In this document: one piece after another, positions 1 to 64,000 of the stretch
Layout of the letters: each line of letters opens with the position of its first letter
Numbering within the stretch: position 1 is the first letter of the stretch
Source: Tumebacillus algifaecis
Lineage (GTDB): Bacteria > Bacillota > Bacilli > Tumebacillales > Tumebacillaceae
Direction of reading: 5' to 3'
Length of the DNA: 64,000 nt
Assembly (NCBI RefSeq): GCF_002243515.1
Contig: NZ_CP022657.1
Location: 1,789,001-1,853,000 of the forward strand
Notes under the pieces: model-generated
The model's database searches: none
Told to the model about the DNA's origin: nothing
Seen by the model: the letters and a program-made list of their open reading frames with translations, nothing else
Translations under genes and position numbers: made by a program

Positions 1-2
1 TT

Positions 3-251
3 CGGTTGTTGCAGGATCAGGAGATTCACGCGGTCACTTTCACATCGTCCTCAACGGTGAACAACTTTCTTGCCGCGCTGAAAGGGCAGGACGTTCGGCC
101 ACTGCTCGCTGGCGTCGTGCTGGCAGCGATTGGACCGATAACGAAACAGACGGCAGAAGGACACGGGTTGACGATCGATGTGATGGCCGATACATATACG
201 ATTCCAGGGCTGGTCGAGGCGCTTGGCCGCTTTTTTGCAACCAGTCGGTAG
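3..251 (+). CDS. hemD: Uroporphyrinogen-III synthase, C-terminal fragment (runs off the window start)
   Basis: The reading frame is open from the first bases of the window, so this is the 3' end of a longer gene. The visible 80 or so residues match the C-terminal lobe of uroporphyrinogen-III synthase: a VTFTSSSTVNNF stretch, then AAIGPITKQTAEGHGL, then a closing helix. The enzyme closes hydroxymethylbilane into uroporphyrinogen III in haem synthesis. It ends 12 bases before hemB, and hemL follows, so the three are probably one operon. The call rests on both motif and context; the N-terminal half cannot be seen. Confidence 0.88.
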   Translation, partial: RLLQDQEIHAVTFTSSSTVNNFLAALKGQDVRPLLAGVVLAAIGPITKQTAEGHGLTIDVMADTYTIPGLVEALGRFFATSR

Positions 252-263
252 GGGGACTTACAG

Positions 264-1247
264 ATGAACCACTTAGAATTTCAACGTCACCGCCGCTTGC
301 GCAGTTCGGCTGGGATTCGGGCGATGGTGCGCGAGAACCACGTTTCGGTCAACGACCTGATCCATCCGCTCTTCGTGGTCGAAGGCAACAACGTCAAACA
401 CGAAATTCCGTCGATGCCGGGCGTGTTCCATTTCTCGCTCGACAATTTCCGGCGCGAAGTGAACAAAGTGTCTGAACTTGGCATTCCGTCGATCATCCTG
501 TTTGGCGTGCCCGATCACAAAGATGAATGCTCCTCTCAAGCCTATGCAGAAGAGGGCATCGTGCAAAAGGCGATTCGGGTGGCCAAAGAAGAGAACCCGA
601 ACCTTGTGATCACCACCGACGTCTGCCTCTGCCAGTACAACCCTGCTGGGCATTGCGGCATCGTGGAGAACGGTGAGATCCTCAACGATCCGTCGCTCGA
701 ATTGATCGCCAAAACGGCGCTGTCCCACGCTCAGGCTGGTGCAGACATCGTCGCACCGTCCGACATGATGGATGGGCGCATTGCTGCGATTCGCCACACT
801 TTAGATCAAAACGGGTATCTCAACGTTCCGGTCATCTCCTATGCGGTGAAATATGCGTCCGCCTACTATGGACCGTTTCGCGAAGCAGCGCACTCCACTC
901 CGGCCTTTGGCGACCGTAAAACCTATCAGATGGACCCGGCCAATTCGCGGGAAGCGATGCGCGAGGCTGAATCTGATGTGCGGGAAGGTGCAGACATGCT
1001 GATGGTCAAGCCGGCGCTTTCGTACATGGATGTGATCCGTCAACTGCGTGACCGCTGGGACCTGCCAATTGTGGCCTACAACGTGTCGGCCGAATATGCG
1101 ATGGTCAAAGCGGCTGCACAAAACGGCTGGATCGACGAGCGCGCGCTGGTGATGGAGACGATGACCGGCTTTAAGCGCGCCGGGGCAGACCTGATTCTGA
1201 CCTATTTTTCCAAAGACATTGCAGGTTATCTGAAAGAAGGCTATTGA
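264..1247 (+). CDS. hemB: Delta-aminolevulinic acid dehydratase (porphobilinogen synthase)
   Basis: Condenses two 5-aminolevulinate molecules to porphobilinogen in the cytosol. At 327 residues it has the usual family length. The zinc-site cysteines are present (C121, C123, C131 within [14 protein letters not shown]), which places it in the zinc-dependent group. The two active-site lysines are K196 (SYAVKYAS) and K249 ([10 protein letters not shown]). The ATG start follows a purine-rich stretch (tagggggac). It lies between hemD and hemL, with the hemL start 17 bases after its stop, consistent with one haem operon. Confidence 0.97.
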
Positions 1248-1264
1248 TCCCCGGAGGTGTCCCG

Positions 1265-2554
1265 ATGCATAAAGGCTATGAACGTTCCCAAGCAGCATTT
1301 GCAGAAGCAAAAAAGATCATCCCGGGCGGTGTGAACTCCCCAGTTCGCGCCTTTCGCGGTGTTAAAGGTGATCCGGTGTTCATCGAGCGCGGTGCTGGCT
1401 CGAAAATGGTGGACATCGACGGAAATGAATACATCGATTACTGCCTGTCCTGGGGGCCGTTGATCCTGGGTCACGCTCACCCGGACGTCATCAAGGCGGT
1501 GCAGGAGATGGCGACAAAAGGCACGTCGTTTGGCGCACCGACCGAGTTGGAGACGGAGATGGCGCAACTGGTCACCGAAATCGTGCCCTCGATCGAAGTG
1601 GTGCGCATGGTAAACTCCGGCACGGAAGCGACCATGTCGGCGCTGCGTCTGGCACGCGGTTACACCAAGCGCAACAAGATCGTCAAGTTTGAGGGCTGTT
1701 ACCACGGCCATGCTGACTCTCTGTTGATCAAAGCGGGCTCCGGCGTGGCGACGCTCGCACTGCCCGACTCGCCTGGCGTCCCGGAGTCGGTCGCGTCCAA
1801 CACGCTGACCGTCCCGTTTAACGATGTGGACAGCTTGAAGCTGGCATTCGAAAAATACGGGGATGACATCGCAGCTGTGATCTTGGAACCGATCGCAGGC
1901 AATATGGGCTGTGTGTTGCCGCAAGCAGGTTATCTGGAAGCGGTACGTGCGATCACCACGCAATATGGTGCTTTGCTGATCTTTGACGAAGTGATGACCG
2001 GTTTTCGTGCTGCGTATGGCGGTGTGCAGGCGTTGTACAACATCGAGCCTGACCTGACCACGCTCGGCAAAGTGATCGGTGGCGGCCTTCCGGTCGGCGC
2101 GTACGGCGGGAAGCGTGAAATTATGGAGATGATAGCTCCGGCAGGTCCGATCTATCAAGCGGGCACATTGTCCGGCAACCCGCTGGCGATGATCGCAGGC
2201 TTGGTGACGCTGAAAAAGCTTGGCGAACCGGGCGCCTATCAGCGTCTGGAGTCGATGGGTAAGCGTCTCGTCGAAGGCTTCCTCGCGACGGGGCAAGAGC
2301 TCGGCATTCCTGTGACCGGCAGCTATGTTGGCGGAATGATGGGCACGTTCTTCTCTGAGCAACAGGTTGTCGATTACGACACGGCGAAACAATGCAACTT
2401 GGATCGCTATGCCAAATATTTCCATGAAATGCTCAAGCGCGGCGTCTATCTTGCGCCTTCGCAACTGGAGGCAGGTTTCCTGTCGCTGGTTCATTCGGAT
2501 GAAGATATCGACCGCACGCTGGAAGCGTCTCGCGAGTCGATGAAGCAATTGTAA
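1265..2554 (+). CDS. hemL: Glutamate-1-semialdehyde 2,1-aminomutase
   Basis: PLP-dependent aminomutase converting glutamate-1-semialdehyde to 5-aminolevulinate, the substrate of HemB. At 429 residues it is the usual length. Visible family marks: [10 protein letters not shown] near residue 21, [16 protein letters not shown] near 117, the DEVMTGFR cofactor-binding stretch at 241, and the PLP lysine K269 in [13 protein letters not shown] chose the ATG at 1265 because ccggaggtg sits just before it; the frame is open further upstream but only back into the end of hemB. A strong terminator follows the stop. Confidence 0.97.
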
Positions 2555-2563
2555 AGAACGATC

Positions 2564-2605
2564 GCGCCGCCTGTTCACTTTGCTGAACAGGTGGCGTGCT
2601 TTTTT
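2564..2605 (+). terminator. Rho-independent terminator after hemL
   Basis: A GC-rich inverted repeat (cgccgcctgttca with tgaacaggtggcg) is followed by a run of six T. It closes the haem operon and leaves only about 20 bases before the permease start, so the permease either relies on read-through or has a promoter inside this short gap. Confidence 0.85.
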
Positions 2606-2625
2606 CCTAACGAGGAGGGAACCAA

Positions 2626-3945
2626 TTGAGCACCAGAGAATCAACAGCTATGCAACAGCCTCGCGGGGCTCTGATGTGGCTGCAAAGTTTGCAGTGGATG
2701 GTATTTTTCTTAGCGAATACGATCGCCGTGCCGATCGTCGTAGGTGCCGCCTTTGATCTGCCAGCGGCAGATATCTCGTCATTCGTTCAAAGGATGCTGT
2801 TGGCGACGGGGATCGCGACATTGATTCAAATCTTTGTCGGCCATCGCTTGCCACTGATCGAAGGGTCGGCTGGTATGTGGTGGGCGCTCTTTTTGATCAT
2901 GGGCGCAATGGCAGTGCCAGGTGAAAAGGGTCTGGTCCTGCAACAATTGGAGATGGGTTTGATGGTCTCTGGGGTGGTGCTCATCATCTTGAGCCTGCTT
3001 CCGATCATAGGCAGGGTGCGGGAGCTGTTTACACCGATTGTCACAGGTGTCTATCTCGTGCTGCTCTGTCTCTCGCTAAGCGGCCCTTTCTTTAAAGGGA
3101 TGCTCGGCGTGTCTCGGTTTGGTCAGATCGATTGGCGTTTGGCATTGCTCTCCTTGCTGGTCATCGTCACTGTACTGACGATCTCACTAAAAGCCAAAGG
3201 GATTCTGCGCAGCATGGGGCCGTTACTCGGGATCATGCTAGGCTGGATTTTGTTTACGCTGATCGGCTTTGGTGAGAAAGAAGCGTTGGCCGATGCTGGA
3301 GCGTCGTGGTTTGCATTTCCGGAGTTCTTCGCATGGGGGGAGCCAGTGTGGGATTTTGGCGTGGTGCTGACTTCGGTGCTGACCGGGGTGGTCTTGATTT
3401 CCAATGTGATTGCGTCCATCGTTGTGATCGGCAACACGCTGGGCATTGAACCGGATGCGGCAACCTATCGCAGAGGTGTGTTTGGCAATGGGGTCAGTTC
3501 GTTGATGTCGGGCCCGTTTTCGATTGTTGGACTGGTGCCGCTCTCGGTGTCGGCCGGATTTATGATGACCACAGGACTGCGGGCACGCATGCCCTTTGTG
3601 CTCGGTGCTGTGTTGGTCGCGGCGAGTGGACTGTTTCCGATCGTGGGGCAATTTTTCGCAACGTTGCCATACGAAGTGGCCTATGCTGCGCTGTTTACAC
3701 CGTTTTGTCAGATGATCGGTTTTGGTGTGCGCGACCTGATGGGGGTGGAAGGAAACAACCGCAACCTGCTCGTGATCGGAATTTCGATCATGGTCGGTGT
3801 CGGTGTGATGTTTCTGCCGCCGGACAGTTTAAGCTCGCTGGCACCGTGGCTGCGCAACATCGTCGCCAACGGCCTGTTGGTTGGGCTGATCGTCTGCTTG
3901 CTACTGGAGCATGCCATCTTTCGAAAAGGAAAAAGCGACTCCTAG
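2626..3945 (+). CDS. NCS2-family nucleobase (uracil/xanthine-type) permease
   Basis: A 439-residue integral membrane protein with about 12 to 14 hydrophobic segments. The N-terminal LQSLQWMVFFLANTIAVPIV and VGHRLPLIEGSAGMWWA stretches are typical of the NCS2 (uracil/xanthine/guanine) proton symporter family. It starts at a TTG with gaggaggg ten bases upstream; an ATG at 2650 is an alternative. The exact substrate cannot be read from sequence. I see no purine riboswitch. Its last 245 bases are duplicated 624 bases downstream at 4325-4569, next to the small-peptide array. Confidence 0.85.
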   Translation: MSTRESTAMQQPRGALMWLQSLQWMVFFLANTIAVPIVVGAAFDLPAADISSFVQRMLLATGIATLIQIFVGHRLPLIEGSAGMWWALFLIMGAMAVPGEKGLVLQQLEMGLMVSGVVLIILSLLPIIGRVRELFTPIVTGVYLVLLCLSLSGPFFKGMLGVSRFGQIDWRLALLSLLVIVTVLTISLKAKGILRSMGPLLGIMLGWILFTLIGFGEKEALADAGASWFAFPEFFAWGEPVWDFGVVLTSVLTGVVLISNVIASIVVIGNTLGIEPDAATYRRGVFGNGVSSLMSGPFSIVGLVPLSVSAGFMMTTGLRARMPFVLGAVLVAASGLFPIVGQFFATLPYEVAYAALFTPFCQMIGFGVRDLMGVEGNNRNLLVIGISIMVGVGVMFLPPDSLSSLAPWLRNIVANGLLVGLIVCLLLEHAIFRKGKSDS

Positions 3946-3960
3946 GGGAGCCGCTTTTTT
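3930..3960. terminator. Bidirectional terminator shared by the permease and small-peptide gene A
   Basis: The hairpin aaagcgactcc / ggagccgcttt has A-rich and T-rich flanks on both sides, so it can stop transcripts from the permease (+) and from the peptide gene at 3966-4076 (-). Confidence 0.8.
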
Positions 3961-3965
3961 GTTAC

Positions 3966-4076
3966 TTAAATCAGGGTACACACGAATCCGCAAGAATCAC
4001 CGTTTGTTGAAGTACGGATCAGTGAAGGAGCATCAGTTTGCAATACTTGCACATCAAGATCGAAGATCTCTTCCAT
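3966..4076 (-). CDS. Lanthipeptide-like precursor peptide A (type 1 core)
   Basis: 36 residues, preceded by a strong RBS (aaaggagggtatt) and its own sigma-A promoter. The leader begins MEEIFDLDVQVLQT; the FDLDVQV box resembles the FNLD box that class I lanthipeptide leaders use to bind the LanB dehydratase. The C-terminal core is Ser/Thr-rich and ends DSCGFVCTLI, giving hydroxy residues next to two cysteines, as needed for thioether rings. Too short for ordinary gene callers. The peptide family is inferred from these features; no modification enzyme is recognised in the window, so the chemistry is unproven. Confidence 0.72.
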   Translation of the reverse strand: MEEIFDLDVQVLQTDAPSLIRTSTNGDSCGFVCTLI

Positions 4077-4122
4077 TAAGAATACCCTCCTTTCCTAGGT
4101 AATTAGTAATTTTATATAATAA

Positions 4123-4151
4123 AGTATAATTCATAGTAGAATTTTTGTCAA
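4123..4151 (-). promoter_or_regulatory. Sigma-A promoter of peptide gene A
   Basis: On the minus strand a TTGACA -35 box (4146-4151) is followed after 17 bases by TATACT (4123-4128). The sequence is nearly the same before genes C and I. Confidence 0.82.
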
Positions 4152-4169
4152 ATGAAATATTTGTTTTAT

Positions 4170-4208
4170 AAAAAAGAATCGACTAGTAAAATAGAGCCGC
4201 TTCTTTTT
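4170..4208 (-). terminator. Decayed terminator hairpin after broken gene B
   Basis: Imperfect hairpin (gaatcgact / agagccgcttc) with A/T flanks, matching the hairpins after the other array genes but with mismatches in the stem. Confidence 0.55.
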
Positions 4209-4213
4209 GTTAC

Positions 4214-4327
4214 TTAGTATTCATCCAGGTGGCAGATGAATGCGCAAGAACCAACTGCTGTACGGGCTGTGATTGCTTAGGTGGTCACATGCAACACTTG
4301 TACATCAAGATCAAAGATCTGTCCCAT
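4214..4327 (-). pseudogene. Broken lanthipeptide-like precursor B (type 2)
   Basis: Reads MGQIFDLDVQVLHVTT, then an in-frame TAA where intact copies have GAA (Glu), then AITARTAVGSCAFICHLDEY and a stop. The region before its ATG is not the array RBS but the copied 3' part of the permease gene, so it has lost its translation signal too. It is the downstream end of the first unit of a tandem duplication whose second unit ends in the intact gene D. Confidence 0.8.
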
Positions 4328-4569
4328 TTTGTCAGATGATCGGCTTTGGTGTGCGCGACCTGATGGGGGTGGAAGGAAACAACCGCAACCTGCTCGTGAT
4401 CGGAATTTCGATCATGGTCGGTGTCGGTATGATGTTTCTTCCGCCGGACAGTTTAGGCTCGCTGGCACCGTGGTTGCGCAACATCGTCGCCAACGGCCTG
4501 TTGGTTGGGCTGATCGTCTGTTTGCTGCTGGAGCATGTCATCTTTCGAAAAGGAAAAAGCGACTCCTAA
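4325..4569 (+). pseudogene. Duplicated 3' fragment of the NCS2 permease
   Basis: About 245 bases repeat the permease end (3701-3945) with only around nine differences, including the stop and the terminator that follows. It encodes only the last 80 or so residues, lacks a start and RBS, and lies between peptide genes B and C. It marks a tandem duplication with a unit of about 0.63 kb that carried permease 3' end, a type 1 peptide gene and a type 2 peptide gene. Confidence 0.88.
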
Positions 4570-4585
4570 AGGAGCCGCTTTCTTG
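4555..4585. terminator. Terminator after peptide gene C
   Basis: Hairpin aaagcgactcc / ggagccgcttt, the duplicate of the one at 3930-3960. Confidence 0.75.
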
Positions 4586-4589
4586 TTTC

Positions 4590-4706
4590 TTAAACCAGGG
4601 TACACGCGAAACCGCAGGAATCAGCTCTTGATGAAGATGTAGTAACGATCGGTGCAAGAGCAGAAGTTTGCAATACTTGGACGTCAAGATCGAAGATCTC
4701 TTCCAT
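4590..4706 (-). CDS. Lanthipeptide-like precursor peptide C (type 1 core)
   Basis: 38 residues, paralogue of gene A. The leader is MEEIFDLDVQVLQT; the middle is longer and Ser/Thr-rich (APIVTTSSSRA); the core ends DSCGFACTLV. It has a strong RBS and its own promoter. Compared with A, the FDLDVQV box and the DSCGF.CTL end are conserved while the section between them differs in length and sequence, as is usual in families of modified peptides. Confidence 0.72.
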   Translation of the reverse strand: MEEIFDLDVQVLQTSALAPIVTTSSSRADSCGFACTLV

Positions 4707-4753
4707 GATGAATTCCCTCCTTTCCTGTGGTAATTAGTATATTTATATAATAA

Positions 4754-4782
4754 AGTATAATTCACATTAGTGTTTTTGTCAA
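4754..4782 (-). promoter_or_regulatory. Sigma-A promoter of peptide gene C
   Basis: TTGACA at 4777-4782 and TATACT at 4754-4759 on the minus strand, separated by 17 bases; copy of the gene A promoter. Confidence 0.82.
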
Positions 4783-4801
4783 ATATAAGCTAGGTTTGAT
4801 A

Positions 4802-4839
4802 AAAAAGAAGCGACTCGTAAAATAGAGCCGCTTCTTTTT
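4802..4839 (-). terminator. Hairpin terminator after peptide gene D
   Basis: aaaaagaagcgactc pairs with gagccgcttcttttt, with T-tracts on both sides. Confidence 0.7.
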
Positions 4840-4851
4840 GTTACTTAGTAT

Positions 4852-4959
4852 TCATCCAATGTCGCAGACGAATGCGCAAGAACCAACTGCTGTACGGGCT
4901 GCGATTGCTTCGGTGGTTACTTCCAACACTTGTACATCAAGATCAAAGATCTTTTCCAT
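4852..4959 (-). CDS. Lanthipeptide-like precursor peptide D (type 2, shortened tail)
   Basis: 35 residues: leader MEKIFDLDVQVLEVTTEAIA, core RTAVGSCAFVC, then DIG and stop. Compared with the tail of copy B (CHLDEY), copy D has one extra base just after the last cysteine codon, which shifts the frame and shortens the tail. The core and both cysteines are intact. The RBS is strong; there is no promoter of its own, so it probably depends on read-through from the genes upstream on the minus strand. Confidence 0.7.
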   Translation of the reverse strand: MEKIFDLDVQVLEVTTEAIAARTAVGSCAFVCDIG

Positions 4960-5010
4960 TATGATTACCCTCCTTTCCAGTGAATCAGCTGTAAACGAGT
5001 CTTGAAAAAA

Positions 5011-5040
5011 GCGACTCCTGAAATGGAGTCTCTTCTTTTT
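5011..5040 (-). terminator. Hairpin after peptide gene E
   Basis: gcgactcc / ggagtctc with a T-rich flank; weaker than its neighbours. Confidence 0.55.
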
Positions 5041-5041
5041 G

Positions 5042-5164
5042 TTACCTAGTGATCAAATCATCCATGTCGCACACGAATGCGCAAGAACCAACTGCTGTAC
5101 GTGCTGCGATTGCTTCGGTGGTTACTTCCAACACCTGTACATCAAGATCAAAGATCTTTTCCAT
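5042..5164 (-). CDS. Lanthipeptide-like precursor peptide E (type 2)
   Basis: 40 residues. The leader MEKIFDLDVQVLEVTTEAIA is identical to those of F and G; the core is RTAVGSCAFVC and the tail is DMDDLITR. The RBS is aaaggagggtatt. The tail after the second cysteine differs from that of every other copy, while the core is unchanged. Confidence 0.7.
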   Translation of the reverse strand: MEKIFDLDVQVLEVTTEAIAARTAVGSCAFVCDMDDLITR

Positions 5165-5210
5165 TATGAATACCCTCCTTTCCAGTGAATTAGCTGTAAG
5201 CTAGTTTTGA

Positions 5211-5244
5211 AAAAAAGCGACTCCTAAAATAGAGTCGCTTTTTT
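5211..5244 (-). terminator. Hairpin terminator after peptide gene F
   Basis: aaaaagcgactc / gagtcgcttttt, perfect stem with T-tracts. Confidence 0.75.
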
Positions 5245-5249
5245 GTTAC

Positions 5250-5369
5250 TTATTTCAAGAGATCTTCCGGGTAGCACACGAATGCGCAAGAACCAACTGC
5301 TGTACGTGCTGCGATTGCTTCGGTGGTTACTTCCAACACCTGTACATCAAGATCAAAGATCTTTTCCAT
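5250..5369 (-). CDS. Lanthipeptide-like precursor peptide F (type 2)
   Basis: 39 residues: leader MEKIFDLDVQVLEVTTEAIA, core RTAVGSCAFVC, tail YPEDLLK. Nearly identical at DNA level to copy G including flanks, which suggests a recent duplication. The RBS is strong and a terminator hairpin follows 6 bases after the stop. Confidence 0.72.
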   Translation of the reverse strand: MEKIFDLDVQVLEVTTEAIAARTAVGSCAFVCYPEDLLK

Positions 5370-5414
5370 TATGAATACCCTCCTTTCCAGTGAATTAGCT
5401 GTAAGCTAGTTTTG

Positions 5415-5449
5415 AAAAAAAGCGACTCCTAAAATAGAGTCGCTTTTTT
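5415..5449 (-). terminator. Hairpin terminator after peptide gene G
   Basis: Identical in sequence to the hairpin after gene F. Confidence 0.75.
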
Positions 5450-5454
5450 GTTAC

Positions 5455-5577
5455 TTATTTCAAGAGATCTTCCGGGTAGCACACGAATGCGCAAGAACCA
5501 ACTGCTGTCATGTGTCCTGCGATTGCTTCGGTGGTTACTTCCAACACCTGTACATCAAGATCAAAGATCTTTTCCAT
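5455..5577 (-). CDS. Lanthipeptide-like precursor peptide G (type 2)
   Basis: 40 residues. Same leader as F, but the residues before the core read GHM instead of AR, giving GHMTAVGSCAFVCYPEDLLK. The loss of the arginine before TAVGSC is shared only with copy I. If a protease trims next to that arginine, this copy would be processed differently; that is inference. Confidence 0.7.
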   Translation of the reverse strand: MEKIFDLDVQVLEVTTEAIAGHMTAVGSCAFVCYPEDLLK

Positions 5578-5625
5578 TATGAATACCCTCCTTTCCAGTG
5601 AACCAGCTGCAAACTAGTCTTGATC

Positions 5626-5657
5626 AAAAAGCGACTCCGAAAATAGAGTCGCTTTTA
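5626..5657 (-). terminator. Hairpin after peptide gene H
   Basis: aaaaagcgactc / gagtcgctttt with an interrupted T-tract (ttttattg). Confidence 0.65.
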
Positions 5658-5660
5658 TTG

Positions 5661-5780
5661 TTACTTATTTTCAGCATCCGCGTAGCACACGAATGCGCAA
5701 GAACCAACTGCTGTACGGGGTCCGATTACTTTAACGTTTGCTTGCACCACTTGCACATCAAGATCAAAGTTCTGTTCCAT
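5661..5780 (-). CDS. Lanthipeptide-like precursor peptide H (type 2)
   Basis: 39 residues: leader MEQNFDLDVQVVQANVKVIG, core PRTAVGSCAFVC, tail YADAENK. H and I share a leader that differs from D-G after the FDLDVQV box, yet the TAVGSCAFVC core is unchanged. That is the reverse of most lantibiotic families, where leaders are the conserved part. Confidence 0.72.
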   Translation of the reverse strand: MEQNFDLDVQVVQANVKVIGPRTAVGSCAFVCYADAENK

Positions 5781-5827
5781 TACAAATTACCTCCTTTCCA
5801 GTGACTCGGCTGTAAACCAGTCTTGAT

Positions 5828-5859
5828 AAAAAAACGACTTCTAAAATAGAGTCGCTTTG
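5828..5859 (-). terminator. Hairpin after peptide gene I
   Basis: aacgacttc / gagtcgctttg, imperfect, with a T-tract broken by G; probably leaky. Confidence 0.55.
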
Positions 5860-5866
5860 TTGTTAC

Positions 5867-5986
5867 TTATTTTACAACAGCATCCGGGTAGCACACGAAT
5901 GCGCAAGAACCAACTGCTGTCATGGGTCCGATTACTTTGAGGTTTGCTTGCAACACTTGCACATCGAGATCAAAGTTCTGTTCCAT
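5867..5986 (-). CDS. Lanthipeptide-like precursor peptide I (type 2, first in the array)
   Basis: 39 residues: leader MEQNFDLDVQVLQANLKVIG, core PMTAVGSCAFVC, tail YPDAVVK. It is the promoter-proximal gene, directly behind a near-consensus sigma-A promoter, with the RBS aaaggaggtaat. Read-through past the weak hairpin behind it would reach H, G, F, E and D in that order. Confidence 0.73.
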   Translation of the reverse strand: MEQNFDLDVQVLQANLKVIGPMTAVGSCAFVCYPDAVVK

Positions 5987-6033
5987 TACGAATTACCTCC
6001 TTTCCTATGGTAATTAGTGTATTTATGTAATAA

Positions 6034-6062
6034 AGTATAATTCATATTAGAAATTCTGTCAA
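6034..6062 (-). promoter_or_regulatory. Sigma-A promoter of the peptide array (gene I)
   Basis: Minus-strand TTGACA (6057-6062) and TATACT (6034-6039) separated by exactly 17 bases. The -35 box is a perfect consensus match, so strong vegetative expression is plausible. Confidence 0.85.
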
Positions 6063-6086
6063 CTGCAAGCTAGGCTTGAAAAAAAG

Positions 6087-6115
6087 AGAAACGACTCCTT
6101 AAATAGAGTCGCTTC
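6087..6115 (-). terminator. Hairpin after the 141-residue membrane protein gene
   Basis: gcgactctatttaaggagtc on the minus strand, similar in sequence to the array hairpins. It separates the membrane protein gene from the array promoter. Confidence 0.55.
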
Positions 6116-6127
6116 ATCAAGTGCTTA

Positions 6128-6553
6128 CTATGGCTTTTTCCAGTCTTTTTTGAATTTTTCCGGATTTCTGTTCACTTCCAGCAACTTTTTGAAAATGGTC
6201 AGGAAGATGAACACGAACAGTGCGCCAACAAAACCGTAGACTGCAAAAACGGCGGCATAGTTGAGCAAGCCAGCTTCGAACGGTCCAGCAAATCCACCCC
6301 AGATCAAGCCGAGCCCGAGGTACGAATAGAGGAACGTCACGATCATGGCCCACCACATCGAGCGGCGGGTCTGCATGACGAGCGTGACGATGGCACCGAG
6401 CAGCAGGATCGTTCCCGGATTGACGAGCGCCACTTTCACGGTCGTATACGAAGCTGGTAAATTTTCGAGCGTCCCGGTGTTCCGATAACCAAACGGGACG
6501 AAAAACACCGGAATCAAGGAAAGGAAGAGCAGAATCAATAGTTTTTTCTTCAT
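6128..6553 (-). CDS. Small integral membrane protein of unknown function
   Basis: 141 residues with an N-terminal hydrophobic segment (signal anchor or cleaved signal) and three further predicted membrane segments. The C-terminal tail is lysine-rich (NPEKFKKDWKKP). I recognise no family. It ends just upstream of the peptide array and has the same orientation. A self-protection role for the peptides is possible from position alone, but nothing in the protein supports it directly. The start has aggtgac about ten bases upstream. Confidence 0.7.
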   Translation of the reverse strand: MKKKLLILLFLSLIPVFFVPFGYRNTGTLENLPASYTTVKVALVNPGTILLLGAIVTLVMQTRRSMWWAMIVTFLYSYLGLGLIWGGFAGPFEAGLLNYAAVFAVYGFVGALFVFIFLTIFKKLLEVNRNPEKFKKDWKKP

Positions 6554-6583
6554 ACCGTAACTGTCACCTCATCCATCATCTTA

Positions 6584-7498
6584 TCACAGCTGTGACTCCA
6601 GACTCTTCAACAATTGTGCGAAATCGTCAGGATACGGAGCTTCGATCTCCAACGGCTCGCCTGTGATCGGATGGAGGAATCGCAAAAAGCGGGCATGCAG
6701 CGCTTGCCTGCATATTCGCTCGTTCGTTCCACCATACAAGGTGTCCCCGAGCAGCGGATGGCCAAGCCATGAAAAATGGACGCGGATCTGATGGGTTCGC
6801 CCAGTGTGCAAGCTCGCCTTGAGCAAGGTAGTGTCAGGGAAACGCCGGAGCACCGCATATTCGGTTTGGGCGGGCTTGCCCGTCTTCGATACTCGACGAC
6901 GTGTCGGGTGATTGCGGTCGCGTCCGATCGGCTGATCGATCAGCCCTTTGTTGGTTGTAACTACTCCATGGGTCAGCGCATGGTATTCGCGCGAAATGCT
7001 ACGCTCGTTAAGCATGGCATCGAGCAGCTTGTGAGCGATTGCATGCTTGGGGAACAAGATCGCCCCGGACGTCTCCTGATCTAACCGATGCAACACTCGG
7101 CACCGCGTGGCTAAACCCTGCATTTGGTAATGAAAGGCGAGGGCATTGAGCAACGTATCGCTTTCATTCGCCGCATTGGGGTGTACTTTCATCCCGGCCG
7201 CCTTGTTCAAGATGAGCAGGTGGTCATCCTCATACAGCACGTCGAGCATGTCCAGCGAGGGCTCGAACTCAAACGCTTCTTCGGGAAACATGACACAGCG
7301 CACGCGATCTCCCGCATGGACGATCGTCTCCTGCGTCGCAAACTCCTTACCAAGCAATATCGCCTTGGTGCGCTGCAGTTCCAAGATCACGTTTTGCGGA
7401 AGTCCGGCCGTTCCCTGCAACAGTGAGCCGACCGTCCATCCCTCCTGTTTTTTGGTGACGCGCATCTCCAACCATGGTCCGTTCTTTTCGAAATGCAT
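6584..7498 (-). CDS. RluA/RluD-family RNA pseudouridine synthase
   Basis: Isomerises uridine to pseudouridine in rRNA or tRNA. 304 residues. The catalytic motif is HRLDQETSG with the nucleophilic aspartate D140, followed by the family motifs REYHALTHG, KTGKPAQTEY and HTGRTHQIRVHF. The N-terminal part (about 12 to 80) looks like a reduced S4-type region. No clear RBS precedes the ATG at 7498; an ATG at residue 12 is another possible start. Which RNA site it modifies cannot be told from sequence. Confidence 0.93.
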   Translation of the reverse strand: MHFEKNGPWLEMRVTKKQEGWTVGSLLQGTAGLPQNVILELQRTKAILLGKEFATQETIVHAGDRVRCVMFPEEAFEFEPSLDMLDVLYEDDHLLILNKAAGMKVHPNAANESDTLLNALAFHYQMQGLATRCRVLHRLDQETSGAILFPKHAIAHKLLDAMLNERSISREYHALTHGVVTTNKGLIDQPIGRDRNHPTRRRVSKTGKPAQTEYAVLRRFPDTTLLKASLHTGRTHQIRVHFSWLGHPLLGDTLYGGTNERICRQALHARFLRFLHPITGEPLEIEAPYPDDFAQLLKSLESQL

Positions 7499-7677
7499 AG
7501 GAATGACACCGTCTTTCTTGATCGATAAAACATGTTCTATTTTACCAGAGGCGAGCCTTTCCGCAAAATTTGGGCTTGGGAGCGGGTGACCGCCTACGCT
7601 TAACCGGCGTACATTGTGGTGGGCAACGAAATTAGACGCTCAGAGCAAGCGCGATGATGAGAGGAGCAGGAATAAAC

Positions 7678-7920
7678 ATGTCTTGTAAAACGAAGATCAA
7701 GAAGCTGAAAATTGCATTGGTACTAGATGAAGAGGCACGCTGCAAACTTCGCGAGATGCTCGCAGGGAACTGCGATACGTTGTACCTCGATGAAGTGTGT
7801 TTTGAACATCTGTGCATCGAGAAAATGAAAAACGATTGTCTGAAAATTGGAGACATCGAGTTGAAGCACGGTAAAATCGAGTGTCTGAAGATGGAAGTCA
7901 TCGATCCGAGCTGCTGCTAG
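7678..7920 (+). CDS. Cysteine-rich 80-residue protein of unknown function
   Basis: The chosen ATG has gaggagcagg upstream; the longer open frame from 7654 starts before that RBS. The protein has nine cysteines in 80 residues, alternating with Lys/Glu-rich strands (for example CIEKMKNDCLKIGDIEL and KIECLKMEVID), and ends in CC. There is no signal peptide or membrane segment. The spacing is irregular, so it is not an obvious metallothionein or zinc ribbon. A hairpin terminator follows about 40 bases after the stop. I recognise no family. Confidence 0.65.
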   Translation: MSCKTKIKKLKIALVLDEEARCKLREMLAGNCDTLYLDEVCFEHLCIEKMKNDCLKIGDIELKHGKIECLKMEVIDPSCC

Positions 7921-7960
7921 CGGTCGAGCGGGTGGGAGACGTATCGATACGGGGGACGGA

Positions 7961-7993
7961 AAGGTCGAAGCCGAATGCGGTTTCGGCCTTTTT
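7961..7993 (+). terminator. Terminator after the Cys-rich protein
   Basis: ggtcgaagccg / cggtttcggcc stem (with G-T pairs) followed by five T. Confidence 0.75.
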
Positions 7994-8026
7994 GGCGTAT
8001 GATAGAGGTAGAAGGAGGGGAGAGGC

Positions 8027-8434
8027 ATGAAAGAACTTCAGCCACTTCACGTCATTTATGATGGACATTGCGCGATTTGCCGCGCTTCGATAAAGAAGAT
8101 TCAAGGAAGGTTTGGTGATCGGGTGCGTCCCGTCGATTTTCGTATCTTATCGCCGGAACAGATTCACCCTGAACTGAACGAACTGCGCTGCAAGGCGCAG
8201 ATGCACGTACTGGCCGACGGTCGCCTTTATGGCGGGGCGGCGGCGATGGTGCGGATCTTAAAACTCCACCGAGGGCTGCGTTTGGTCGTCTGGCTCTATC
8301 ATGTGCCGCCATTGGGCTGGTTGAGCGAGCAAATGTATTCGCTGGTCGCTCGCAACCGTTTTCGCCTCTCGAAGTGGTTTGGTAATGACCTACCCGAATG
8401 CACCGATGCCTGTTCGATTCCTCAAAAGGACTAG
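8027..8434 (+). CDS. DCC-family (DUF393) thiol-disulfide oxidoreductase-like protein
   Basis: 135 residues. The N-terminus reads VIYDGHCAICRASI, with the CxxC pair at C15 and C18 in the YDG.C.xC setting that defines the DCC/DUF393 family. A FRIL strand, a central YGGAAAMVRIL helix and a WLYHVPPLGWL segment follow. The family is predicted to carry out redox exchange, but the partner is unknown. The RBS gaaggagggg lies directly upstream. Its stop codon is inside the first copy of a 23-bp tandem repeat. Confidence 0.88.
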   Translation: MKELQPLHVIYDGHCAICRASIKKIQGRFGDRVRPVDFRILSPEQIHPELNELRCKAQMHVLADGRLYGGAAAMVRILKLHRGLRLVVWLYHVPPLGWLSEQMYSLVARNRFRLSKWFGNDLPECTDACSIPQKD

Positions 8435-8488
8435 TGTTTGGTCCTCAAAAGGACTAGTGTTTGGTCCTCAAAAGGACTAGTGTTTGGG
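8420..8488. repeat. Three perfect tandem copies of a 23-bp unit between convergent genes
   Basis: The unit cctcaaaaggactagtgtttgg plus one base is repeated three times without a gap. Each unit contains the palindrome ACTAGT, which supplies a TAG stop on both strands. The plus-strand DCC gene stops in copy 1 and the minus-strand gene stops in copy 3. Confidence 0.95.
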
Positions 8489-9046
8489 CCGCAGCAAGCG
8501 GTAGCGCCGACCGCGGATCGTGATCGACACGAACAAATCGTCGCCTGCCTCCAGCGTTTGTTGGATCGTGGGGACGGTTTGTTGAAAAAAATACCACGGC
8601 AGCGGCAGGCCATCCTGCTCGATCAAGTGTAAAAATTGAGGCAGTTCATCTTGCAAAAGATAGCCGTAGCGAAGCCCTGTTTTCGGTTGGATCGGGTGAT
8701 CGAACAGATAGCGTCCGTGCGTGAAGTAGTTCCAGTATTCGCGCAGCAAACTTTTTTTCGGCAGTTTGCGCCACACGTCATGGTAGTCGATCTGATAGTC
8801 TTTGTCATCAAATAGATTTTGATAGGACGGCAACACCTGTACGACCTTGGTGAGGGCATCGTTATACTGCTCGTCGCCAAACGCTTCATGATAGAGCAGG
8901 CCGTCCCGTAAGATCGCTTGCACGACCGTGTAGAGGTCGGTGTTGCGGTGCAGTAAAAGCTGCGCCTTTTTCAGCAGCAATCGGTCATTCGATCCGATCG
9001 CCTCATACAGCTCGCCAATTCGAAACGAATAGTAATAGATACTCAT
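8477..9046 (-). CDS. Conserved-looking protein of unknown function (189 residues)
   Basis: A soluble, aromatic-rich protein beginning MSIYYYSFRIGELYEAIGSND, with helical segments (KKAQLLLHRN, TKVVQVLPSYQNLF) and a C-terminal strand region (DLFVSITIRGRRYRLLRP). There is no signal peptide and no catalytic motif I can name. It vaguely resembles small DUF proteins with a YYV-type start and a GSGD/GSND turn, but I cannot assign a family safely. The RBS ggggaggggg precedes the ATG. It converges on the DCC gene. Confidence 0.75.
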   Translation of the reverse strand: MSIYYYSFRIGELYEAIGSNDRLLLKKAQLLLHRNTDLYTVVQAILRDGLLYHEAFGDEQYNDALTKVVQVLPSYQNLFDDKDYQIDYHDVWRKLPKKSLLREYWNYFTHGRYLFDHPIQPKTGLRYGYLLQDELPQFLHLIEQDGLPLPWYFFQQTVPTIQQTLEAGDDLFVSITIRGRRYRLLRPKH

Positions 9047-9197
9047 AGTTGTCCCCCTCCCCGTCCACAGCGCTTCGGCTTAGTATCGTCCAAAAGCGTA
9101 GGGACGAAACGGGTTGCCTAGCCGTTTCCTTCACCATTCTGCCACTGCCTACATAGGCTGACTGTGAACTGTCAGTGGTTGAGGAGGGAACACAACG

Positions 9198-10226
9198 TTG
9201 GCAAAAGAAAAAGAGTTGACATATGGACTGGAAGAGTTCGCCCCCGGCATCGATCTGGAGGATGCTTACGGGTTGAAGATTCTCGATGTCAAAGCGGTGC
9301 GCGCCGTTGTGAAAGTCGAAACGGACCGCGGTACTTTTGCTTTGAAAAAAGTGAGTCACAAGCCGGAGAAATTGCAGTTTATGTATGAAGCGCAGGAGCA
9401 TCTCTGGAACAATGGATTCCAAAAATTGCCGCGCTTTGTGAAGACACAAGATGGCCGTCCATTTCTGGAACTGAAAGACGGTCTGATCTTCCTCAACAAT
9501 TGGATCGACGGCAAAGAGAGCAACGTCAATGACACGGAACAATTGATCCAGATCGTGCGTCTGCAGGCCGATTTGCATCGCGCATCGCGTGGCTTCACTC
9601 CGAGCGTCGAAGCGCACATCAAAACGCGTTGGGCCGGATGGATCGAACGGTATGAAGGACAAATGGACGACATCGAAAGCATCTATCTGCGCTTTAAGGA
9701 CCAAGAGCCGCAAAATGAGCTGGAAGCGACTTTCAAAGCGACGATCGAACCGATGCGTGACATGGCAAAGACGGGGGTCGCTCTGCTCAAAGCGTCACCG
9801 TATCTGGATGTCCTGCGCCGGGAGCGGAACTTGCGCGGTTTTGTGCACGGCGATTTCACGTATCACAATTTCATTCGCACACCGGACGGCGACATGCAGG
9901 TGATCGATTTTGACTATTGCTCCCATGAGTTGAGAGTCCATGATTTTGCCCGCTTTATGCGCAAGATGCTGCGTCGGACCGACTGGTCGGTGGAGATGGG
10001 CAATCTGATTCTCAACACCTACCACGAAATCGATCCGCTGTATGAAGATGAATTGCAGGTGCTGCGGGCCGTACTGTTCTTCCCACAACGCTACTGGCGG
10101 GCGGTGGAGCGAGGCTTCCTCTCCCATCGTTATACCCCAGAAGGTTCGATCAAGAAAATGCGGCAGGAAGTTGCTCGGCTGGACAACTGGCAGCGTTATC
10201 TTGACGACTTTCCGACCCGACTCTAA
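9198..10226 (+). CDS. CotS-family spore coat kinase-like protein (catalytic motif intact)
   Basis: 342 residues of the CotS/YsxE/YutH group, which has an aminoglycoside-phosphotransferase-like fold and sits in the spore coat. The Brenner-type catalytic loop is intact (VHGDFTYHNF) and so is the metal-binding IDFDYC. The N-terminal lobe has LDVKAVRAVVKVETDRGTFA and a lysine-containing LKKV strand. The start is TTG at 9198 with gaggaggg ten bases upstream. First gene of a coat cluster, with another CotS-like gene 21 bases downstream. The substrate is unknown for the family. Confidence 0.88.
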   Translation: MAKEKELTYGLEEFAPGIDLEDAYGLKILDVKAVRAVVKVETDRGTFALKKVSHKPEKLQFMYEAQEHLWNNGFQKLPRFVKTQDGRPFLELKDGLIFLNNWIDGKESNVNDTEQLIQIVRLQADLHRASRGFTPSVEAHIKTRWAGWIERYEGQMDDIESIYLRFKDQEPQNELEATFKATIEPMRDMAKTGVALLKASPYLDVLRRERNLRGFVHGDFTYHNFIRTPDGDMQVIDFDYCSHELRVHDFARFMRKMLRRTDWSVEMGNLILNTYHEIDPLYEDELQVLRAVLFFPQRYWRAVERGFLSHRYTPEGSIKKMRQEVARLDNWQRYLDDFPTRL

Positions 10227-10247
10227 GCCGCAAGAGGGGGAGCCGTG

Positions 10248-11291
10248 ATGGACGAATTGACAACCTCGCAAGTGCTCGACCTCTGCGGGTTCGCTCCCGA
10301 TGTGCTCAGTTTGTACGAGGTGGAAGTCAAAAAGGCACAACCTGTGCGCAAAGTGGTGCGCTTCACGGCGCCACAGGGCGAGTACGCGTTGAAAAAATTC
10401 AACCTGTCTGCTGAGGAACTGCGCTTTTCGCTGGCGGCGATGGAACATGTCAAAGAAAAAGGATTTCCGGTACCGGGAGTGCTCAAGTCGCGCGAAGGTG
10501 AGCTTTTTGTGGAGCGGGACGGGGCGAAGTATTTTGTGATGGAATGGTTGGAAGGGCGGGAGAGCAAGTACGCTCATGTGCTTGATCTCGCCCTCGCCGC
10601 CCGTGGACTCGCTCGCTTTCATCTGGCAGCACAAGGGTTTGAACCGCCCTTTTGTGCAGGCAAAGTGCAGTGGGGCACTTGGATGGGACATTTTTTGGAA
10701 CGGATTGAAGAAATGCGCGATTGGACGGTGTTGGCCGAACAGGGCGGGTCGGTGTTCGACCGCATGTTCGCCGAGCAGGTCGCATATTGTATCCAAGAAG
10801 CGTCGCGGTCTGTGGAGCTGCTTTTGTCGTCGCGCTATGAGGAGATCACCAAGTTGGAGTGGGGGCTGAAAGGTTTTTGCCACCACGACTACGCGCATCA
10901 TAACGTGCTGATCACAGCCGATAAAAACATCTCCCTGATCGATTTCGACTACGCATTGTGCGACATCCGGGCTCATGATTTGGCATCGCTTTTGCTGCGC
11001 AATATGAAAAGTGTCAAATGGGACAGTCGAACGGCGTATTTTATCATCAAATCGTATTTTGAAGAAGTCCGGCCGCATGACGGAGAAGAGCGTTTGCTGC
11101 ACGCGATGATGCGGTTTCCACAGGATTTCTATGAAGCAGGTTACTTCCATTATGTCACCAAAAATCGACCTCCCGATCACTTGGAGGGCAAGTTGCGCAA
11201 GTGGTCGGAGCAAAGGGAGCGCCGCGAGCGCTTCCTGAACGAATTTGAAACGGGCGCCCGCTATGTGCTGAAATACGGAAAGATCAGGTAG
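10248..11291 (+). CDS. CotS-family spore coat kinase-like protein (catalytic motif intact)
   Basis: 347 residues, paralogue of the upstream gene. The catalytic loop is CHHDYAHHNVL and the metal site is LIDFDYAL, so both aspartates are kept. The start could be GTG 10245 or ATG 10248; the RBS agagggggag fits either. It is followed 24 bases later by a glycosyltransferase, the same kind of pairing as cotS and cotSA in Bacillus subtilis, so a role in coat glycosylation or coat assembly is likely by analogy. Confidence 0.87.
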   Translation: MDELTTSQVLDLCGFAPDVLSLYEVEVKKAQPVRKVVRFTAPQGEYALKKFNLSAEELRFSLAAMEHVKEKGFPVPGVLKSREGELFVERDGAKYFVMEWLEGRESKYAHVLDLALAARGLARFHLAAQGFEPPFCAGKVQWGTWMGHFLERIEEMRDWTVLAEQGGSVFDRMFAEQVAYCIQEASRSVELLLSSRYEEITKLEWGLKGFCHHDYAHHNVLITADKNISLIDFDYALCDIRAHDLASLLLRNMKSVKWDSRTAYFIIKSYFEEVRPHDGEERLLHAMMRFPQDFYEAGYFHYVTKNRPPDHLEGKLRKWSEQRERRERFLNEFETGARYVLKYGKIR

Positions 11292-11315
11292 TACGCTGCA
11301 TGAAGGGGTGACAGG

Positions 11316-12455
11316 ATGAAAATTGGTCTGGACGCGCGCGGTGCCATCTGGTATCGAGGAACGGGGATCGGCACCTATACGTACCAACTGATCAAAAATC
11401 TGTACGTGCATGACAAAGAGAACGAGTACCGATTTTTCTGGCCTGGCGACGAGTATAAAAATCTCGACCCGACAGCCGATGCGGTGTTCAATTCGATTGA
11501 GCGGAGCAAAGATAAATTTTGGGAAGAAGTACATGTGCCGATGAGCGTCGAGCAGGAAAAGATCGACATCTACCATGTACCGCAAAACGGTATTGGACTG
11601 CCGATGACAAAAGGGTGTCTAAATGTAGTGACGGTACACGATCTGATTCCGTACATCTACCCGGAAACGGTCGGGAAGGGGTATCTGAAGATTTTCCTAC
11701 AAGAGATGCCGCGCATCATGGAGCAGTCCGATCTGGTCATCACCGTTTCTGAACATTCGAAGCGTGATATCCAGCGCATCTTCCAAGTGCCAGACGAGAA
11801 GATCGCTGTGACATATGAAGCGCCGGAAAGCGTCTATCGTCCGATCGAAAAGGATGTGGCGAAGCAGTTTGTCAAAGAGCGCTTTGGCATCGACCGCCCG
11901 TACGTGGTTTATCTTGGAGGGTTCTCTCCACGCAAGAATGTCAAAGGGCTGATCAACGCCTTTTATGAGATTCAAGATCAGATCCCGAAAGAGTATGCAC
12001 TGGTGCTAGTCGGCAAAGAAGCGCGCGACTTTGACGACACGGTAATGTTGGTCGAGGCGCTTCGACTGAAGGATCGCGTGATCTTCACTGGGTTTGCCGC
12101 AGTGCCAGAATTGCCGTATCTGTACAACGCGGCCGACCTTTGTGTGTATCCTTCTTTCTATGAAGGCTTCGGTCTGCCGCCGCTGGAAGCGATGGCCTGC
12201 GGCGTGCCGACGATCACGTCGAATACCTCTTCGATTCCCGAGGTGACGGGGGAGGCGGCGCTTTTGGTCAACCCGCACGACATGTATGCGTTGGCGGAGC
12301 AGATCAAGCAGGTCCTGACCACGCCGCACCTGAGCGCAGAGCTGAGCCAAAAAGGGCTGGCCCAAGCAGCGAAGTTCACGTGGGAGCGCTGTGCAAGGGA
12401 GACGCTGACCGCCTACGAACAACTGTATACGCGCACAAAATCAGCAACTCTCTAA
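11316..12455 (+). CDS. GT4-family glycosyltransferase (CotSA-like context)
   Basis: 379 residues with the GT-B fold of retaining GT4 enzymes. The N-terminal [22 protein letters not shown] is the acceptor-side glycine-rich loop. The C-terminal [17 protein letters not shown] carries the EX7E nucleotide-sugar motif, and [15 protein letters not shown] is the usual closing element. It transfers a sugar from a nucleotide donor. The nearby GDP-mannose pyrophosphorylase makes GDP-mannose a reasonable guess for the donor, but that is inference. A terminator follows directly. Confidence 0.92.
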
Positions 12456-12480
12456 AGGCACCCGACTCGGGTGCCTTTTT
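12454..12480 (+). terminator. Terminator after the glycosyltransferase
   Basis: aaaggcacccgactcgggtgcc followed by T5; it separates the glycosyltransferase from the SpoVID-like gene. Confidence 0.88.
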
Positions 12481-12485
12481 CATAA

Positions 12486-12515
12486 GTCATAATCGTACAG
12501 GCATTCTCATAAATT
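12486..12515 (+). promoter_or_regulatory. Candidate sigma-E promoter of the SpoVID-like gene
   Basis: GTCATAAT at 12486-12493 and CATAAATT at 12508-12515, separated by 14 bases, resemble the mother-cell sigma-E consensus. spoVID is sigma-E dependent in Bacillus subtilis, which agrees. Confidence 0.5.
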
Positions 12516-12560
12516 GAGAGTGTCGTACTATGATCGAACGAATGAAGGAGGGAACTTGTA

Positions 12561-14648
12561 GTGAGCGATGCGGAAATGATTCCATCGATTCGCATTCATG
12601 TAGATCAGCAGCTGAACGTGGACGCTGTGAGTGGTTCTGAAGACGTGGAAGATGCGACCCTGGCGACAGAAATTACCGGGTTTGATGTAGAGGATGATGC
12701 GTATGTCTTAAAAGGAGCTTTGTCGTTTACTGGATTTTTACGGCAGGAAGATACTGCTGCCCTTGCGGAAGCGATTCCTGACGTTTTAGATGATCGCGAC
12801 GTCTTTGAAGCTGGCGACGATGTGCCGGAGGCGCACGTACTGCCGCTGCACCATCGCCTGCCTTTCGTGCTACAAGTGCCTGTGGCCGCACAGCAGGACT
12901 ATCAACGTCAGCACGGCATCTTGGATGTCAATCCACGAATCGGAACGTGGAATGCGCATGTGTTGGGCGAAGGTACGCTCCATTTGCGCGCAGAGCTGAT
13001 CATTCATGGTTTGTCAGGCGGGGAAGGATATGTGTTCCGCTGTGGTACACAGGAGGAAGGCGTTTCGGCGCAAAAACTCGATCAATTGCTCGACAGCGAT
13101 GAAACACGCCATTATGAAGCGCCGAAAGCAGAAGGAGATGAAGAGTTTGAACCTCCATTTGCACCGGTGTGGACTTTGGAGCAGGCGGCGCGTCATGCTG
13201 AAGCGGACACGCTGGAGCCGTATGGCAGCGAAGAGGATGAGTGGGTGATTGAGTCTCCGGTCGGCACAGCAGCAGAGCAACAAGAAGCGTTGGGGCAGGA
13301 GGAGTTGTATCGCCAAGAAGAGGAGGATCATGACATCGTTTTCACGCCCGACCCGAGCCTCGTCTTTCCGATGCCGGAGCCGATCAGCGATTGGTCGCGT
13401 CAGTCTGAAACGGGTGAACTGTCGGTGGAAACGGGTCAGACGCCAGCGCAACCCGCCCAAACGCTCAGTCATGATGCAGAGATACGGCGCGCACCCTATC
13501 GGTTCGATTCACCGCCACCGATCAGCTTCGGCTTCGATCAGACGCCAGGCAGCAATCCGTTCACGCCGCCAGAACCAGATTTTTACGGTCGTCAACTCTT
13601 CCGGCCACAGGAAGTGAATCCATCGTTTCACAGTGAACACCGACCTTTACAGGTTGAACAGACGCATCAGGAGGCAGAGCTTGGGGAAGCGCTAGAATCG
13701 GATGTTGAGGATGAGAACGCTTTTATTTTGGAAGAGGTGCGCAATGAAGGCGAAGCTGTGGAGATGACAGGCGAAGAAGATCTGCTGCCCGTGGAAGCGC
13801 TGGACGAGACAGAAGTGTTGGAAGCGAGAGAAGTGGTAGAAGAGGCAGAATCGTTCGAAGCGACCGAAGTGGTGGAAATGGTCGACTCAGTGCCGGTGGA
13901 GCGTGAGGAAGCCCTTCCCCCTCTTGAAGAAGGGGAGAGCAGACCGTTTGAAGCGGAATATCAGTTTGAAGATGAAGTGTCCGCGACGCCGCCGCTGATG
14001 CAGGAGCCAAAGCAGTTCATTACGATTGGGCCCAAGCTGTCGGTCAATTCCAAGCAGGGCGAAAAACTTCAAGAAGTTTCTCCGATTAAGTTGTCCACAC
14101 TGCTTGGCGATTCTCGTGCGCCTGTCGGGGAGAGTTCGTCATCTGCTCGTACGCCACAGGTAGGAAGCCATAGCGAATCCAGTAGCCACTCGCCAAGTCA
14201 TTCACCTAGTCACACACCTAGTCACACACCTAGTCATTCTCATAGCCATTCATCTAGTCACACACCTAGCCGTTCTCATAGCCATTCATCGAGCCACGCT
14301 CCTAGCCATTCGCACAGTCACTCCCATGGCGACTCGTATAGCCAAGCCTATCAGAAAGCGGAAAGCTATGCACATGCGCTCCATGAGTCTTCCGTGCGCC
14401 CTGAGGAATCGTATGTGCCCGTGCATACGAAATCGCGGGAGGAGGATTCCTTCTGGAGCGGTGTGCTGACCAGTCATGAAGACAAGAAAGTGACGATGAA
14501 GTTTAAGATCGTGCAGGTGGAAGATTCGCTAAAAGGTTTGGCTGATCGATACAACACGTCGGTCAGCGACCTGCTGCGCGCAAACAATTTGCAAGACCAA
14601 GTCTTGGATGTCGGGCAAATTCTCTACATTCCTGCCGCGAGACGCTAA
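12561..14648 (+). CDS. SpoVID-like spore coat morphogenetic protein with C-terminal LysM
   Basis: 695 residues. Residues 1-150 form a beta-rich N-terminal domain with VSGSEDVEDATLATEITGF and EGYVFRC-type strands like SpoVID. A very acidic, low-complexity middle (about 170-490) follows, then a Ser/His/Pro region near 535-595 built of SHSP, SHTP and SHSH units. The C-terminus (about 648-692) is a LysM domain (KIVQVEDSLKGLADRYNTSV to QILYIPA), which can bind cortex peptidoglycan. SpoVID encases the forespore with coat. The GTG start follows aaggaggg. A CotS-like gene comes next, as ysxE follows spoVID in Bacillus subtilis. Confidence 0.82.
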   Translation: MSDAEMIPSIRIHVDQQLNVDAVSGSEDVEDATLATEITGFDVEDDAYVLKGALSFTGFLRQEDTAALAEAIPDVLDDRDVFEAGDDVPEAHVLPLHHRLPFVLQVPVAAQQDYQRQHGILDVNPRIGTWNAHVLGEGTLHLRAELIIHGLSGGEGYVFRCGTQEEGVSAQKLDQLLDSDETRHYEAPKAEGDEEFEPPFAPVWTLEQAARHAEADTLEPYGSEEDEWVIESPVGTAAEQQEALGQEELYRQEEEDHDIVFTPDPSLVFPMPEPISDWSRQSETGELSVETGQTPAQPAQTLSHDAEIRRAPYRFDSPPPISFGFDQTPGSNPFTPPEPDFYGRQLFRPQEVNPSFHSEHRPLQVEQTHQEAELGEALESDVEDENAFILEEVRNEGEAVEMTGEEDLLPVEALDETEVLEAREVVEEAESFEATEVVEMVDSVPVEREEALPPLEEGESRPFEAEYQFEDEVSATPPLMQEPKQFITIGPKLSVNSKQGEKLQEVSPIKLSTLLGDSRAPVGESSSSARTPQVGSHSESSSHSPSHSPSHTPSHTPSHSHSHSSSHTPSRSHSHSSSHAPSHSHSHSHGDSYSQAYQKAESYAHALHESSVRPEESYVPVHTKSREEDSFWSGVLTSHEDKKVTMKFKIVQVEDSLKGLADRYNTSVSDLLRANNLQDQVLDVGQILYIPAARR
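14164..14340 (+). repeat. Ser-His-Pro coding repeat inside the SpoVID-like gene
   Basis: About 175 bases of irregular 12- to 18-base units (cctagtcacaca, agccattcatc) encode SHTPSH, SHSHSS and similar. Slippage during replication would easily change its length. Confidence 0.85.
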
Positions 14649-14656
14649 AGACACAG

Positions 14657-14689
14657 AAACAGGCTGACGTTCTTGTCCGCCTGTTTTTT
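14657..14689 (+). terminator. Terminator after the SpoVID-like gene
   Basis: aaacaggc / gcctgttt stem with a 14-base loop and T6. Confidence 0.75.
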
Positions 14690-14748
14690 CGTCTACTCCT
14701 TGGTTCGTACGCATACGCTTGAATCAAGAGTCAAGGGAGGGGAGACGT

Positions 14749-15753
14749 ATGCAAAGCGAACAATTGGACGTGATTCTCGAAGCGGTGCTGCCCCGCTACG
14801 GACTGGGTGACACGGGAGTTTTACCGCTCGATGAGCACACGTTGTTAGTGGATACAGAAGATCGCGGAGTTAAACGACTGCGCATAGAGCGCGATGGGGC
14901 CAAAGTTGAGCTCCGTCACGCGTTGTGGGAGCATCTGGCCAAGCAAGGGTACCGCCGCGTACCGCGTCACATTCGCACGTTGTATGGGGATGCGCTCGTC
15001 CGGCAAGGTGAGTTGATCTATACGCTGAGCGATGACTGGGAAGGGCGGACGCCCGACCTCTTTCCGCTCGATATGCGGCTGTGTGGCCGCAACTTAGCCA
15101 AACTGCATCAGGCTGGAAAAGGGTTGCAACTGGAAGGTGGCTTAGAGCTTCCCAATCGACATGGTACGTGGATCGATCGCTTTGCCAAAGCGGGCGATGA
15201 ATTACAGGGGCGCTTTCGAGCTTGGTCTGAACTCGGTCAGAAAAATTTGTTGCAGGAACGCTTTTTGACGCACTACGAGTGGATCGCCGAACAGATCGAC
15301 CGGGCGGTGGCCGGGCTGGTGGCCGGAAAGTACAAAGAACTCGCTCGGCGCTCAGAAGCAGCGTCCGAATTTGCCGTCGGGGACTATCGCTTGAGCGACG
15401 TGCGCATCGATGCGGAAGGGCGCATCGCCACCTTGCACATCGACGATGCGATCGCCGACCTGCCGCTCTATGATGCGGCCAAGTTTGCACACGGCCTCTT
15501 GGAGCGTGGTGAGCAGGAGATGGCGCGCGTGTTTCTCGATGCTTATGGCGAAGCGGCAGAGATGACACAGCAGGAAGTGATCGTGCTCGACTCCTATCTG
15601 GCTTTCCCGCATGCTGCGTACCGCCATCTGTCGCAGTTCCACCGCTTCAAACGAGGTGCAGACGTGTTTGCTGAGCGGCTGGATAGCGCTGTCATCTCTG
15701 GACAGACCAGGCGGCCGATGGTGTACGGGGCGGACGGTGTTCAATGGTTGTAA
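14749..15753 (+). CDS. CotS/YsxE-family protein with degenerate kinase motifs
   Basis: 334 residues, start ATG 14749 behind aagggaggggag; the upstream TTG in frame lacks an RBS. The overall layout matches the other CotS paralogues (YTLSDDWEGRTP hinge, GRNLAKLHQAG helix). However, the catalytic loop reads AVGDYRLSDVRI, lacking the HGD histidine and the asparagine, and IDFD has become IDDA. It is probably a non-catalytic structural member. Its position right after the SpoVID-like gene matches ysxE in Bacillus subtilis. Confidence 0.82.
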   Translation: MQSEQLDVILEAVLPRYGLGDTGVLPLDEHTLLVDTEDRGVKRLRIERDGAKVELRHALWEHLAKQGYRRVPRHIRTLYGDALVRQGELIYTLSDDWEGRTPDLFPLDMRLCGRNLAKLHQAGKGLQLEGGLELPNRHGTWIDRFAKAGDELQGRFRAWSELGQKNLLQERFLTHYEWIAEQIDRAVAGLVAGKYKELARRSEAASEFAVGDYRLSDVRIDAEGRIATLHIDDAIADLPLYDAAKFAHGLLERGEQEMARVFLDAYGEAAEMTQQEVIVLDSYLAFPHAAYRHLSQFHRFKRGADVFAERLDSAVISGQTRRPMVYGADGVQWL

Positions 15754-15789
15754 GGCGGTGCAACTCGTAAGGAGAGGAGGTCGATCGAC

Positions 15790-16863
15790 ATGCTGTATGC
15801 GGTGATCTTGGCTGGCGGGGTGGGCAGCCGTTTTTGGCCGAAAAGTTCGTCTGCCAACCCAAAGCAATTTTTGCAAATCTTTGGGGACAAGAGTTTGCTG
15901 CAGACCACAGCGAGCCGCGTTCGTCCTTTGATCCGACAAGATTGCATCTATGTGGTGACGAACGACCGCTATTTTGACAAGATCCGGGAACAGTTGCCAG
16001 AACTTCCTCCCGAGAATCTGATCATCGAGCCGGAAGCGCGGGAGACGGCAGCCGGCATCGGGCTAGCTGCCGTTCGGCTGGCACGGCGCGACCCGCAGGC
16101 GGTGATGGCCGTTTTGCCATCCGACCACTTCATCGGCTCTGAGCAGGATTTCCGCCGCTGTCTTTCTTGGGCGGCCGAGTTTGCGCGCAATCATAAAATG
16201 CTGGTTACGTTTGGCATCCGTCCGACAGAGCCGAAGACAGGATATGGCTACATCAAAATGGATCGCCTGCTCGTCAACGATAACGGGCGGCGGGCCTACC
16301 ACGTCGCAGAGTTTACGGAGAAGCCAGATTTTGAGCGGGCCTTGCGCTTTTTGCAGTCGGGGAAATACCTGTGGAACTCGGGAATGTTCGTCTGGCGCGT
16401 TCAGGAGGTGTTGCACGCCTACCGTCGCTATATGCCCGAGATGTATCAGCAGCTTGCACACCTCTATGAAATCTTAGGTACTCCAGACGAAAAGGAGCAG
16501 TTTCGCGAAACGTACGGCAAGATGGAGAAGTTGTCGGTCGATTACGCGATCATGGAAAAAGCGGACAATGTCGCCGTGATTCCGGCCGATTTTGCATGGG
16601 ACGATGTGGGCTCGTGGCGGTCGGTCGAACGATTTTTAAGCCAAGACAATGCGGGCAATATTGTCAACGGTCTGCATGTAGGGATCGACACGTCGCGCTC
16701 GATCATCGAAAGCGAAGAGTTGCTGATCGCGACGATCGGGGTGCGCGACCTGTTGATCGTGCAGGCAGACCGAGCGATCTTGGTTGCCGACAAGGAGCGC
16801 GATCAGGAGATCAAAGAGCTGGTCAGACGGATTGAAAAACGAAACTTGAACGAGTTTCTGTAA
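15790..16863 (+). CDS. Mannose-1-phosphate guanylyltransferase (GDP-mannose pyrophosphorylase)
   Basis: 357 residues, cytosolic. The nucleotide-binding signature LAGGVGSRFWPKSS is at residues 7-20, then VLPSDHFIG, GYIKM, FTEKPDF and LWNSGMFVW, all typical of the GDP-mannose pyrophosphorylase group. It lacks the C-terminal isomerase domain of bifunctional enzymes. It makes GDP-mannose from mannose-1-phosphate and GTP. It sits between two CotS-like genes, which implies a sugar nucleotide for coat glycans. The ATG at 15790 has ggagaggagg upstream. Confidence 0.93.
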   Translation: MLYAVILAGGVGSRFWPKSSSANPKQFLQIFGDKSLLQTTASRVRPLIRQDCIYVVTNDRYFDKIREQLPELPPENLIIEPEARETAAGIGLAAVRLARRDPQAVMAVLPSDHFIGSEQDFRRCLSWAAEFARNHKMLVTFGIRPTEPKTGYGYIKMDRLLVNDNGRRAYHVAEFTEKPDFERALRFLQSGKYLWNSGMFVWRVQEVLHAYRRYMPEMYQQLAHLYEILGTPDEKEQFRETYGKMEKLSVDYAIMEKADNVAVIPADFAWDDVGSWRSVERFLSQDNAGNIVNGLHVGIDTSRSIIESEELLIATIGVRDLLIVQADRAILVADKERDQEIKELVRRIEKRNLNEFL

Positions 16864-16879
16864 GGGGGAGGCAAGTGAG

Positions 16880-18229
16880 ATGGGGAAGAAAAAAGAGGAA
16901 AAAGAGCTACAGGAGCTGTTTGATGCATTTGGTGCCGATCCGGAAGTGTTGCGCGAGTGGGATCTGGCGGTGGAGAAGATCAAGCAGGTGCGCGGCGTGC
17001 TGCGCCTGAAAACGCAAGCCGGCTACAGAGCGCTGAAGAAAGTGAACCTGTCAGAAGCGCGTGTGCGCTTCGTACAGGAGGCGATCGACCATTTGGCAGG
17101 CAGAGGTTTTCCAAACGTGCCGCGCTTTATCCGCACCAAGTATGGCGACCCGTATGTGGTGCACCCGAGTGGGATCTATTATTTGACCGATTGGGTGCCG
17201 GGGAAGGAAGCCGATTTGAAAAAGGCGAAAAACGTGTTCCTCGCCGCTGAGACGCTCGCCAAACTGCACAATGCAGGGGCAGGCTTTGCAGGCGGTCGGT
17301 TCGGGCAGGAGACCCGTGAGGATTTTTCGGCGAGTTGGGGGACGTATTTGGCAAAGCTTTCGAGCTATGATGCGAGCTTGGAGGAGCGTCGCGAACAGAC
17401 GGCGATGGATGAGTCCTATCGCTCCCACCGACTTGAACTGACCCAGATGATCGAACATGCGACCGAGCAGCTCGCCAACACGCCCTATCCGCAGATCTTG
17501 GAGTGGGCGCGGGAGCACAAGACGCTCTGTCATGGATCATTTTCGCGACAGAATCTGATCGTCGAGAAGGAGCGCATGACGGTGATTGATTTTGATCATT
17601 GTCACTATGGACATCCGGTGCATGATCTGGGCGCGCTGTTGACCCGTTATATGCCACGATACCAGTGGGATACAACGATCGGCTTTTCGATCCTCGATGT
17701 TTACCGCGGGGTGCGAGAGGTCAGCGCGGAGGAGATGACGGTGCTGGCGGCATACCTTTCCTTCCCACAGCGCACGTTGGAAGTGGTCGAGGCCTATTTT
17801 GAACGCACGCGCGATTGGGATGGCGGACGTTTTGCGAACCGTTTCCGCAAGCAGTTGGCGCTAGATGAAGGGCGGGAGATGTTCGTGCAGGATTTGATCG
17901 CCCGCTATGGACTGAATCTGTCGGCGCCTTCGTTTGCCCCGCATTTGGAAGGCTTAGAATCGTACGATGAGTTGGATGGAATGGAGTCGTCGTCGGTGGA
18001 AACTCGCGAAGACGGTTGGGAAGCGCAACATGTAGTGGAAAAATCGGAACAGGTCTCGGTGGAAGTGGAGGAAGAGGCGCCAGAAGTCTCGCTGGTCAGC
18101 CATGAGGATGAATATGATGATCATGCGAATGAAGAGGAAAGCAGCAGTGGGACGAAGTTGCGCTACACGGTGCCGCGCGTCAAGCAACGCAAACCGCAAA
18201 AGCCAGGGCCTTGGCGTCCGAATCGTTAA
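16880..18229 (+). CDS. CotS-family protein with altered catalytic aspartate and acidic C-terminal tail
   Basis: 449 residues. The kinase-like domain (about 1-345) keeps IDFDHCHYG, but the catalytic loop reads CHGSFSRQNLIV, with serine in place of the catalytic aspartate. A roughly 100-residue tail rich in Glu/Asp/Ser follows, then a basic end (VKQRKPQKPGPWRPNR) not present in the other paralogues. It starts at ATG 16880 behind aagggggagg, 16 bases after the pyrophosphorylase stop, so the two are likely co-transcribed. Probably a structural coat protein. Confidence 0.85.
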   Translation: MGKKKEEKELQELFDAFGADPEVLREWDLAVEKIKQVRGVLRLKTQAGYRALKKVNLSEARVRFVQEAIDHLAGRGFPNVPRFIRTKYGDPYVVHPSGIYYLTDWVPGKEADLKKAKNVFLAAETLAKLHNAGAGFAGGRFGQETREDFSASWGTYLAKLSSYDASLEERREQTAMDESYRSHRLELTQMIEHATEQLANTPYPQILEWAREHKTLCHGSFSRQNLIVEKERMTVIDFDHCHYGHPVHDLGALLTRYMPRYQWDTTIGFSILDVYRGVREVSAEEMTVLAAYLSFPQRTLEVVEAYFERTRDWDGGRFANRFRKQLALDEGREMFVQDLIARYGLNLSAPSFAPHLEGLESYDELDGMESSSVETREDGWEAQHVVEKSEQVSVEVEEEAPEVSLVSHEDEYDDHANEEESSSGTKLRYTVPRVKQRKPQKPGPWRPNR

Positions 18230-18238
18230 TGTTACAGT

Positions 18239-18266
18239 TGCCGTCGATTCGAGGATCGGCGGCAAT
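18239..18266 (+). terminator. Weak terminator-like hairpin after the coat cluster
   Basis: ttgccgtcgat / atcggcggcaa stem with one G-T pair. No T-run follows, so termination is uncertain. The rest of the 18230-18490 gap shows no gene. Confidence 0.4.
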
Positions 18267-18490
18267 CTTCTGCCTCGATCTTGAATGATCCGCTTGCAGG
18301 AGGGATGATCTGTCTAGGATTTGTGAGGGGATCGAGGACAAGCTCATAGATGATTTGCCACCAGCATAGACCTGTTCCAGCGATCAAAGCGTTCCTCAGC
18401 TTTCGCGTGTTGTACCACTAGTAAAGCGGGGAAATAAAGCTGTTGATCTATTAAGGTCAGCGGCTTTCGTTTATACTGGAGGGTAATGTA

Positions 18491-19195
18491 GTGAAAGGGG
18501 CGGATCATTCGATGGATTTACAAACGGTGATGGCAAGACTGGAAGCGATGGGAACCGAGCAGGCCCGCAAAACGTACTTGCGGCATGGGGTTGGCGAGAA
18601 TGCCTTCGGAGTTTCATTTGCCAACATGAAGGTGCTGGCCAAGGAGATCAAGAAGAATCAAGACCTAGCAGAGCAACTGTGGGAGACTGGGAATTATGAA
18701 GCTTGCAGCATGGCGACTTTGATTGCCGACCCGAAAAAGATCAGCATCGAGACGCTGAATTCGTGGGCGTGGAGTTTGAAGACCTATGCGCTGAGCGATT
18801 TGCTGACGACCAACCTTGCCAGCAAGACTCAGTTCGCACAGCAGTTGATGGAAATGTGGATCGGGGAAGAGGATGCAGAGCCTGTTGGTCGTGCGGGCTG
18901 GCAGATGCTAAGCTTGCTTGCGACAGGTAAAAAAGAGGTGCCCGATGAGCTGTTCCAACCCTATTTGACGATCATCGAGGAGCGTATTCATCAGAGCAAA
19001 AACCGGATAAAGGAAGCGATGAACGGGACCCTGATCGCCATTGGCGGTCGAAATGAAGCTTTAGAAGCACGGGCCATTCCGATCGCGCAAAGAATAGGCA
19101 TCGTAGAGATCGACCACGGTGATACAGCTTGCAAAACACCAGATGCGATCGAGTACATCAAGAAAATGAGAGAACGCAAGAAGGCCAAGGCTTAA
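18491..19195 (+). CDS. AlkD-like DNA alkylation repair protein
   Basis: 234 residues of HEAT-like helical repeats (MDLQTVMARLEAMGTEQARK, GVSFANMKVLAKEIKKNQDLAEQL in part, LNSWAWSLKTYALSDLL, EPVGRAGWQML). This fits the AlkC/AlkD alkylpurine glycosylase superfamily, in which a HEAT scaffold removes damaged bases. I cannot confirm the catalytic aspartate of AlkD by eye. The start may be GTG 18491 (ggaggg seven bases upstream) or ATG 18512 (aaagggg upstream). Confidence 0.75.
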   Translation: MKGADHSMDLQTVMARLEAMGTEQARKTYLRHGVGENAFGVSFANMKVLAKEIKKNQDLAEQLWETGNYEACSMATLIADPKKISIETLNSWAWSLKTYALSDLLTTNLASKTQFAQQLMEMWIGEEDAEPVGRAGWQMLSLLATGKKEVPDELFQPYLTIIEERIHQSKNRIKEAMNGTLIAIGGRNEALEARAIPIAQRIGIVEIDHGDTACKTPDAIEYIKKMRERKKAKA

Positions 19196-19927
19196 ACTGA
19201 GTCTATGTCCCGCCACCTTTGCTGCTCGTTCAAGTCATGATGGCTCAGCGGGACGAGGTCGTGGATGTATCACCCGATCTGTACTTGCAGGATCGATCGA
19301 ACAGAGGATGGCTGTGCGTACGGCTTTTTTGGCGTTCTTCTTAGCATCGCAACGCCTGGGATCGGGTACAGTATGCAGAGTTGGATCGAGCAAGCAACGT
19401 GTAGCAGGTGCGATGTCCTGTGGTGACGACGTGTTACGAAATGGTGGAAGGTGAATGCGCACAGTGACCAAAGTAACGGTGATTTGCTACTCATTTCCCG
19501 GGAAATAGGTCATATGAACTATGTAAAACGAACGAGTCAAAAACACACCCACTGACCACCGTTCCGCATATTGCACGTTTCGCAGATCAGATTTTAGTAA
19601 AAGTACATCAAAATGAATGATGGACTTGAGGCGTGGTGGCTGGATATGCTGACTTATGATGTCTGAAGAAACCATAAGCCATTCACATCCTCATGCCTTA
19701 TGTAGAAAGGGCGTTTCTTTTTCTTACAAGGCAAGGCAGGAGGCCGTGAAGGAAAACGCCACAAAGCACACCTGATGAAGAGTATTAGTCTCCATAGATC
19801 ACGCAAAGAGCGCTTCCCGATTACGATACGGGAAGCGCTCTTTGCATCATTCGGCTCCATTTTGTTGACAGTTCGACGGAGCTTTGACTACAGCCCAGTC
19901 ATGTTTTTTACAAACAGGGTACTTGAC
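19196..19927. other. Gene-poor stretch between the AlkD-like gene and the NlpC/P60 gene
   Basis: No open frame here has both an RBS and a plausible protein. It contains a 12-bp palindrome (tttcccgggaaa, 19494-19505) and one very strong hairpin at 19802-19845. The rest looks unstructured. Confidence 0.6.
19802..19845. repeat. Strong 17-bp inverted repeat hairpin
   Basis: gcaaagagcgcttcccg and its exact complement are separated by 9 bases. It lies about 80 bases past the stop of the minus-strand NlpC/P60 gene and could act as its terminator or a 3' stabiliser; no clear T-run follows. Confidence 0.8.
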
Positions 19928-20788
19928 TTAGATCACTCGCTTCGCACCAATGTACTTGGCGCCCCAATAGGACGGGTCGTTAACTTTGGCGATGCTTACA
20001 CCTTTGGACGAAGTAGCAGAAATGAACTCTCCGTTCCCGGTGTAGATCCCAACATGTCCGACAACGCCTTTTTTATTCAGCGAGAAGAAGACGAGATCAC
20101 CCGGTTTCAAACTGCTCTTGGCGATCGGTTGTCCGGTGTTGTACTGTTCACCCGAAACACGCGGCAAAGACATGCCGTTCTTGGCGAACACATACTGCGT
20201 CAACCCCGAGCAGTCAAACCCTTTTGGTGTCATCCCACCCCAAACATAGGGGGTGCCCATATAGGATTTAGCCGTTTTGATGATCTTTTCGCTCATCGGC
20301 ACATAGACCGGAGCCAGCGCCTGATGAGTTCTTCCATCGGTTGCGACGATCGCCGACAGTGTCGGTTGATGCCAAGTCACTTTCGCGTTCAGCGCTTCGG
20401 TGGCGAAGCGGATCGGCACAAATGTCCGCTCTTGCTTCAGGACCGGAACTGTATCCATCAGTTCTGTTTTCCCGTTGATGACGATATGGCGGTCTCCCGT
20501 CTTCAATTTGACAGTCGTAGCACCATTGGTCATCGTCACTGTCACCTGTTGTCCATCTGACTTCCAATCAACCTGATAGCCCATCGATTCGGTCAAAAAG
20601 CGAATCGGTACTTGCACCCGATCTGCTCCATCCAGATACGGTTTTACATCTGGAAAGGTGACCAACTTGTCATTGAGCTGCACGTTGTAATTGGGAGCAC
20701 TGGAAGCCTCCGCTTCACCATTAACTTGACACAATATTCCAACAAAAGCAAAAACACTGATGGCCAGCTTCGCACGCCACGATTTCAT
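19928..20788 (-). CDS. Secreted NlpC/P60 cell-wall endopeptidase with copper amine oxidase N-like stalk
   Basis: 286 residues. A signal peptide (about 1-28, ending near AEASSA) is followed by a copper-amine-oxidase N-terminal-like domain (about 35-145; VQVPIRFLTESMGYQV and FVPIRFATEALNAKV repeats), which usually anchors to wall. The catalytic NlpC/P60 domain comes last, with YVWGGMTPKGFDCSGL (nucleophile Cys) and GHVGIYTG (His). It probably cuts stem peptides in peptidoglycan outside the membrane. A c-di-AMP riboswitch lies in its leader, a known pairing for wall hydrolases in Firmicutes. Confidence 0.92.
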   Translation of the reverse strand: MKSWRAKLAISVFAFVGILCQVNGEAEASSAPNYNVQLNDKLVTFPDVKPYLDGADRVQVPIRFLTESMGYQVDWKSDGQQVTVTMTNGATTVKLKTGDRHIVINGKTELMDTVPVLKQERTFVPIRFATEALNAKVTWHQPTLSAIVATDGRTHQALAPVYVPMSEKIIKTAKSYMGTPYVWGGMTPKGFDCSGLTQYVFAKNGMSLPRVSGEQYNTGQPIAKSSLKPGDLVFFSLNKKGVVGHVGIYTGNGEFISATSSKGVSIAKVNDPSYWGAKYIGAKRVI

Positions 20789-20799
20789 CGTTGCAAATA

Positions 20800-20915
20800 C
20801 CCTCCTCCTGCGCCTCCGAGGTTAGTTGACGGGTTCGGGAAGAGGATTTCCCTTGCTCTAAAAATCGGTAGAACATTCACCCCAAAGTAATGCGTCCCCC
20901 GTACTCATCGCATCA
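20800..20915 (-). promoter_or_regulatory. c-di-AMP (ydaO/yuaA) riboswitch upstream of the NlpC/P60 gene
   Basis: On the minus strand the leader holds the conserved ydaO blocks in order: gcgatgagtacgggggac, ttggggtgaat, then cttcccgaacccgtcaacta, acctcggaggcg, and finally gcaggaggaggg, which also serves as RBS. The RBS overlap suggests that ligand binding hides the Shine-Dalgarno or is coupled to it. In this class c-di-AMP turns genes off. Confidence 0.88.
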
Positions 20916-21070
20916 GTTATATCGACAAGATTCGGCATAGTATGCATTCATGCTATCATGCGACTTTGCGAGGAACAAGGCGGGAATCACTGGTAATGAT
21001 GCGGAGACCCCTGCGCAGCAATGCGGGTGCAGGCTGGTGACACGATCGCTTGACCCTGCATGAGCAACAG

Positions 21071-21100
21071 AACGCCACCCTCAGCAGCAAGGGTGGCGTT
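21071..21100. terminator. Hairpin after the 50-residue membrane protein gene
   Basis: aacgccaccct / agggtggcgtt stem with an 8-base loop; the T-run is poor in both directions. Confidence 0.5.
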
Positions 21101-21105
21101 GTTCC

Positions 21106-21258
21106 TTACGTCCCAATAAACATCGCGACCATGATCAAGAACAGCAGCAAGAGTAAAAAGACATCGAGCACATTTGGGAAAAAAAGTGCTCGGAGGAAGA
21201 CGAGCGCGATGGCACCACCTAGCAGGAACTTGACGGTGCGCAGCAGGTAGTAGAACAT
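21106..21258 (-). CDS. Small hydrophobic membrane protein (50 residues)
   Basis: Starts MFYYLLRTVKFLLGGAIALV and ends in a leucine/valine/isoleucine-rich stretch (FLLLLLFLIMVAMFIGT), giving two membrane segments. ggaggtttg lies seven bases before the ATG. Nothing more can be said about its role. It lies divergent from the phosphohexomutase gene. Confidence 0.6.
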   Translation of the reverse strand: MFYYLLRTVKFLLGGAIALVFLRALFFPNVLDVFLLLLLFLIMVAMFIGT

Positions 21259-21396
21259 CTGACAAACCTCCGTTTCCAAATCCTTTCCTTGACAGTGTAT
21301 GTGCTTCCGCCTGCCATTCGTGCGCAGTTCGTGACAAAAGCCCAAGGCCCTGCATAGTCTACAAGACATGTAAAGCTGGCAGGAGGGACGGTCATT

Positions 21397-22824
21397 ATGG
21401 AAATCCGTTTTGGAACGGAAGGTTGGCGCGGTCAGATCGCCGACACTTTTACAATCAGCAATGCTCGATTGGTTTGTCAGGCCATCGCTGACGAACTGCA
21501 CGCCAGGCAAACTGCCGAACTGGGGATGGTCATCGGTTATGACACGAGGTTTCTCTCTGATAAATTTGCGCGGGAATGTGCGCAAGTGCTCGCCGCCAAC
21601 GGCATTGCTGTCTATTTGCTCGATACGGTCACACCGACACCACTGCTTTCCTTCGCTGTGCGCTACCTCGGCGCAGCAGGCGGGCTGATGGTCACGGCGA
21701 GCCACAATCCGGCCGAGTGGAACGGGCTGAAATGGAAGGGTCCACACGCCGGACCTGTCAAGGAGAGCGACATCGTTCAGATGGCGGCGCGGGTCGGAAA
21801 GTCAGCGGTGCAAAGCATGTCTTTTGACTCGGCTAGACGTGCCAGGTTGATCCGCTTGACCAATCTGGATGAGCCCTATTTTTCTCAATTGTTTCGCTTC
21901 TTGGCCCCGTTCAATAGCAAAAAGCGCAAAATTCACGTCGTCGTCGATGCGATGCATGGTGCGGCGGGAAACTATTTTGCCAGAGCACTCGAGGAACTGG
22001 GCTGTCAGGTCACGCCTTTGCGCACCAAACCTGATCCGACGTTTGGCGGTGTCAACCCGGAACCGATCAAACAGAACCTCGTTTTGCTGAAGGAGAAAGT
22101 TCTGGAAGTCCACGCCGATCTCGGTCTGGCCACAGATGGTGACGGAGATCGACTAGGGGCGGTCGATGCCCGCGGGACGTTTGTGTCACCGCAGATATTG
22201 TTCACCTTGCTCACCTTGCATCTGTTGCGTGAACGCCAATGGTCAGGGGCGGTGGTGCGAACGTTTTCTACCACCCAGATGATCGACAAGGTGGCTCGAC
22301 TGCATGGTGTCGCACTGCGCGAAGTGCCGATCGGCTTTAAGTATATCTGCGATCTGATGCAGACGGAGGATGTGCTGCTTGGCGGCGAGGAGAGCGGTGG
22401 AATCGGGATTGTGCGCCACATGCCTGAGCGGGACGGCATCTTCTCGGGAATGCTTCTGCTCGAACATCTGCTCACGTCCGATCAAAAGTTGAGCGAAGCG
22501 GTGGAGAGCCTGATGGTTCTGATCGGTCCTCATGCCTACGAGCGGGTCGATCTTCCAGTGGCCGCGAAGAAAAAGGAGCAACTGCTCAAATCGCTGCGGA
22601 CGAAGCCGCGCACGTTTGCAGGCTTCGCGGTAAAAGAGGTGCAGACCCTTGATGGCATCAAGTATCGCTTGAGCGGTGGCGGATGGATCTTGTTTCGGCC
22701 AAGTGGCACAGAACCGCTGCTTCGCGTCTATGCTGAGGCGCAAGATCAGGCCGATGTCAAAAAGCTGATCGAGGCCGCTCGGCTATTGATCGAGCAAGGG
22801 AAAGCGGTCCTCAAAGATCGCTAA
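21397..22824 (+). CDS. Phosphoglucomutase/phosphomannomutase family enzyme
   Basis: 475 residues of the alpha-D-phosphohexomutase superfamily. Visible sites: the start GTEGWRGQI; the phosphoserine loop MVTASHNPAEWNG (Ser about residue 103); the metal loop TDGDGDRLGAVD; the sugar loop GGEESGGIG; and the phosphate loop RPSGTEPLLRVYAE. It interconverts hexose 6- and 1-phosphates. With the GDP-mannose pyrophosphorylase 5 kb upstream it could supply mannose-1-phosphate, but the exact sugar cannot be read. Good RBS (ggaggg) and terminator. Confidence 0.92.
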   Translation: MEIRFGTEGWRGQIADTFTISNARLVCQAIADELHARQTAELGMVIGYDTRFLSDKFARECAQVLAANGIAVYLLDTVTPTPLLSFAVRYLGAAGGLMVTASHNPAEWNGLKWKGPHAGPVKESDIVQMAARVGKSAVQSMSFDSARRARLIRLTNLDEPYFSQLFRFLAPFNSKKRKIHVVVDAMHGAAGNYFARALEELGCQVTPLRTKPDPTFGGVNPEPIKQNLVLLKEKVLEVHADLGLATDGDGDRLGAVDARGTFVSPQILFTLLTLHLLRERQWSGAVVRTFSTTQMIDKVARLHGVALREVPIGFKYICDLMQTEDVLLGGEESGGIGIVRHMPERDGIFSGMLLLEHLLTSDQKLSEAVESLMVLIGPHAYERVDLPVAAKKKEQLLKSLRTKPRTFAGFAVKEVQTLDGIKYRLSGGGWILFRPSGTEPLLRVYAEAQDQADVKKLIEAARLLIEQGKAVLKDR

Positions 22825-22830
22825 ACGAGG

Positions 22831-22869
22831 TCCAAAGGTGGTGCGACCGTGCCACCTTTGGATTTTTTT
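22831..22869 (+). terminator. Terminator after the phosphohexomutase
   Basis: tccaaaggtgg / ccacctttgga stem followed by T7. Confidence 0.9.
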
Positions 22870-22922
22870 GGCGTTCTCACCCAATACTAGCAGGAAAGAC
22901 TTGGGGAACGGGGGACTGCTGC

Positions 22923-23066
22923 ATGTTCAGTTCGGCAGAGATTTTTTTCAATTTGATATGGTTCGCACTGTTGCTGCTTGGTACAATGATTACGGTTTCA
23001 ATTTTACGAAAACGCGACCCGTTTGATGATGGACCTTCTGTTGATGATGAGACGGAAGAGGTGTAG
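22923..23066 (+). CDS. Small membrane protein preceding an FtsX-type ABC permease
   Basis: 47 residues: MFSSAEIFFNLIWFALLLLG and then TMITVSILRKR form one membrane segment, and the tail is acidic (DPFDDGPSVDDETEEV). The stop is three bases before the ABC permease start, so the two are translationally close and probably one operon. It may be an accessory subunit of the transporter. The RBS (gaacggggg) is modest. Confidence 0.6.
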   Translation: MFSSAEIFFNLIWFALLLLGTMITVSILRKRDPFDDGPSVDDETEEV

Positions 23067-23069
23067 GCG

Positions 23070-24281
23070 ATGTGGCAGCGTATCCGGTGGGCGTGGCGCA
23101 ATTTGTGGCGCAAACCTCTGCGCAGTACACTTTTGCTGACCTCGACAGCGATCACGGCGGCGATCTTGTTTCTGAGCTACTTTTTCCTGATGTCGGTAGA
23201 GCGCAGTCTGACCGCAAGTGAGGCGCGTTTTGGGGCAGATGTGATGGTCGTGCCGAAGCATTATGGACAAGTAGCAGAGCAGGTGATGATCACAGGTGTG
23301 GTGAGCCCGTTTTATATGCCCGGTTCGGTGCTGTCAAAGCTGAGGGAGATTCCGGAGATTCAAGCGATGACGCCACAGCTTTATCTCGAGACCTTTTCGG
23401 GCGCGTGTTGTCAGGTCGAAGGTAAGTTTCCTGTTGTAGCATTCGATCCGCAGACCGATTTTACGCTGAAGGGATATCTCAGCGGTGTCGGGAGGGAACT
23501 GTCGTCAGATAAAGTGATCGTCGGTAGTGAGGCTGGCGGGAAGAACGCGATCTATCACCTGCAGTATAAAGCTTATCAGGAGCGGCTCAAGCTGTTCGGG
23601 CATGAGTTCGAACTGGCGCGCGTGCTGTTTCCGACTGGCACGGGAGCGGACAAGACGATCTATATGACGCTTGAGGCGGCTGGCAAACTGCGGGAGGCTG
23701 GTGGCAACGGGCTGAATTTTCCTCGGGACAGCGTGTCGGTGGTATTGTTGAAAACCGCCCCAGGCGATGAGGAGTTCGTTAAGCGTCAGGTCGAGCGCAC
23801 GATTCCGGAAGCTTCGGCGGTGACGGGTAGCAAACTGCGGGAGACGATCGAGCGCCAGTTGCTCCCTCTTCGGTTGCTGTCCTATTCGATGATCGGTGTG
23901 GTGCTGTTGATGGCGGCGATGCAAGGGATGACGCTTTTTTCAGCGCTGGTTAATGAGCGAATGCGTGAGATCGGCATGTTTCGGGCGCTCGGGGCTACGA
24001 AGTGGGCGGTGTATCGCGCGTTGCTGACCGAATCTCTGCTGGCAAGTGTGGTCGGTGGAACGCTGGGTGTCTTTTTGGTCGCGGCGTTGCTCGCAGACAA
24101 TCAGGCGGTGATCGCAAAGACGTTTCAATTGCCACTCTTGTTTCCGACCTTCTTGTCGTCTATCGCACTTGCAACAGGGGTCGTTGTGCTTACCGCGATG
24201 ATTGGAATGCTGGCGGCGGCGGTGCCGATTCGCTCGATTTTGCGACAGAATCCATATGACGCGATTCGGGAGGGCGAGTAG
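23070..24281 (+). CDS. FtsX/MacB-like ABC transporter permease
   Basis: 403 residues. One N-terminal membrane segment (about 15-40), a large extracytoplasmic domain (about 45-260) and three C-terminal membrane helices (about 275-395) with the FtsX loop NERMREIGMFRALGATKW. The outer domain has GADVMVVPKH and a CC pair in SGACCQVEG followed by VAFDPQTDF, features I associate with a permease subgroup near metal or haem handling genes; that link is weak. The ATPase gene starts 1 base after its stop. Confidence 0.88.
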   Translation: MWQRIRWAWRNLWRKPLRSTLLLTSTAITAAILFLSYFFLMSVERSLTASEARFGADVMVVPKHYGQVAEQVMITGVVSPFYMPGSVLSKLREIPEIQAMTPQLYLETFSGACCQVEGKFPVVAFDPQTDFTLKGYLSGVGRELSSDKVIVGSEAGGKNAIYHLQYKAYQERLKLFGHEFELARVLFPTGTGADKTIYMTLEAAGKLREAGGNGLNFPRDSVSVVLLKTAPGDEEFVKRQVERTIPEASAVTGSKLRETIERQLLPLRLLSYSMIGVVLLMAAMQGMTLFSALVNERMREIGMFRALGATKWAVYRALLTESLLASVVGGTLGVFLVAALLADNQAVIAKTFQLPLLFPTFLSSIALATGVVVLTAMIGMLAAAVPIRSILRQNPYDAIREGE

Positions 24282-24282
24282 G

Positions 24283-24945
24283 ATGCTGAAACTGACTGGC
24301 GTGAAGAAGACCTACAAGAGCCCGCACGGTGTTGTTCGTGCCTTGCGGGGCGTGGATCTGGAAGTTGCGGATGGCGACTTTGTCGCCGTGATGGGACCTT
24401 CGGGCAGTGGGAAATCAACGCTGTTGTCGATGATCGGACTGCTGAGCGCTCCGACAAAAGGGTCGGTTCTGATCGGGGGACGGGAGACGAGCGGACTTGG
24501 CGAACGGGAGCGGACGAAGCTCCGGTCGAAGGAGATCGGCTTTGTTTTTCAATTTCCAAGTCTTGTTTCCACGCTCAATGTGCGAGAGAATGTAGTATTG
24601 CCAAAAATGTTGGCAGGTGCCGTCAGCGACGCAGATCAAAAGCGAGCCGAACAATTGCTCAAGTTGGTCGGGTTGGACGCTCGCGGGGAAGATCGGTCGT
24701 ACATGCTGAGCGGGGGCGAACAGCGGCGCGTGGCGTTAGCACGGGCGCTGATGAACGATCCAGCGCTGCTTTTGGCCGATGAGCCGACCGGAGCGCTGGA
24801 CGATGAGACCGCGGCGGAGATGATGGAACTGTTACATAAGGCCAACGCCACGGGCAAGACGGTGGTGATGGTCACGCATGACAAGGCGATGGCCAAGCGG
24901 GCCCATCGCCTGGTACAGATTCGGGATGGAGTGATGGTAGAGTGA
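24283..24945 (+). CDS. ABC transporter ATP-binding protein (LolD/MacB type)
   Basis: 220 residues. Walker A GPSGSGKST near residue 41, Q-loop VFQFPSL, signature LSGGEQRRVALARAL, Walker B LLLADEPTGALD and switch VMVTHD. It powers the FtsX-type permease just upstream. I chose ATG 24283 because ggagggcgag precedes it; the open frame extends upstream only inside the permease gene. The stop overlaps the start of the next membrane protein. Confidence 0.93.
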   Translation: MLKLTGVKKTYKSPHGVVRALRGVDLEVADGDFVAVMGPSGSGKSTLLSMIGLLSAPTKGSVLIGGRETSGLGERERTKLRSKEIGFVFQFPSLVSTLNVRENVVLPKMLAGAVSDADQKRAEQLLKLVGLDARGEDRSYMLSGGEQRRVALARALMNDPALLLADEPTGALDDETAAEMMELLHKANATGKTVVMVTHDKAMAKRAHRLVQIRDGVMVE

Positions 24946-25472
24946 AAGGTATGAATTGGCGTTTTTTATTGATTACTTCGGGGGTGCTGGGTCTTCTGTC
25001 CGGTTTGCTTCCGGTCTTTTTGGGCGATGAGTATCTGTTTACGACCCTGCCGATCGCGATGATGTTCTCGTCGTTTTTCATCGTGCCGCGCGTCAAGGAA
25101 CGTAAACTGCCCAGCGCGATTTTTGTCACCCTGTTGACCGCTGTGATCGCAATCGTTGTCTTCTTTATCTATCAGTTTGCGACACGAGATACGGCGCTTG
25201 CAACGGCCAACCTGAAGACGGCGCTGACCAACCTGCCGCTGACCGTCTTAATCATTTCGCTGGCAGGCTCGTTTGTTTTCGTCAAGACGAATGAATGGAC
25301 GGAGAAGAAGCGCGCACAGTTCGAAGCGAAGGCACAAGCCAAAGCGGCCGAAAAGGGAAAAGGCAAAAGCCAAAACGACAGCAAGGGCAAACTGCGCAGT
25401 TTCCGTGGACAAAAGACATACGTGCCACATGCGACGAAAAAGCGTTATCGCAACACCAAGAAGAAAAAATAA
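24942..25472 (+). CDS. Membrane protein with highly basic C-terminus, part of the ABC operon
   Basis: 176 residues, GTG start overlapping the ATPase stop by four bases. Four hydrophobic segments occupy about residues 5-110. A Lys/Arg/Gln-rich cytoplasmic tail follows (EKKRAQFEAKAQAKAAEKGK, ending RYRNTKKKK). I recognise no family. The tail could bind nucleic acid or acidic lipid, but that is a guess. Confidence 0.75.
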   Translation: MKGMNWRFLLITSGVLGLLSGLLPVFLGDEYLFTTLPIAMMFSSFFIVPRVKERKLPSAIFVTLLTAVIAIVVFFIYQFATRDTALATANLKTALTNLPLTVLIISLAGSFVFVKTNEWTEKKRAQFEAKAQAKAAEKGKGKSQNDSKGKLRSFRGQKTYVPHATKKRYRNTKKKK

Positions 25473-25484
25473 TGGCATTCAGCT

Positions 25485-25512
25485 TTGACAAAAAGTGTCT
25501 TTGTTGTATACT
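25485..25512 (+). promoter_or_regulatory. Sigma-A promoter of the valS transcript
   Basis: TTGACA (25485-25490), 16 bases, TATACT (25507-25512), just upstream of the T-box leader. Confidence 0.78.
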
Positions 25513-25524
25513 ATGAATCAAACA

Positions 25525-25800
25525 ACTTGACAAAGTGAATGGCTTAGATGGGAAAGAGTAGGTTTTGAAAGCCTTCAGAGAGGGTGGCTGATACGCTGTG
25601 AGGCCGCCTAGGCAGAAGAAGCTGAACGTCGTCCCGGAGTCGTCTGTCCGAACGCGCGATTTGGCGTGTCCAGTAGGGCTGACCGGTGAATCCGTTATCT
25701 TCCCAAGCGCGCAGGACGGCTGTCTTGCGAACTAAAGGTGGTACCGCGGAAGCAACGTCTCTTTCGTCCTTTTTTCAAGGATGAAAGGGACTTTTTTTAT
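25525..25800 (+). promoter_or_regulatory. T-box leader controlling valS
   Basis: A long structured leader with the T-box core aaaggtggtaccgcgg at 25734-25749, which pairs with the uncharged tRNA acceptor end. It is followed by a terminator stem (gtctctttcgtcctt / aaggatgaaagggac) and T7 at 25757-25800. Within stem I, gctgaac followed by GTC is a plausible specifier codon for valine. Uncharged tRNA-Val would favour the antiterminator and allow valS expression. Confidence 0.92.
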
Positions 25801-25821
25801 TTTGGATCAGGAGGTCTAGAG

Positions 25822-28479
25822 ATGGAAGAGAAAAATATCCCGAAAGTGTATGATCCCAAGGCGGTAGAAGACCGCTTGTACAAATGGTGGATCGAGAAAG
25901 ACCTGTTCAAAGCAAACAGCGAGCCGGACAAAGAGCCGTACGCGATCGTCATCCCGCCGCCGAACGTAACGGGTGTGTTGCACATGGGCCATGCGCTCGA
26001 CTTCACGTTGCAAGACGTGCTGATCCGCCGCAAGCGCATGCAAGGTTTTGACGCGCTGTGGCTGCCAGGCTCCGACCATGCGGGCATTGCGACCCAAGCA
26101 AAAGTAGAGGGGATGTTGCGCGAAGAAGGCACTTCTCGCCACGACCTTGGCCGTGAAAAGTTTCTTGAAGTCGTGTGGGAGTGGAAAGAGAAATACGCAG
26201 CGACGATTCGCAATCAGTGGAGCAAGATGGGCTTCTCGCTCGACTACTCCCGTGAGCGCTTCACGATGGACGAAGGGCTGTCCAAAGCGGTTCGTCTCGT
26301 TTTTGTAAAGCTGTATGAAAAAGGGCTGATCTATCGCGGCAAACGCATCATTAACTGGGACCCGGCTGCACGCACTGCTCTCTCCGACATCGAGGTGGAG
26401 TACAAAGATGTGCAGGGCGCGCTGTATCACATGCGTTACCCGCTCAAAGACGGAAGCGGCGAGATCGTCGTGGCGACCACCCGTCCTGAGACGATGCTCG
26501 GCGATACGGCTGTTGCTGTCCACCCGAGCGATGAGCGCTACCAGCACATGATCGGCAAAATGCTCGACCACCCGATCACCGGCCGCGAGATTCCGATCGT
26601 TGCCGATGAGTATGTGGACAAGGAGTTCGGCACTGGTTGCGTGAAGATCACGCCGGCGCACGACCCGAACGACTTTGAGATCGGCCTGCGCCACGATTTG
26701 GAACAGATCATCGTGATGGATGAAGGCGGTCAGATGAACGACAAGGCTGGCCCATACGCAGGTCTTGACCGATTTGACTGCCGCAAAAAGATCGTCGCTG
26801 ACCTGCAAGAGTCGGGCGTGATGTTCAAGATCGAGGAGCACATGCATTCCGTCGGTCACTCCGAGCGATCTGGGGCGGTTGTCGAGCCGTTCCTGTCCAC
26901 GCAATGGTTTGTGAAAATGCAACCGTTGGCAGATGAAGCGATCGAGCTGCAAAAATCGGAGGACAAAGTGCGCTTCGTTCCCGATCGTTTCGAGCGCACC
27001 TACCTGCATTGGATCGAAAACATCCGCGACTGGTGTATCTCGCGCCAACTGTGGTGGGGTCACCGCATCCCGGCTTGGTATTGCGACCACTGTGGTGAGA
27101 CGATCGTCTCGATGGAAGAGCCGACCGCGTGCAGCAAGTGCAGCCATGACAAGTTGCGTCAGGATGACGATGTGCTCGATACTTGGTTCTCCTCTGGCCT
27201 GTGGCCGTTCTCCACGATGGGCTGGCCGGATGAGACGGAAGACCTGAAGCGCTACTATCCGGGCAACGTTTTGGTAACTGGGTATGACATCATCTTCTTC
27301 TGGGTTGCGCGGATGATCTTTACGGCGCTTGAGTTCACCGATCGCAAACCGTTCCAGGATGTCTTGATCCACGGTCTGATCCGCGACGCTGAAGGCCGCA
27401 AGATGTCGAAGTCGCTCGGCAACGGTGTTGACCCGCTCGAAGTGATCGAAAAATATGGTGCGGACGCTCTGCGCTTCATGCTGATGACCAATGCATCTCC
27501 GGGCAATGACCTCCGTTTCTTCTGGGAAAAAGTCGAGTCGGCCCGCAACTTTGCCAACAAGATTTGGAACGCCTCGCGCTTCGTCGAGATGAACCTCGGT
27601 GACGACTTCAATTATCAAGGACTTGACGGTGCGACCGATCTCGGCACGGCCGACAAATGGATTTTGCACCGTTTGAATGAGACGGTTCAAGAAGTGAACA
27701 CGCGCCTTGAGAACTATGATTTCGGCGGCGCAGGTTCGGCGATCTACGAATTCCTGTGGAATGAATACTGCGATTGGTACATCGAGCTTGCGAAGATGCC
27801 GCTCAACGGCGAAGCGGAAGCGGCGAAGAACACGACGAAGAACGTGCTGATCTACGCGCTCGACCAAGCGCTTCGTCTACTCCATCCGTTCATGCCGTAC
27901 CTGACCGAAGAGATTTGGCAGCACTTGCCGGTCCATGCGGAAGGCGAGTCGATCATGAAGGCGACCTACCCCGCCTACGCAAGCGATCTGGCAGACGCAA
28001 CAGCCGAAAAAGAGATGAATCTCTTGATCGACCTGATCCGTTCTGTGCGCAACACCCGTGCCGAGATGAACGTACCGCCGTCCCGCCCGATCACGTTGCT
28101 GATCAAGGCGAAAGATGTGGAGACAGAAAGCATCTTGAACCGCGGCGAATCATACATCCGTCGTTTCTGTAACCCGGATGAACTGGTGATCGGCACCAGC
28201 ATCGCAGCACCTGAAAAAGCGATTTCTAACGTGGTCACCGGGGCTGAGTTGTTCATGCCGCTGGCCGGTCTGATCGATCTTGATGCTGAGATTTCTCGTC
28301 TGCAAAAGGAAGAGAAGAAGCTGGACGGTGAAGTGGAGCGCATCGAGAAAAAGCTGAACAACCAAGGTTTCGTGGCCAAAGCTCCGGCAGATGTGATCGA
28401 AACCGAAAAGGCCAAACTGGCCGACTACGAAGAGAAGCGCGAAAAAGTACGCGCCCGCATTGCTGAATTGCGCGGCTAA
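25822..28479 (+). CDS. valS: Valyl-tRNA synthetase
   Basis: 885 residues, class I synthetase charging tRNA-Val. Class signatures [14 protein letters not shown] (HIGH) and KMSKSLGN (KMSKS) are visible, as is the CP1 editing domain (about 190-340, with [16 protein letters not shown]). The C-terminal coiled coil is [22 protein letters not shown] 25822 follows tcaggagg; the upstream frame runs into the T-box. folC starts 15 bases later, as in Bacillus subtilis. Confidence 0.98.
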
Positions 28480-28494
28480 AGGAGTACCATATAC

Positions 28495-29793
28495 GTGTCA
28501 GCGATCGAATGGATCCACAGCTTTGACCGTTTTGACGGGAAGGGCGGAATCAAGCCAGGTTTAGAGCGGATGGTGGCGATGCTCGACCTGGTGGGCCGCC
28601 CGCACGACCGTCTCAAATTTTTGCATGTCGCTGGTACGAACGGGAAAGGTTCGACCTGTTCGTATCTCGCTGCCATGCTGCAGGCAGCAGGATATAAAGT
28701 AGGACTGTACACTTCCCCCTATCTTATTCAGTTCCATGATCGAATGACCGTCGGCGGTGTTAACATTAGTGACGCTGAATTGGAACAGATTGTGGCACAG
28801 CTTCGTCCGGTCGTCGAGCAGGTGGCGGCGACGGAGGCGGGCCGACCAACCGAGTTCGAAGTGCTGAGCGTGGTATCGATCCTGCATTATGCACAGCAAG
28901 AGGTGGATTTTGTCGTGTGGGAGACAGGGCTTGGCGGGCGGTTGGATTCGACTAATGTGGTCACGCCGCTGCTTTCCTTGATCACCAATGTTGGGATGGA
29001 TCATCAGGTGATTCTTGGTGACAAATTGGAACAGATTGCAGCTGAGAAGGCTGGCATCATCAAACCGGGTGTGCCCGTATTGACTACCGCTCAAGGTGTG
29101 GCACTCGCCGTGATTGAGCAGACTGCCCAAGCAACCGGGTCGGACTGCTTGCAATCTGGTCAGGATTTTTCTGCGCAGCGCACGTCATTTGGATGGGATG
29201 GGCAGACGTTCGATTGGCAAGGGTTTGGTCATACGCTGGACCATTTGCGAATCAAGATGCTCGGCGCGCATCAGATTGTCAATGCATCGCTTGCGGTGGC
29301 CGCTTGCATGCAGCTTCAGGAGATGGGATATGTGATCTCCGAGTCGAGCATGCGCGAGGGGCTCTTGCATACCGCATGGGCTGGAAGGTTGGAAGTGGTG
29401 GCGCACAAACCGTTGACGGTGCTCGACGGTGCGCACAACCCGGAAGGCGCACAAGCGCTCGGTACGGCACTACGGGAACTGTTGCCAGAGCAAAAAGTGG
29501 TGCTGATCGTAGGCGTGATGGCAGATAAGGCGATTCCAGAGGTTTTGGCACCACTGGTGCCTTTGGCGTCGCATGTGGTCGTCACACGTGCGAACATGCC
29601 GCGCTCAGCTCTTGTGGACGAGATGGCGCAGATGATTTATCAACTTGACCCCCAGCTGTCCGTTTCGACGTCACAGTCGGTGGAGGAAGCGTTTCAATTG
29701 GCACGGGGTCAGGTGCTGGAAGCGGACGGTGTTATCGTTTGCACCGGCTCTCTGTACATGATTTCGGAAGCGCGCGCTTTGTTCTTTCATTAA
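28495..29793 (+). CDS. folC: Folylpolyglutamate synthase / dihydrofolate synthase
   Basis: 432 residues. ATP-dependent addition of glutamate to folates, Mur-ligase superfamily. The P-loop is HVAGTNGKGSTCSYLAAML near residue 42; other family marks are ETGLGGRLDSTN, GMDHQVILGD, EKAGIIKPGVP and VLDGAHNPEGAQAL. GTG start at 28495 behind aaaggag. It follows valS closely and ends before a strong terminator. Confidence 0.96.
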   Translation: MSAIEWIHSFDRFDGKGGIKPGLERMVAMLDLVGRPHDRLKFLHVAGTNGKGSTCSYLAAMLQAAGYKVGLYTSPYLIQFHDRMTVGGVNISDAELEQIVAQLRPVVEQVAATEAGRPTEFEVLSVVSILHYAQQEVDFVVWETGLGGRLDSTNVVTPLLSLITNVGMDHQVILGDKLEQIAAEKAGIIKPGVPVLTTAQGVALAVIEQTAQATGSDCLQSGQDFSAQRTSFGWDGQTFDWQGFGHTLDHLRIKMLGAHQIVNASLAVAACMQLQEMGYVISESSMREGLLHTAWAGRLEVVAHKPLTVLDGAHNPEGAQALGTALRELLPEQKVVLIVGVMADKAIPEVLAPLVPLASHVVVTRANMPRSALVDEMAQMIYQLDPQLSVSTSQSVEEAFQLARGQVLEADGVIVCTGSLYMISEARALFFH

Positions 29794-29811
29794 ATAGAAG
29801 CAAATGGCTGC

Positions 29812-29840
29812 AAGGACCCCGGAAACGGGGTCCTTCTTTC
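29812..29840 (+). terminator. Terminator after folC
   Basis: aaggaccccggaaacggggt continuing to cctt, followed by a T-rich run. Confidence 0.88.
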
Positions 29841-29865
29841 ATGGGCTGATCAGGAGGGGGAAAGC

Positions 29866-30903
29866 ATGAAGATCGGGGAGCATTTGCATCTTGCTGTGAC
29901 GATGGGGGCGTCCGACCTGCATTTGACGGTGGGAGCACCGCCGATGTTTCGCGTGGATGGTGAGTTGCGCCCGCTGGCGGGCAGGGAGCGATTGAGCGCA
30001 GAAGACACGTATGTTTTCGTACATGAACTGGTGAGTCAGCAGATGCTGGAGAATTTGATGGCGCGAGGCGAGTGCGATTTTTCCTATGAAATGTCGGAGG
30101 GGCAACGCTTTCGGATGCAAGTGTTTAAACGAAGGGGAGCTTTGGCGCTGGCGATTCGAGTCATACCCAAGCGTGTGCCGTCAGCAGCAGAGATCGGGTT
30201 GAGTGCGGATTTGTTATCGTTTGTGGAACGAAGACAGGGTTTGTTTTTGGTCACGGGGCCGACGGGAAGTGGGAAATCGACGACGCTGGCATGTTTGTTG
30301 GCGGAGATCAATCGGCGTTATCGGCGGCGCATCATTACGCTCGAAGATCCGATCGAGTACCTTCATGAACATGAGCAGAGTTTGATCGATCAGCGAGAGG
30401 TGGGACGAGATACGCTGTCTTTTGCCGAGGGGTTGCGTGCGGCGCTCAGGCAGGACCCCGATGTGATCATGGTAGGAGAGATGCGAGATTTAGAGACGGT
30501 CGCGACGGCGATCACGGCGGCGGAGACTGGACACTTGGTGCTGGCGACTCTGCATACCTCGGATGCACCGCAAACAATCGACCGTATCCTCGATGTTTTT
30601 CCAGCGGAGGGACAACGCCAGATTCGAACTCAGTTGGCATCGGTGTTACTCGGAATCGTATCACAGCGACTGGTGCCAAGCGCGCGAGGCAAAGGGCGCA
30701 CCGCAGTCCAAGAGATACTGGTCAACACTCCTGCTGTCGCCAATCTGATCCGCACCGAAAAAGCGCACCAACTTCGCACGGCCATGCAGACGGGCAAGGC
30801 GCATGGCATGCAAACATTTGAAATGCACATACAAGAATTGTTGAGCAACGGTGCGATAAAGAAAGAAACGGTCCATGCGTATTTACAAGACTTGCAGGGA
30901 TGA
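29866..30903 (+). CDS. pilT: PilT-type twitching/retraction ATPase
   Basis: 345 residues. Hexameric ATPase that retracts type IV pili. N-terminal PAS-like region (MGASDLHLTVGAPP), Walker A GPTGSGKST at 131-139, Asp box and Walker B (RQDPDVIMVGEMRD), and a His box (TGHLVLATLHTSDA). The C-terminal NLIRTEKAHQLRTAMQTG matches the AIRNLIRE-type motif that marks PilT rather than PilB. It stands between folC and the prepilin peptidase, whereas in Bacillus subtilis comC follows folC directly. Confidence 0.93.
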   Translation: MKIGEHLHLAVTMGASDLHLTVGAPPMFRVDGELRPLAGRERLSAEDTYVFVHELVSQQMLENLMARGECDFSYEMSEGQRFRMQVFKRRGALALAIRVIPKRVPSAAEIGLSADLLSFVERRQGLFLVTGPTGSGKSTTLACLLAEINRRYRRRIITLEDPIEYLHEHEQSLIDQREVGRDTLSFAEGLRAALRQDPDVIMVGEMRDLETVATAITAAETGHLVLATLHTSDAPQTIDRILDVFPAEGQRQIRTQLASVLLGIVSQRLVPSARGKGRTAVQEILVNTPAVANLIRTEKAHQLRTAMQTGKAHGMQTFEMHIQELLSNGAIKKETVHAYLQDLQG

Positions 30904-31007
30904 AAGGGAGCAGAAGGAGCAACAAGGAGCAACAAGGAGTCAGAAAAACGTGTGGGACAGGCGGCGTGTGAGGTGCAACTTCATGCAGGGAAAAGGAAGT
31001 GATCCGG

Positions 31008-31577
31008 ATGGGCATGGTGAAGCTTTGGGAGGGTAGACAGCGAGGCTATCAATGGTTGGGAGCAGCTCTGGCCGCAGTCGTGATGCCTGTCGTGATCTAT
31101 CAAGGAGGGATGGCGAGGGAGACAGTTGTTGTTGGCACACTCTTTTTGTTGCTCGTCGTGCTGACCGTTACCGATCTGAAATCGATGCTGATGCCAAATC
31201 GGATCGTGTTTCCAGCATTCGGGGTGCTCCTGGTGTTACGTTTTGCACTGCAACCGGAGTTATGGCGCGAGGCGCTTGCCGGGCTCGTGGTCGGCGGGCT
31301 GATTTTGACTTTGCTAGGGCTATGCTCAAACGGAATGGGGGGCGGAGACGTAAAAGTGTTCGCTTTGATCGGGCTGGTAGTAGGGGTCAAAGGTGTGCTG
31401 TTCGCTATTTTTTACTCCAGTCTGTACGGTACGTTGATCGGTCTGCCGCTTCGGTGGACTGGGCGCATCAAACCCCGTCAGCACATCCCGTTTGGCCCGT
31501 TTATTTTGCTCGGGACGTTAACCGCTTGGGCGTGCGGTGACAGGATCTGGCACTGGTATTTGATGCAGCTGAGCTAA
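31008..31577 (+). CDS. A24-family prepilin peptidase, peptidase half only (ComC-like)
   Basis: 189 residues from ATG 31008 (aaaaggaag eight bases upstream; GTG 30999 is an alternative). The two catalytic aspartates of the family are in VTDLKSMLMPN and GGGDVKVFALIG, inside a multi-helix membrane protein. Classical ComC/PilD proteins add an N-terminal methylation domain with CxxC pairs; that is missing here. It would cut the class III leaders of the ComGC-GG pseudopilins encoded at 57-59 kb. Same chromosomal slot as comC in Bacillus subtilis. Confidence 0.87.
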   Translation: MGMVKLWEGRQRGYQWLGAALAAVVMPVVIYQGGMARETVVVGTLFLLLVVLTVTDLKSMLMPNRIVFPAFGVLLVLRFALQPELWREALAGLVVGGLILTLLGLCSNGMGGGDVKVFALIGLVVGVKGVLFAIFYSSLYGTLIGLPLRWTGRIKPRQHIPFGPFILLGTLTAWACGDRIWHWYLMQLS

Positions 31578-31821
31578 CGGGAAGCCACCTTGTCCAAATT
31601 TTCTTGGTTCTTGTCAATATAAAATCGGCATAATCTGTCTAGGTATCTCCGTGCCAGAGTAAAAGAAACGGTGAATCTGTCTAATCGCGACAATATTCAG
31701 TTTTTTCCAGTTCTGCCCATTGCCAGATCTGATCACACAGGTTATACTGTATCCAGTTCTTGTCCGCGTGAAAATGGGGGTAGTTTCCAGCTGGGAAATT
31801 ACAAAAAAAAGAGGTGGTTGA

Positions 31822-32802
31822 GTGCAAAAGGTCAACCGAAAGTCTGTCTACTGCTTATCGGCAGGGGCCATCGCACTGCTTTTGGGGGGCGTGGTAACTG
31901 CAACGTCAACTTACAAGACGATAACTTTGGATGTTGACGGTCAAAAGCAGGAAATCTCCGGATTCCAATTGGGGTCGGTAGGAGAACTGTTGCGCGAACA
32001 AGGCGTAGCGGTCGAAACAGGAGACTTGGTGCAACCTGCAACTTCAGACGCACTTGCAGAAGGAACAATAATCACAGTCAAACACGCAAAATCTGTTCAA
32101 ATACAGGATGGCACCAAAGAGTTGGTCAGTGTGAAAACGCAGGCTGGCACAATCGAAGAACTGATTAAAGAACTTTCTATTAAGCTGAATACGACTGATA
32201 AGACCAGTTTGGCGCTTAGTACCTCGATTGAAAACGGACAAAAGCTAACGATTACACGCAGAACGGAAGAAGTACAAATCGCAGAAGAAACGATACCTTT
32301 TCAGACCGAACGCCAGCCAGATGCCGACATGTACACGGGCACTGAGAAAGTGCTGACATCCGGTGTGGAAGGGAAAGCCAAGATCACAACGAAAATTGTG
32401 TTCGAAAATGGCAAAGAAGTCGATCGCAAGGAAGATCGCACCGTTGTAAACGACCCGGTGAATCAGGTGGTCACCTATGGGACGCAACAGCGTCCGATCG
32501 TAGTGGCTAGCCGTAGTGGAGCCAATCTAACGGCGTCCAAAGTGCTCACCATGGCTGCTTCCGCATACTCGATGCCGGGTGGGCGCACTGCAACAGGCGG
32601 TTCTGCAGGTCAGGGGACGATTGCGGTAGATCCTAGCGTGATTCCGCTTGGTACGAAAATGTATATCGAGGGATATGGTTACGGGGTTGCAAGCGATGTT
32701 GGCGGTGCAATCAAAGGCAACCGCATCGATCTTCATTTTGATACTCGCGAACAGGCACTACAGTTTGGCCGTCGTGCCGTACAGGTTTATATCTTGAACT
32801 GA
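31822..32802 (+). CDS. YabE-like secreted protein with DUF348, G5 and 3D domains
   Basis: 326 residues. An N-terminal membrane anchor (CLSAGAIALLLGGVVTAT), two DUF348 (ubiquitin-like) units at about 35-150, a G5 domain at about 150-230 (KVLTSGVEGKAKITTKIVFE), and a C-terminal 3D domain (about 235-326) with the conserved aspartates in IAVDPSVIPLGTKMYIEGYG, ASDVGGAIKGNRIDLHF. The 3D domain is a lytic-transglycosylase-like wall hydrolase fold. GTG start behind aagaggtgg. A terminator follows. Confidence 0.92.
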   Translation: MQKVNRKSVYCLSAGAIALLLGGVVTATSTYKTITLDVDGQKQEISGFQLGSVGELLREQGVAVETGDLVQPATSDALAEGTIITVKHAKSVQIQDGTKELVSVKTQAGTIEELIKELSIKLNTTDKTSLALSTSIENGQKLTITRRTEEVQIAEETIPFQTERQPDADMYTGTEKVLTSGVEGKAKITTKIVFENGKEVDRKEDRTVVNDPVNQVVTYGTQQRPIVVASRSGANLTASKVLTMAASAYSMPGGRTATGGSAGQGTIAVDPSVIPLGTKMYIEGYGYGVASDVGGAIKGNRIDLHFDTREQALQFGRRAVQVYILN

Positions 32803-32830
32803 TCTTCTTATCATGTTGGACGCCAAAAGA

Positions 32831-32868
32831 TGCTGTTAGGTTTCAGACCTAACGGCATCTTTTTTTAT
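32831..32868 (+). terminator. Terminator after the YabE-like gene
   Basis: gccgttaggt-type stem (gctgttaggtttcagaccta with acggc) and T6. Confidence 0.85.
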
Positions 32869-32956
32869 TTTTATGCAATTTTTCTTTGTCATAGCAAATG
32901 AGTCCTGCTCATAGACTCTAGCAACTAGACTCGGAGTTTGCAAAGGAGCGGTGAGC

Positions 32957-33859
32957 ATGGATCAATCACAAGTGACGATCAATATCAAAAGCAAAACGGC
33001 AAGCACTCCTACCTCCTCAACAAGATACCCTTCGCGCTTGCGTAGAGGGCTGAAAAACCGCAAGGGCAAGGACAAGGACAAGGGGCAGATCGTCTTTCCG
33101 TTGCTCCTTGCGACACTGACAGGCATTTTGCTTGGCGTTTGTCTCCTACTGTTGTTCAAGGGACAAACGACAGCTGGCGACGTATCTGCAACGTCAACCG
33201 ATGCAACAAACACGACACGAAATGGACAGATGACAGACGTGAGCGGAGAGGCGGACTTGCCGGGAGTCTCTTTATACGCGATGCAGATTGGGGTATTCAA
33301 AGACCGCGCTCGCGCCGAAGCGTTACAAAAAGCGGTCTCCGAACAGGGAGTGGGCACGGTGATTCGCGGAACTGATCAGTTTCAGGTGTTCACCGCAGTC
33401 GTGACTGACAAGGCGGCAGGTGCCAAGATCGAGGCGAAACTGAAGGAACTAGGAATTCAACATTATCCCAAAGAGTTCATTATTCCGGCCCGAAGCGGCA
33501 AAATGGAGGGGCTCACAGAGGCTGACGCAAAAAAGATGGCGGATGGTCTCGACCACGCATTACAACTGGCAGCTGCTGTCATGCCGCTGGCGATCGAAGA
33601 GGCGCCCGACGCGGCCAAGGCGTCTGCACTTCAATCGGAACTCACCAAATTTGACGAAGATCTGAAAACGTGGCAGAGCATGTTGACCAAAGCGAACCGC
33701 AGTGAAGAAAAGGCACTCGTTGAAAAAATGCACAGTTCGCTGGCAGAAGCAGTACGGGCAGCGCAGGGACAAAAGGGAATGTTCGCCATTCAAGTCAAAT
33801 TGACCGCCTTTTATCTCGGCTATGAATCTTTGCTTACCAACTTGCTCAAAAGTGAGTAG
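32957..33859 (+). CDS. SpoIIB-like sporulation protein with SPOR domain
   Basis: 300 residues from ATG 32957 (aaaggag eight bases upstream; the GTG at 32951 is too close to the RBS). Basic cytoplasmic N-terminus, one membrane segment (about 48-68), and a SPOR-type peptidoglycan-binding region (about 100-180; LYAMQIGVFKDRARAEALQK). A helical C-terminal part follows. Bacillus subtilis SpoIIB has the same layout and lies before maf-radC-mreBCD, where it helps engulfment and septal wall thinning. Two extra genes lie between it and maf here. Confidence 0.82.
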   Translation: MDQSQVTINIKSKTASTPTSSTRYPSRLRRGLKNRKGKDKDKGQIVFPLLLATLTGILLGVCLLLLFKGQTTAGDVSATSTDATNTTRNGQMTDVSGEADLPGVSLYAMQIGVFKDRARAEALQKAVSEQGVGTVIRGTDQFQVFTAVVTDKAAGAKIEAKLKELGIQHYPKEFIIPARSGKMEGLTEADAKKMADGLDHALQLAAAVMPLAIEEAPDAAKASALQSELTKFDEDLKTWQSMLTKANRSEEKALVEKMHSSLAEAVRAAQGQKGMFAIQVKLTAFYLGYESLLTNLLKSE

Positions 33860-33894
33860 ACAAAGCGCAAGCCATCCCTTTACAATAGGGGTAA

Positions 33895-33990
33895 TCTCAT
33901 ACGGATAAGGGCAAACTTGTCGAAAGGCAAGGACGCAAAGCCATGGGTCTTCGGATGGTTATTCACCGTCACAGATCGCCAGGCTGCAGG
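33895..33990 (+). promoter_or_regulatory. c-di-GMP-I (GEMM) riboswitch
   Basis: The conserved GEMM-I blocks appear in order: aagggcaaact, gaaaggcaaggacgcaaagc, a tetraloop-type hairpin (gggtcttcgg), then cgccaggctgc. A transcription terminator starts about 55 bases further on, so the switch probably works by termination control of the secreted glycosidase gene at 34103. Confidence 0.9.
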
Positions 33991-34043
33991 AGGCAGACCT
34001 TTTCTGCCACGCACTCTGTTGCTGAATTCAGTACCGGGCTGAC

Positions 34044-34078
34044 TGCGCCTTTTCCGTTTTTGGAGAGGGCGTTTTTTA
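34044..34078 (+). terminator. Riboswitch expression-platform terminator
   Basis: cgccttttcc / ggagagggcg stem with T6, between the c-di-GMP aptamer and the glycosidase start. Confidence 0.82.
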
Positions 34079-34102
34079 TTCACAACAAGGAGTGTTTTCC
34101 AG

Positions 34103-34978
34103 ATGATAAAAATGATGCGTAACCTCTCGTCCTTTTGTCTTGCAGTCTCGCTGGTCATAGGTGTGGCGACTGTCAACGTTGCGTGTGCACAAACGGCACC
34201 GCTCACCATGCAAAAGCCAAGCGCTCTGACCGGCATTCATTCGTATACAATCTATTATGGCGAGCCGAAGCCCGCCGCATTGGAAAAGCTGACCGCGTTT
34301 GACCTCGTCGTGATTGAACCGCGTCTTTGGACCAATGCTCAAGTTGACGTTCTGAAAGCGAAAGGGGTCAAGGTGCTCGGCTACCTGAGCGTGCTGGAGC
34401 AGTATAAGGACTCAGCATTGCTCAAAAAAGCAACGGAAGCAGACTACTTGATGATCGATGGCAAGCGCGATTTTCGAACGAATTGGGAATCGTGGTCGAT
34501 GGATATCAACAGCGAACATTACCAGCAATTGCTGATCGACGAGTATCGCAGCCATGTTCTTGCCAAAGATTTGAACGGTGTGTTTCTCGACACGATGGGC
34601 AACACCGATGATCAGATCTGGCCTGTTGGCATCTCGAACCGCCAGCGTGATGGGGCGGTCCAGTTTGTCGCCTCGTTGCGTTCCTTATTCCCCGATCAGG
34701 CGATTGTACAAAATTGGGGCTTGACCGAACTAAAAGACCGCACTGCTCCTTATATCGATGGGATTCTCTGGGAAGATTTCAATCCGTCGGTTGTAAGCAA
34801 AGACGAGTGGAGTCAGAACCGGATGAAGGAACTTACCGTTTTGCAGCAAAAACACGGGCTGACCGTATTCACTGTCGAAATCGGATTGACCGGCAAGCAA
34901 AAGAGCAGTTTTCAGCAGCTCAATCACAAGCTTGGCTATATTGGACAAGTGATTAAGAAAAGCTATGATGAACTCTAA
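34103..34978 (+). CDS. Secreted GH114/TM1410-like glycoside hydrolase (putative polygalactosaminidase)
   Basis: 291 residues with a signal peptide (about 1-29, ending near NVACAQ). The rest is a single TIM-barrel-like domain resembling endo-alpha-1,4-polygalactosaminidase/TM1410 proteins: YTIYYGEP, VVIEPRLW, KVLGYLSV, GVFLDTMGN (likely catalytic Asp), IVQNWG, GILWEDFN and VFTVEIG follow the beta strands. Such enzymes cut galactosamine-containing matrix polymers. A c-di-GMP riboswitch upstream ties its expression to the biofilm signal. Confidence 0.82.
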   Translation: MIKMMRNLSSFCLAVSLVIGVATVNVACAQTAPLTMQKPSALTGIHSYTIYYGEPKPAALEKLTAFDLVVIEPRLWTNAQVDVLKAKGVKVLGYLSVLEQYKDSALLKKATEADYLMIDGKRDFRTNWESWSMDINSEHYQQLLIDEYRSHVLAKDLNGVFLDTMGNTDDQIWPVGISNRQRDGAVQFVASLRSLFPDQAIVQNWGLTELKDRTAPYIDGILWEDFNPSVVSKDEWSQNRMKELTVLQQKHGLTVFTVEIGLTGKQKSSFQQLNHKLGYIGQVIKKSYDEL

Positions 34979-35047
34979 TTGATGAAACGGTAAAGTATGG
35001 TACGATAAGAGCATCTTAGGTAAATGACAAAAGGAGTTGCCCGTTTC

Positions 35048-36466
35048 ATGACAGCATATCGTATTGAAAAAGATCTCCTCGGTACAAAGGATGTACCGAT
35101 CGATGCATATTACGGCATCCAAACGCTTCGTGCCGTTGAAAACTTCCCGATTACCGGCATTCCGCCGCATGTGGAAATGATCCGTGCGCTGGCCGCTGTC
35201 AAAAAGGCGGCGGCGCTGGCGAACGTGGAAGTCGGCGGGCTCAAGAAAAACATCGGAGAAGCGATCGCCAAAGCCAGTGATGAAGTGCTCGCCGGTCAAT
35301 TTCATGATCAGTTTATCGTTGACTCCATCCAGGGTGGTGCTGGGACTTCGATGAACATGAATGCGAATGAAGTGATCGCCAACCGCGCCATCGAGTTGCT
35401 AGGCGGTCAGAAGGGCGAATATCTGCATTGTTCGCCAAACACGCACGTCAACATGGCGCAATCGACCAACGACGTGTTCCCGACGGCGATTCGCATCGCT
35501 TCACTCAACCTGGCGCAGGGCGTTGTCGTGGAGTTGGACAAGCTGCGTCTGGCGCTAGTTGAAAAATCGCAGGAATTCGATCAGGTGATCAAGATGGGGC
35601 GTACCCATTTGCAGGATGCTGTGCCGATTCGTCTCGGACAGGAATTTTCCGCCTATGCGAAGGTGATCACCCGCGACTTTGAACGGGTCACGCGTTCGCT
35701 CGACAACCTGCGCGAGATCAACATGGGTGCTACGGCTGTAGGCACAGGCCTCAACGCCGATCCGCGCTATATCGTCAACGTGGCCGAACATCTTCGTGTG
35801 ATCACTGGACTTGACCTCAAACGGGCAGATGACTTGGTGGACGCAACGCAAAATACGGATGCTTATACAGAAGTATCCGGCGCCTTGAAGATCTGCGCGG
35901 TCAACCTGTCTAAGATGTGCAATGACATCCGTCTGATGGCATCGGGTCCGCGAACTGGATTGGGCGAACTTAACTTGCCGCCGCGTCAGCCTGGCTCTTC
36001 GATCATGCCTGGCAAGGTCAACCCGGTCATGGCTGAAGTGGTCAACCAAGTCGCTTTCCAGATCATCGGCAATGACCACACGATCTCGCTCGCTTCGGAA
36101 GCGGGCCAGCTTGAACTGAACGTGATGGAGCCGGTGCTCGTCTTCAATCTGCTGCAATCGCTTTCCATCTTGCAAAATGCGCTGCGAGTCTTCCGCGAAC
36201 GCCTGATCGAAGGTCTGACCGCCAATGTTGAGCGGTGCCGCCAATTGGTGGAAATGAGCGTGGGCGTTGTCACCGCGATCAACCCGCACGTTGGCTACGA
36301 GACGGCAACGATGGTGGCAAAAGAGGCGATTCAGACAGGGCGTTCTGTTCGCGAAATCTGCTTAGAGCGGGGCATTCTTACGGAAGAGGAACTTGACGTG
36401 ATCTTAAATCCGTTTGAGATGACTTCGCCTGGAATCGCAGGTAGTAAACTGTTGTTTGGCGAATAA
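35048..36466 (+). CDS. aspA: Aspartate ammonia-lyase
   Basis: 472 residues of the aspartase/fumarase superfamily, converting aspartate to fumarate and ammonia. Family signature GSSIMPGKVNPVMAEVVNQ near residue 318; substrate motifs GAGTSMNMNANEV, STNDVFPTA and GRTHLQDAVPI. The TSMNMN and KVNP forms fit aspartase better than class II fumarase. ATG 35048 chosen behind aaaggag; the frame is open back to 35024. A terminator follows. Confidence 0.93.
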   Translation: MTAYRIEKDLLGTKDVPIDAYYGIQTLRAVENFPITGIPPHVEMIRALAAVKKAAALANVEVGGLKKNIGEAIAKASDEVLAGQFHDQFIVDSIQGGAGTSMNMNANEVIANRAIELLGGQKGEYLHCSPNTHVNMAQSTNDVFPTAIRIASLNLAQGVVVELDKLRLALVEKSQEFDQVIKMGRTHLQDAVPIRLGQEFSAYAKVITRDFERVTRSLDNLREINMGATAVGTGLNADPRYIVNVAEHLRVITGLDLKRADDLVDATQNTDAYTEVSGALKICAVNLSKMCNDIRLMASGPRTGLGELNLPPRQPGSSIMPGKVNPVMAEVVNQVAFQIIGNDHTISLASEAGQLELNVMEPVLVFNLLQSLSILQNALRVFRERLIEGLTANVERCRQLVEMSVGVVTAINPHVGYETATMVAKEAIQTGRSVREICLERGILTEEELDVILNPFEMTSPGIAGSKLLFGE

Positions 36467-36481
36467 ACCAACTAGAAAGAT

Positions 36482-36507
36482 CCGCCTGGTAGAGGCGGGT
36501 TTTTCTT
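36482..36507 (+). terminator. Terminator after aspA
   Basis: ccgcctggtagaggcgg followed by a T-rich run. Confidence 0.85.
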
Positions 36508-36684
36508 TGTCAAAATCGTGTCAACTTCTGTCGCCGTTCTGTTCTGGACAGTCAACAAGATAAAGAGTATATTATCATGGACATAGCTTTTCTTTTTCCA
36601 GGACAGACTAAAATAATCCAGAGTAGCCAGATACGGTGATTCTATCGGTTTCTTGGAAAAAGAACATGGAGGCGAAGGGCCGCT

Positions 36685-37284
36685 ATGCAGGAAAAGCTGT
36701 TAGTGCTGGCATCCGGATCACCGCGCAGGAAAGAGCTTCTGGCGGGTCTGGGATTGTCATTTGAAGTGAAAGTGAGCGAAGTGGACGAAACTTTCGAATT
36801 GGGTCTCGACCCGACGGAAATCGTTCAAGAGCTGGCGTACAAAAAGGCCAAGGCAGTTGCGAATTCTTTATCTCATGGGCTCGTACTCGGAGCTGACACC
36901 ATCGTAGTGAGCGAAGGGGTCATCCTTGGTAAGCCGGTAGATGTCGAAGATGCAAAAAGAATGTTGTCCAAGTTGTCCGGACGAGCGCATATGGTATACA
37001 CAGGGATCGCATTGGTGGAAGCTGGCGGCGGGATGGAAATTCGCGACGTGAGCGCCACAAAAGTGGTGATGAAAGAATTGTCGCCGGAGTTGATCTCGGG
37101 CTATGTCGCTACTGGCGACCCGATGGACAAGGCGGGCTCCTACGGCATTCAAGGAGCTGCATCCGCTTTCATTCCAGAGATTCAAGGGGACTATTTTAAC
37201 GTGGTCGGTTTGCCCGTTTCTTTGGTTGCGGACCATTTGGCACGTTTCGGGTTTGAACTCTTCACAGCTAAAAAAGGCGGGTGA
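36685..37284 (+). CDS. maf: Maf family nucleoside triphosphate pyrophosphatase
   Basis: 199 residues. Hydrolyses dTTP/UTP-type or modified nucleotides and is linked to septum control in Bacillus. N-terminal LASGSPRRKELLAGLGL and LGADTIV with the active-site Asp, then KPVDVEDAKRML and GDPMDKAGSYGIQG are family marks. ATG with ggaggcgaag upstream. The next gene (radC) starts at or just after the stop. Confidence 0.95.
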   Translation: MQEKLLVLASGSPRRKELLAGLGLSFEVKVSEVDETFELGLDPTEIVQELAYKKAKAVANSLSHGLVLGADTIVVSEGVILGKPVDVEDAKRMLSKLSGRAHMVYTGIALVEAGGGMEIRDVSATKVVMKELSPELISGYVATGDPMDKAGSYGIQGAASAFIPEIQGDYFNVVGLPVSLVADHLARFGFELFTAKKGG

Positions 37285-37289
37285 CAAGC

Positions 37290-37994
37290 ATGAGCGCATC
37301 GATACATGCTCACCGACCTGTGCTGGTGCGGGAGATCCCAAAAGAGGATCGTCCGCGCGAACGTATGATGCTTCAGGGGGCGGAAGCGCTCAGCAATGCG
37401 GAGTTGCTCGCAATCTTGCTGCGCACAGGCACCCGCGGCTACTCGGCGGTAGATTTGGCCGAGCAGATCCTGAAGCGCCTTGGCGGCATCCGAAACTTGA
37501 TTGACGCTGACCTGCATGAGTTGACCGCACTGCCTGGGATTGGGTATGCCAAAGCTACTGAGCTAAAGGCAGCCATTGAGATCGGACGTCGTGTCTCCCG
37601 TGTGAGAAACGAAGCGCGCCCGACTTTCGAAACGCCCGCAGAAGCGGCAGACTACATGATGGATCGCTTGCGATTTCACCTGAAAGAGCATTTTGTCGTG
37701 CTCCATTTGGACACGAAAAACCGCTTGATCGGGGAAGAGATCGTGTCGATCGGGTCCTTGAACTCCTCGATCGCTCATCCGCGCGAAATTTTCAAGACTG
37801 CGCTTAAAAAAAGCGCCGCTTCGATCATTTGCCTGCACAACCATCCTAGCGGTGACCCAACGCCAAGCTTTGATGATGTGAAAGTGACCCGTCGTTTGGT
37901 GGAAGCCGGACAGATTTTGGGTATTGAATTGCTCGACCACATCATCATCGGCGAAAATTGCTACATAAGCATGCAGGAAAAAGGATGGCTGTAA
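37290..37994 (+). CDS. radC: RadC family JAB/MPN-domain protein
   Basis: 234 residues. N-terminal helix-hairpin-helix region (about 45-90, ALPGIGYAKATELKAA) and C-terminal JAMM-like domain with the metal motif CLHNHPSGDPTPSFDD. The name is historical; a direct DNA-repair role is doubtful for the family. ATG 37290 has aaaggcgggtga upstream; the GTG at 37281 overlaps maf. Conserved position between maf and mreB. Confidence 0.94.
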   Translation: MSASIHAHRPVLVREIPKEDRPRERMMLQGAEALSNAELLAILLRTGTRGYSAVDLAEQILKRLGGIRNLIDADLHELTALPGIGYAKATELKAAIEIGRRVSRVRNEARPTFETPAEAADYMMDRLRFHLKEHFVVLHLDTKNRLIGEEIVSIGSLNSSIAHPREIFKTALKKSAASIICLHNHPSGDPTPSFDDVKVTRRLVEAGQILGIELLDHIIIGENCYISMQEKGWL

Positions 37995-38029
37995 GACTAG
38001 GCACATCCTATGCTCATGCTGTATAATAA

Positions 38030-39115
<1,086 letters not shown>

Positions 39116-39156
39116 ATACTGCCCTATCAGGCGTTACAAAAGGAAGTGGGTAACGG

Positions 39157-40035
39157 GTGACCCGATTTTTTACTAGCAAGAGAATGATGGCGCTTCTCGC
39201 CAGTATCATCTTGCTTGCCGCTTTGGTTGGACTGACGTTGCGGGAGCGGGAGAAACCGACGTGGCCGGAAGCTTTCCTCATCGACGCGTTTGGCTGGGTA
39301 CAGGGCGTCATCTACGCCCCTGTTCACCACATTGCCGATTTCTTTGAGGAAATTCAGAACATCAAATCGCTGTATGAGGAAAACGCCAAGCTCAAGTCTA
39401 ACTTGAATGACTATTCTTCGATGGCGATTCAGGTTGAAGTGTTGCAAAGGGAGAACAAAAAGCTCAAAGATGACCTGTATAAGTTGAAAGACATCTCAGG
39501 GCAATTTGATTTGGTGTCTGCCAACGTAGTCGGTCGCAGCCCGTCCTCTTGGAACAAAGAGATCACCATCGATGTCGGCACCAAGGACGGCGTGGAGAAG
39601 GACATGGCGGTCATCACCGCCAACAAAGGTCTGGTCGGCCGCGTCTATGAAGTGACGCCGTACCACTCCAAGGTAGTGCTCCTCACGGACAAAGAGCGGA
39701 TGGGTATTTCGGCCAAGGTGCTGAACAACGACGAGAAAAACATCGCCTACGGGATTGTCAGTGGTGCTACAAACGACCTGTCGCACACCGACAAAGTTCG
39801 AGTGGAGATGACGGGCATCACGCTTGACACCAAGGTGGAAAAAGGCCAGAATGTCGTCACTTCCGGTCTCGCTTACACGCTCTTTCCGGCCAACTTGTAC
39901 ATCGGAAAGGTCGCGAGCGTGACCGAAGATAAGCTGGGTCTGACGCAGACGGCCGAACTCGAGCCGGCAGCAAGCCTTGGCAGTCTCGAATTTCTCTATG
40001 TAGTGAAAAAAAGCAAGGCTGAAGCAGGTAGGTGA
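39157..40035 (+). CDS. mreC: Cell shape protein MreC
   Basis: 292 residues, GTG start. One N-terminal membrane segment (about 10-30), a coiled coil (about 70-110; EENAKLKSNLNDYSSMAIQV), then the double beta-barrel extracellular domain (ANVVGRSPSSWNKEITIDVG, NKGLVGRVYEVTP). It connects MreB to the wall synthases. mreD follows after four bases. Confidence 0.95.
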   Translation: MTRFFTSKRMMALLASIILLAALVGLTLREREKPTWPEAFLIDAFGWVQGVIYAPVHHIADFFEEIQNIKSLYEENAKLKSNLNDYSSMAIQVEVLQRENKKLKDDLYKLKDISGQFDLVSANVVGRSPSSWNKEITIDVGTKDGVEKDMAVITANKGLVGRVYEVTPYHSKVVLLTDKERMGISAKVLNNDEKNIAYGIVSGATNDLSHTDKVRVEMTGITLDTKVEKGQNVVTSGLAYTLFPANLYIGKVASVTEDKLGLTQTAELEPAASLGSLEFLYVVKKSKAEAGR

Positions 40036-40039
40036 GAAG

Positions 40040-40549
40040 ATGCATCCTTTGTTGATTCTCCTTACGATGATGGTAGGGCTGGTCATCCAGTCCACCGTCC
40101 TGCAGGTGCAGCCGTTCTCTTTTATCGCACCGAACCTCATTGTAGTGCTTTTGTTATACGTCAGCATGATGCGCGGGTCGATCACCGCTTTGTACACAGG
40201 GCTTTTGATCGGATTGATCCAAGATATTTTGTTCGGCTCCTATTTGGGGCTTTATGCGTACACGTATGCAACGGTCGGCTATTTTGCCGGCATGACCTTC
40301 CGCTCGTACTTGTCACGCCAACTGGTCATGGTCATCCTGATTATGCTTGGATACAGCTTCCTCGCCGAACTGTCTGCTTATGGACTCAGCCGTCTATTTG
40401 GCTACGCGCATGTAGACTTGATGGCGGCAGTCACGCATACGCTGCGCATCATGATCTGGAACGGAATCTTTGCCTTGTTGCTGTATGTGCCGTCAGTCAA
40501 ACTGCTTGCGACGGAGCGCAGTCGTAATCTGGCAGAAGAATCGTTGTAA
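40040..40549 (+). CDS. mreD: Rod shape-determining membrane protein MreD
   Basis: 169 residues, five or six membrane helices, with the family element GLLIGLIQDILFGSYLGLYA. Partner of MreC in the elongation complex. RBS gtgagaag; start 4 bases after the mreC stop. Confidence 0.93.
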   Translation: MHPLLILLTMMVGLVIQSTVLQVQPFSFIAPNLIVVLLLYVSMMRGSITALYTGLLIGLIQDILFGSYLGLYAYTYATVGYFAGMTFRSYLSRQLVMVILIMLGYSFLAELSAYGLSRLFGYAHVDLMAAVTHTLRIMIWNGIFALLLYVPSVKLLATERSRNLAEESL

Positions 40550-40559
40550 TTGTCTAATC

Positions 40560-40615
40560 AGCCACGTTGGTACGGCGAAACGTCAAGTTTGCGCTGCCCT
40601 TCGTGGCTCTTTTCG
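40560..40615 (+). terminator. Possible terminator between mreD and the PBP2 gene
   Basis: agccacg / cgtggct stem with a loop of nearly 40 bases that can itself fold, then tctttt. Weak. Confidence 0.4.
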
Positions 40616-40646
40616 CTGAACGAGAGGGAGAGGGGGAAACGTTGTC

Positions 40647-42548
40647 GTGACGAACCAAGATAAAGAAAAGTTGACCGGCACTTCCAAACGAATGAGCTTG
40701 CTGTTCGTCATCATCTTCTTTGCGCTTGCTGTGTTGATTTTCCGACTTAGTTTCGTGCAACTCTCGCAAGGGGAAACTTTTTTGGCGAGCGCGGAGACGA
40801 ACCGCTATATCGAGTTGTCGATTCCGGCACCGCGAGGTAGCATTTTGGACCGGGATCGGGTGGAACTTGTCGGGAATAAGCCTGCTTTTACGATCACTTA
40901 TCAGATCCTGAGTGGAGTCGGCCAGAATCCGATGGATCTGATCGGCGAACTCTATGAGATTTTTGAAATGACACCAGAGGAAATGTACGCGAAGATGGAC
41001 CCGCAGGCGGAAAAGTACAGTCGCACGATCGCCCGTAAAATCATTTCCGATGCCAAACCGCAGCAGGTGGCCTATGTTCGGGAACATGCCAATGAACTGC
41101 CGGGCATCAACGTGGTCGTCGAGCCAATTCGCAACTACCGTTTCAATAATTCGGCCGCTCACATTCTCGGCTATCTGAACAACATCGACGGAGAGGAATG
41201 GCCAAGCTACAAAGAAAAAGGCTACCAACAAAATGAAATCGTAGGTTGGGCAGGTGTGGAGAAGCAGTACGAGGACTATTTGCACGGTAAAAACGGCAAG
41301 TTGAAAGTGGAGGTCAATCGCTACTATCAGCCGTTGGAAGACAAGCGCACTGAAGAACCGGTCAAGGGACATGACCTCGTTTTAACGATCGATAAAGATT
41401 TGCAAGTTGCGACCGAAGAGGCATTGAAAGTACAACTCACCGAATTGAAGCGCAACGTTTCGACGGTCGAACATGGTGCAGCGATCGCGATGAACCCGAA
41501 AACGGGTGAAATTTTGTCGATGGCAAGCTTCCCCGATTTCGATCCGAATCTGTATATTAAAGGTTTCAGCACCAAGGAATACAACGAGATGATCCTGCCC
41601 GGGATTATGAACCGCGCGATTCAGCAGACCTATCAGCCAGGTTCGACGGTGAAGATGTCCACCGTCCTGATCGGATTGAAGGAAGGCATGATCACCCCGA
41701 GCTCGGGTATCTACGATTCGGGTGCGATTCAAGTTGGCTGGACGATCGATGGGAAACCGAACATGATCTCCTCTTGGCAAGCATTGGGCTATGTCGATCC
41801 GGTGAAAGCGCTCGCCGTTTCCTCGAACGTCTACATGATCGACATTTTCAAACGCTACGGGAAATACAACGACTACATGAGCAACGCTGAAGTCAACACG
41901 TTCCTCAGCAATTACCTGCCGAACTCGATGAAAAAGATTTTGGCCTACCATGCTGAATTTGGCACCGGGAAGGTGAAAACTGGAGTGGACCTGCCGTATG
42001 AAGTAGCAGGTTCGGTGACAGAAGAGAAAAATGCGGGGGACTTGGCGTTTTCGGCGATCGGGCAGTCGGAGCACTACACGCTGATGCAGTTGGCGCAATA
42101 CGTTTCAACAATTGCCAACGACGGTAAGCGAATGGAGCCGCATGTGGTCAGCGAAATTATTGGACCAGGTAACGAAACGGTCCAGAAAATCGAGCCGAAA
42201 CTGCTCAATCAAATATCGTTCACACAGGATCAGATCAAACTTGTCCAGCGCGGGATGCGCGATGTTATCGCACAACCGTACGGAACGTTTTACTCGGTGC
42301 TGCATAACTTCCGCTATCCGGTGGCAGGTAAGACCGGGACGGCGGAGACGGGGCGCGGCACAGAGAACTCCCTCTTTGTCGGATATGCGCCGTATGACAA
42401 TCCTGAGGTGGCGATTGCGATCATCATTCCGGATAACAAAAAGAACTCCCACTCCTACGATAGCGTCGGTCCAATTGCGCAAAAAATGTTCGATGCCTAC
42501 TTCACGCTGAAAGAGCAGAAACAACTGACGTTGAGTGAAGGAAATTAA
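40647..42548 (+). CDS. mrdA: Class B penicillin-binding protein 2 (elongation transpeptidase)
   Basis: 633 residues, GTG start behind gagagggggaa. N-terminal membrane anchor (LLFVIIFFALAVLIFRLSFV), a dimerisation domain (APRGSILDRDR near 65), then the transpeptidase domain: SxxK in QPGSTVKM, SxN in VSSNVYMI, KTG in VAGKTGTAETGRG. It cross-links lateral wall with MreBCD. The usual downstream RodA gene is not adjacent; minC comes next, as in related Bacilli. Confidence 0.94.
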   Translation: MTNQDKEKLTGTSKRMSLLFVIIFFALAVLIFRLSFVQLSQGETFLASAETNRYIELSIPAPRGSILDRDRVELVGNKPAFTITYQILSGVGQNPMDLIGELYEIFEMTPEEMYAKMDPQAEKYSRTIARKIISDAKPQQVAYVREHANELPGINVVVEPIRNYRFNNSAAHILGYLNNIDGEEWPSYKEKGYQQNEIVGWAGVEKQYEDYLHGKNGKLKVEVNRYYQPLEDKRTEEPVKGHDLVLTIDKDLQVATEEALKVQLTELKRNVSTVEHGAAIAMNPKTGEILSMASFPDFDPNLYIKGFSTKEYNEMILPGIMNRAIQQTYQPGSTVKMSTVLIGLKEGMITPSSGIYDSGAIQVGWTIDGKPNMISSWQALGYVDPVKALAVSSNVYMIDIFKRYGKYNDYMSNAEVNTFLSNYLPNSMKKILAYHAEFGTGKVKTGVDLPYEVAGSVTEEKNAGDLAFSAIGQSEHYTLMQLAQYVSTIANDGKRMEPHVVSEIIGPGNETVQKIEPKLLNQISFTQDQIKLVQRGMRDVIAQPYGTFYSVLHNFRYPVAGKTGTAETGRGTENSLFVGYAPYDNPEVAIAIIIPDNKKNSHSYDSVGPIAQKMFDAYFTLKEQKQLTLSEGN

Positions 42549-42605
42549 GATTTTTTCACGAATAAGTTACGAGGCAATGCGAGTGTTTTTAACAGGAGGA
42601 CCGGC

Positions 42606-43283
42606 ATGGGACATCAAACGGGGTGTGAAACGCTACGAACCAGAACGCCCGTGACGATCAAAGGGATTCGTGATGGACTGGTCTTCATCTTACATGATGA
42701 GAGTTCTATGGAGGAGATCCTAGACGATCTGGAGGAGAAGGTGAACGGCACCCACCGACAACTGTTGACCGGGCCGATCGTCAAAGTCACCGTTCAGACC
42801 GGGGCACGTAAATTCTCCGTCGAACAGGAAGAGAAGATTCGAAAAAAGCTATCCAGTCACGGCAATCTGATCATCCAAGAGTTTCAATCGGCCTTGGATG
42901 CGATGTTACAGGTACAAAAGCCGTCGCAGCGTATCTGTTACGGCACGGTCCGGTCAGGACAGGTGATCGACCATGACGGCGATGTGGTGATCATTGGGGA
43001 CATCAATCCGGGCGGCCAAGTGCTGGCGACCGGCGATATTTTTGTGATGGGCACTCTGCGCGGCATGGCGCATGCCGGATGCAAAGGCAACGAAGACGCG
43101 ATCATCGCAGCCGTATTCTTTCAGCCGTCACAGTTGCGGATCCATGATGTGATCTCCCGTGCGCCAGATTCCGGTGAAACGCAGCCCTTGGAGACGGAAA
43201 TGGAGTTCGCCTACTTGCGTGAACGTCAAATGGCGGTCGATAAACTCAGCCATCTATATAGTATTAGGGCCCGTGATTTTTAG
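42606..43283 (+). CDS. minC: Septum site-determining protein MinC
   Basis: 225 residues. N-terminal FtsZ-inhibiting domain (about 15-100) and C-terminal beta-helix (about 105-215) with VRSGQVIDHDGDVVIIGDIN, GGQVLATGDIFVMGTLRGMAHAG across adjoining strands. Blocks FtsZ assembly together with MinD. RBS aacaggagga. Confidence 0.95.
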   Translation: MGHQTGCETLRTRTPVTIKGIRDGLVFILHDESSMEEILDDLEEKVNGTHRQLLTGPIVKVTVQTGARKFSVEQEEKIRKKLSSHGNLIIQEFQSALDAMLQVQKPSQRICYGTVRSGQVIDHDGDVVIIGDINPGGQVLATGDIFVMGTLRGMAHAGCKGNEDAIIAAVFFQPSQLRIHDVISRAPDSGETQPLETEMEFAYLRERQMAVDKLSHLYSIRARDF

Positions 43284-43298
43284 AGGAGGGAACTAAGA

Positions 43299-44096
43299 GT
43301 GGGAGAGGCAATTGTAGTTACATCGGGTAAAGGGGGCGTGGGAAAGACCACGACCTCCGCGAACATCGGTACAGCCTTGGCGCTGTCGGGCAAAAAAGTA
43401 TGCATGGTCGATACGGACATCGGCCTGCGCAATCTTGACGTTGTCATGGGTCTTGAGAACCGCATTATTTTTGACCTCGTCGATGTTGTCACCAAACAAT
43501 GCCGCCTCGAGCAAGCGTTGATCAAAGATAAGCGATTTGACCATTTGTATCTGTTGCCTGCTTCTCAGACCAAGGACAAGTCATCTTTGACGCCTGAATC
43601 GGTCAAAGTGGTCGTCGAAGCTTTGAAAGAGCAGTATGACTTTGTGATCATCGACTGCCCAGCGGGCATTGAGCAAGGCTTTAAAATCGCAATTTCCGGA
43701 GCGGACAAAGCGATTGTCGTCACCAATCCGGAAGCGGCAGCAGTACGGGATGCTGACCGTGTGATTGGGCTCTTGGAAGCGGCCAAGCTCAATCAGCCCA
43801 AACTGGTGGTCAATCGGATTCGAGCGCACATGGTCGAGGACGGTTCGATGCTTGATCTTGACCAGATCGTTTCATTGCTCGCGATCGACCTGCTCGGCGT
43901 CGTGCCGGATGATGACGGTGTGATCAAAGGTTCGAACACCGGAGAGCCGGTTGTGATGAACCCGGCTGCAAAGGCAGGGATGGCCTACCGGAACATCGCC
44001 CGCCGCATTCTGGGCGATTCGGTGCCGCTGATGAATCTGCAAGATCAGGTCGGTTTCTTCGGCAAAGTCAAGCGGATGATGGGCCTTGGAAAATAA
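43299..44096 (+). CDS. minD: Septum site-determining ATPase MinD
   Basis: 265 residues, GTG start. Deviant Walker A SGKGGVGKTTTSANIG, switch I DTDIGLRNLDVVMG, Walker B VIIDCPAGIEQG, and a C-terminal amphipathic membrane-targeting helix (FFGKVKRMMGLGK). Recruits MinC to the poles. Starts 15 bases after minC; a strong terminator follows. Confidence 0.97.
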   Translation: MGEAIVVTSGKGGVGKTTTSANIGTALALSGKKVCMVDTDIGLRNLDVVMGLENRIIFDLVDVVTKQCRLEQALIKDKRFDHLYLLPASQTKDKSSLTPESVKVVVEALKEQYDFVIIDCPAGIEQGFKIAISGADKAIVVTNPEAAAVRDADRVIGLLEAAKLNQPKLVVNRIRAHMVEDGSMLDLDQIVSLLAIDLLGVVPDDDGVIKGSNTGEPVVMNPAAKAGMAYRNIARRILGDSVPLMNLQDQVGFFGKVKRMMGLGK

Positions 44097-44111
44097 GAAG
44101 ATGCTTCGTAC

Positions 44112-44148
44112 AAAAAGCGAGACCGCCCTTGGGCAGTCTCGCTTTTTC
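44112..44148. terminator. Terminator after minD
   Basis: aaaaagcgagac / gtctcgcttttt stem; it can work in both directions. Confidence 0.9.
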
Positions 44149-44218
44149 GACCTCATAAACGTCTCGGCGCACTCATATGATGAGAGAGAACATCATGTGG
44201 ACGAGGGGGTAATCGAGG

Positions 44219-45100
44219 ATGATCAGATGGGATTTTTGGAAGAAAAAAAAGCGATACGATGAGATCGAAACGCTGCCTTGGCGTCAAGGATATGATACCA
44301 CTCGGCCTTCGCTGTTTTCGGCTGGCGATGACGATTGGGATGTCACGACGGCCAAGCCGGAATTTTCAGCACACCCAAGCAACAATCCGCGCAGCTATGA
44401 AGATTTTTTACGTGCTCGCGGACACCATGCTAAAGCGTATGAGACAGGCGGAGCAACATATGGCAGTTATAACGGTGGGCGGAGGATTTATGGTGATGCG
44501 GACGAGCCGGGGGTGTCTGGACATCGAGCGATGCAAGCGTTGGGGGCGGTCGCATTGACCGTCGTGCTCTACTTCACGTTTCAAAGCGAAGGGCCGATTG
44601 CCCAAAAAGTGCAGGCGTTCGCAGTGGGGGCGATGAGCGAAGATACCGATCTGAGCGCCATTTCTGCGTGGTGGCAACAAAAGGTATCGGATAATTTGGC
44701 CCTGCCAGCGAGTACTACACCGCAGGGGCAGGTTTTACAGTTTGAGCTGCCGGTGCAAGGTACGATCAAAATCCCTTATGACGGCGCGGAGCAGCAAGGT
44801 GTGACCTTTCAGACCGAACTTGGTGCGGAAGTGAAAGCTGCGGCGAAAGGTATCGTGGAAAAGGTGGAGAAAGAGGGCAGTGAAGATTTTACGGTCACCG
44901 TTTCACATGGTACGGCAGGCAAGACGATATATCGCCACCTCGTCACCGTCAATGTCAAGCAAGATGCGTGGCTAGAAACGAGCCAAAAAATCGGAACCTT
45001 GTCCCAAAAAGGTGAGCACGGGCAAATGTTTTTCGCCTTTCAGGTGGAGGATAAATTCCTGAATCCAGCCGATATTCTGAAGCTTCCTGTCACCGATTAG
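44219..45100 (+). CDS. spoIVFA: SpoIVFA-like sporulation protein (degenerate M23/LytM domain)
   Basis: 293 residues. A long cytoplasmic N-terminus, one membrane segment (about 103-120; ALGAVALTVVLYFTF), and a C-terminal LytM-like domain (about 175-290; LGAEVKAAAKGIVEKVEKEG, GTLSQKGEHGQMFFAFQVED) that lacks the metal-binding HxxxD/HxH residues. In Bacillus SpoIVFA holds the SpoIVFB protease inactive until the sigma-K checkpoint. The adjacent SpoIVFB gene makes the call firm. Confidence 0.9.
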   Translation: MIRWDFWKKKKRYDEIETLPWRQGYDTTRPSLFSAGDDDWDVTTAKPEFSAHPSNNPRSYEDFLRARGHHAKAYETGGATYGSYNGGRRIYGDADEPGVSGHRAMQALGAVALTVVLYFTFQSEGPIAQKVQAFAVGAMSEDTDLSAISAWWQQKVSDNLALPASTTPQGQVLQFELPVQGTIKIPYDGAEQQGVTFQTELGAEVKAAAKGIVEKVEKEGSEDFTVTVSHGTAGKTIYRHLVTVNVKQDAWLETSQKIGTLSQKGEHGQMFFAFQVEDKFLNPADILKLPVTD

Positions 45101-45116
45101 TTCGCAGGTGAAGGAA

Positions 45117-46016
45117 ATGAAACTGCAAGTATTTTGGCCGTTTGGTATGAAAGTCCGTATTCACCCGCTCTTCTTGCTTTTGGTGGTCGCAGCATGCGCA
45201 TCCGGTTTGATCGTGGAGATGCTCGTGCTGTTTACTATCGTGTTGATCCACGAGTTGGGACACGTGTTTGTTGCCACCTCTTACGGCTATAAAATAAGGG
45301 AGATGGCAATCCTGCCGTTTGGCGGAGTTGCCAAGCTTGAGCATGGCGCGATGGGGTGGAATCCTAAACATGAGGTGGCCATCGCCATCGCAGGGCCGCT
45401 CAACAATCTGCTGATGATTCTGGTCGCCGTCCTGCTGCAGGCGATAGGTGTCTGGTCGGAGTGGCTGACCGTATTTTTTATCAAAGGCAATCTGATGATC
45501 GGCTTTTTCAATCTGCTGCCCGCTTTGCCGCTCGATGGAGGGCGGATTTTGCGCGCTGCTGCTTCCCGAGAGCGGGGGTATCGTGCAGCAACGGAGGTGT
45601 CGATTCGTATGGCCTTTGGGATCGCAGCGCTATTGATCGTCGTAGGTTTGGTCTCGCTTTGGGTTGGCTATTTGAATATCGGCATGTTGGCGCTCGGTGC
45701 CTTTTTGCTGCTGTCTGCGTGGGAGCTTCGCAAGCAAATGCGCGTTGACTTGATTCGCTTTCTCGATGCGAAGCGGCGGGAGAAGCGCCATGAGCCTCAG
45801 CAGGTGCGGTCGCTGGTCGTGCCAGAAACGATGCAGGTGCGGCAAGTGATCGAACGATTCGCCCCTGACGCCTATCACCTGATCTACGTGCTCGATCAAC
45901 AAAAAAATATCATCGTTGTTTTAGCCGAAGATGATTTGGTGCATAGTGTCTTTGAAGAGAATGGTATGCGGCTGACCCTTCGCCAGTTGGCGGAGCGTCG
46001 AAAACGATCGGCTTGA
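45117..46016 (+). CDS. spoIVFB: SpoIVFB-like M50 intramembrane protease (pro-sigma-K processing)
   Basis: 299 residues. Polytopic site-2 protease with the zinc motif LIHELGHVFVA near residue 41 and the third ligand in NLLPALPLDGGRIL near 137. A C-terminal CBS-like region (RQVIERFAPDAYHLIYVLD) binds ATP in homologues. It releases sigma-K from its membrane-bound precursor in the mother cell. ATG 45117 preferred over GTG 45108, which has no RBS. Confidence 0.92.
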   Translation: MKLQVFWPFGMKVRIHPLFLLLVVAACASGLIVEMLVLFTIVLIHELGHVFVATSYGYKIREMAILPFGGVAKLEHGAMGWNPKHEVAIAIAGPLNNLLMILVAVLLQAIGVWSEWLTVFFIKGNLMIGFFNLLPALPLDGGRILRAAASRERGYRAATEVSIRMAFGIAALLIVVGLVSLWVGYLNIGMLALGAFLLLSAWELRKQMRVDLIRFLDAKRREKRHEPQQVRSLVVPETMQVRQVIERFAPDAYHLIYVLDQQKNIIVVLAEDDLVHSVFEENGMRLTLRQLAERRKRSA

Positions 46017-46096
46017 CAAAGCAGAAGAGGAAATTAGTGTGTGCTGTCGAAGAATAAGCCTTTAAAAGCAACAATGGCGAAAGGGAGGGTGTGCAG

Positions 46097-47785
46097 ATGC
46101 GCAAACAAATTCTTGTATCGACAGACCATCGTGAATTGCGCGTGGCCATCCTAGAAGACGGCCGCACCGTGGAGTATTACTTGGAGCGAAGTCACGGGGG
46201 AGGCGTCGTTGGCAATATCTATAAAGGCCGCGTTGCCAATGTCCTACCGGGCATGCAGGCGGCATTTGTGGATATTGGGATTGAGAAGAACGCTTTTCTC
46301 TACATAGATGATGCGCTTTCGCTCTTGCCAGGTGAAGCGCCTCCGGAACACAAACCGAAGATCAATGAATTGCTCCGCGAAGGACAAGAGATCATCGTAC
46401 AGGTCAACAAAGAGGCGGTCGGGAGCAAAGGAGCTAGGGTGACGACCAATTTGTCACTGCCTGGCCGCATTTTGGTGATGATGCCAGATGCGCCTTATGT
46501 CGGTGTATCGCGCCGGATCGAAAATGAGGCGGAGCGCAATCGAATCAAGGAGATCGCTGAGCGAATTCGTGATGAAAACACGGGCGTCATCGTGCGCACA
46601 GCGGCGGAAGGCGCGGAAGAAGCGGTGTTTGCAAGCGATTATACGTTTTTGAAAGCGCAGTGGCAGCGCGTGCAGAAGCAGTCGAAAACGGTGAAAGTAC
46701 CGGGTGTCGTCTACCGCGATCTCGATTTGCTCAGCCGCTCTGTGCGCGACTTTTTTACAGATGATGTGGACGAGTTCCTCGTCGATACGGCAGAGGCTTA
46801 CGAGACCGTGCGGGAACTGTTGCAATTCGGCTCTCAGCATCTTCTGGAACGAGTCAAATTGTATCATGGCAAAGAGAATCTGTTCACGGCGCATCGTATC
46901 GATCAGGATTTAGAAAAGGCGCTGAAGCGCAAAGTATGGCTCAAGTCGGGCGGTTTCATGGTGATCGACCAAACGGAAGCTTTGACTGCGATCGACATCA
47001 ACACGGGCAAGTTCGTCGGCACGACTTCGCTTGAAGAGACTGTGTTGAAGACCAACCTAGAGGCCGCTCGCGAATTGGTGCGCCAGATCCGCCTGCGCGA
47101 TCTGGGCGGCATCATCATCATCGACTTTATCGACATGCGCGACCCGGCGAACAAGCAGTTGGTGCTGGAGGAGTTAGAAGCCCAATTGAAAAAAGACCGC
47201 ACCCGCGCTCATGTGCTCGGCATGACGCAGCTCGGCCTGATCGAGATGACGCGAAAAAAAGTGCGTCAGTCGCTCGACGAAGTGTTGATGCGTCCCTGTC
47301 ACTTTTGTGAAGGGAAAGGGAAAGTGTTTGCGGAGGAGACGATGGCGGCGCGGATCGAACGTGAACTGCTCGACTACCTCGCCGAGCAGGAGCACGCAGC
47401 CGTTTTGATCGAATCTCATCCATTGGTGGCGGCACAATTGATCGGACCTGGCGGGCAGAATTTGCAGCGCTTGGAGCGGGAGACGAGAAAGCGCATCTTC
47501 ATCAAAGGGCGCGAGAGCTTGCATATCGCCGAGCACCGCATTTCGTGGGCGGGAACGGTTGCTGAGGTGGAAATGAAGGCATTGCCCGTGCAGATCGGAC
47601 AAGTCCTCGAAGTGAAGATTGACGAGCCACATGCCCACAATCCTCGCGACGGCATCGCTCGCCTTGAAGGCTACGTGCTCGATGTGCAAAGCGCGGGCAT
47701 GCATGTGGGCGACACGATGCTGGTCAAAGTCGGGCAAGTGTTTCGGACCTATGCGAAAGCGACTTTGGTGCATAGACCTAGCTAA
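46097..47785 (+). CDS. rng: Ribonuclease G / RNase E family endoribonuclease
   Basis: 562 residues. S1 domain (about 35-120; GNIYKGRVANVLPGMQAAFV), RNase H-like and DNase I-like core with the catalytic aspartates in LTAIDINTGKF and IIIIDFIDM, and the Zn-link RPCHFCEGKG. No long unstructured C-terminal scaffold as in RNase E. ATG 46097 follows aagggaggg. Its position before rplU matches many Bacilli and Clostridia; Bacillus subtilis itself lacks it. Confidence 0.93.
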   Translation: MRKQILVSTDHRELRVAILEDGRTVEYYLERSHGGGVVGNIYKGRVANVLPGMQAAFVDIGIEKNAFLYIDDALSLLPGEAPPEHKPKINELLREGQEIIVQVNKEAVGSKGARVTTNLSLPGRILVMMPDAPYVGVSRRIENEAERNRIKEIAERIRDENTGVIVRTAAEGAEEAVFASDYTFLKAQWQRVQKQSKTVKVPGVVYRDLDLLSRSVRDFFTDDVDEFLVDTAEAYETVRELLQFGSQHLLERVKLYHGKENLFTAHRIDQDLEKALKRKVWLKSGGFMVIDQTEALTAIDINTGKFVGTTSLEETVLKTNLEAARELVRQIRLRDLGGIIIIDFIDMRDPANKQLVLEELEAQLKKDRTRAHVLGMTQLGLIEMTRKKVRQSLDEVLMRPCHFCEGKGKVFAEETMAARIERELLDYLAEQEHAAVLIESHPLVAAQLIGPGGQNLQRLERETRKRIFIKGRESLHIAEHRISWAGTVAEVEMKALPVQIGQVLEVKIDEPHAHNPRDGIARLEGYVLDVQSAGMHVGDTMLVKVGQVFRTYAKATLVHRPS

Positions 47786-47794
47786 ATACGTTCG

Positions 47795-47827
47795 TTGACA
47801 CCGCGTTGCTACCTATGATAGTATACT
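47795..47827 (+). promoter_or_regulatory. Sigma-A promoter of the rplU operon
   Basis: TTGACA at 47795-47800; -10 either TAGTAT (18-base spacer) or the overlapping TATACT (21-base spacer). Confidence 0.65.
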
Positions 47828-47859
47828 TTAGTAGCGTGATGTTCTGTAGTTTTATAGTT

Positions 47860-47942
47860 CGTGCACGCTGTAACCACGTAGCCCGGGTTCTAAACGTCTT
47901 CGTGACTACCTAGGGATAGTGAGTCTGAGTAATAGGAGGTGC
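47860..47942 (+). promoter_or_regulatory. Ribosomal protein L21 leader (putative autoregulatory RNA)
   Basis: The 5' leader of rplU has the blocks ccacgtagcccgggttctaa, acgtcttcgtgacta and cctagggatagtgag that I recall from the L21 leader motif of Firmicutes, ending at the RBS aggaggtg. In that class L21 is thought to bind its own mRNA. Identified by resemblance only. Confidence 0.7.
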
Positions 47943-47946
47943 ACAT

Positions 47947-48255
47947 ATGTACGCAATCGTGAAAACTGGTGGTAAGCAGTACAAAGTAGCAGAAGGTGAC
48001 GTGATCTTCGTTGAAAAGCTCGACGTTGAGGGCGAAGCTGTTACTTTTGACGAAGTTCTTCTCGTTTCCAAAGAAGGCAGCGTAGTAGTAGGTTCCCCGG
48101 CTGTAGCTGGCGCAACCGTTTCTGCGAAAGTCCTGAAACATGGTAAAGCGAAGAAAATCATCGTTTACAAGTACAAGTCTAAGAAAAACTACCGTCGTAA
48201 GCAAGGTCATCGTCAACCGTATACCCAAGTACAAATCGAAAAGATCAACGCGTAA
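47947..48255 (+). CDS. rplU: 50S ribosomal protein L21
   Basis: 102 residues, normal length. [20 protein letters not shown] at the start and [19 protein letters not shown] near the end are diagnostic. First gene of rplU-prp-rpmA; strong RBS aggaggtg. Confidence 0.98.
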
Positions 48256-48261
48256 TCTCGC

Positions 48262-48597
48262 ATGATCCGCTCGGTCATTTGGCGTGACGATCAACGCAGG
48301 ATTTCCAAGTTTTCTGTTCGTGGACATGCAGGCGCAGCCGACCGCGGTTATGATATCGTGTGTGCTGCCGTCTCGATATTGGTCACGAATGCGATCAACT
48401 CGTCGGAGCATTTGCTTGGCGTAGTCATCGCAACGGATGACGAGATCGCCTCTGGTGATGTCGTGTGCGAGGTGCCTGCTTTGAGTGGCGTGGAGAACGA
48501 AAGACTCCAATTGCTTATGGAATCCATGGTGTATGGAATTCGTCAAGTCTCGGAAGCGTATCCGGACTTTGTGAAATTTACCGAGAAGTCCCGATAA
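48262..48597 (+). CDS. prp: Ribosomal-processing cysteine protease Prp
   Basis: 111 residues. The catalytic pair of the family is visible: His in [13 protein letters not shown] and Cys in [20 protein letters not shown], with typical spacing. Prp removes the short N-terminal extension of L27, encoded next door. Sits between rplU and rpmA as in Bacillus and Staphylococcus. Confidence 0.93.
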
Positions 48598-48629
48598 GGG
48601 CAAACTCCACAGTATCGGAGGTGGAACGA

Positions 48630-48932
48630 ATGATTAAATTGAATCTTCAGTTGTTTGCGTCTAAGAAGGGGGTAGGTTCCTCCAAAAACGGACGTGACTC
48701 CCATTCGAAGCGTCTGGGCGTTAAGCGCGCAGATGGTCAAGTGGTTTCCGCAGGTTCCATCTTGGTTCGCCAACGCGGCACCAAGATCTACCCGGGACTG
48801 AACGTTGGTAAAGGCGGCGACGATACGTTGTTTGCGAAAGTTGAGGGCCGTGTTGCTTTTGAGCGCATGGGTCGCGACAAGAAGAAAGTCAGCGTATATC
48901 CGGTCGTTGTAGCAGAAGCTATTGAAGCGTAA
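48630..48932 (+). CDS. rpmA: 50S ribosomal protein L27 with cleavable N-terminal extension
   Basis: 100 residues. The N-terminus [14 protein letters not shown] is the Firmicute extension cut by Prp; cleavage would fall between F9 and A10. The usual motif is LQFFA, so LQLFA here carries Leu in place of the first Phe. Core: [23 protein letters not shown] 48630 with ggaggtgg upstream. Terminator follows. Confidence 0.97.
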
Positions 48933-48947
48933 GAGCTTTTGCGATAA

Positions 48948-48979
48948 GCGATTCTCCCTCGCGGAGAGTCGCTTTTTTT
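48948..48979 (+). terminator. Terminator after rpmA
   Basis: gcgattctccctcgcggaga with gtcgc and T7. Confidence 0.88.
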
Positions 48980-49063
48980 AATAGCTCACATCACAGGAAT
49001 TTCTTTCCGGTTGTCGAAGTGTATGAAGCAACCTTGTGACTATGGTGAAGAAAGGAAATAAGT

Positions 49064-49648
49064 ATGGACCTAAACCTTTCGGAGCAACCTAAAGAACTGG
49101 AAATTCGTCGTTTGATGGAAGACAGCTTAGACGTGTTACGTATCTATCGGCATGATCTGATGAATCAGGTGCAGTTGATTCACGCCTATTCTCAGATGAA
49201 AAAATTTGATCGACTGCAAATTCCGATCCAAAGTTTGATTGCCGAAGCACAGCGTCACACCGAACTGTCGGCCCTAGCCAGCCCGATGATCTCGTATGTG
49301 GTGCTGACGCGCGACATATGCTACCAGATGTTGCAATTGCATGCTACCTATGAACAACTGGAAATACCTTCTCTAAAAGCGGAACAGCAGGCCGCTCTCC
49401 TACTGCTCGATCTGCTCGATCTGGTCGGCAAGCATTCGATGAACCTGCTCGAACCTTTACGGATGGATGTATGGATTGTATCTTTCGGTCAAGGCTATGA
49501 GATAGGATGGTTCCTTGATGATACACATGCTTGTGACCTCGATTTTTCTGCGTGGTCGAAGCGATGGGGAGAGTCTAGTAGTACGTTTCAACAGCTTCAG
49601 GAGGAGGACGGAATCGAATATTCGATTCGCTTTCAAGTGCAGGAATAG
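49064..49648 (+). CDS. spo0B: Spo0B-like sporulation phosphotransferase
   Basis: 194 residues. Helical hairpin with the phosphorylatable histidine in YRHDLMNQVQLIHAYSQM (about residue 29), as in Spo0B, which relays phosphate from Spo0F to Spo0A. The C-terminal half is a weak GHKL-like fold without an ATP site. Located between rpmA and obg exactly as in Bacillus subtilis. The sequence outside the histidine helix is divergent, as is common for this protein. Confidence 0.88.
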   Translation: MDLNLSEQPKELEIRRLMEDSLDVLRIYRHDLMNQVQLIHAYSQMKKFDRLQIPIQSLIAEAQRHTELSALASPMISYVVLTRDICYQMLQLHATYEQLEIPSLKAEQQAALLLLDLLDLVGKHSMNLLEPLRMDVWIVSFGQGYEIGWFLDDTHACDLDFSAWSKRWGESSSTFQQLQEEDGIEYSIRFQVQE

Positions 49649-50950
<1,302 letters not shown>

Positions 50951-50956
50951 TCTGGT

Positions 50957-51346
50957 ATGTTGAACGTTTCGGACCTGATCGTTGAACAGACCATCGCTGA
51001 TCTAGAACGCCTTTTACCGCTCGAAGGGGTCGGGCTGTGGAGCGGAACGGCACAGGATGTGCAGCACTGGTTGCCGCTATGCAATGTGGCGACCGATCCG
51101 CACATCGGCTATCTTGTCGATCCGCAAGAGTGGTTGGACGCACTGGCGATGACGAAAGCGCAAGGATTGGTGCCGTTGGCACTGGTACACTCCCACCCGA
51201 CAGCAGAAGCAGCTCCTTCCATTCGGGACCGATTGGAATGGATGTACCCTGAACTGTGGTGTGTGATCGTCTCGTTTCAAAACGATCGGCCGCACTGGGA
51301 GGCTTATCTGATGCAACGTCAAACAAACAGGACGGCTCCTTGTTGA
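50957..51346 (+). CDS. JAMM/MPN+ family putative metalloprotease (M67-like)
   Basis: 129 residues, starting 7 bases after obg. It holds a full JAMM signature: Glu in the first strand (LPLEGVGLWSG), then VHSHPTAEAAPSIRDR, giving HxHPx6SxxD. Prokaryotic JAMM proteins cut ubiquitin-like or sulfur-carrier proteins; no such partner is nearby, so the substrate is unknown. No signal peptide. A strong hairpin overlaps its end. Confidence 0.82.
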   Translation: MLNVSDLIVEQTIADLERLLPLEGVGLWSGTAQDVQHWLPLCNVATDPHIGYLVDPQEWLDALAMTKAQGLVPLALVHSHPTAEAAPSIRDRLEWMYPELWCVIVSFQNDRPHWEAYLMQRQTNRTAPC

Positions 51347-51363
51347 GCCGTCCTGTTTGTTTC
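51326..51363. terminator. Bidirectional terminator between the JAMM gene and the TauE gene
   Basis: aaacaggacggctc / gagccgtcctgttt stem with T-rich and A-rich flanks; serves both convergent genes and includes the end of the JAMM coding sequence. Confidence 0.9.
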
Positions 51364-51387
51364 TTGCGATATGATCGTTTTGTCCAT

Positions 51388-52179
51388 CTATTTGGTTATC
51401 AGGCGAATGGCAACGATGATCAGCACGATCGATAGAATGCGCAAAATGAGTTGGGCTGGCAGTTTTGGAGCGATTTTCGCGCCGACCAGACCACCGATAA
51501 AGGCACCCGGTGCTAAGAAGAGCACCATCCACCAATTGATGTTGTCGAGATACCAGTGTGTGCCAGTACCAATGATGGCGGACAAAAAGATCGTAAACAT
51601 CGAGGTGGCCGTCGCGATGTGCGGAGGGAAAGCGAACAGAATCGCCATCATCGGGACAAGGATGCTACCACCGCCGATGCCAAGCAAACTGGAGATGAAA
51701 CCGACGATAAACGAAATGCCAACACCGAGCGGACGGTGGTAGGAATATTCAAACTCCGTTCCCGATGCATCGACGAACTTACGATGCACAGTCGGTTCCA
51801 ACGGCAGTCGAACCGGATTTTTCGGCTTGAAGACAAGAAAAAGAGAGATGAAGATCAGGAAACAACCAAATCCGACAAAAAACGTTTTGCTGCTCAATCC
51901 GTCTGCGATAAACGCCCCGATGATCGAACCGGGGATGCTGGCCGTGGCAAACGAAAGGCCGGCCGCAAAGTCGATCCGTTTTTGTTTCGCGTATGTAAGG
52001 GTGCTGGAAATCGAGTTAAAAAACAAGACTGCCATCGACGTGCCGACAATGTGCGCAGGCACCATCGTGTACAAAAAGGAAATCACGGGCACAACGACAA
52101 ATCCCCCGCCAAGTCCCACGATCGAACCGGTCACCCCCGCCAAAACACCGGTGAAAAACAAAAGGATTGCATCGATCAT
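51388..52179 (-). CDS. TauE/SafE family sulfonate/sulfite-type membrane exporter
   Basis: 263 residues, eight or so membrane helices in two related halves. Family motifs GSIVGLGGGFVVVPV near residue 18 and SSLLGIGGGSILVPMM near 165. Such proteins export sulfite, sulfoacetate or similar anions; the substrate is unknown here. The ATG at 52179 is about 15 bases from caggagg, slightly long. The open frame upstream has no hydrophobic character. Confidence 0.87.
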   Translation of the reverse strand: MIDAILLFFTGVLAGVTGSIVGLGGGFVVVPVISFLYTMVPAHIVGTSMAVLFFNSISSTLTYAKQKRIDFAAGLSFATASIPGSIIGAFIADGLSSKTFFVGFGCFLIFISLFLVFKPKNPVRLPLEPTVHRKFVDASGTEFEYSYHRPLGVGISFIVGFISSLLGIGGGSILVPMMAILFAFPPHIATATSMFTIFLSAIIGTGTHWYLDNINWWMVLFLAPGAFIGGLVGAKIAPKLPAQLILRILSIVLIIVAIRLITK

Positions 52180-52315
52180 GATTGTGAGAAAACACCTCCT
52201 GTAGCATGTGATGAAATGGTACTGGTTACATTGTACCTCAAGCGCATGCTTCTTCCCACAAGAACGACATGACTCCACCTTGCGTTGTCTAGGTTGTTCG
52301 ATTCCCCACCGACAT

Positions 52316-52520
52316 TTACCACCATTCGTTATCATCGGGGTGATCGGGCGGCTCGACCGGATCGGCAAACCAACGCCGCTCTACAGTAATCCAAGCCAAC
52401 AGGATGATCAATGCGATCCACAAGCCATCAACTAGTATGCGTATCTCATCACCCGCTTTCCATTCAATCCTCTCTAGTGTAATCCGTTTGTAGTTCGGAC
52501 ATGTACGTAGAGCGGACAAC
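52316..52520 (-). CDS. Possible small single-pass membrane protein
   Basis: If started at the ATG at 52520 it gives 67 residues: a polar N-terminus (TCPNYKRITLERIEWKAG), one membrane segment (GLWIALIILLAWITV) and an acidic tail (DPVEPPDHPDDNEWW). The membrane segment plus tail looks real, but no good RBS is seen and the start is uncertain. The frame is open up to 52621. Confidence 0.4.
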
Positions 52521-52728
52521 ATGAAATCTAGATTCTCTGTGTTTGAGAGGACAAGTGATTGTGTAAGATCTGCACTTCTACGGCTGGCCCTGCCTCCCGC
52601 GAAATTGATCATCAGGGGCAAGTCCTCTCTTCTGACCTGAAAATGATCGTTACAGATTCGGTCAAAAGTTGACAGAAAGCTGTTACAATTAGGTCACGAT
52701 GCTATGGAAGGAGAAGGGAGTGCGCACA

Positions 52729-53775
52729 ATGAACAAACAAATCCTATATCCCGCGCCCTTGCAAAAAGGTGGACGAATTGTGGTGACAGCGCCGTCATCA
52801 GGAATTACGCGCGATTGGCAGCCGTACATGGAGCAAGCGCAACGCAACGTAGAGGCGTCCGATTATGAAGTGTTGATCAGTGACATGGTGTGGAGCAATA
52901 GACAGCTGACCTCTGCTCCGAAAGAGGAACGAGCTGAAGAGATGCAACGCTTTTTGCTAGATCCTGAGGTGCAGGCGATCATTCCGGTGTGGGGCGGGGA
53001 GTTTTTGTTCGAAATTTTGCCCCTGCTCGATTGGGAGCGCCTTCGCGCTGCAGATCCGAAATGGGTGCTCGGCTATTCGGACTTGACGACCTTTTGTTTC
53101 GTCCATACGCTGATGACCGGGCATGCTTCGGCACATGGTAATAATTTCTTCGACCTTGGCACAACCCCGTGGGATGACCTGACGCGGCGCTGGGTTGATG
53201 TGCTGTCCACAGAAGCGGGTGGCACGATCAGGCAGAGATCGTCCGAGCGTTATCAAAAACATTGGTCACGCAAAAATCCGTGGGACCCGTTTGCTTTGAC
53301 TGAACAGACAGTATGGAAACGTCTCGGGTATGAGCAACAACCGGAGGCGGAGCTGGAATTCACTGGTCGTTTGCTTGGTGGATGTTGGGAGATCTTGCGG
53401 TCGCTGGTCGGCACGAAGCACGCGCCAGTTCAGCAGTTTGTCAGGGATTATTGTCAGGAGGACGGAGTGATCTGGTATCTGGAAAGCTCGGAAATCAACG
53501 CTGCTGAAATGTATCGCAGCTTATGGCAGATGAAGGATGCTGGTTGGTTCGAGGGGGCGAAAGGGATTTTGATTGGCCGTGCTCATGGCAATATCGACGT
53601 CGCCGATTTTCTCTTGCAGGATGCGTTGCATCGAGCTATCGACGAGCTCAACATTCCGGTGGTCTATGACGTTGACATCGGGCATAAGCCACCGCAGTTG
53701 ATTCTGGTCAACGGCGCATTTGCCCGCGTCCGGGTACAACATGGAAAAGGAACGTTGGAGATGGAATATCGATAA
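52729..53775 (+). CDS. S66-family LD-carboxypeptidase / MccF-like serine peptidase
   Basis: 348 residues. The catalytic serine lies in WVLGYSDLTTF, the Glu in WYLESSEINAAEM and the His region in GILIGRAHGN, the order typical of S66 peptidases. Members trim muropeptides or inactivate microcin C-like compounds; this one is longer than murein LD-carboxypeptidase A and closer to the MccF side, so self-protection or peptide detoxification is possible. ATG 52729 behind aaggagaaggga. Confidence 0.87.
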   Translation: MNKQILYPAPLQKGGRIVVTAPSSGITRDWQPYMEQAQRNVEASDYEVLISDMVWSNRQLTSAPKEERAEEMQRFLLDPEVQAIIPVWGGEFLFEILPLLDWERLRAADPKWVLGYSDLTTFCFVHTLMTGHASAHGNNFFDLGTTPWDDLTRRWVDVLSTEAGGTIRQRSSERYQKHWSRKNPWDPFALTEQTVWKRLGYEQQPEAELEFTGRLLGGCWEILRSLVGTKHAPVQQFVRDYCQEDGVIWYLESSEINAAEMYRSLWQMKDAGWFEGAKGILIGRAHGNIDVADFLLQDALHRAIDELNIPVVYDVDIGHKPPQLILVNGAFARVRVQHGKGTLEMEYR

Positions 53776-54020
53776 GTCGGTTGTGCGATGTGTAAGCCGA
53801 TCTGTGTAGGCTGTGTCTGCATACGGTGTAGCAAACATAGCGGAGTTCCACGCGATCGCGATCAACTGGCTCAGCAATGCAGGCAGTACGATTCACGATG
53901 CATAGCTGATGTGTTGAGAACACGAAACGAATGAGATGGAGAACATAAATAGTCTGTCAGAAAACAGTGGGGCTGTATGACCGATGCAGTCTCCGTTTGC
54001 TCAAAGTGAGGTCGTGTGAA

Positions 54021-54827
54021 ATGACAACAGTTCTTCTTACAGCAGGAGTTTTTGCCACACTCGTTCTTGGAGATGTGCTTTTCGAGACGTTATTTCCGAA
54101 GATCAATCAGGCAAGGTTGCGAACGACAAGGTTGAAAGCAGGTCAGGAACTAAAGATTTTGCATGTGTCCGATCTGCATAATATGCGGCTTCACGACCGT
54201 TTTTTAGAGCGTGTAAAAGCGACAAAACCTGATCTGATCGCGATCACAGGTGATCTGGTGAACGGGCAAGAAGCCAGTTTCGACCGGGTCTATCGAATGA
54301 TCGAAAAATTGCGGGAAGCCTGCCGGAATCTGTATTTCGTGTCGGGCAATAACGATTGGGAGCATCGGCGGTATCGAGAAATGGCGGATGAACTGCGTAA
54401 GCGGGGAGTAACGGTACTAGGCAATGAGCATGCTGTGCTAACGATTCGAGACATGACGCTCAACATCGTGGGTGTGGACGACCCGCACACGAATCGAGAC
54501 CGATTGAGCCTTGCCTTTGCGGGCATGACGAATGAGCGACAGTTTACACTGCTGTTGGCACATGATCCGATGATCATCCGAAACGAGCAGGCGTTTCAAG
54601 CAGACTTGATCTTGTCAGGACATACACATGGGGGACAGATTCGCTTTCCGGTGGTGGGAGCGTTGGTGGCGCCAGGACAGGGGTATTTTCCGAAGTACGA
54701 CAAGGGGATGTTTCACTTGCAACGGGGAACGGCCTTATACATCGACAGTGGATTAGGGACGAGTAGAATTCCGATCCGCTTTCTCAATCGGAGTCAGGTG
54801 AGCGTGTTGACGGTGAAAGGTGAATAA
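54021..54827 (+). CDS. Membrane-anchored calcineurin-like metallophosphoesterase (YkuE/YpbG type)
   Basis: 268 residues from ATG 54021. A short N-terminal hydrophobic segment (VLLTAGVFATLVLGDVLF) is followed by the phosphoesterase blocks HVSDLHNMRLH, ITGDLVNG, SGNNDWEHRR, LLAHDP and LSGHTHGGQIRFP, which supply the two-metal site. Related proteins hydrolyse UDP-sugars or lipid-linked phosphates at the membrane. A terminator follows. The 245 bases before it hold no convincing gene. Confidence 0.87.
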   Translation: MTTVLLTAGVFATLVLGDVLFETLFPKINQARLRTTRLKAGQELKILHVSDLHNMRLHDRFLERVKATKPDLIAITGDLVNGQEASFDRVYRMIEKLREACRNLYFVSGNNDWEHRRYREMADELRKRGVTVLGNEHAVLTIRDMTLNIVGVDDPHTNRDRLSLAFAGMTNERQFTLLLAHDPMIIRNEQAFQADLILSGHTHGGQIRFPVVGALVAPGQGYFPKYDKGMFHLQRGTALYIDSGLGTSRIPIRFLNRSQVSVLTVKGE

Positions 54828-54833
54828 CTGAAG

Positions 54834-54882
54834 GGGTGAGAGCAGGTAGGTGTTACCGTGGCTCTTACCCTTTTCTTTTTGG
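54834..54882 (+). terminator. Terminator after the phosphoesterase
   Basis: aaggggtgagagc / gctcttaccctt stem with a 17-base loop and a T-rich tail. Confidence 0.8.
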
Positions 54883-54966
54883 GTGTGGGGATTCCTGCCG
54901 CTCGTACGAAAAAATTTCAAATACAGCGTTCTTATTGCCTGAGCAAGTTCAGATTATGTGAATATT

Positions 54967-54985
54967 AAATGACGAATTGTCATTT
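54967..54985. promoter_or_regulatory. Palindrome in the AT-rich leader of the comG operon
   Basis: aaatgac-gaatt-gtcattt is a perfect 7-base inverted repeat in a very AT-rich region about 110 bases before comGA. It could be a regulator site; there is no clear paired ComK box (A4-N5-T4) by eye. Confidence 0.4.
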
Positions 54986-55095
54986 TATAAATAAAATTAT
55001 TTTCAGAAAAACACTTTATTCACATGGCGAGGTAGTGGTAAAACAGTTGTCATGGATGCGCATCCGCAATCTTGACAAAAGGAGCCACACAAAAA

Positions 55096-56148
55096 ATGAA
55101 CCACGATTATGACGTTTCGGCAGACCGGTTAGAGCATCTGCTCGGCTTGGCTTACACAGAAGGGGCGAGCGATGTACACATCGAACCCGGGATAGATGGA
55201 GGCTGCCAAGTGCGGGTGCGAGTGAACGGGAAGCTGGAGCATTGGGAAGCTTTGGAGGGGACGTTGGAACAAACGGTTTCCAGACTAAAGCTAAAGGCGC
55301 GCATGGATATTGCAGAAAAACGATTGCCGCAGGATGGGAGTTTTCAAATGCGGCTGACAGAAGGCGAGGTGTTTGACGTCAGAGTCTCATCTCTCCCAAC
55401 CGTGCATGGCGAAAAAGTTGCGCTACGACTTTTGCAAAATCAGGCCAGACACAGGCTGGATGAGTTAGGTTTTGATCAGAAGCAGCGCAGGTTGTTTAAC
55501 TCGTGGATCGAATCGCGCCACGGGATGGTGTTGGTCACAGGGCCGACCGGATCGGGCAAGACGACAACGCTCTATGCGGCGATGTTGCAGCGCCAAGATG
55601 CAGGCTTAAACTTGTCCACGCTAGAAAATCCGGTCGAAGTGAAACTCCCCGGCATCAATCAGGTGGAAATTCAACCGCGAACCGGATTGTCTTTTGGTGT
55701 GGCTTTACGTTCGGTGCTGCGCCAAGATCCGGATGTGCTGATGATCGGGGAAATTCGCGATGAAGAGTCGGCTGAGGTAGCAGCACGCGCATCGCTCACC
55801 GGGCATTTGGTGCTGACTTCCCTGCACAGCGAAAGCGCCGTTTTGGCACTGCTGCGGCTGATCGATCTAGGTGTGCCGCCGCAAATGGTGGCAACGGCGA
55901 TTCGCGGCGTGGTCGGTCAGCGGCTTGTGGAGACGAAAGAAGGACGGAAAGCGGTATTCGAATGCCTGCCGATGACCGAATCGATCCGCCAAGCGTTGTA
56001 CCGCCACGCAGACGCGCGGGAGTTGACCTCGCTTGCGAAAAAAGACAGGATTCGTCTGTTGCCCGATGTGCTTAGCGAGTGGTTGGACAGAGGCGCTGTG
56101 GACGAGGAGACGTACGACCGAATCATCGGAGAACGAGGGTTGTCGTGA
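55096..56148 (+). CDS. comGA: ComGA-type competence pilus assembly ATPase (PilB/GspE family)
   Basis: 350 residues. Secretion ATPase with N-terminal region TEGASDVHIEPG, Walker A GPTGSGKTTT near residue 160, Asp box and Walker B (RQDPDVLMIGEIRDEESAEV) and His box SLTGHLVLTSLHSESA. It lacks the extended N1 domain and C4 zinc motif of full PilB, as expected for ComGA. ATG 55096 has aaaggag 12 bases upstream. First gene of a seven-gene comG operon. Confidence 0.92.
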   Translation: MNHDYDVSADRLEHLLGLAYTEGASDVHIEPGIDGGCQVRVRVNGKLEHWEALEGTLEQTVSRLKLKARMDIAEKRLPQDGSFQMRLTEGEVFDVRVSSLPTVHGEKVALRLLQNQARHRLDELGFDQKQRRLFNSWIESRHGMVLVTGPTGSGKTTTLYAAMLQRQDAGLNLSTLENPVEVKLPGINQVEIQPRTGLSFGVALRSVLRQDPDVLMIGEIRDEESAEVAARASLTGHLVLTSLHSESAVLALLRLIDLGVPPQMVATAIRGVVGQRLVETKEGRKAVFECLPMTESIRQALYRHADARELTSLAKKDRIRLLPDVLSEWLDRGAVDEETYDRIIGERGLS

Positions 56149-56325
56149 GCAGGCGCTTTGACATAGATGCTTGGGGTGAACCAGTCTTGCGGTTGGCTTG
56201 GCTTTTGAAGGGAGGTGTACCCCGAATCATTGGAGAACGAAAGATGGCATGGGCAGGCGTTTGGACGTTGGCGCTTGGGGTGTATTGGCAGGGAGGTTGG
56301 CCCGGCTTTTGGAGGGTGGTGTCCC
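56118..56325 (+). repeat. Two diverged tandem copies of a 104-bp unit at the comGA-comGB junction
   Basis: Copy 1 (56118-56221) and copy 2 (56222-56325) share ccgaatcat.ggagaacga, gcaggcg.tt, gcttggggt and ggcttttg.agg.ggtgt.cc in the same order. Copy 1 holds the comGA end plus a GTG and the first 25 or so codons of a comGB-like start; copy 2 holds the start used by comGB. Confidence 0.82.
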
Positions 56326-57268
56326 CCTGCTTGAAGCGCTCGCATTTCTGGCTGGACGCTACAAGGGCAAAGAGCAAACTTGGCTTGCGGAGGTACAGAC
56401 ACAGCTGAAGGCTGGGCACACATTGTCACAAACGCTGAAGAGAGGAGAGGCACCACTGATGGTGCAGGCGCTTGTTGAAGTTGGTGAGCATGGTGGAGAT
56501 CTGGCCGGAAGTTTGTTTCGCTCGGCCGACTATTGCGCTGAGCAGGTGAAGTGGCGGCGTGAACGTCGGCAGGCGATGCTCTATCCGCTGTTAGTCGGCG
56601 TTGTGCTGATCTGTCTGTCTTTGTTTTTGTTCACGGTGGTCGTACCACGCTTCGCAGGTCTATACGCAGGTATGGGATTGGAAGTGCACGGGACGACTCG
56701 GATGCTATTCGGCTTGAGTGAACTGTATCCCGCTTTGCTCAGCGGTGTACTGGCGGTAAGTTGTGCGGTGATGTGGATGGTCAGAAAGAAAGGAACGGGC
56801 ACTTTTTCCGTCTTGCAACTGCTTCGGAAGGTGCCTTTTCTGCGCCGTCTGCTGATCGTGGAGCGCACGCATGAGTGGGTGGCAACGCTTGGGTTGCTCC
56901 TCGATGGCGGCGTACCGCTGTTGCAGGCGTTGCACGTGCAGGAGCGACTTCCGCTACGCGAGGAAACTCGAAACGCCTGTGTACGGATTCGTGAAAAAGT
57001 TCTGCTGGGCACTTCGCTCGGGGAAGCGTTGCACGGAGAAATGCTGGATGCGGCACTGCCTTTGGCGATCCAGGTGGCAGAAGTGACAGGAGATCTGTCT
57101 CGAGCCTTGCTCGCGGTCGAGCGCGATTTAGCCGAGCAGCGCAAACGGATGATCGGACTGCTAGTCAAAGCGATCGAGCCGCTGTTACTGCTTGTGGCAG
57201 GACTGCTTGTCGGGCTGGTGGCGCTGTTGATGATGTGGCCGATGCTCGATCTGATTCGGGCAATCTAA
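56249..57268 (+). CDS. comGB: ComGB-type inner membrane platform protein (PilC/GspF family)
   Basis: 339 residues. Two GspF domains, each a helical bundle with EGGVPLLEALAFLA (first) and LDGGVPLLQALHVQE (second), and three membrane helices (about 120-145, 165-190 and at the end, LLLLVAGLLVGLVALLMMWP). ATG 56249 chosen because the homologous start MGRRLDVGAWG is repeated in the upstream duplicate as VSRRFDIDAWG. The RBS is weak (ggagaacg, 13 bases away), perhaps a result of the duplication. Confidence 0.88.
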   Translation: MGRRLDVGAWGVLAGRLARLLEGGVPLLEALAFLAGRYKGKEQTWLAEVQTQLKAGHTLSQTLKRGEAPLMVQALVEVGEHGGDLAGSLFRSADYCAEQVKWRRERRQAMLYPLLVGVVLICLSLFLFTVVVPRFAGLYAGMGLEVHGTTRMLFGLSELYPALLSGVLAVSCAVMWMVRKKGTGTFSVLQLLRKVPFLRRLLIVERTHEWVATLGLLLDGGVPLLQALHVQERLPLREETRNACVRIREKVLLGTSLGEALHGEMLDAALPLAIQVAEVTGDLSRALLAVERDLAEQRKRMIGLLVKAIEPLLLLVAGLLVGLVALLMMWPMLDLIRAI

Positions 57269-57296
57269 CAATTTCATAGCGAGAGGATGAGGTTCG

Positions 57297-57671
57297 ATGC
57301 GAAAATGGTTGACGCTTTGGCGCGGACAGCAAGGTTTTACCTTGATTGAATTGGCGGTGGTGGTGTTTGTCATCTCCGTACTGATCGCGATCGCCTTACC
57401 GAATTTGCGCGGTACAGGGGAAAAAGCACAAAGGGTTACCTGTGAAGGCAATCAGCGTCTGTTGCGGGCCCAGCTTGAGAACTTCTATCTGATCGAAAAC
57501 AGCTATCCGAACGGATTGTCCGATGTGGAGCGATTGAAACAGATGGTCGATCGGGGCTATCTGCAAAGCTTACCGTCTTGCCCAGGGGGAGGAACCTATG
57601 CGATCACCGTCGCGCCGGATGGAAAAAGTGCGGAAGTCAATTGTCCGGTACATGGAGCGCTTGGCCAATGA
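57297..57671 (+). CDS. comGC: ComGC major competence pseudopilin
   Basis: 124 residues. Class III signal with cleavage before FTLIE in GQQGFTLIELAVVVFVISVL, then the N-terminal helix, and a small C-terminal domain with two Cys (LPSCPGGG and NCPVHG). It builds the competence pilus. Its stop overlaps comGD. Confidence 0.95.
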   Translation: MRKWLTLWRGQQGFTLIELAVVVFVISVLIAIALPNLRGTGEKAQRVTCEGNQRLLRAQLENFYLIENSYPNGLSDVERLKQMVDRGYLQSLPSCPGGGTYAITVAPDGKSAEVNCPVHGALGQ

Positions 57672-58126
57672 AAAGCTTATGGAGCAGTCAGTCAGGATAT
57701 ACGCTGCTCGAACTGCTGCTCGTCCTCTCCATTCTAGGGGTGATGTTCTCCTTGCTCATGCCCGCCGTAAACAAGCTGTACCTGCGCTTAGAACTGGATG
57801 TGGCAAGCCGAAGCCTCTTAGCAGATCTGCGCGACTCGCAACGATCGGCCTGGGTGCACGGGGATGAGCATGAGGTGCGGTTTACAAGGTTCACGCCCCG
57901 CTACACATTATGGGAGTCGGGAGTGTTTCGAGGGCAAAAACACTTGCCGGAGCGGGTTAACTATCGACTTGGGTACATCGAATCCTCCGTCAGTACTCTG
58001 CTCTTTGGTCCGACTCGGACAGGTGGGAGCGGCGGTATCCGCCTGATCAATGGAGCAGGTCAACAAACGGAAGTAAAAATCTACCCGATCACAGGCCACA
58101 TCGTCTATGAGGGGATCACGCCATGA
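57668..58126 (+). CDS. comGD: ComGD-type minor pseudopilin
   Basis: 152 residues; the ATG overlaps the comGC stop by four bases (ATGA). Class III signal SGYTLLELLLVLSILGVMF. The rest resembles GspH/ComGD minor pilins (VASRSLLADLRDSQRSAWVH). Confidence 0.87.
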   Translation: MKSLWSSQSGYTLLELLLVLSILGVMFSLLMPAVNKLYLRLELDVASRSLLADLRDSQRSAWVHGDEHEVRFTRFTPRYTLWESGVFRGQKHLPERVNYRLGYIESSVSTLLFGPTRTGGSGGIRLINGAGQQTEVKIYPITGHIVYEGITP

Positions 58127-58482
58127 TCATGGTGCGTAATGAAAAGGGTTTTACGCTGATCGAGTCGCTTTGCGCTGTCGTGATCACCTCGATGACCATT
58201 CTGATCGCATCGGGACTATGGCAAGCCTGCATTGCGCAGGAGCGACAATCTGCCATGTATTTCGCAGTGTCGAGGCAGGCTGTGTCCGATATGGAACGCC
58301 TGCGGGCGGAGCAAAGTGTGATGCCAGGGGAAGAGGTGAGAGATTTGGAAGTAGATGGGATGAGAATTCTTTCGCACCGCACGATTGTGCAGGAAGCCGA
58401 CCTATTTCAAGTCACCTTGACGTTCACTTGGCAAGAAGGAGGAAGAACACATGAGCAAACGTGGGCGACGCTTCATCGCTGA
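58123..58482 (+). CDS. comGE: ComGE-like minor pseudopilin
   Basis: 119 residues; overlaps the ComGD stop by four bases. Signal KGFTLIESLCAVVITSMTIL. Placed by order in the comG operon; sequence similarity to other ComGE proteins is always low. Confidence 0.78.
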   Translation: MIMVRNEKGFTLIESLCAVVITSMTILIASGLWQACIAQERQSAMYFAVSRQAVSDMERLRAEQSVMPGEEVRDLEVDGMRILSHRTIVQEADLFQVTLTFTWQEGGRTHEQTWATLHR

Positions 58483-58900
58483 CGAGCGGGGTGTGACCTT
58501 ACTGGAACTGGTTCTGTCGCTCGCGGTCACAGGACTCCTGCTCCCTGTGTTCGCTGCGTGGATGACCGCCATGATCGCTCAATGGCAACAAGTGAGCGAG
58601 CGTATCGAGGTCCGCCAAACAAACGCAGTTTTGCTTCACCGAATCGGTGCTGAAGTGCGGGAAGGCAGCAGCTTTTTGCCGCAGCGAAACGGCTTGGTGT
58701 TTCTCAACAAGGCGGGTCGTCTGATCCGCTATCAACTCTCGAGCGGTGGGCTGCTCCTTCGCGATGAAGAGGGAGTTGGTGCCACCGTCATCGGCTCCCA
58801 TCTCGCAGAGTGCCGATTTAGCACCGATCAAGAAGGCCGTGTGCTAACCGTCCATCTCGGTGCGATCAGCCAGTCGTGGGTGGGTAGGGGAAACCGATGA
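58451..58900 (+). CDS. comGF: ComGF-like minor pseudopilin
   Basis: 149 residues; starts 32 bases inside the previous gene. Signal ERGVTLLELVLSLAVTGLLL, then MIAQWQQVSERIEVRQTNAV and a beta-rich end (GRVLTVHLGAIS), consistent with ComGF/GspJ-type proteins. Confidence 0.8.
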   Translation: MSKRGRRFIADERGVTLLELVLSLAVTGLLLPVFAAWMTAMIAQWQQVSERIEVRQTNAVLLHRIGAEVREGSSFLPQRNGLVFLNKAGRLIRYQLSSGGLLLRDEEGVGATVIGSHLAECRFSTDQEGRVLTVHLGAISQSWVGRGNR

Positions 58901-59235
58901 AACTCTTTCTTCCCGTCACACTGCTTCTTGTAACCATTCTGCTCCTTGGCACTCAACTCGCGCTGACGACACAAGATTTTCGCATGACCACCGAACTCTA
59001 CCGCTCCGACCAAGCTTATTATCTCGCGGAAGCTGCGCTCCTCGTTGGACAATCCCACCTGCAACAAGACCCGTCATGGCGCGGAGAACGCATGCAGATC
59101 CGGTTGGGTGCAGGCGTTTGTTCCTACCGCATCTACGAGCAGGCAGGGGTAGTACAAATCGAGGCGACAGGCGAAATTGGCAAAGTGAAGACCGTCCAAA
59201 AAAAGCAAGCCGAACCAACTTCGCAAACGCATTGA
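58897..59235 (+). CDS. comGG: ComGG-like pilus assembly protein
   Basis: 112 residues; overlaps comGF by four bases. N-terminal membrane helix (FLPVTLLLVTILLLGTQLAL), then FRMTTELYRSDQAYYLAEAA like ComGG/PilX, without a full class III signal. Last gene of the operon; a terminator follows. Confidence 0.78.
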   Translation: MKLFLPVTLLLVTILLLGTQLALTTQDFRMTTELYRSDQAYYLAEAALLVGQSHLQQDPSWRGERMQIRLGAGVCSYRIYEQAGVVQIEATGEIGKVKTVQKKQAEPTSQTH

Positions 59236-59264
59236 ACCCCATGAGTCTCATGGGGTTCTTCTAG
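59236..59264 (+). terminator. Terminator after the comG operon
   Basis: gaaccccatgagtctcatgg with ggttc, then ttct; a stem of ten pairs with a short loop. Confidence 0.75.
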
Positions 59265-59277
59265 CAGGATGAAAGTT

Positions 59278-61683
59278 CTAGTCCTCGATTGGGTCTACAA
59301 AAGTTGTTCGCGGCTCTTCAGTCAGCATTCCTGTGGTGTTGATCGCACTCGGATTGTAGTACGCCACTTGGTCGATCGTATAGCCATATGCGGTCACCGA
59401 ACCGTCACTGTGTAAAACTGCCGATGCTTCATCGCCATCCACAACCACCCAAAAGCCAGCTAATGTACCGCTGTAGGTGTAGAGAGTCAGGTCATTTTTG
59501 TCACGGATTTGCACGTAGTCATACGTTTGTTCCGTTTCAAAACGAGAGAAGTGCAGGCCGACTTTTTGTGCTCCAGGCTTTCGATAGGTGTGCTGATAGC
59601 GGTTATTATAGTTGACTGGGTATGGATGCGGTGTGTCCATTTGGAGGGTCTCATAGAACCATTTGTTGGTCGTCGTCGTTGGGAACGTCGCCTTCAGCGT
59701 GTAGACAGAAGTGGCGCTGTGTGCCCCGTTATAACCGACAACTTTAATATAGTAGGAGGCACCAGCCAGCCCGTTAAACATCACCGTCTCTGGTGCATTG
59801 CCGCGATTGGTCGATTGCCCGATCAGATTCGAATTGGCATCATATACAGCAAGATCGTAGTCGAACGCCATGTTGTTCATCAAAACGGTCACGCTACCTG
59901 CCGTGCTCGGGGTGAACTTGAACCAATCGACATCGTCGGCCGATGTGATCCGTCCATTGTAGGTGGTATCGGAGATCACCGGCTCGTATGCCGTTTCCAG
60001 AGTGTTGTTCGGTTCAAATGGGTCGCCGAGCGAATCATTCACGCCCACGCTCTCCCACGCATTCACGACAGCAGTCACTTCTGGGGAACTCGCTCCGTAC
60101 AGATCGATCGCAGCTTGGCGAGTCGCATTGCGCGCATCGATGAACAGCGATTTAGGGGTTAAATATTGGGTCAGTGCCCGGTACCACACTTTGCCCGCCT
60201 TGTGTTGAGTGATGCCTGGCGCGGTGACAAAGTTGTAGAATGCTTTGTTGGGAATGCCAGAGTTGGTATGGACACCACCGTTGTCAGCCGACGTGTACAC
60301 ATAATTGGACATGTGATCAGGTTGGTCGAACAGGCTGGGATTGGCCAGTGATCGCATCGCGTCACCTGCGATGGTTGGCGTATAGATCGAATCTCCGATC
60401 AGCCAGTTGTTGTTCGGCTTATTTTCGATCAATTCCCCGAACACGTCGGAGAATGACTCATTCAAAGATCCCGGCTGGTCTTGATAGATCAGCCCGGCCG
60501 TCTTTGCGGTGACTGCGTGGGTCAACTCGTGGGCGACAACATCGAGAGCCCCAGAGAAAGCGAGATAGTTGGTGCCGTCACCGTCTCCGTAAACCATCTG
60601 TGTACCGTTCCAAAATGCATTGTTGTAGTTCGTACTGTAGTGAACAGACGACTTGATCGTCGCCCCTTTGTTATCGAACGAGTTGCGACCATGTACCGAA
60701 TAATAGTAGTCGTACACCAGCCCCGCATAAAAATGGGCATCGACGGCCGATTTGTCGGTCCAGATGTTGTCTGTACTCGAGATCAGCGTTCCGGGCAGTG
60801 ACAGGCTGTGAGCTGTCGAGTAAGTCTCGATTTTTCCGCCCATAGCAAACATGGGCTTGCTCAGGTCGCTCATGAAATAGAGCCCTGTCGCAGATTCGAT
60901 GTTCAATGATTTGGTATCATCCAAAACGCCGATCCCCGTGCCGATCACAGACGCAGTTTGCAATTTAGAGATCGTGTTTAGAATCGAACCGTCATGTGCG
61001 TCGATCAGCAGATCTGCATAGACCGGAGTATCGTCGAACGCCGAAAGGGTCACCAGATAGGCCAGATGGTAGTTGCTGGGGCTCGCTTCATACACGGTTA
61101 ATGTGGACTCTTGCACATCGAACACTGCTGTTTCGCTCAGTTTGAGCGACTTTTTTGCAACGGATAGCGCATCAGCTTTGGAGAGTGTAGGTTTAACATT
61201 GACGCCCTTGGTTTTTAGCAGCGGATCATAGTAGCCGTTGACAGAGGTCACGGCACCAGTTGTATTGGTATGCACGATCAACTCGTTGCCAAAGACGGGG
61301 ACACCTCGGTGTGTTTGACGAAATTTAAACGCTTTACCATGCTGATCGGTGATCTGATCGAACAGCATCATTTCCATTCTGGCAGACTCGATCTGGAACA
61401 GGTCACGGTTTTCTTCCAGGACAGAAATCGCATCGGTTGACGTGCGCACTTCTCGTGAAGACAGCCTGCCAGACACAAAGTTTGGGATGTTCTTTTCGGT
61501 GTTCCAAGAAATTTTGTCATTCTTTTTTGAATTTTCATATCGAGAGAAATTTGCGAAATCTTGCATCTCGGCCGCTTTTGATGGAAGTGTTTGTGCCGCA
61601 GAGACCGGAACGGAACTCAGCGCAGCCATGGACAACACGAGGGCGGACGCAATGGAAAGGGTTGAAATCTGGTTCTCTTTCAT
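59278..61683 (-). CDS. Secreted M4 (thermolysin-family) neutral metalloprotease with PPC and C-terminal beta domain
   Basis: 801 residues. Signal peptide (about 1-30, SVPVSAA), FTP/PepSY propeptide (about 60-220), the M4 catalytic domain with H385-E-L-T-H389 and the third ligand in GSLNESFSDVFGE, then a PPC domain (about 555-675; DPFEPNNTLETA, FDYDLAVYD). A CUB-like domain closes the protein (about 680-790; TYDYVQIRDKNDLTLYTY). Digests external protein. Convergent with comG. Confidence 0.95.
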   Translation of the reverse strand: MKENQISTLSIASALVLSMAALSSVPVSAAQTLPSKAAEMQDFANFSRYENSKKNDKISWNTEKNIPNFVSGRLSSREVRTSTDAISVLEENRDLFQIESARMEMMLFDQITDQHGKAFKFRQTHRGVPVFGNELIVHTNTTGAVTSVNGYYDPLLKTKGVNVKPTLSKADALSVAKKSLKLSETAVFDVQESTLTVYEASPSNYHLAYLVTLSAFDDTPVYADLLIDAHDGSILNTISKLQTASVIGTGIGVLDDTKSLNIESATGLYFMSDLSKPMFAMGGKIETYSTAHSLSLPGTLISSTDNIWTDKSAVDAHFYAGLVYDYYYSVHGRNSFDNKGATIKSSVHYSTNYNNAFWNGTQMVYGDGDGTNYLAFSGALDVVAHELTHAVTAKTAGLIYQDQPGSLNESFSDVFGELIENKPNNNWLIGDSIYTPTIAGDAMRSLANPSLFDQPDHMSNYVYTSADNGGVHTNSGIPNKAFYNFVTAPGITQHKAGKVWYRALTQYLTPKSLFIDARNATRQAAIDLYGASSPEVTAVVNAWESVGVNDSLGDPFEPNNTLETAYEPVISDTTYNGRITSADDVDWFKFTPSTAGSVTVLMNNMAFDYDLAVYDANSNLIGQSTNRGNAPETVMFNGLAGASYYIKVVGYNGAHSATSVYTLKATFPTTTTNKWFYETLQMDTPHPYPVNYNNRYQHTYRKPGAQKVGLHFSRFETEQTYDYVQIRDKNDLTLYTYSGTLAGFWVVVDGDEASAVLHSDGSVTAYGYTIDQVAYYNPSAINTTGMLTEEPRTTFVDPIED

Positions 61684-62019
61684 TAAATGGCAACCTCTCT
61701 TAATTTGGTTTATTTCATTGGTTGACCATATAATAGCACCAGACTGGCGCTCATGTAAATGACAAAAATTAATTTATTGTCCATATTCATTAATAGATGA
61801 TCAATGGTATGTTTTGCAACTCTGTATTCTCCATAACTTTACTTTTGTCCTGAGGAGATTTTAGCTAAAAGTATCGAAATAAGAAAAGCGTCCTCCGCTG
61901 GGACGCTTGATCGTATGTACTGATTTTTGATTTGAGGAGGATGCTGTCAAATATAGGAGCAGTTGCACAGGTCGTTTACCGTACGCGAACTTGTGAAGGG
62001 CGACGAGGCATGGCTTGGA
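61684..62019. other. Upstream region of the protease gene and flank of the 115-bp repeats
   Basis: AT-rich leader of the minus-strand protease gene (61684-61870) and a short hairpin, aagcgtcc / ggacgctt, at 61885-61909. No convincing gene. Confidence 0.5.
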
Positions 62020-62365
62020 GATTGACGAAGTTGAACTGCAACGACTTACACCCTCGAGTTGCGTTGCACGGCCAGTTTTTCCGCATGTTCTTCGGAACTG
62101 CCTACTTGAAACCGAGAGAAAGGGCAGACATGGAGAATGAAGAAGTTGAACTGCAACGACTTACACCCTCGAGTTGCGTTGCACGGCCAGTTTTTCCGCA
62201 TGTTCTTCGGTACTGCCTACTTGCAACCGAGAGGCAGGTTAGACATGGTGTTTGACGACGCTGAACTACAACGCCTAACCCCCTCGAGTTGCATTGCTCG
62301 GCCAGTTTTCCACATGCTCTTCGCCTCTGCCTACTTGCAAACGAGAAGCAGAGCAGCATTGCTAT
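62020..62365. repeat. Three tandem copies of a 115-bp repeat of unknown function
   Basis: Corresponding points fall at 62041, 62156 and 62271. Copies 1 and 2 are almost identical over gaactgcaacgacttacacc, ctcgagttgcgttgcacggc and cagtttttccgcatgttctt; copy 3 has diverged. Open frames cross it on both strands, but none has an RBS and the products do not look like proteins. Confidence 0.88.
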
Positions 62366-62387
62366 TATCCCCATTCAATCGAATGCA

Positions 62388-62423
62388 ACAAACAAGCCCC
62401 AGTGTCGCCCTGGAGCTTGTTCG
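62388..62423 (-). terminator. Terminator after the 68-residue membrane protein gene
   Basis: Minus strand aacaagctccagg / ctggggcttgtt stem followed by tgttgc. Confidence 0.7.
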
Positions 62424-62431
62424 GCACTGCC

Positions 62432-62638
62432 TTATTTTCCTTTGGATGCTTCAGCGTGCGTTTGCAATTCGGCTTGTTTGATAGCTTCGCGCTCTTCTTT
62501 CTTTTTCATATATTTTTCTACGTACGGCCACCAGAGGCCGGGCACGCTCAAATATAGCGCGATAACGACTGCAACAATGTGCCAGACCCAGTCCCAAATT
62601 GTCGCTCCGCCCATCCAGTACAGAAAGCTTTCCCACAT
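62432..62638 (-). CDS. Small membrane protein (68 residues)
   Basis: ATG 62638 with aaaggag nine bases upstream; the open frame before it does not fit that RBS. One or two membrane segments rich in Trp (WDWVWHIVAVVIALYLSVPG), then a charged helix (KYMKKKEEREAIKQAELQTH). Family unknown. Its promoter overlaps a perfect palindrome at 62674-62702. Confidence 0.7.
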   Translation of the reverse strand: MWESFLYWMGGATIWDWVWHIVAVVIALYLSVPGLWWPYVEKYMKKKEEREAIKQAELQTHAEASKGK

Positions 62639-62670
62639 GGTGCATAGCTCCTTTACGATCAACTGTCTTG

Positions 62671-62702
62671 ATTATGTTACAATGACGCCTTCATTGTAAC
62701 AT
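62671..62702 (-). promoter_or_regulatory. Promoter with overlapping palindromic operator
   Basis: On the minus strand TTACAA (62694-62699), 17 bases, CATAAT (62671-62676). A perfect 12-base inverted repeat (atgttacaatga / tcattgtaacat, 5-base loop, 62674-62702) covers the -35 box, the spacer and part of the -10, as expected for a repressor site. Confidence 0.6.
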
Positions 62703-62842
62703 AGTGCAGCTTGATTCCGAGCCATGTCGCTGAGCTAATTATTACGAAACACGTAATTTTTTCATGACATGCTGTGACGGTAGCTCGTTTTATTACGTCA
62801 TATTATGATGAGTCCAAAAGATTGTGACAAGGAGCGAATAAT

Positions 62843-63361
62843 ATGGAGAGGCGACTCTTTCTGATCGGGTTTATGGGCACGGGCAAAACGACGATCGGGC
62901 ATGCTTTGGCCGAAGAGCTGCAGTTTGCGCTCTATGACAGTGATCGGGAGATCGTGTCGCGGGAGGGCATGGAGATTTCGGAACTGTTTGCCGAAAAAGG
63001 CGAAGCGTACTTTCGGCGCAAAGAATGCGAAATGCTGGCCGAATTGTCACACTGTCAGGATGCGGTGATCACCACCGGAGGCGGGGCCGTGCTGAGTTCG
63101 GCCAACCGCGAACTGATGAGCAAGAGCGGCTATGTGATCGCGCTCACCGCATCGGTCGATGAGATCGCAATCCGTGTGGAACAGGATCGCAACCGCCCGC
63201 TTTTGCAAAGCCAGGGCGAGTTGCGCACACGAATTAGGGAGATGATCGAACAGCGCAAGGGTTACTATGATTTTGCGAATTTAACGGTGGACACGACTGG
63301 TCGCTCCATAGAGTCGATCAAGACCGAAATCATGCAAAATCTGTCTAGTTCTTCGCGTTGA
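62843..63361 (+). CDS. aroK: Shikimate kinase
   Basis: 172 residues. Phosphorylates shikimate in the aromatic amino acid pathway. Walker A GFMGTGKTT at residues 9-17, shikimate-binding DSDREI (about 33), FRRKE (about 59), GGGAV (about 81) and the lid QDRNRPLL. RBS aaggagcg. Confidence 0.95.
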   Translation: MERRLFLIGFMGTGKTTIGHALAEELQFALYDSDREIVSREGMEISELFAEKGEAYFRRKECEMLAELSHCQDAVITTGGGAVLSSANRELMSKSGYVIALTASVDEIAIRVEQDRNRPLLQSQGELRTRIREMIEQRKGYYDFANLTVDTTGRSIESIKTEIMQNLSSSSR

Positions 63362-63453
63362 CGAGCAGAATGAAAGAGACTACACTTTAATAGTTCTGCT
63401 ACAAACAAAGTGATTTTTATCGTCTTTTATACGGAAAGCGAGGTTTTACATAG

Positions 63454-64000
63454 ATGTGTGGCATCGTGGGAATGTACAACAAAACCGGGCGTGGGGTTGA
63501 CGAACAGGTACTCGAGCGGATGCATGCTCAAATCGTACACCGTGGTCCGGATGATTCGGGCGTTCACTTCGACGGGCCGGTCGGGCTCGGGTTTCGCCGC
63601 TTGTCGATCATCGACTTAGAAGGCGGGCACCAGCCGATGCCGAATGAAGATGGAACGGTCTGGATCTCATTTAATGGTGAGATTTACAACTTCCAAGAGC
63701 TTCGCAAATGGCTTCTGGAGCGAGGTCATCAGTTCCAGACCGAATGTGACACTGAGGTCATCGTTCACCTGTATGAAGAAAAAGGCGTTGACTGCGTGAA
63801 AGAGTTACGCGGCATGTTCGCCTTTGCGATCTATGATACGAAAAATGATCTGGTGATGATTGCACGCGACCATTTTGGGATCAAGCCGTGCTATTATACG
63901 GAAACGGCCGACTCGATCGCTTGGGGCTCTGAGATCAAATCATTGCTCGAAGTGCCTGGTGTCGCGCGCGAAGTCAATCCGGAGTCGTTCTGGAACTATT
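63454..64000 (+). CDS. asnB: Glutamine-hydrolysing asparagine synthetase, N-terminal part (runs off the window end)
   Basis: The frame is open to the last base, so only about 182 residues are visible. After the initiator Met the nucleophile Cys2 follows (MCGIVGMYN), then HRGPDDSG, RRLSIIDL, SFNGEIYNF and the CDTEVIVHLYEE stretch of the class II glutaminase domain. ARDHFGIKPCYY leads toward the synthetase domain. AsnB makes asparagine from aspartate, glutamine and ATP; sporulation-type AsnO-like enzymes look the same in this part. Confidence 0.93.
   Translation, partial: MCGIVGMYNKTGRGVDEQVLERMHAQIVHRGPDDSGVHFDGPVGLGFRRLSIIDLEGGHQPMPNEDGTVWISFNGEIYNFQELRKWLLERGHQFQTECDTEVIVHLYEEKGVDCVKELRGMFAFAIYDTKNDLVMIARDHFGIKPCYYTETADSIAWGSEIKSLLEVPGVAREVNPESFWNY

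What the first reader, a model, noticed from the sequence alone, without database searches (positions are those of the whole stretch)
3966..5986. Tandem array of nine orphan lanthipeptide-like precursor genes
Nine head-to-tail minus-strand genes encode 35-40 residue peptides with an FDLDVQV box (like the FNLD box of class I lanthipeptide leaders) and short Ser/Thr/Cys cores (TAVGSCAFVC or DSCGFVCTL). Strong RBSs, near-perfect promoters and coding conservation argue for expression. No LanB, LanC, LanM, radical SAM, YcaO, protease or exporter gene is recognisable in the 64 kb. An array of this size without biosynthetic genes is unusual: the enzymes may act in trans, or the peptides may belong to an undescribed family. 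The lanthipeptide label is inference from leader and core layout.
Basis: partly seen in the sequence, partly recalled or inferred. Interest (0 to 1): 0.88.

Follow-up and report, generated by a model that had tools for sequence, protein, structure and literature searches.

The report
Dispersed class I lanthipeptide precursor array
A bacterium carries a row of eight working tiny genes (and one broken one) for ring-forming peptides; they belong to a set of some two dozen such genes scattered round the chromosome that probably share one distant set of modifying enzymes.

Summary
The array is real: eight intact genes plus one broken copy (not nine intact) on the minus strand at 3966-5986. They match NCBIfam's FDLD class I lanthipeptide family (NF038155), several only near its cut-off. 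No LanB or LanC lies in the window, but the genome has one full-length LanB, an ABC exporter and its only detected LanC together about 300 kb away, next to one or two further FDLD precursors. About 25 FDLD precursors lie in six places in this genome. Six of seven genomes of the family have FDLD precursors; I called 11-23 in each, with a conserved box and divergent Cys/Ser/Thr-rich cores. The seventh has no precursor, LanB or LanC hit. Among 14 genomes of the order, precursors and LanC occur in the same six. Best reading: a genome-dispersed class I system in which one LanB/LanC set probably serves many precursors in trans, like the class II prochlorosins but with other enzymes. A 10-precursor class I cluster in Tumebacillus flagellatus is in print (PMC7268733); my ten searches found no account of genome-wide dispersal. 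Modification, products and function are untested.

The parts
5867..5986 (-). precursor gene 1, 39 aa, core ..TAVGSCAFVC..
   Evidence: ORF and RBS; NF038155 16.9 bits, below the 20-bit cut-off (L019)
5661..5780 (-). precursor gene 2, 39 aa
   Evidence: ORF and RBS; NF038155 17.2 bits, below cut-off (L018)
5455..5577 (-). precursor gene 3, 40 aa
   Evidence: ORF and RBS; NF038155 19.3 bits, just below cut-off (L014)
5250..5369 (-). precursor gene 4, 39 aa
   Evidence: ORF and RBS; NF038155 20.1 bits, over cut-off (L011); 21.3 bits
5042..5164 (-). precursor gene 5, 40 aa
   Evidence: ORF and RBS; NF038155 19.6 bits, over cut-off only with its neighbours in the frame (L012)
4852..4959 (-). precursor gene 6, 35 aa
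   Evidence: ORF and RBS; NF038155 19.6 bits, over cut-off only with its neighbours in the frame (L013)
4590..4706 (-). precursor gene 7, 38 aa, second core type ..DSCGFACTLV
   Evidence: ORF and RBS; NF038155 17.8 bits, below cut-off (L016)
4214..4327 (-). broken precursor copy: in-frame TAA after codon 16, 5' side fused to duplicated permease sequence, no RBS seen
   Evidence: sequence; NF038155 20.5 bits with 1 TAA inside (L009); junction
3966..4076 (-). precursor gene 8, 36 aa, core ..DSCGFVCTLI
   Evidence: ORF and RBS; NF038155 14.0 bits, below cut-off (L026); TIGR04363 20.0 bits against a cut-off of 30
6034..6062 (-). promoter-like TTGACA-17-TATACT before gene 1
   Evidence: 11 of 12
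4754..4782 (-). promoter-like TTGACA-17-TATACT before gene 7
   Evidence: 11 of 12
4123..4151 (-). promoter-like TTGACA-17-TATACT before gene 8
   Evidence: 11 of 12
5416..5449 (-). hairpin plus T-run after gene 3 (near-symmetric, terminator-like)
   Evidence: fold z -6.0; the scan lists this site on the + strand only
5211..5244 (-). hairpin plus T-run after gene 4
   Evidence: fold z -5.2; the scan lists this site on the + strand only
3925..3970 (-). hairpin plus T-run after gene 8 (folded stretch)
   Evidence: fold z -5.3; not listed by the scan
4324..4587 (.). duplicated 3' tail of the neighbouring permease gene (copy of 3700-3963)
   Evidence: 95.5% identity over 264 bases; Xan_ur_permease by Pfam

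Best explanation
The array encodes class I lanthipeptide precursors. The peptides are made from a few strong sigma-A-type promoters; the FDLDVQV box in the leader is recognised by the LanB dehydratase and LanC cyclase encoded about 300 kb away; LanB dehydrates Ser/Thr in the core, LanC joins them to the core Cys residues, and the ABC exporter encoded between lanB and lanC may carry the product out. The same enzyme set probably serves about 25 precursors in six places of the chromosome, so the bacterium makes a small library of ringed peptides. Shown here: the genes, the shared leader, the single full LanB and single detected LanC, the conservation and the co-occurrence. Inferred: recognition in trans, dehydration, cyclisation, export, an unlinked leader protease. 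The biological role is unknown; an antimicrobial or signalling role is a guess.
For: FDLD class I family model hits. One LANC_like protein found in the whole genome at E 0.001, stand-alone, 452 aa; its two solved relatives are 8byk ('Lanthionine synthetase C-like protein') and NisC, with the WCYG and CHG motifs aligned. One full-length LanB with both Pfam dehydratase domains; best solved match 9g04, then 5ehk and NisB; the RxxxRxT, RPD and IHxH segments are invariant in the six LanBs aligned. An FDLD precursor directly upstream of that operon, divergent from it. Across six genomes 111 called precursors: mean identity 0.86 over the 7-residue box against 0.25 over the rest (1500 random pairs). 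The first five box positions were part of my filter; the next two were not, and show Q in 98 and V/I in 111 of 111. No Cys before the box end plus one (0 of 111); with the Cys filter removed, 0 of 95 box ORFs lack Cys after the box. Co-occurrence: FDLD precursors and LanC in the same 6 of 14 genomes of the order; LanB in the same 6 of 7 of the family. Four of the six genomes have exactly one LanC hit, yet 22 of 23, 12 of 19, 6 of 20 and 2 of 11 of their called precursors lie more than 10 kb from it or on another contig.
Against: No chemistry was or could be tested. Five of nine window copies score below the family cut-off. The co-occurrence rests on few, related genomes (perhaps one origin and one loss). 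G005 and G006 have three LanC hits and two or three full LanB each, so enzyme assignment there is open. The genome also holds a split LanB-like/YcaO cluster at 2641-2652 kb. I saw no leader protease or immunity gene next to lanBTC when reading the ORF lists; only some of those ORFs were run against Pfam. The selection evidence is thin: in the seven ortholog pairs compared the first 12 codons hold 4 synonymous and 0 amino-acid changes in all.
Confidence: 0.77

Rival explanations
1. The precursors are modified by the other cluster, the split LanB-like/YcaO/nitroreductase set at 2641-2652 kb, giving azole- or dehydroamino-acid-type peptides rather than lanthipeptides.
For: That cluster exists in this genome, and YcaO enzymes act on Cys/Ser/Thr cores (general knowledge).
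Against: G002 and G004 carry 20 and 11 called FDLD precursors but only one LanB N-domain hit each, the full-length one. An FDLD precursor sits beside the full LanB/LanC, while neither the family model (E up to 10) nor the pattern hits anywhere in 2641-2661 kb. YcaO was not searched for in the relatives.
Confidence: 0.07
2. The remote precursors are decaying leftovers: only those beside lanBTC are matured, and the arrays are non-functional duplicates.
For: One of nine window copies is broken; arrays duplicate and move readily.
Against: Eight of nine copies are open with intact RBSs. Seven hand-picked ortholog pairs of the sister array (five genes; an eighth pair was named but not run) show 0 amino-acid and 4 synonymous changes in the first 12 codons, 13 and 6 after them. 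Promoter-like sites with at most one mismatch stand before 19 of 110 called genes against 0.2 expected from simple base shuffles (one gene at a contig end dropped; array genes are not independent).
Confidence: 0.1
3. The peptides are not RiPPs: short unmodified peptides (signals or disulfide peptides) that happen to share a leader-like box.
For: No product is known; single-Cys cores exist (13 of 111).
Against: Same six of 14 genomes for precursors and LanC, a precursor directly beside lanB, match to a class I lanthipeptide family model.
Confidence: 0.04

Closest known systems
Class I lanthipeptides, FDLD family (NCBIfam NF038155)
   Same: FDLD leader box, short Cys/Ser/Thr core, LanB and stand-alone LanC in the genome
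   Different: Most called precursors of this genome lie hundreds of kilobases from the enzymes, in arrays and singly. In a large survey 62% of class I precursors are the only predicted one in their cluster (PMC7268733, section 6 read)
Tumebacillus flagellatus class I cluster with 10 distinct precursors (PMC7268733)
   Same: Same family of bacteria. It is probably the locus of L138/G002:C11, the only LanC locus found in that genome, where I FDLD precursors within 10 kb of lanBC
   Different: That survey looked at seven genes either side of the LanC-like protein, so remote sites, such as six further called precursors of G002 or the window array, fall outside its search
Prochlorosins / ProcM and SyncM (class II)
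   Same: One enzyme, many precursors with conserved leader and less conserved core (PMC10783134, start of abstract and passages)
   Different: Class II LanM enzyme and Gly-Gly leaders there; here LanB plus LanC and an FDLD box, and no Gly-Gly column in my tabulated positions
Maddinglicin (MadA/MadC, class I; PMC9889658, passages seen)
   Same: FDLD box in the leader; that study made a leader variant with the box changed to AAAA for binding tests with the cyclase. 8byk, the closest solved cyclase, is MadC as far as I recall
   Different: Core with seven cysteines, nisin-like N-terminal rings; its cluster was not compared here

Membership tests
Class I lanthipeptide | F-x-L-D leader box | tested here: met
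   FDLDVQV in all eight intact genes
Class I lanthipeptide | LanB-type dehydratase in the genome | tested here: met
   Full-length LanB at 1494.6-1497.8 kb
Class I lanthipeptide | Stand-alone LanC cyclase in the genome | tested here: met
   Single LANC_like hit, 452 aa
Class I lanthipeptide | Precursor beside its enzymes (usual layout, not part of the chemical definition) | tested here: not met
   Window array about 300 kb away; one precursor, perhaps two, of this genome does lie beside them
Class I lanthipeptide | Dehydration and lanthionine rings in the product | not testable with these tools
   needs co-expression or mass spectrometry
NCBIfam NF038155 FDLD class I lanthipeptide | Score at or over the 20-bit cut-off | tested here: inconclusive
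   Of nine window copies four reach it (one is the broken copy, two only with neighbours in the frame), five do not, at 14.0-19.3 bits
Prochlorosin-type (class II, ProcM) system | LanM synthetase | tested here: not met
   The only LanC-type protein found is stand-alone; LanM model 71 bits against a cut-off of 304
Prochlorosin-type (class II, ProcM) system | One enzyme set acting on many precursors of conserved leader and divergent core | tested here: inconclusive
   Gene content fits; actual promiscuity not tested

The most novel reading that the evidence does not exclude
A natural combinatorial class I lanthipeptide system: one LanB/LanC set matures two dozen precursors scattered over the chromosome, kept diverse by tandem duplication and IS-linked movement of whole arrays; a class I counterpart of the prochlorosins, seen among the genomes examined here only in the Tumebacillus family.
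Probability: 0.6. Interest if true: 0.75.

Novelty: new variant of a known kind. Interest (0 to 1): 0.6.

Why it matters
If the trans reading holds, a class I LanB/LanC pair tolerates dozens of natural cores, which would give a substrate-tolerant tRNA-dependent enzyme set for making peptide libraries; such natural tolerance is known to me mainly from class II. It would also mean that surveys that look only beside the enzymes miss many precursors of such genomes, and it offers a case in which birth, duplication and movement of precursor arrays can be compared between sister species.

Tried and rejected
Nothing found: tblastn of one precursor in the plasmid collection; Pfam on four precursors; genome-contig scan with the single LanB protein (the scan with the LanB alignment gave 13 loci); PADLOC on LanB and one precursor. 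Literature, ten searches: 0 papers; 0 papers. Long lists were cut (20 of 40 papers shown, 20 of 65), and for most papers I saw only the listing with the start of the abstract. Passages were seen of PMC7268733 (plus its section 6), PMC9889658, PMC10783134 and PMC12328550. Only open-licence PubMed Central papers are covered.

Rejected: pattern hits at 275890, 310703 and 1057051 (inside or opposite larger ORFs); the NF038155 hits at 2673232 and 2152929 are not counted as precursors. The hit at 1498155 beside lanB lacks a clear start and RBS and is only a candidate. The 1869906 ORF (FELD box, 47 aa) is counted by the script but weak (15.6 bits; 17.2 bits for its C-terminal 36 aa). One search was a script error, mended. 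In one search one of eight pairs did not run. No structure was predicted: it would not settle trans modification.
Full report
Observation. Eight intact 35-40 aa genes and one broken copy lie head to tail on the minus strand at 3966-5986. Six share the core TAVGSCAFVC, two share DSCGF(V/A)CTL. The broken copy (4214-4327) has an in-frame TAA and sits against a 264-base copy of the 3' end of the neighbouring permease gene (3700-3963 copied at 4324-4587, 95.5% identical), so a block duplication reached into the next gene. Three near-consensus promoters are present on the genes' strand. Hairpins with T-runs follow several genes; three of four folded are strong (z -5.2 to -6.0), one is weak (z -2.0), and the consensus scan lists most of them on the opposite strand only. 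The inner genes of the six-gene run have no promoter of their own in that scan, so they may depend on read-through (inference).

Identity. NCBIfam's FDLD class I lanthipeptide model matches: 1 of 4 peptides over the cut-off, 4 of 9 window copies at or over it. Pfam gives nothing for the four peptides tried. Run at E 10, the model also rang in 6 of 14 control genomes, none over the cut-off; at E 0.05 in one, Deinobacterium chartae, which also has a LanC hit.

Enzymes. The genome (one contig, 4,516,965 bases) has one LANC_like hit and two proteins with a LanB N-domain. The strong one (1064 aa, both dehydratase domains) stands with an ABC exporter, in which Pfam shows no C39 peptidase domain, and the LanC at 1491.5-1497.8 kb; the flanking genes read as NRPS/PKS-type (by eye). 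The weak one belongs to a split LanB-like/YcaO/nitroreductase cluster at 2641-2652 kb. LanB aligns to NisB (4wd9) with RMMSRPT against RSYLRST, RPD against RLD and IHLH against IHVH; these match residues I recall as important in NisB (R83, R87, T89, D121, H961; recalled, from no call). LanC aligns to NisC with WCYG and CHG, the zinc-site motifs as recalled.

Copies. A degenerate FDLD-type pattern gave 26 hits against 0 for the reversed control; 23 of 26 are precursor-like. A script that asked for the box, an RBS, 26-75 aa and a Cys after the box called 23 in this genome at 1013, 1498, 1793-1795, 1870, 3091-3092 and 3731.5-3733 kb. With the broken copy and the candidate at 1498.15 kb that is 25.

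Relatives. In seven genomes of the family (own included), six have NF038155 hits at E 0.05 or better (13, 13, 16, 17, 19, 6) and one, G003, has none; the same six have LanC and LanB hits, G003 neither. Of 14 genomes of the order the same six have both. These genomes are related, so the independent events are few. My script called 111 in all (G000 23, G001 19, G002 20, G004 11, G005 16, G006 22), from fetched stretches around hits, not from whole genomes. Within 10 kb of the main lanBC / farther or on another contig: G000 1/22, G001 7/12, G002 14/6, G004 9/2, G005 1/15, G006 6/16. Of the ten loci outside these three, I searched the genomes of eight (all but L146 and L147): five have one NF038155 hit each, three have none.

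Array history. In G006 the order permease, array, 143-aa gene, pseudouridine synthase is the same as in the window; in G005 the array also lies by the 143-aa gene, with hemL- and hemB-like genes beyond (names in relatives by eye). Yet the peptides of those arrays mostly match this genome's other array at 3731 kb better than the window's (9 of 10 for G006, 8 of 8 for G005). That other array ends at an IS element that cuts its last hairpin, with a different flank on the far side, so it probably moved by an IS-linked rearrangement and a new array grew in the old place (inference). Seven hand-picked pairs of its orthologs (an eighth did not run) show no amino-acid change in the first 12 codons (4 synonymous) and 13 amino-acid and 6 synonymous changes after them; one of the seven has no amino-acid change at all.

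Known and new. The nearest printed case is the T. flagellatus class I cluster with 10 precursors (PMC7268733, passages and section 6 read), found by looking seven genes either side of the LanC-like protein. Prochlorosins (PMC10783134, start of abstract and passages) are the functional parallel in class II. My ten literature searches showed no class I system with precursors dispersed over the genome; they cover open-licence papers only, long lists were cut, and most papers were seen as listings.

Verdict. A real, conserved, probably working part of a dispersed class I lanthipeptide system. Trans modification is well supported by genomics and not shown by experiment.

Noticed in passing
L002, L003 (genome 1478-1508 kb): lanBTC sits between genes that read as NRPS/PKS-type (by eye) and a thioesterase and a penicillin-amidase-type gene (Pfam); a similar setting is seen in G005 and G006 (by eye). 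Whether the pathways interact is unknown.
   Followed up: partly
L061 (genome 2641-2652 kb): Separate cluster with a split LanB-like protein, two Lant_dehydr_C-type proteins, YcaO and two nitroreductase-type proteins: azole/thiopeptide-like.
   Followed up: partly
L059 8064-9470 and about 9500-9530: IS element with transposase pieces (Pfam DUF772 and DDE) at the end of the second precursor array, cutting the last hairpin.
   Followed up: partly
L058 (genome 3091-3092 kb): Two FDLD precursors beside a gene that reads as NRPS-type (by eye); the locus also holds a masked stretch of N.
   Followed up: no
window 59278-61683: Thermolysin-type M4 protease gene; a generic protease that could remove leaders, untested.
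   Followed up: no
G001:C1:680772 and 681006: An FDLD precursor beside a short piece with a weak LanB N-domain match, perhaps a lanB remnant.
   Followed up: no
window 3700-3963 and 4324-4587: Duplicated 3' tail of the permease gene inside the precursor array, 95.5% identical.
   Followed up: yes
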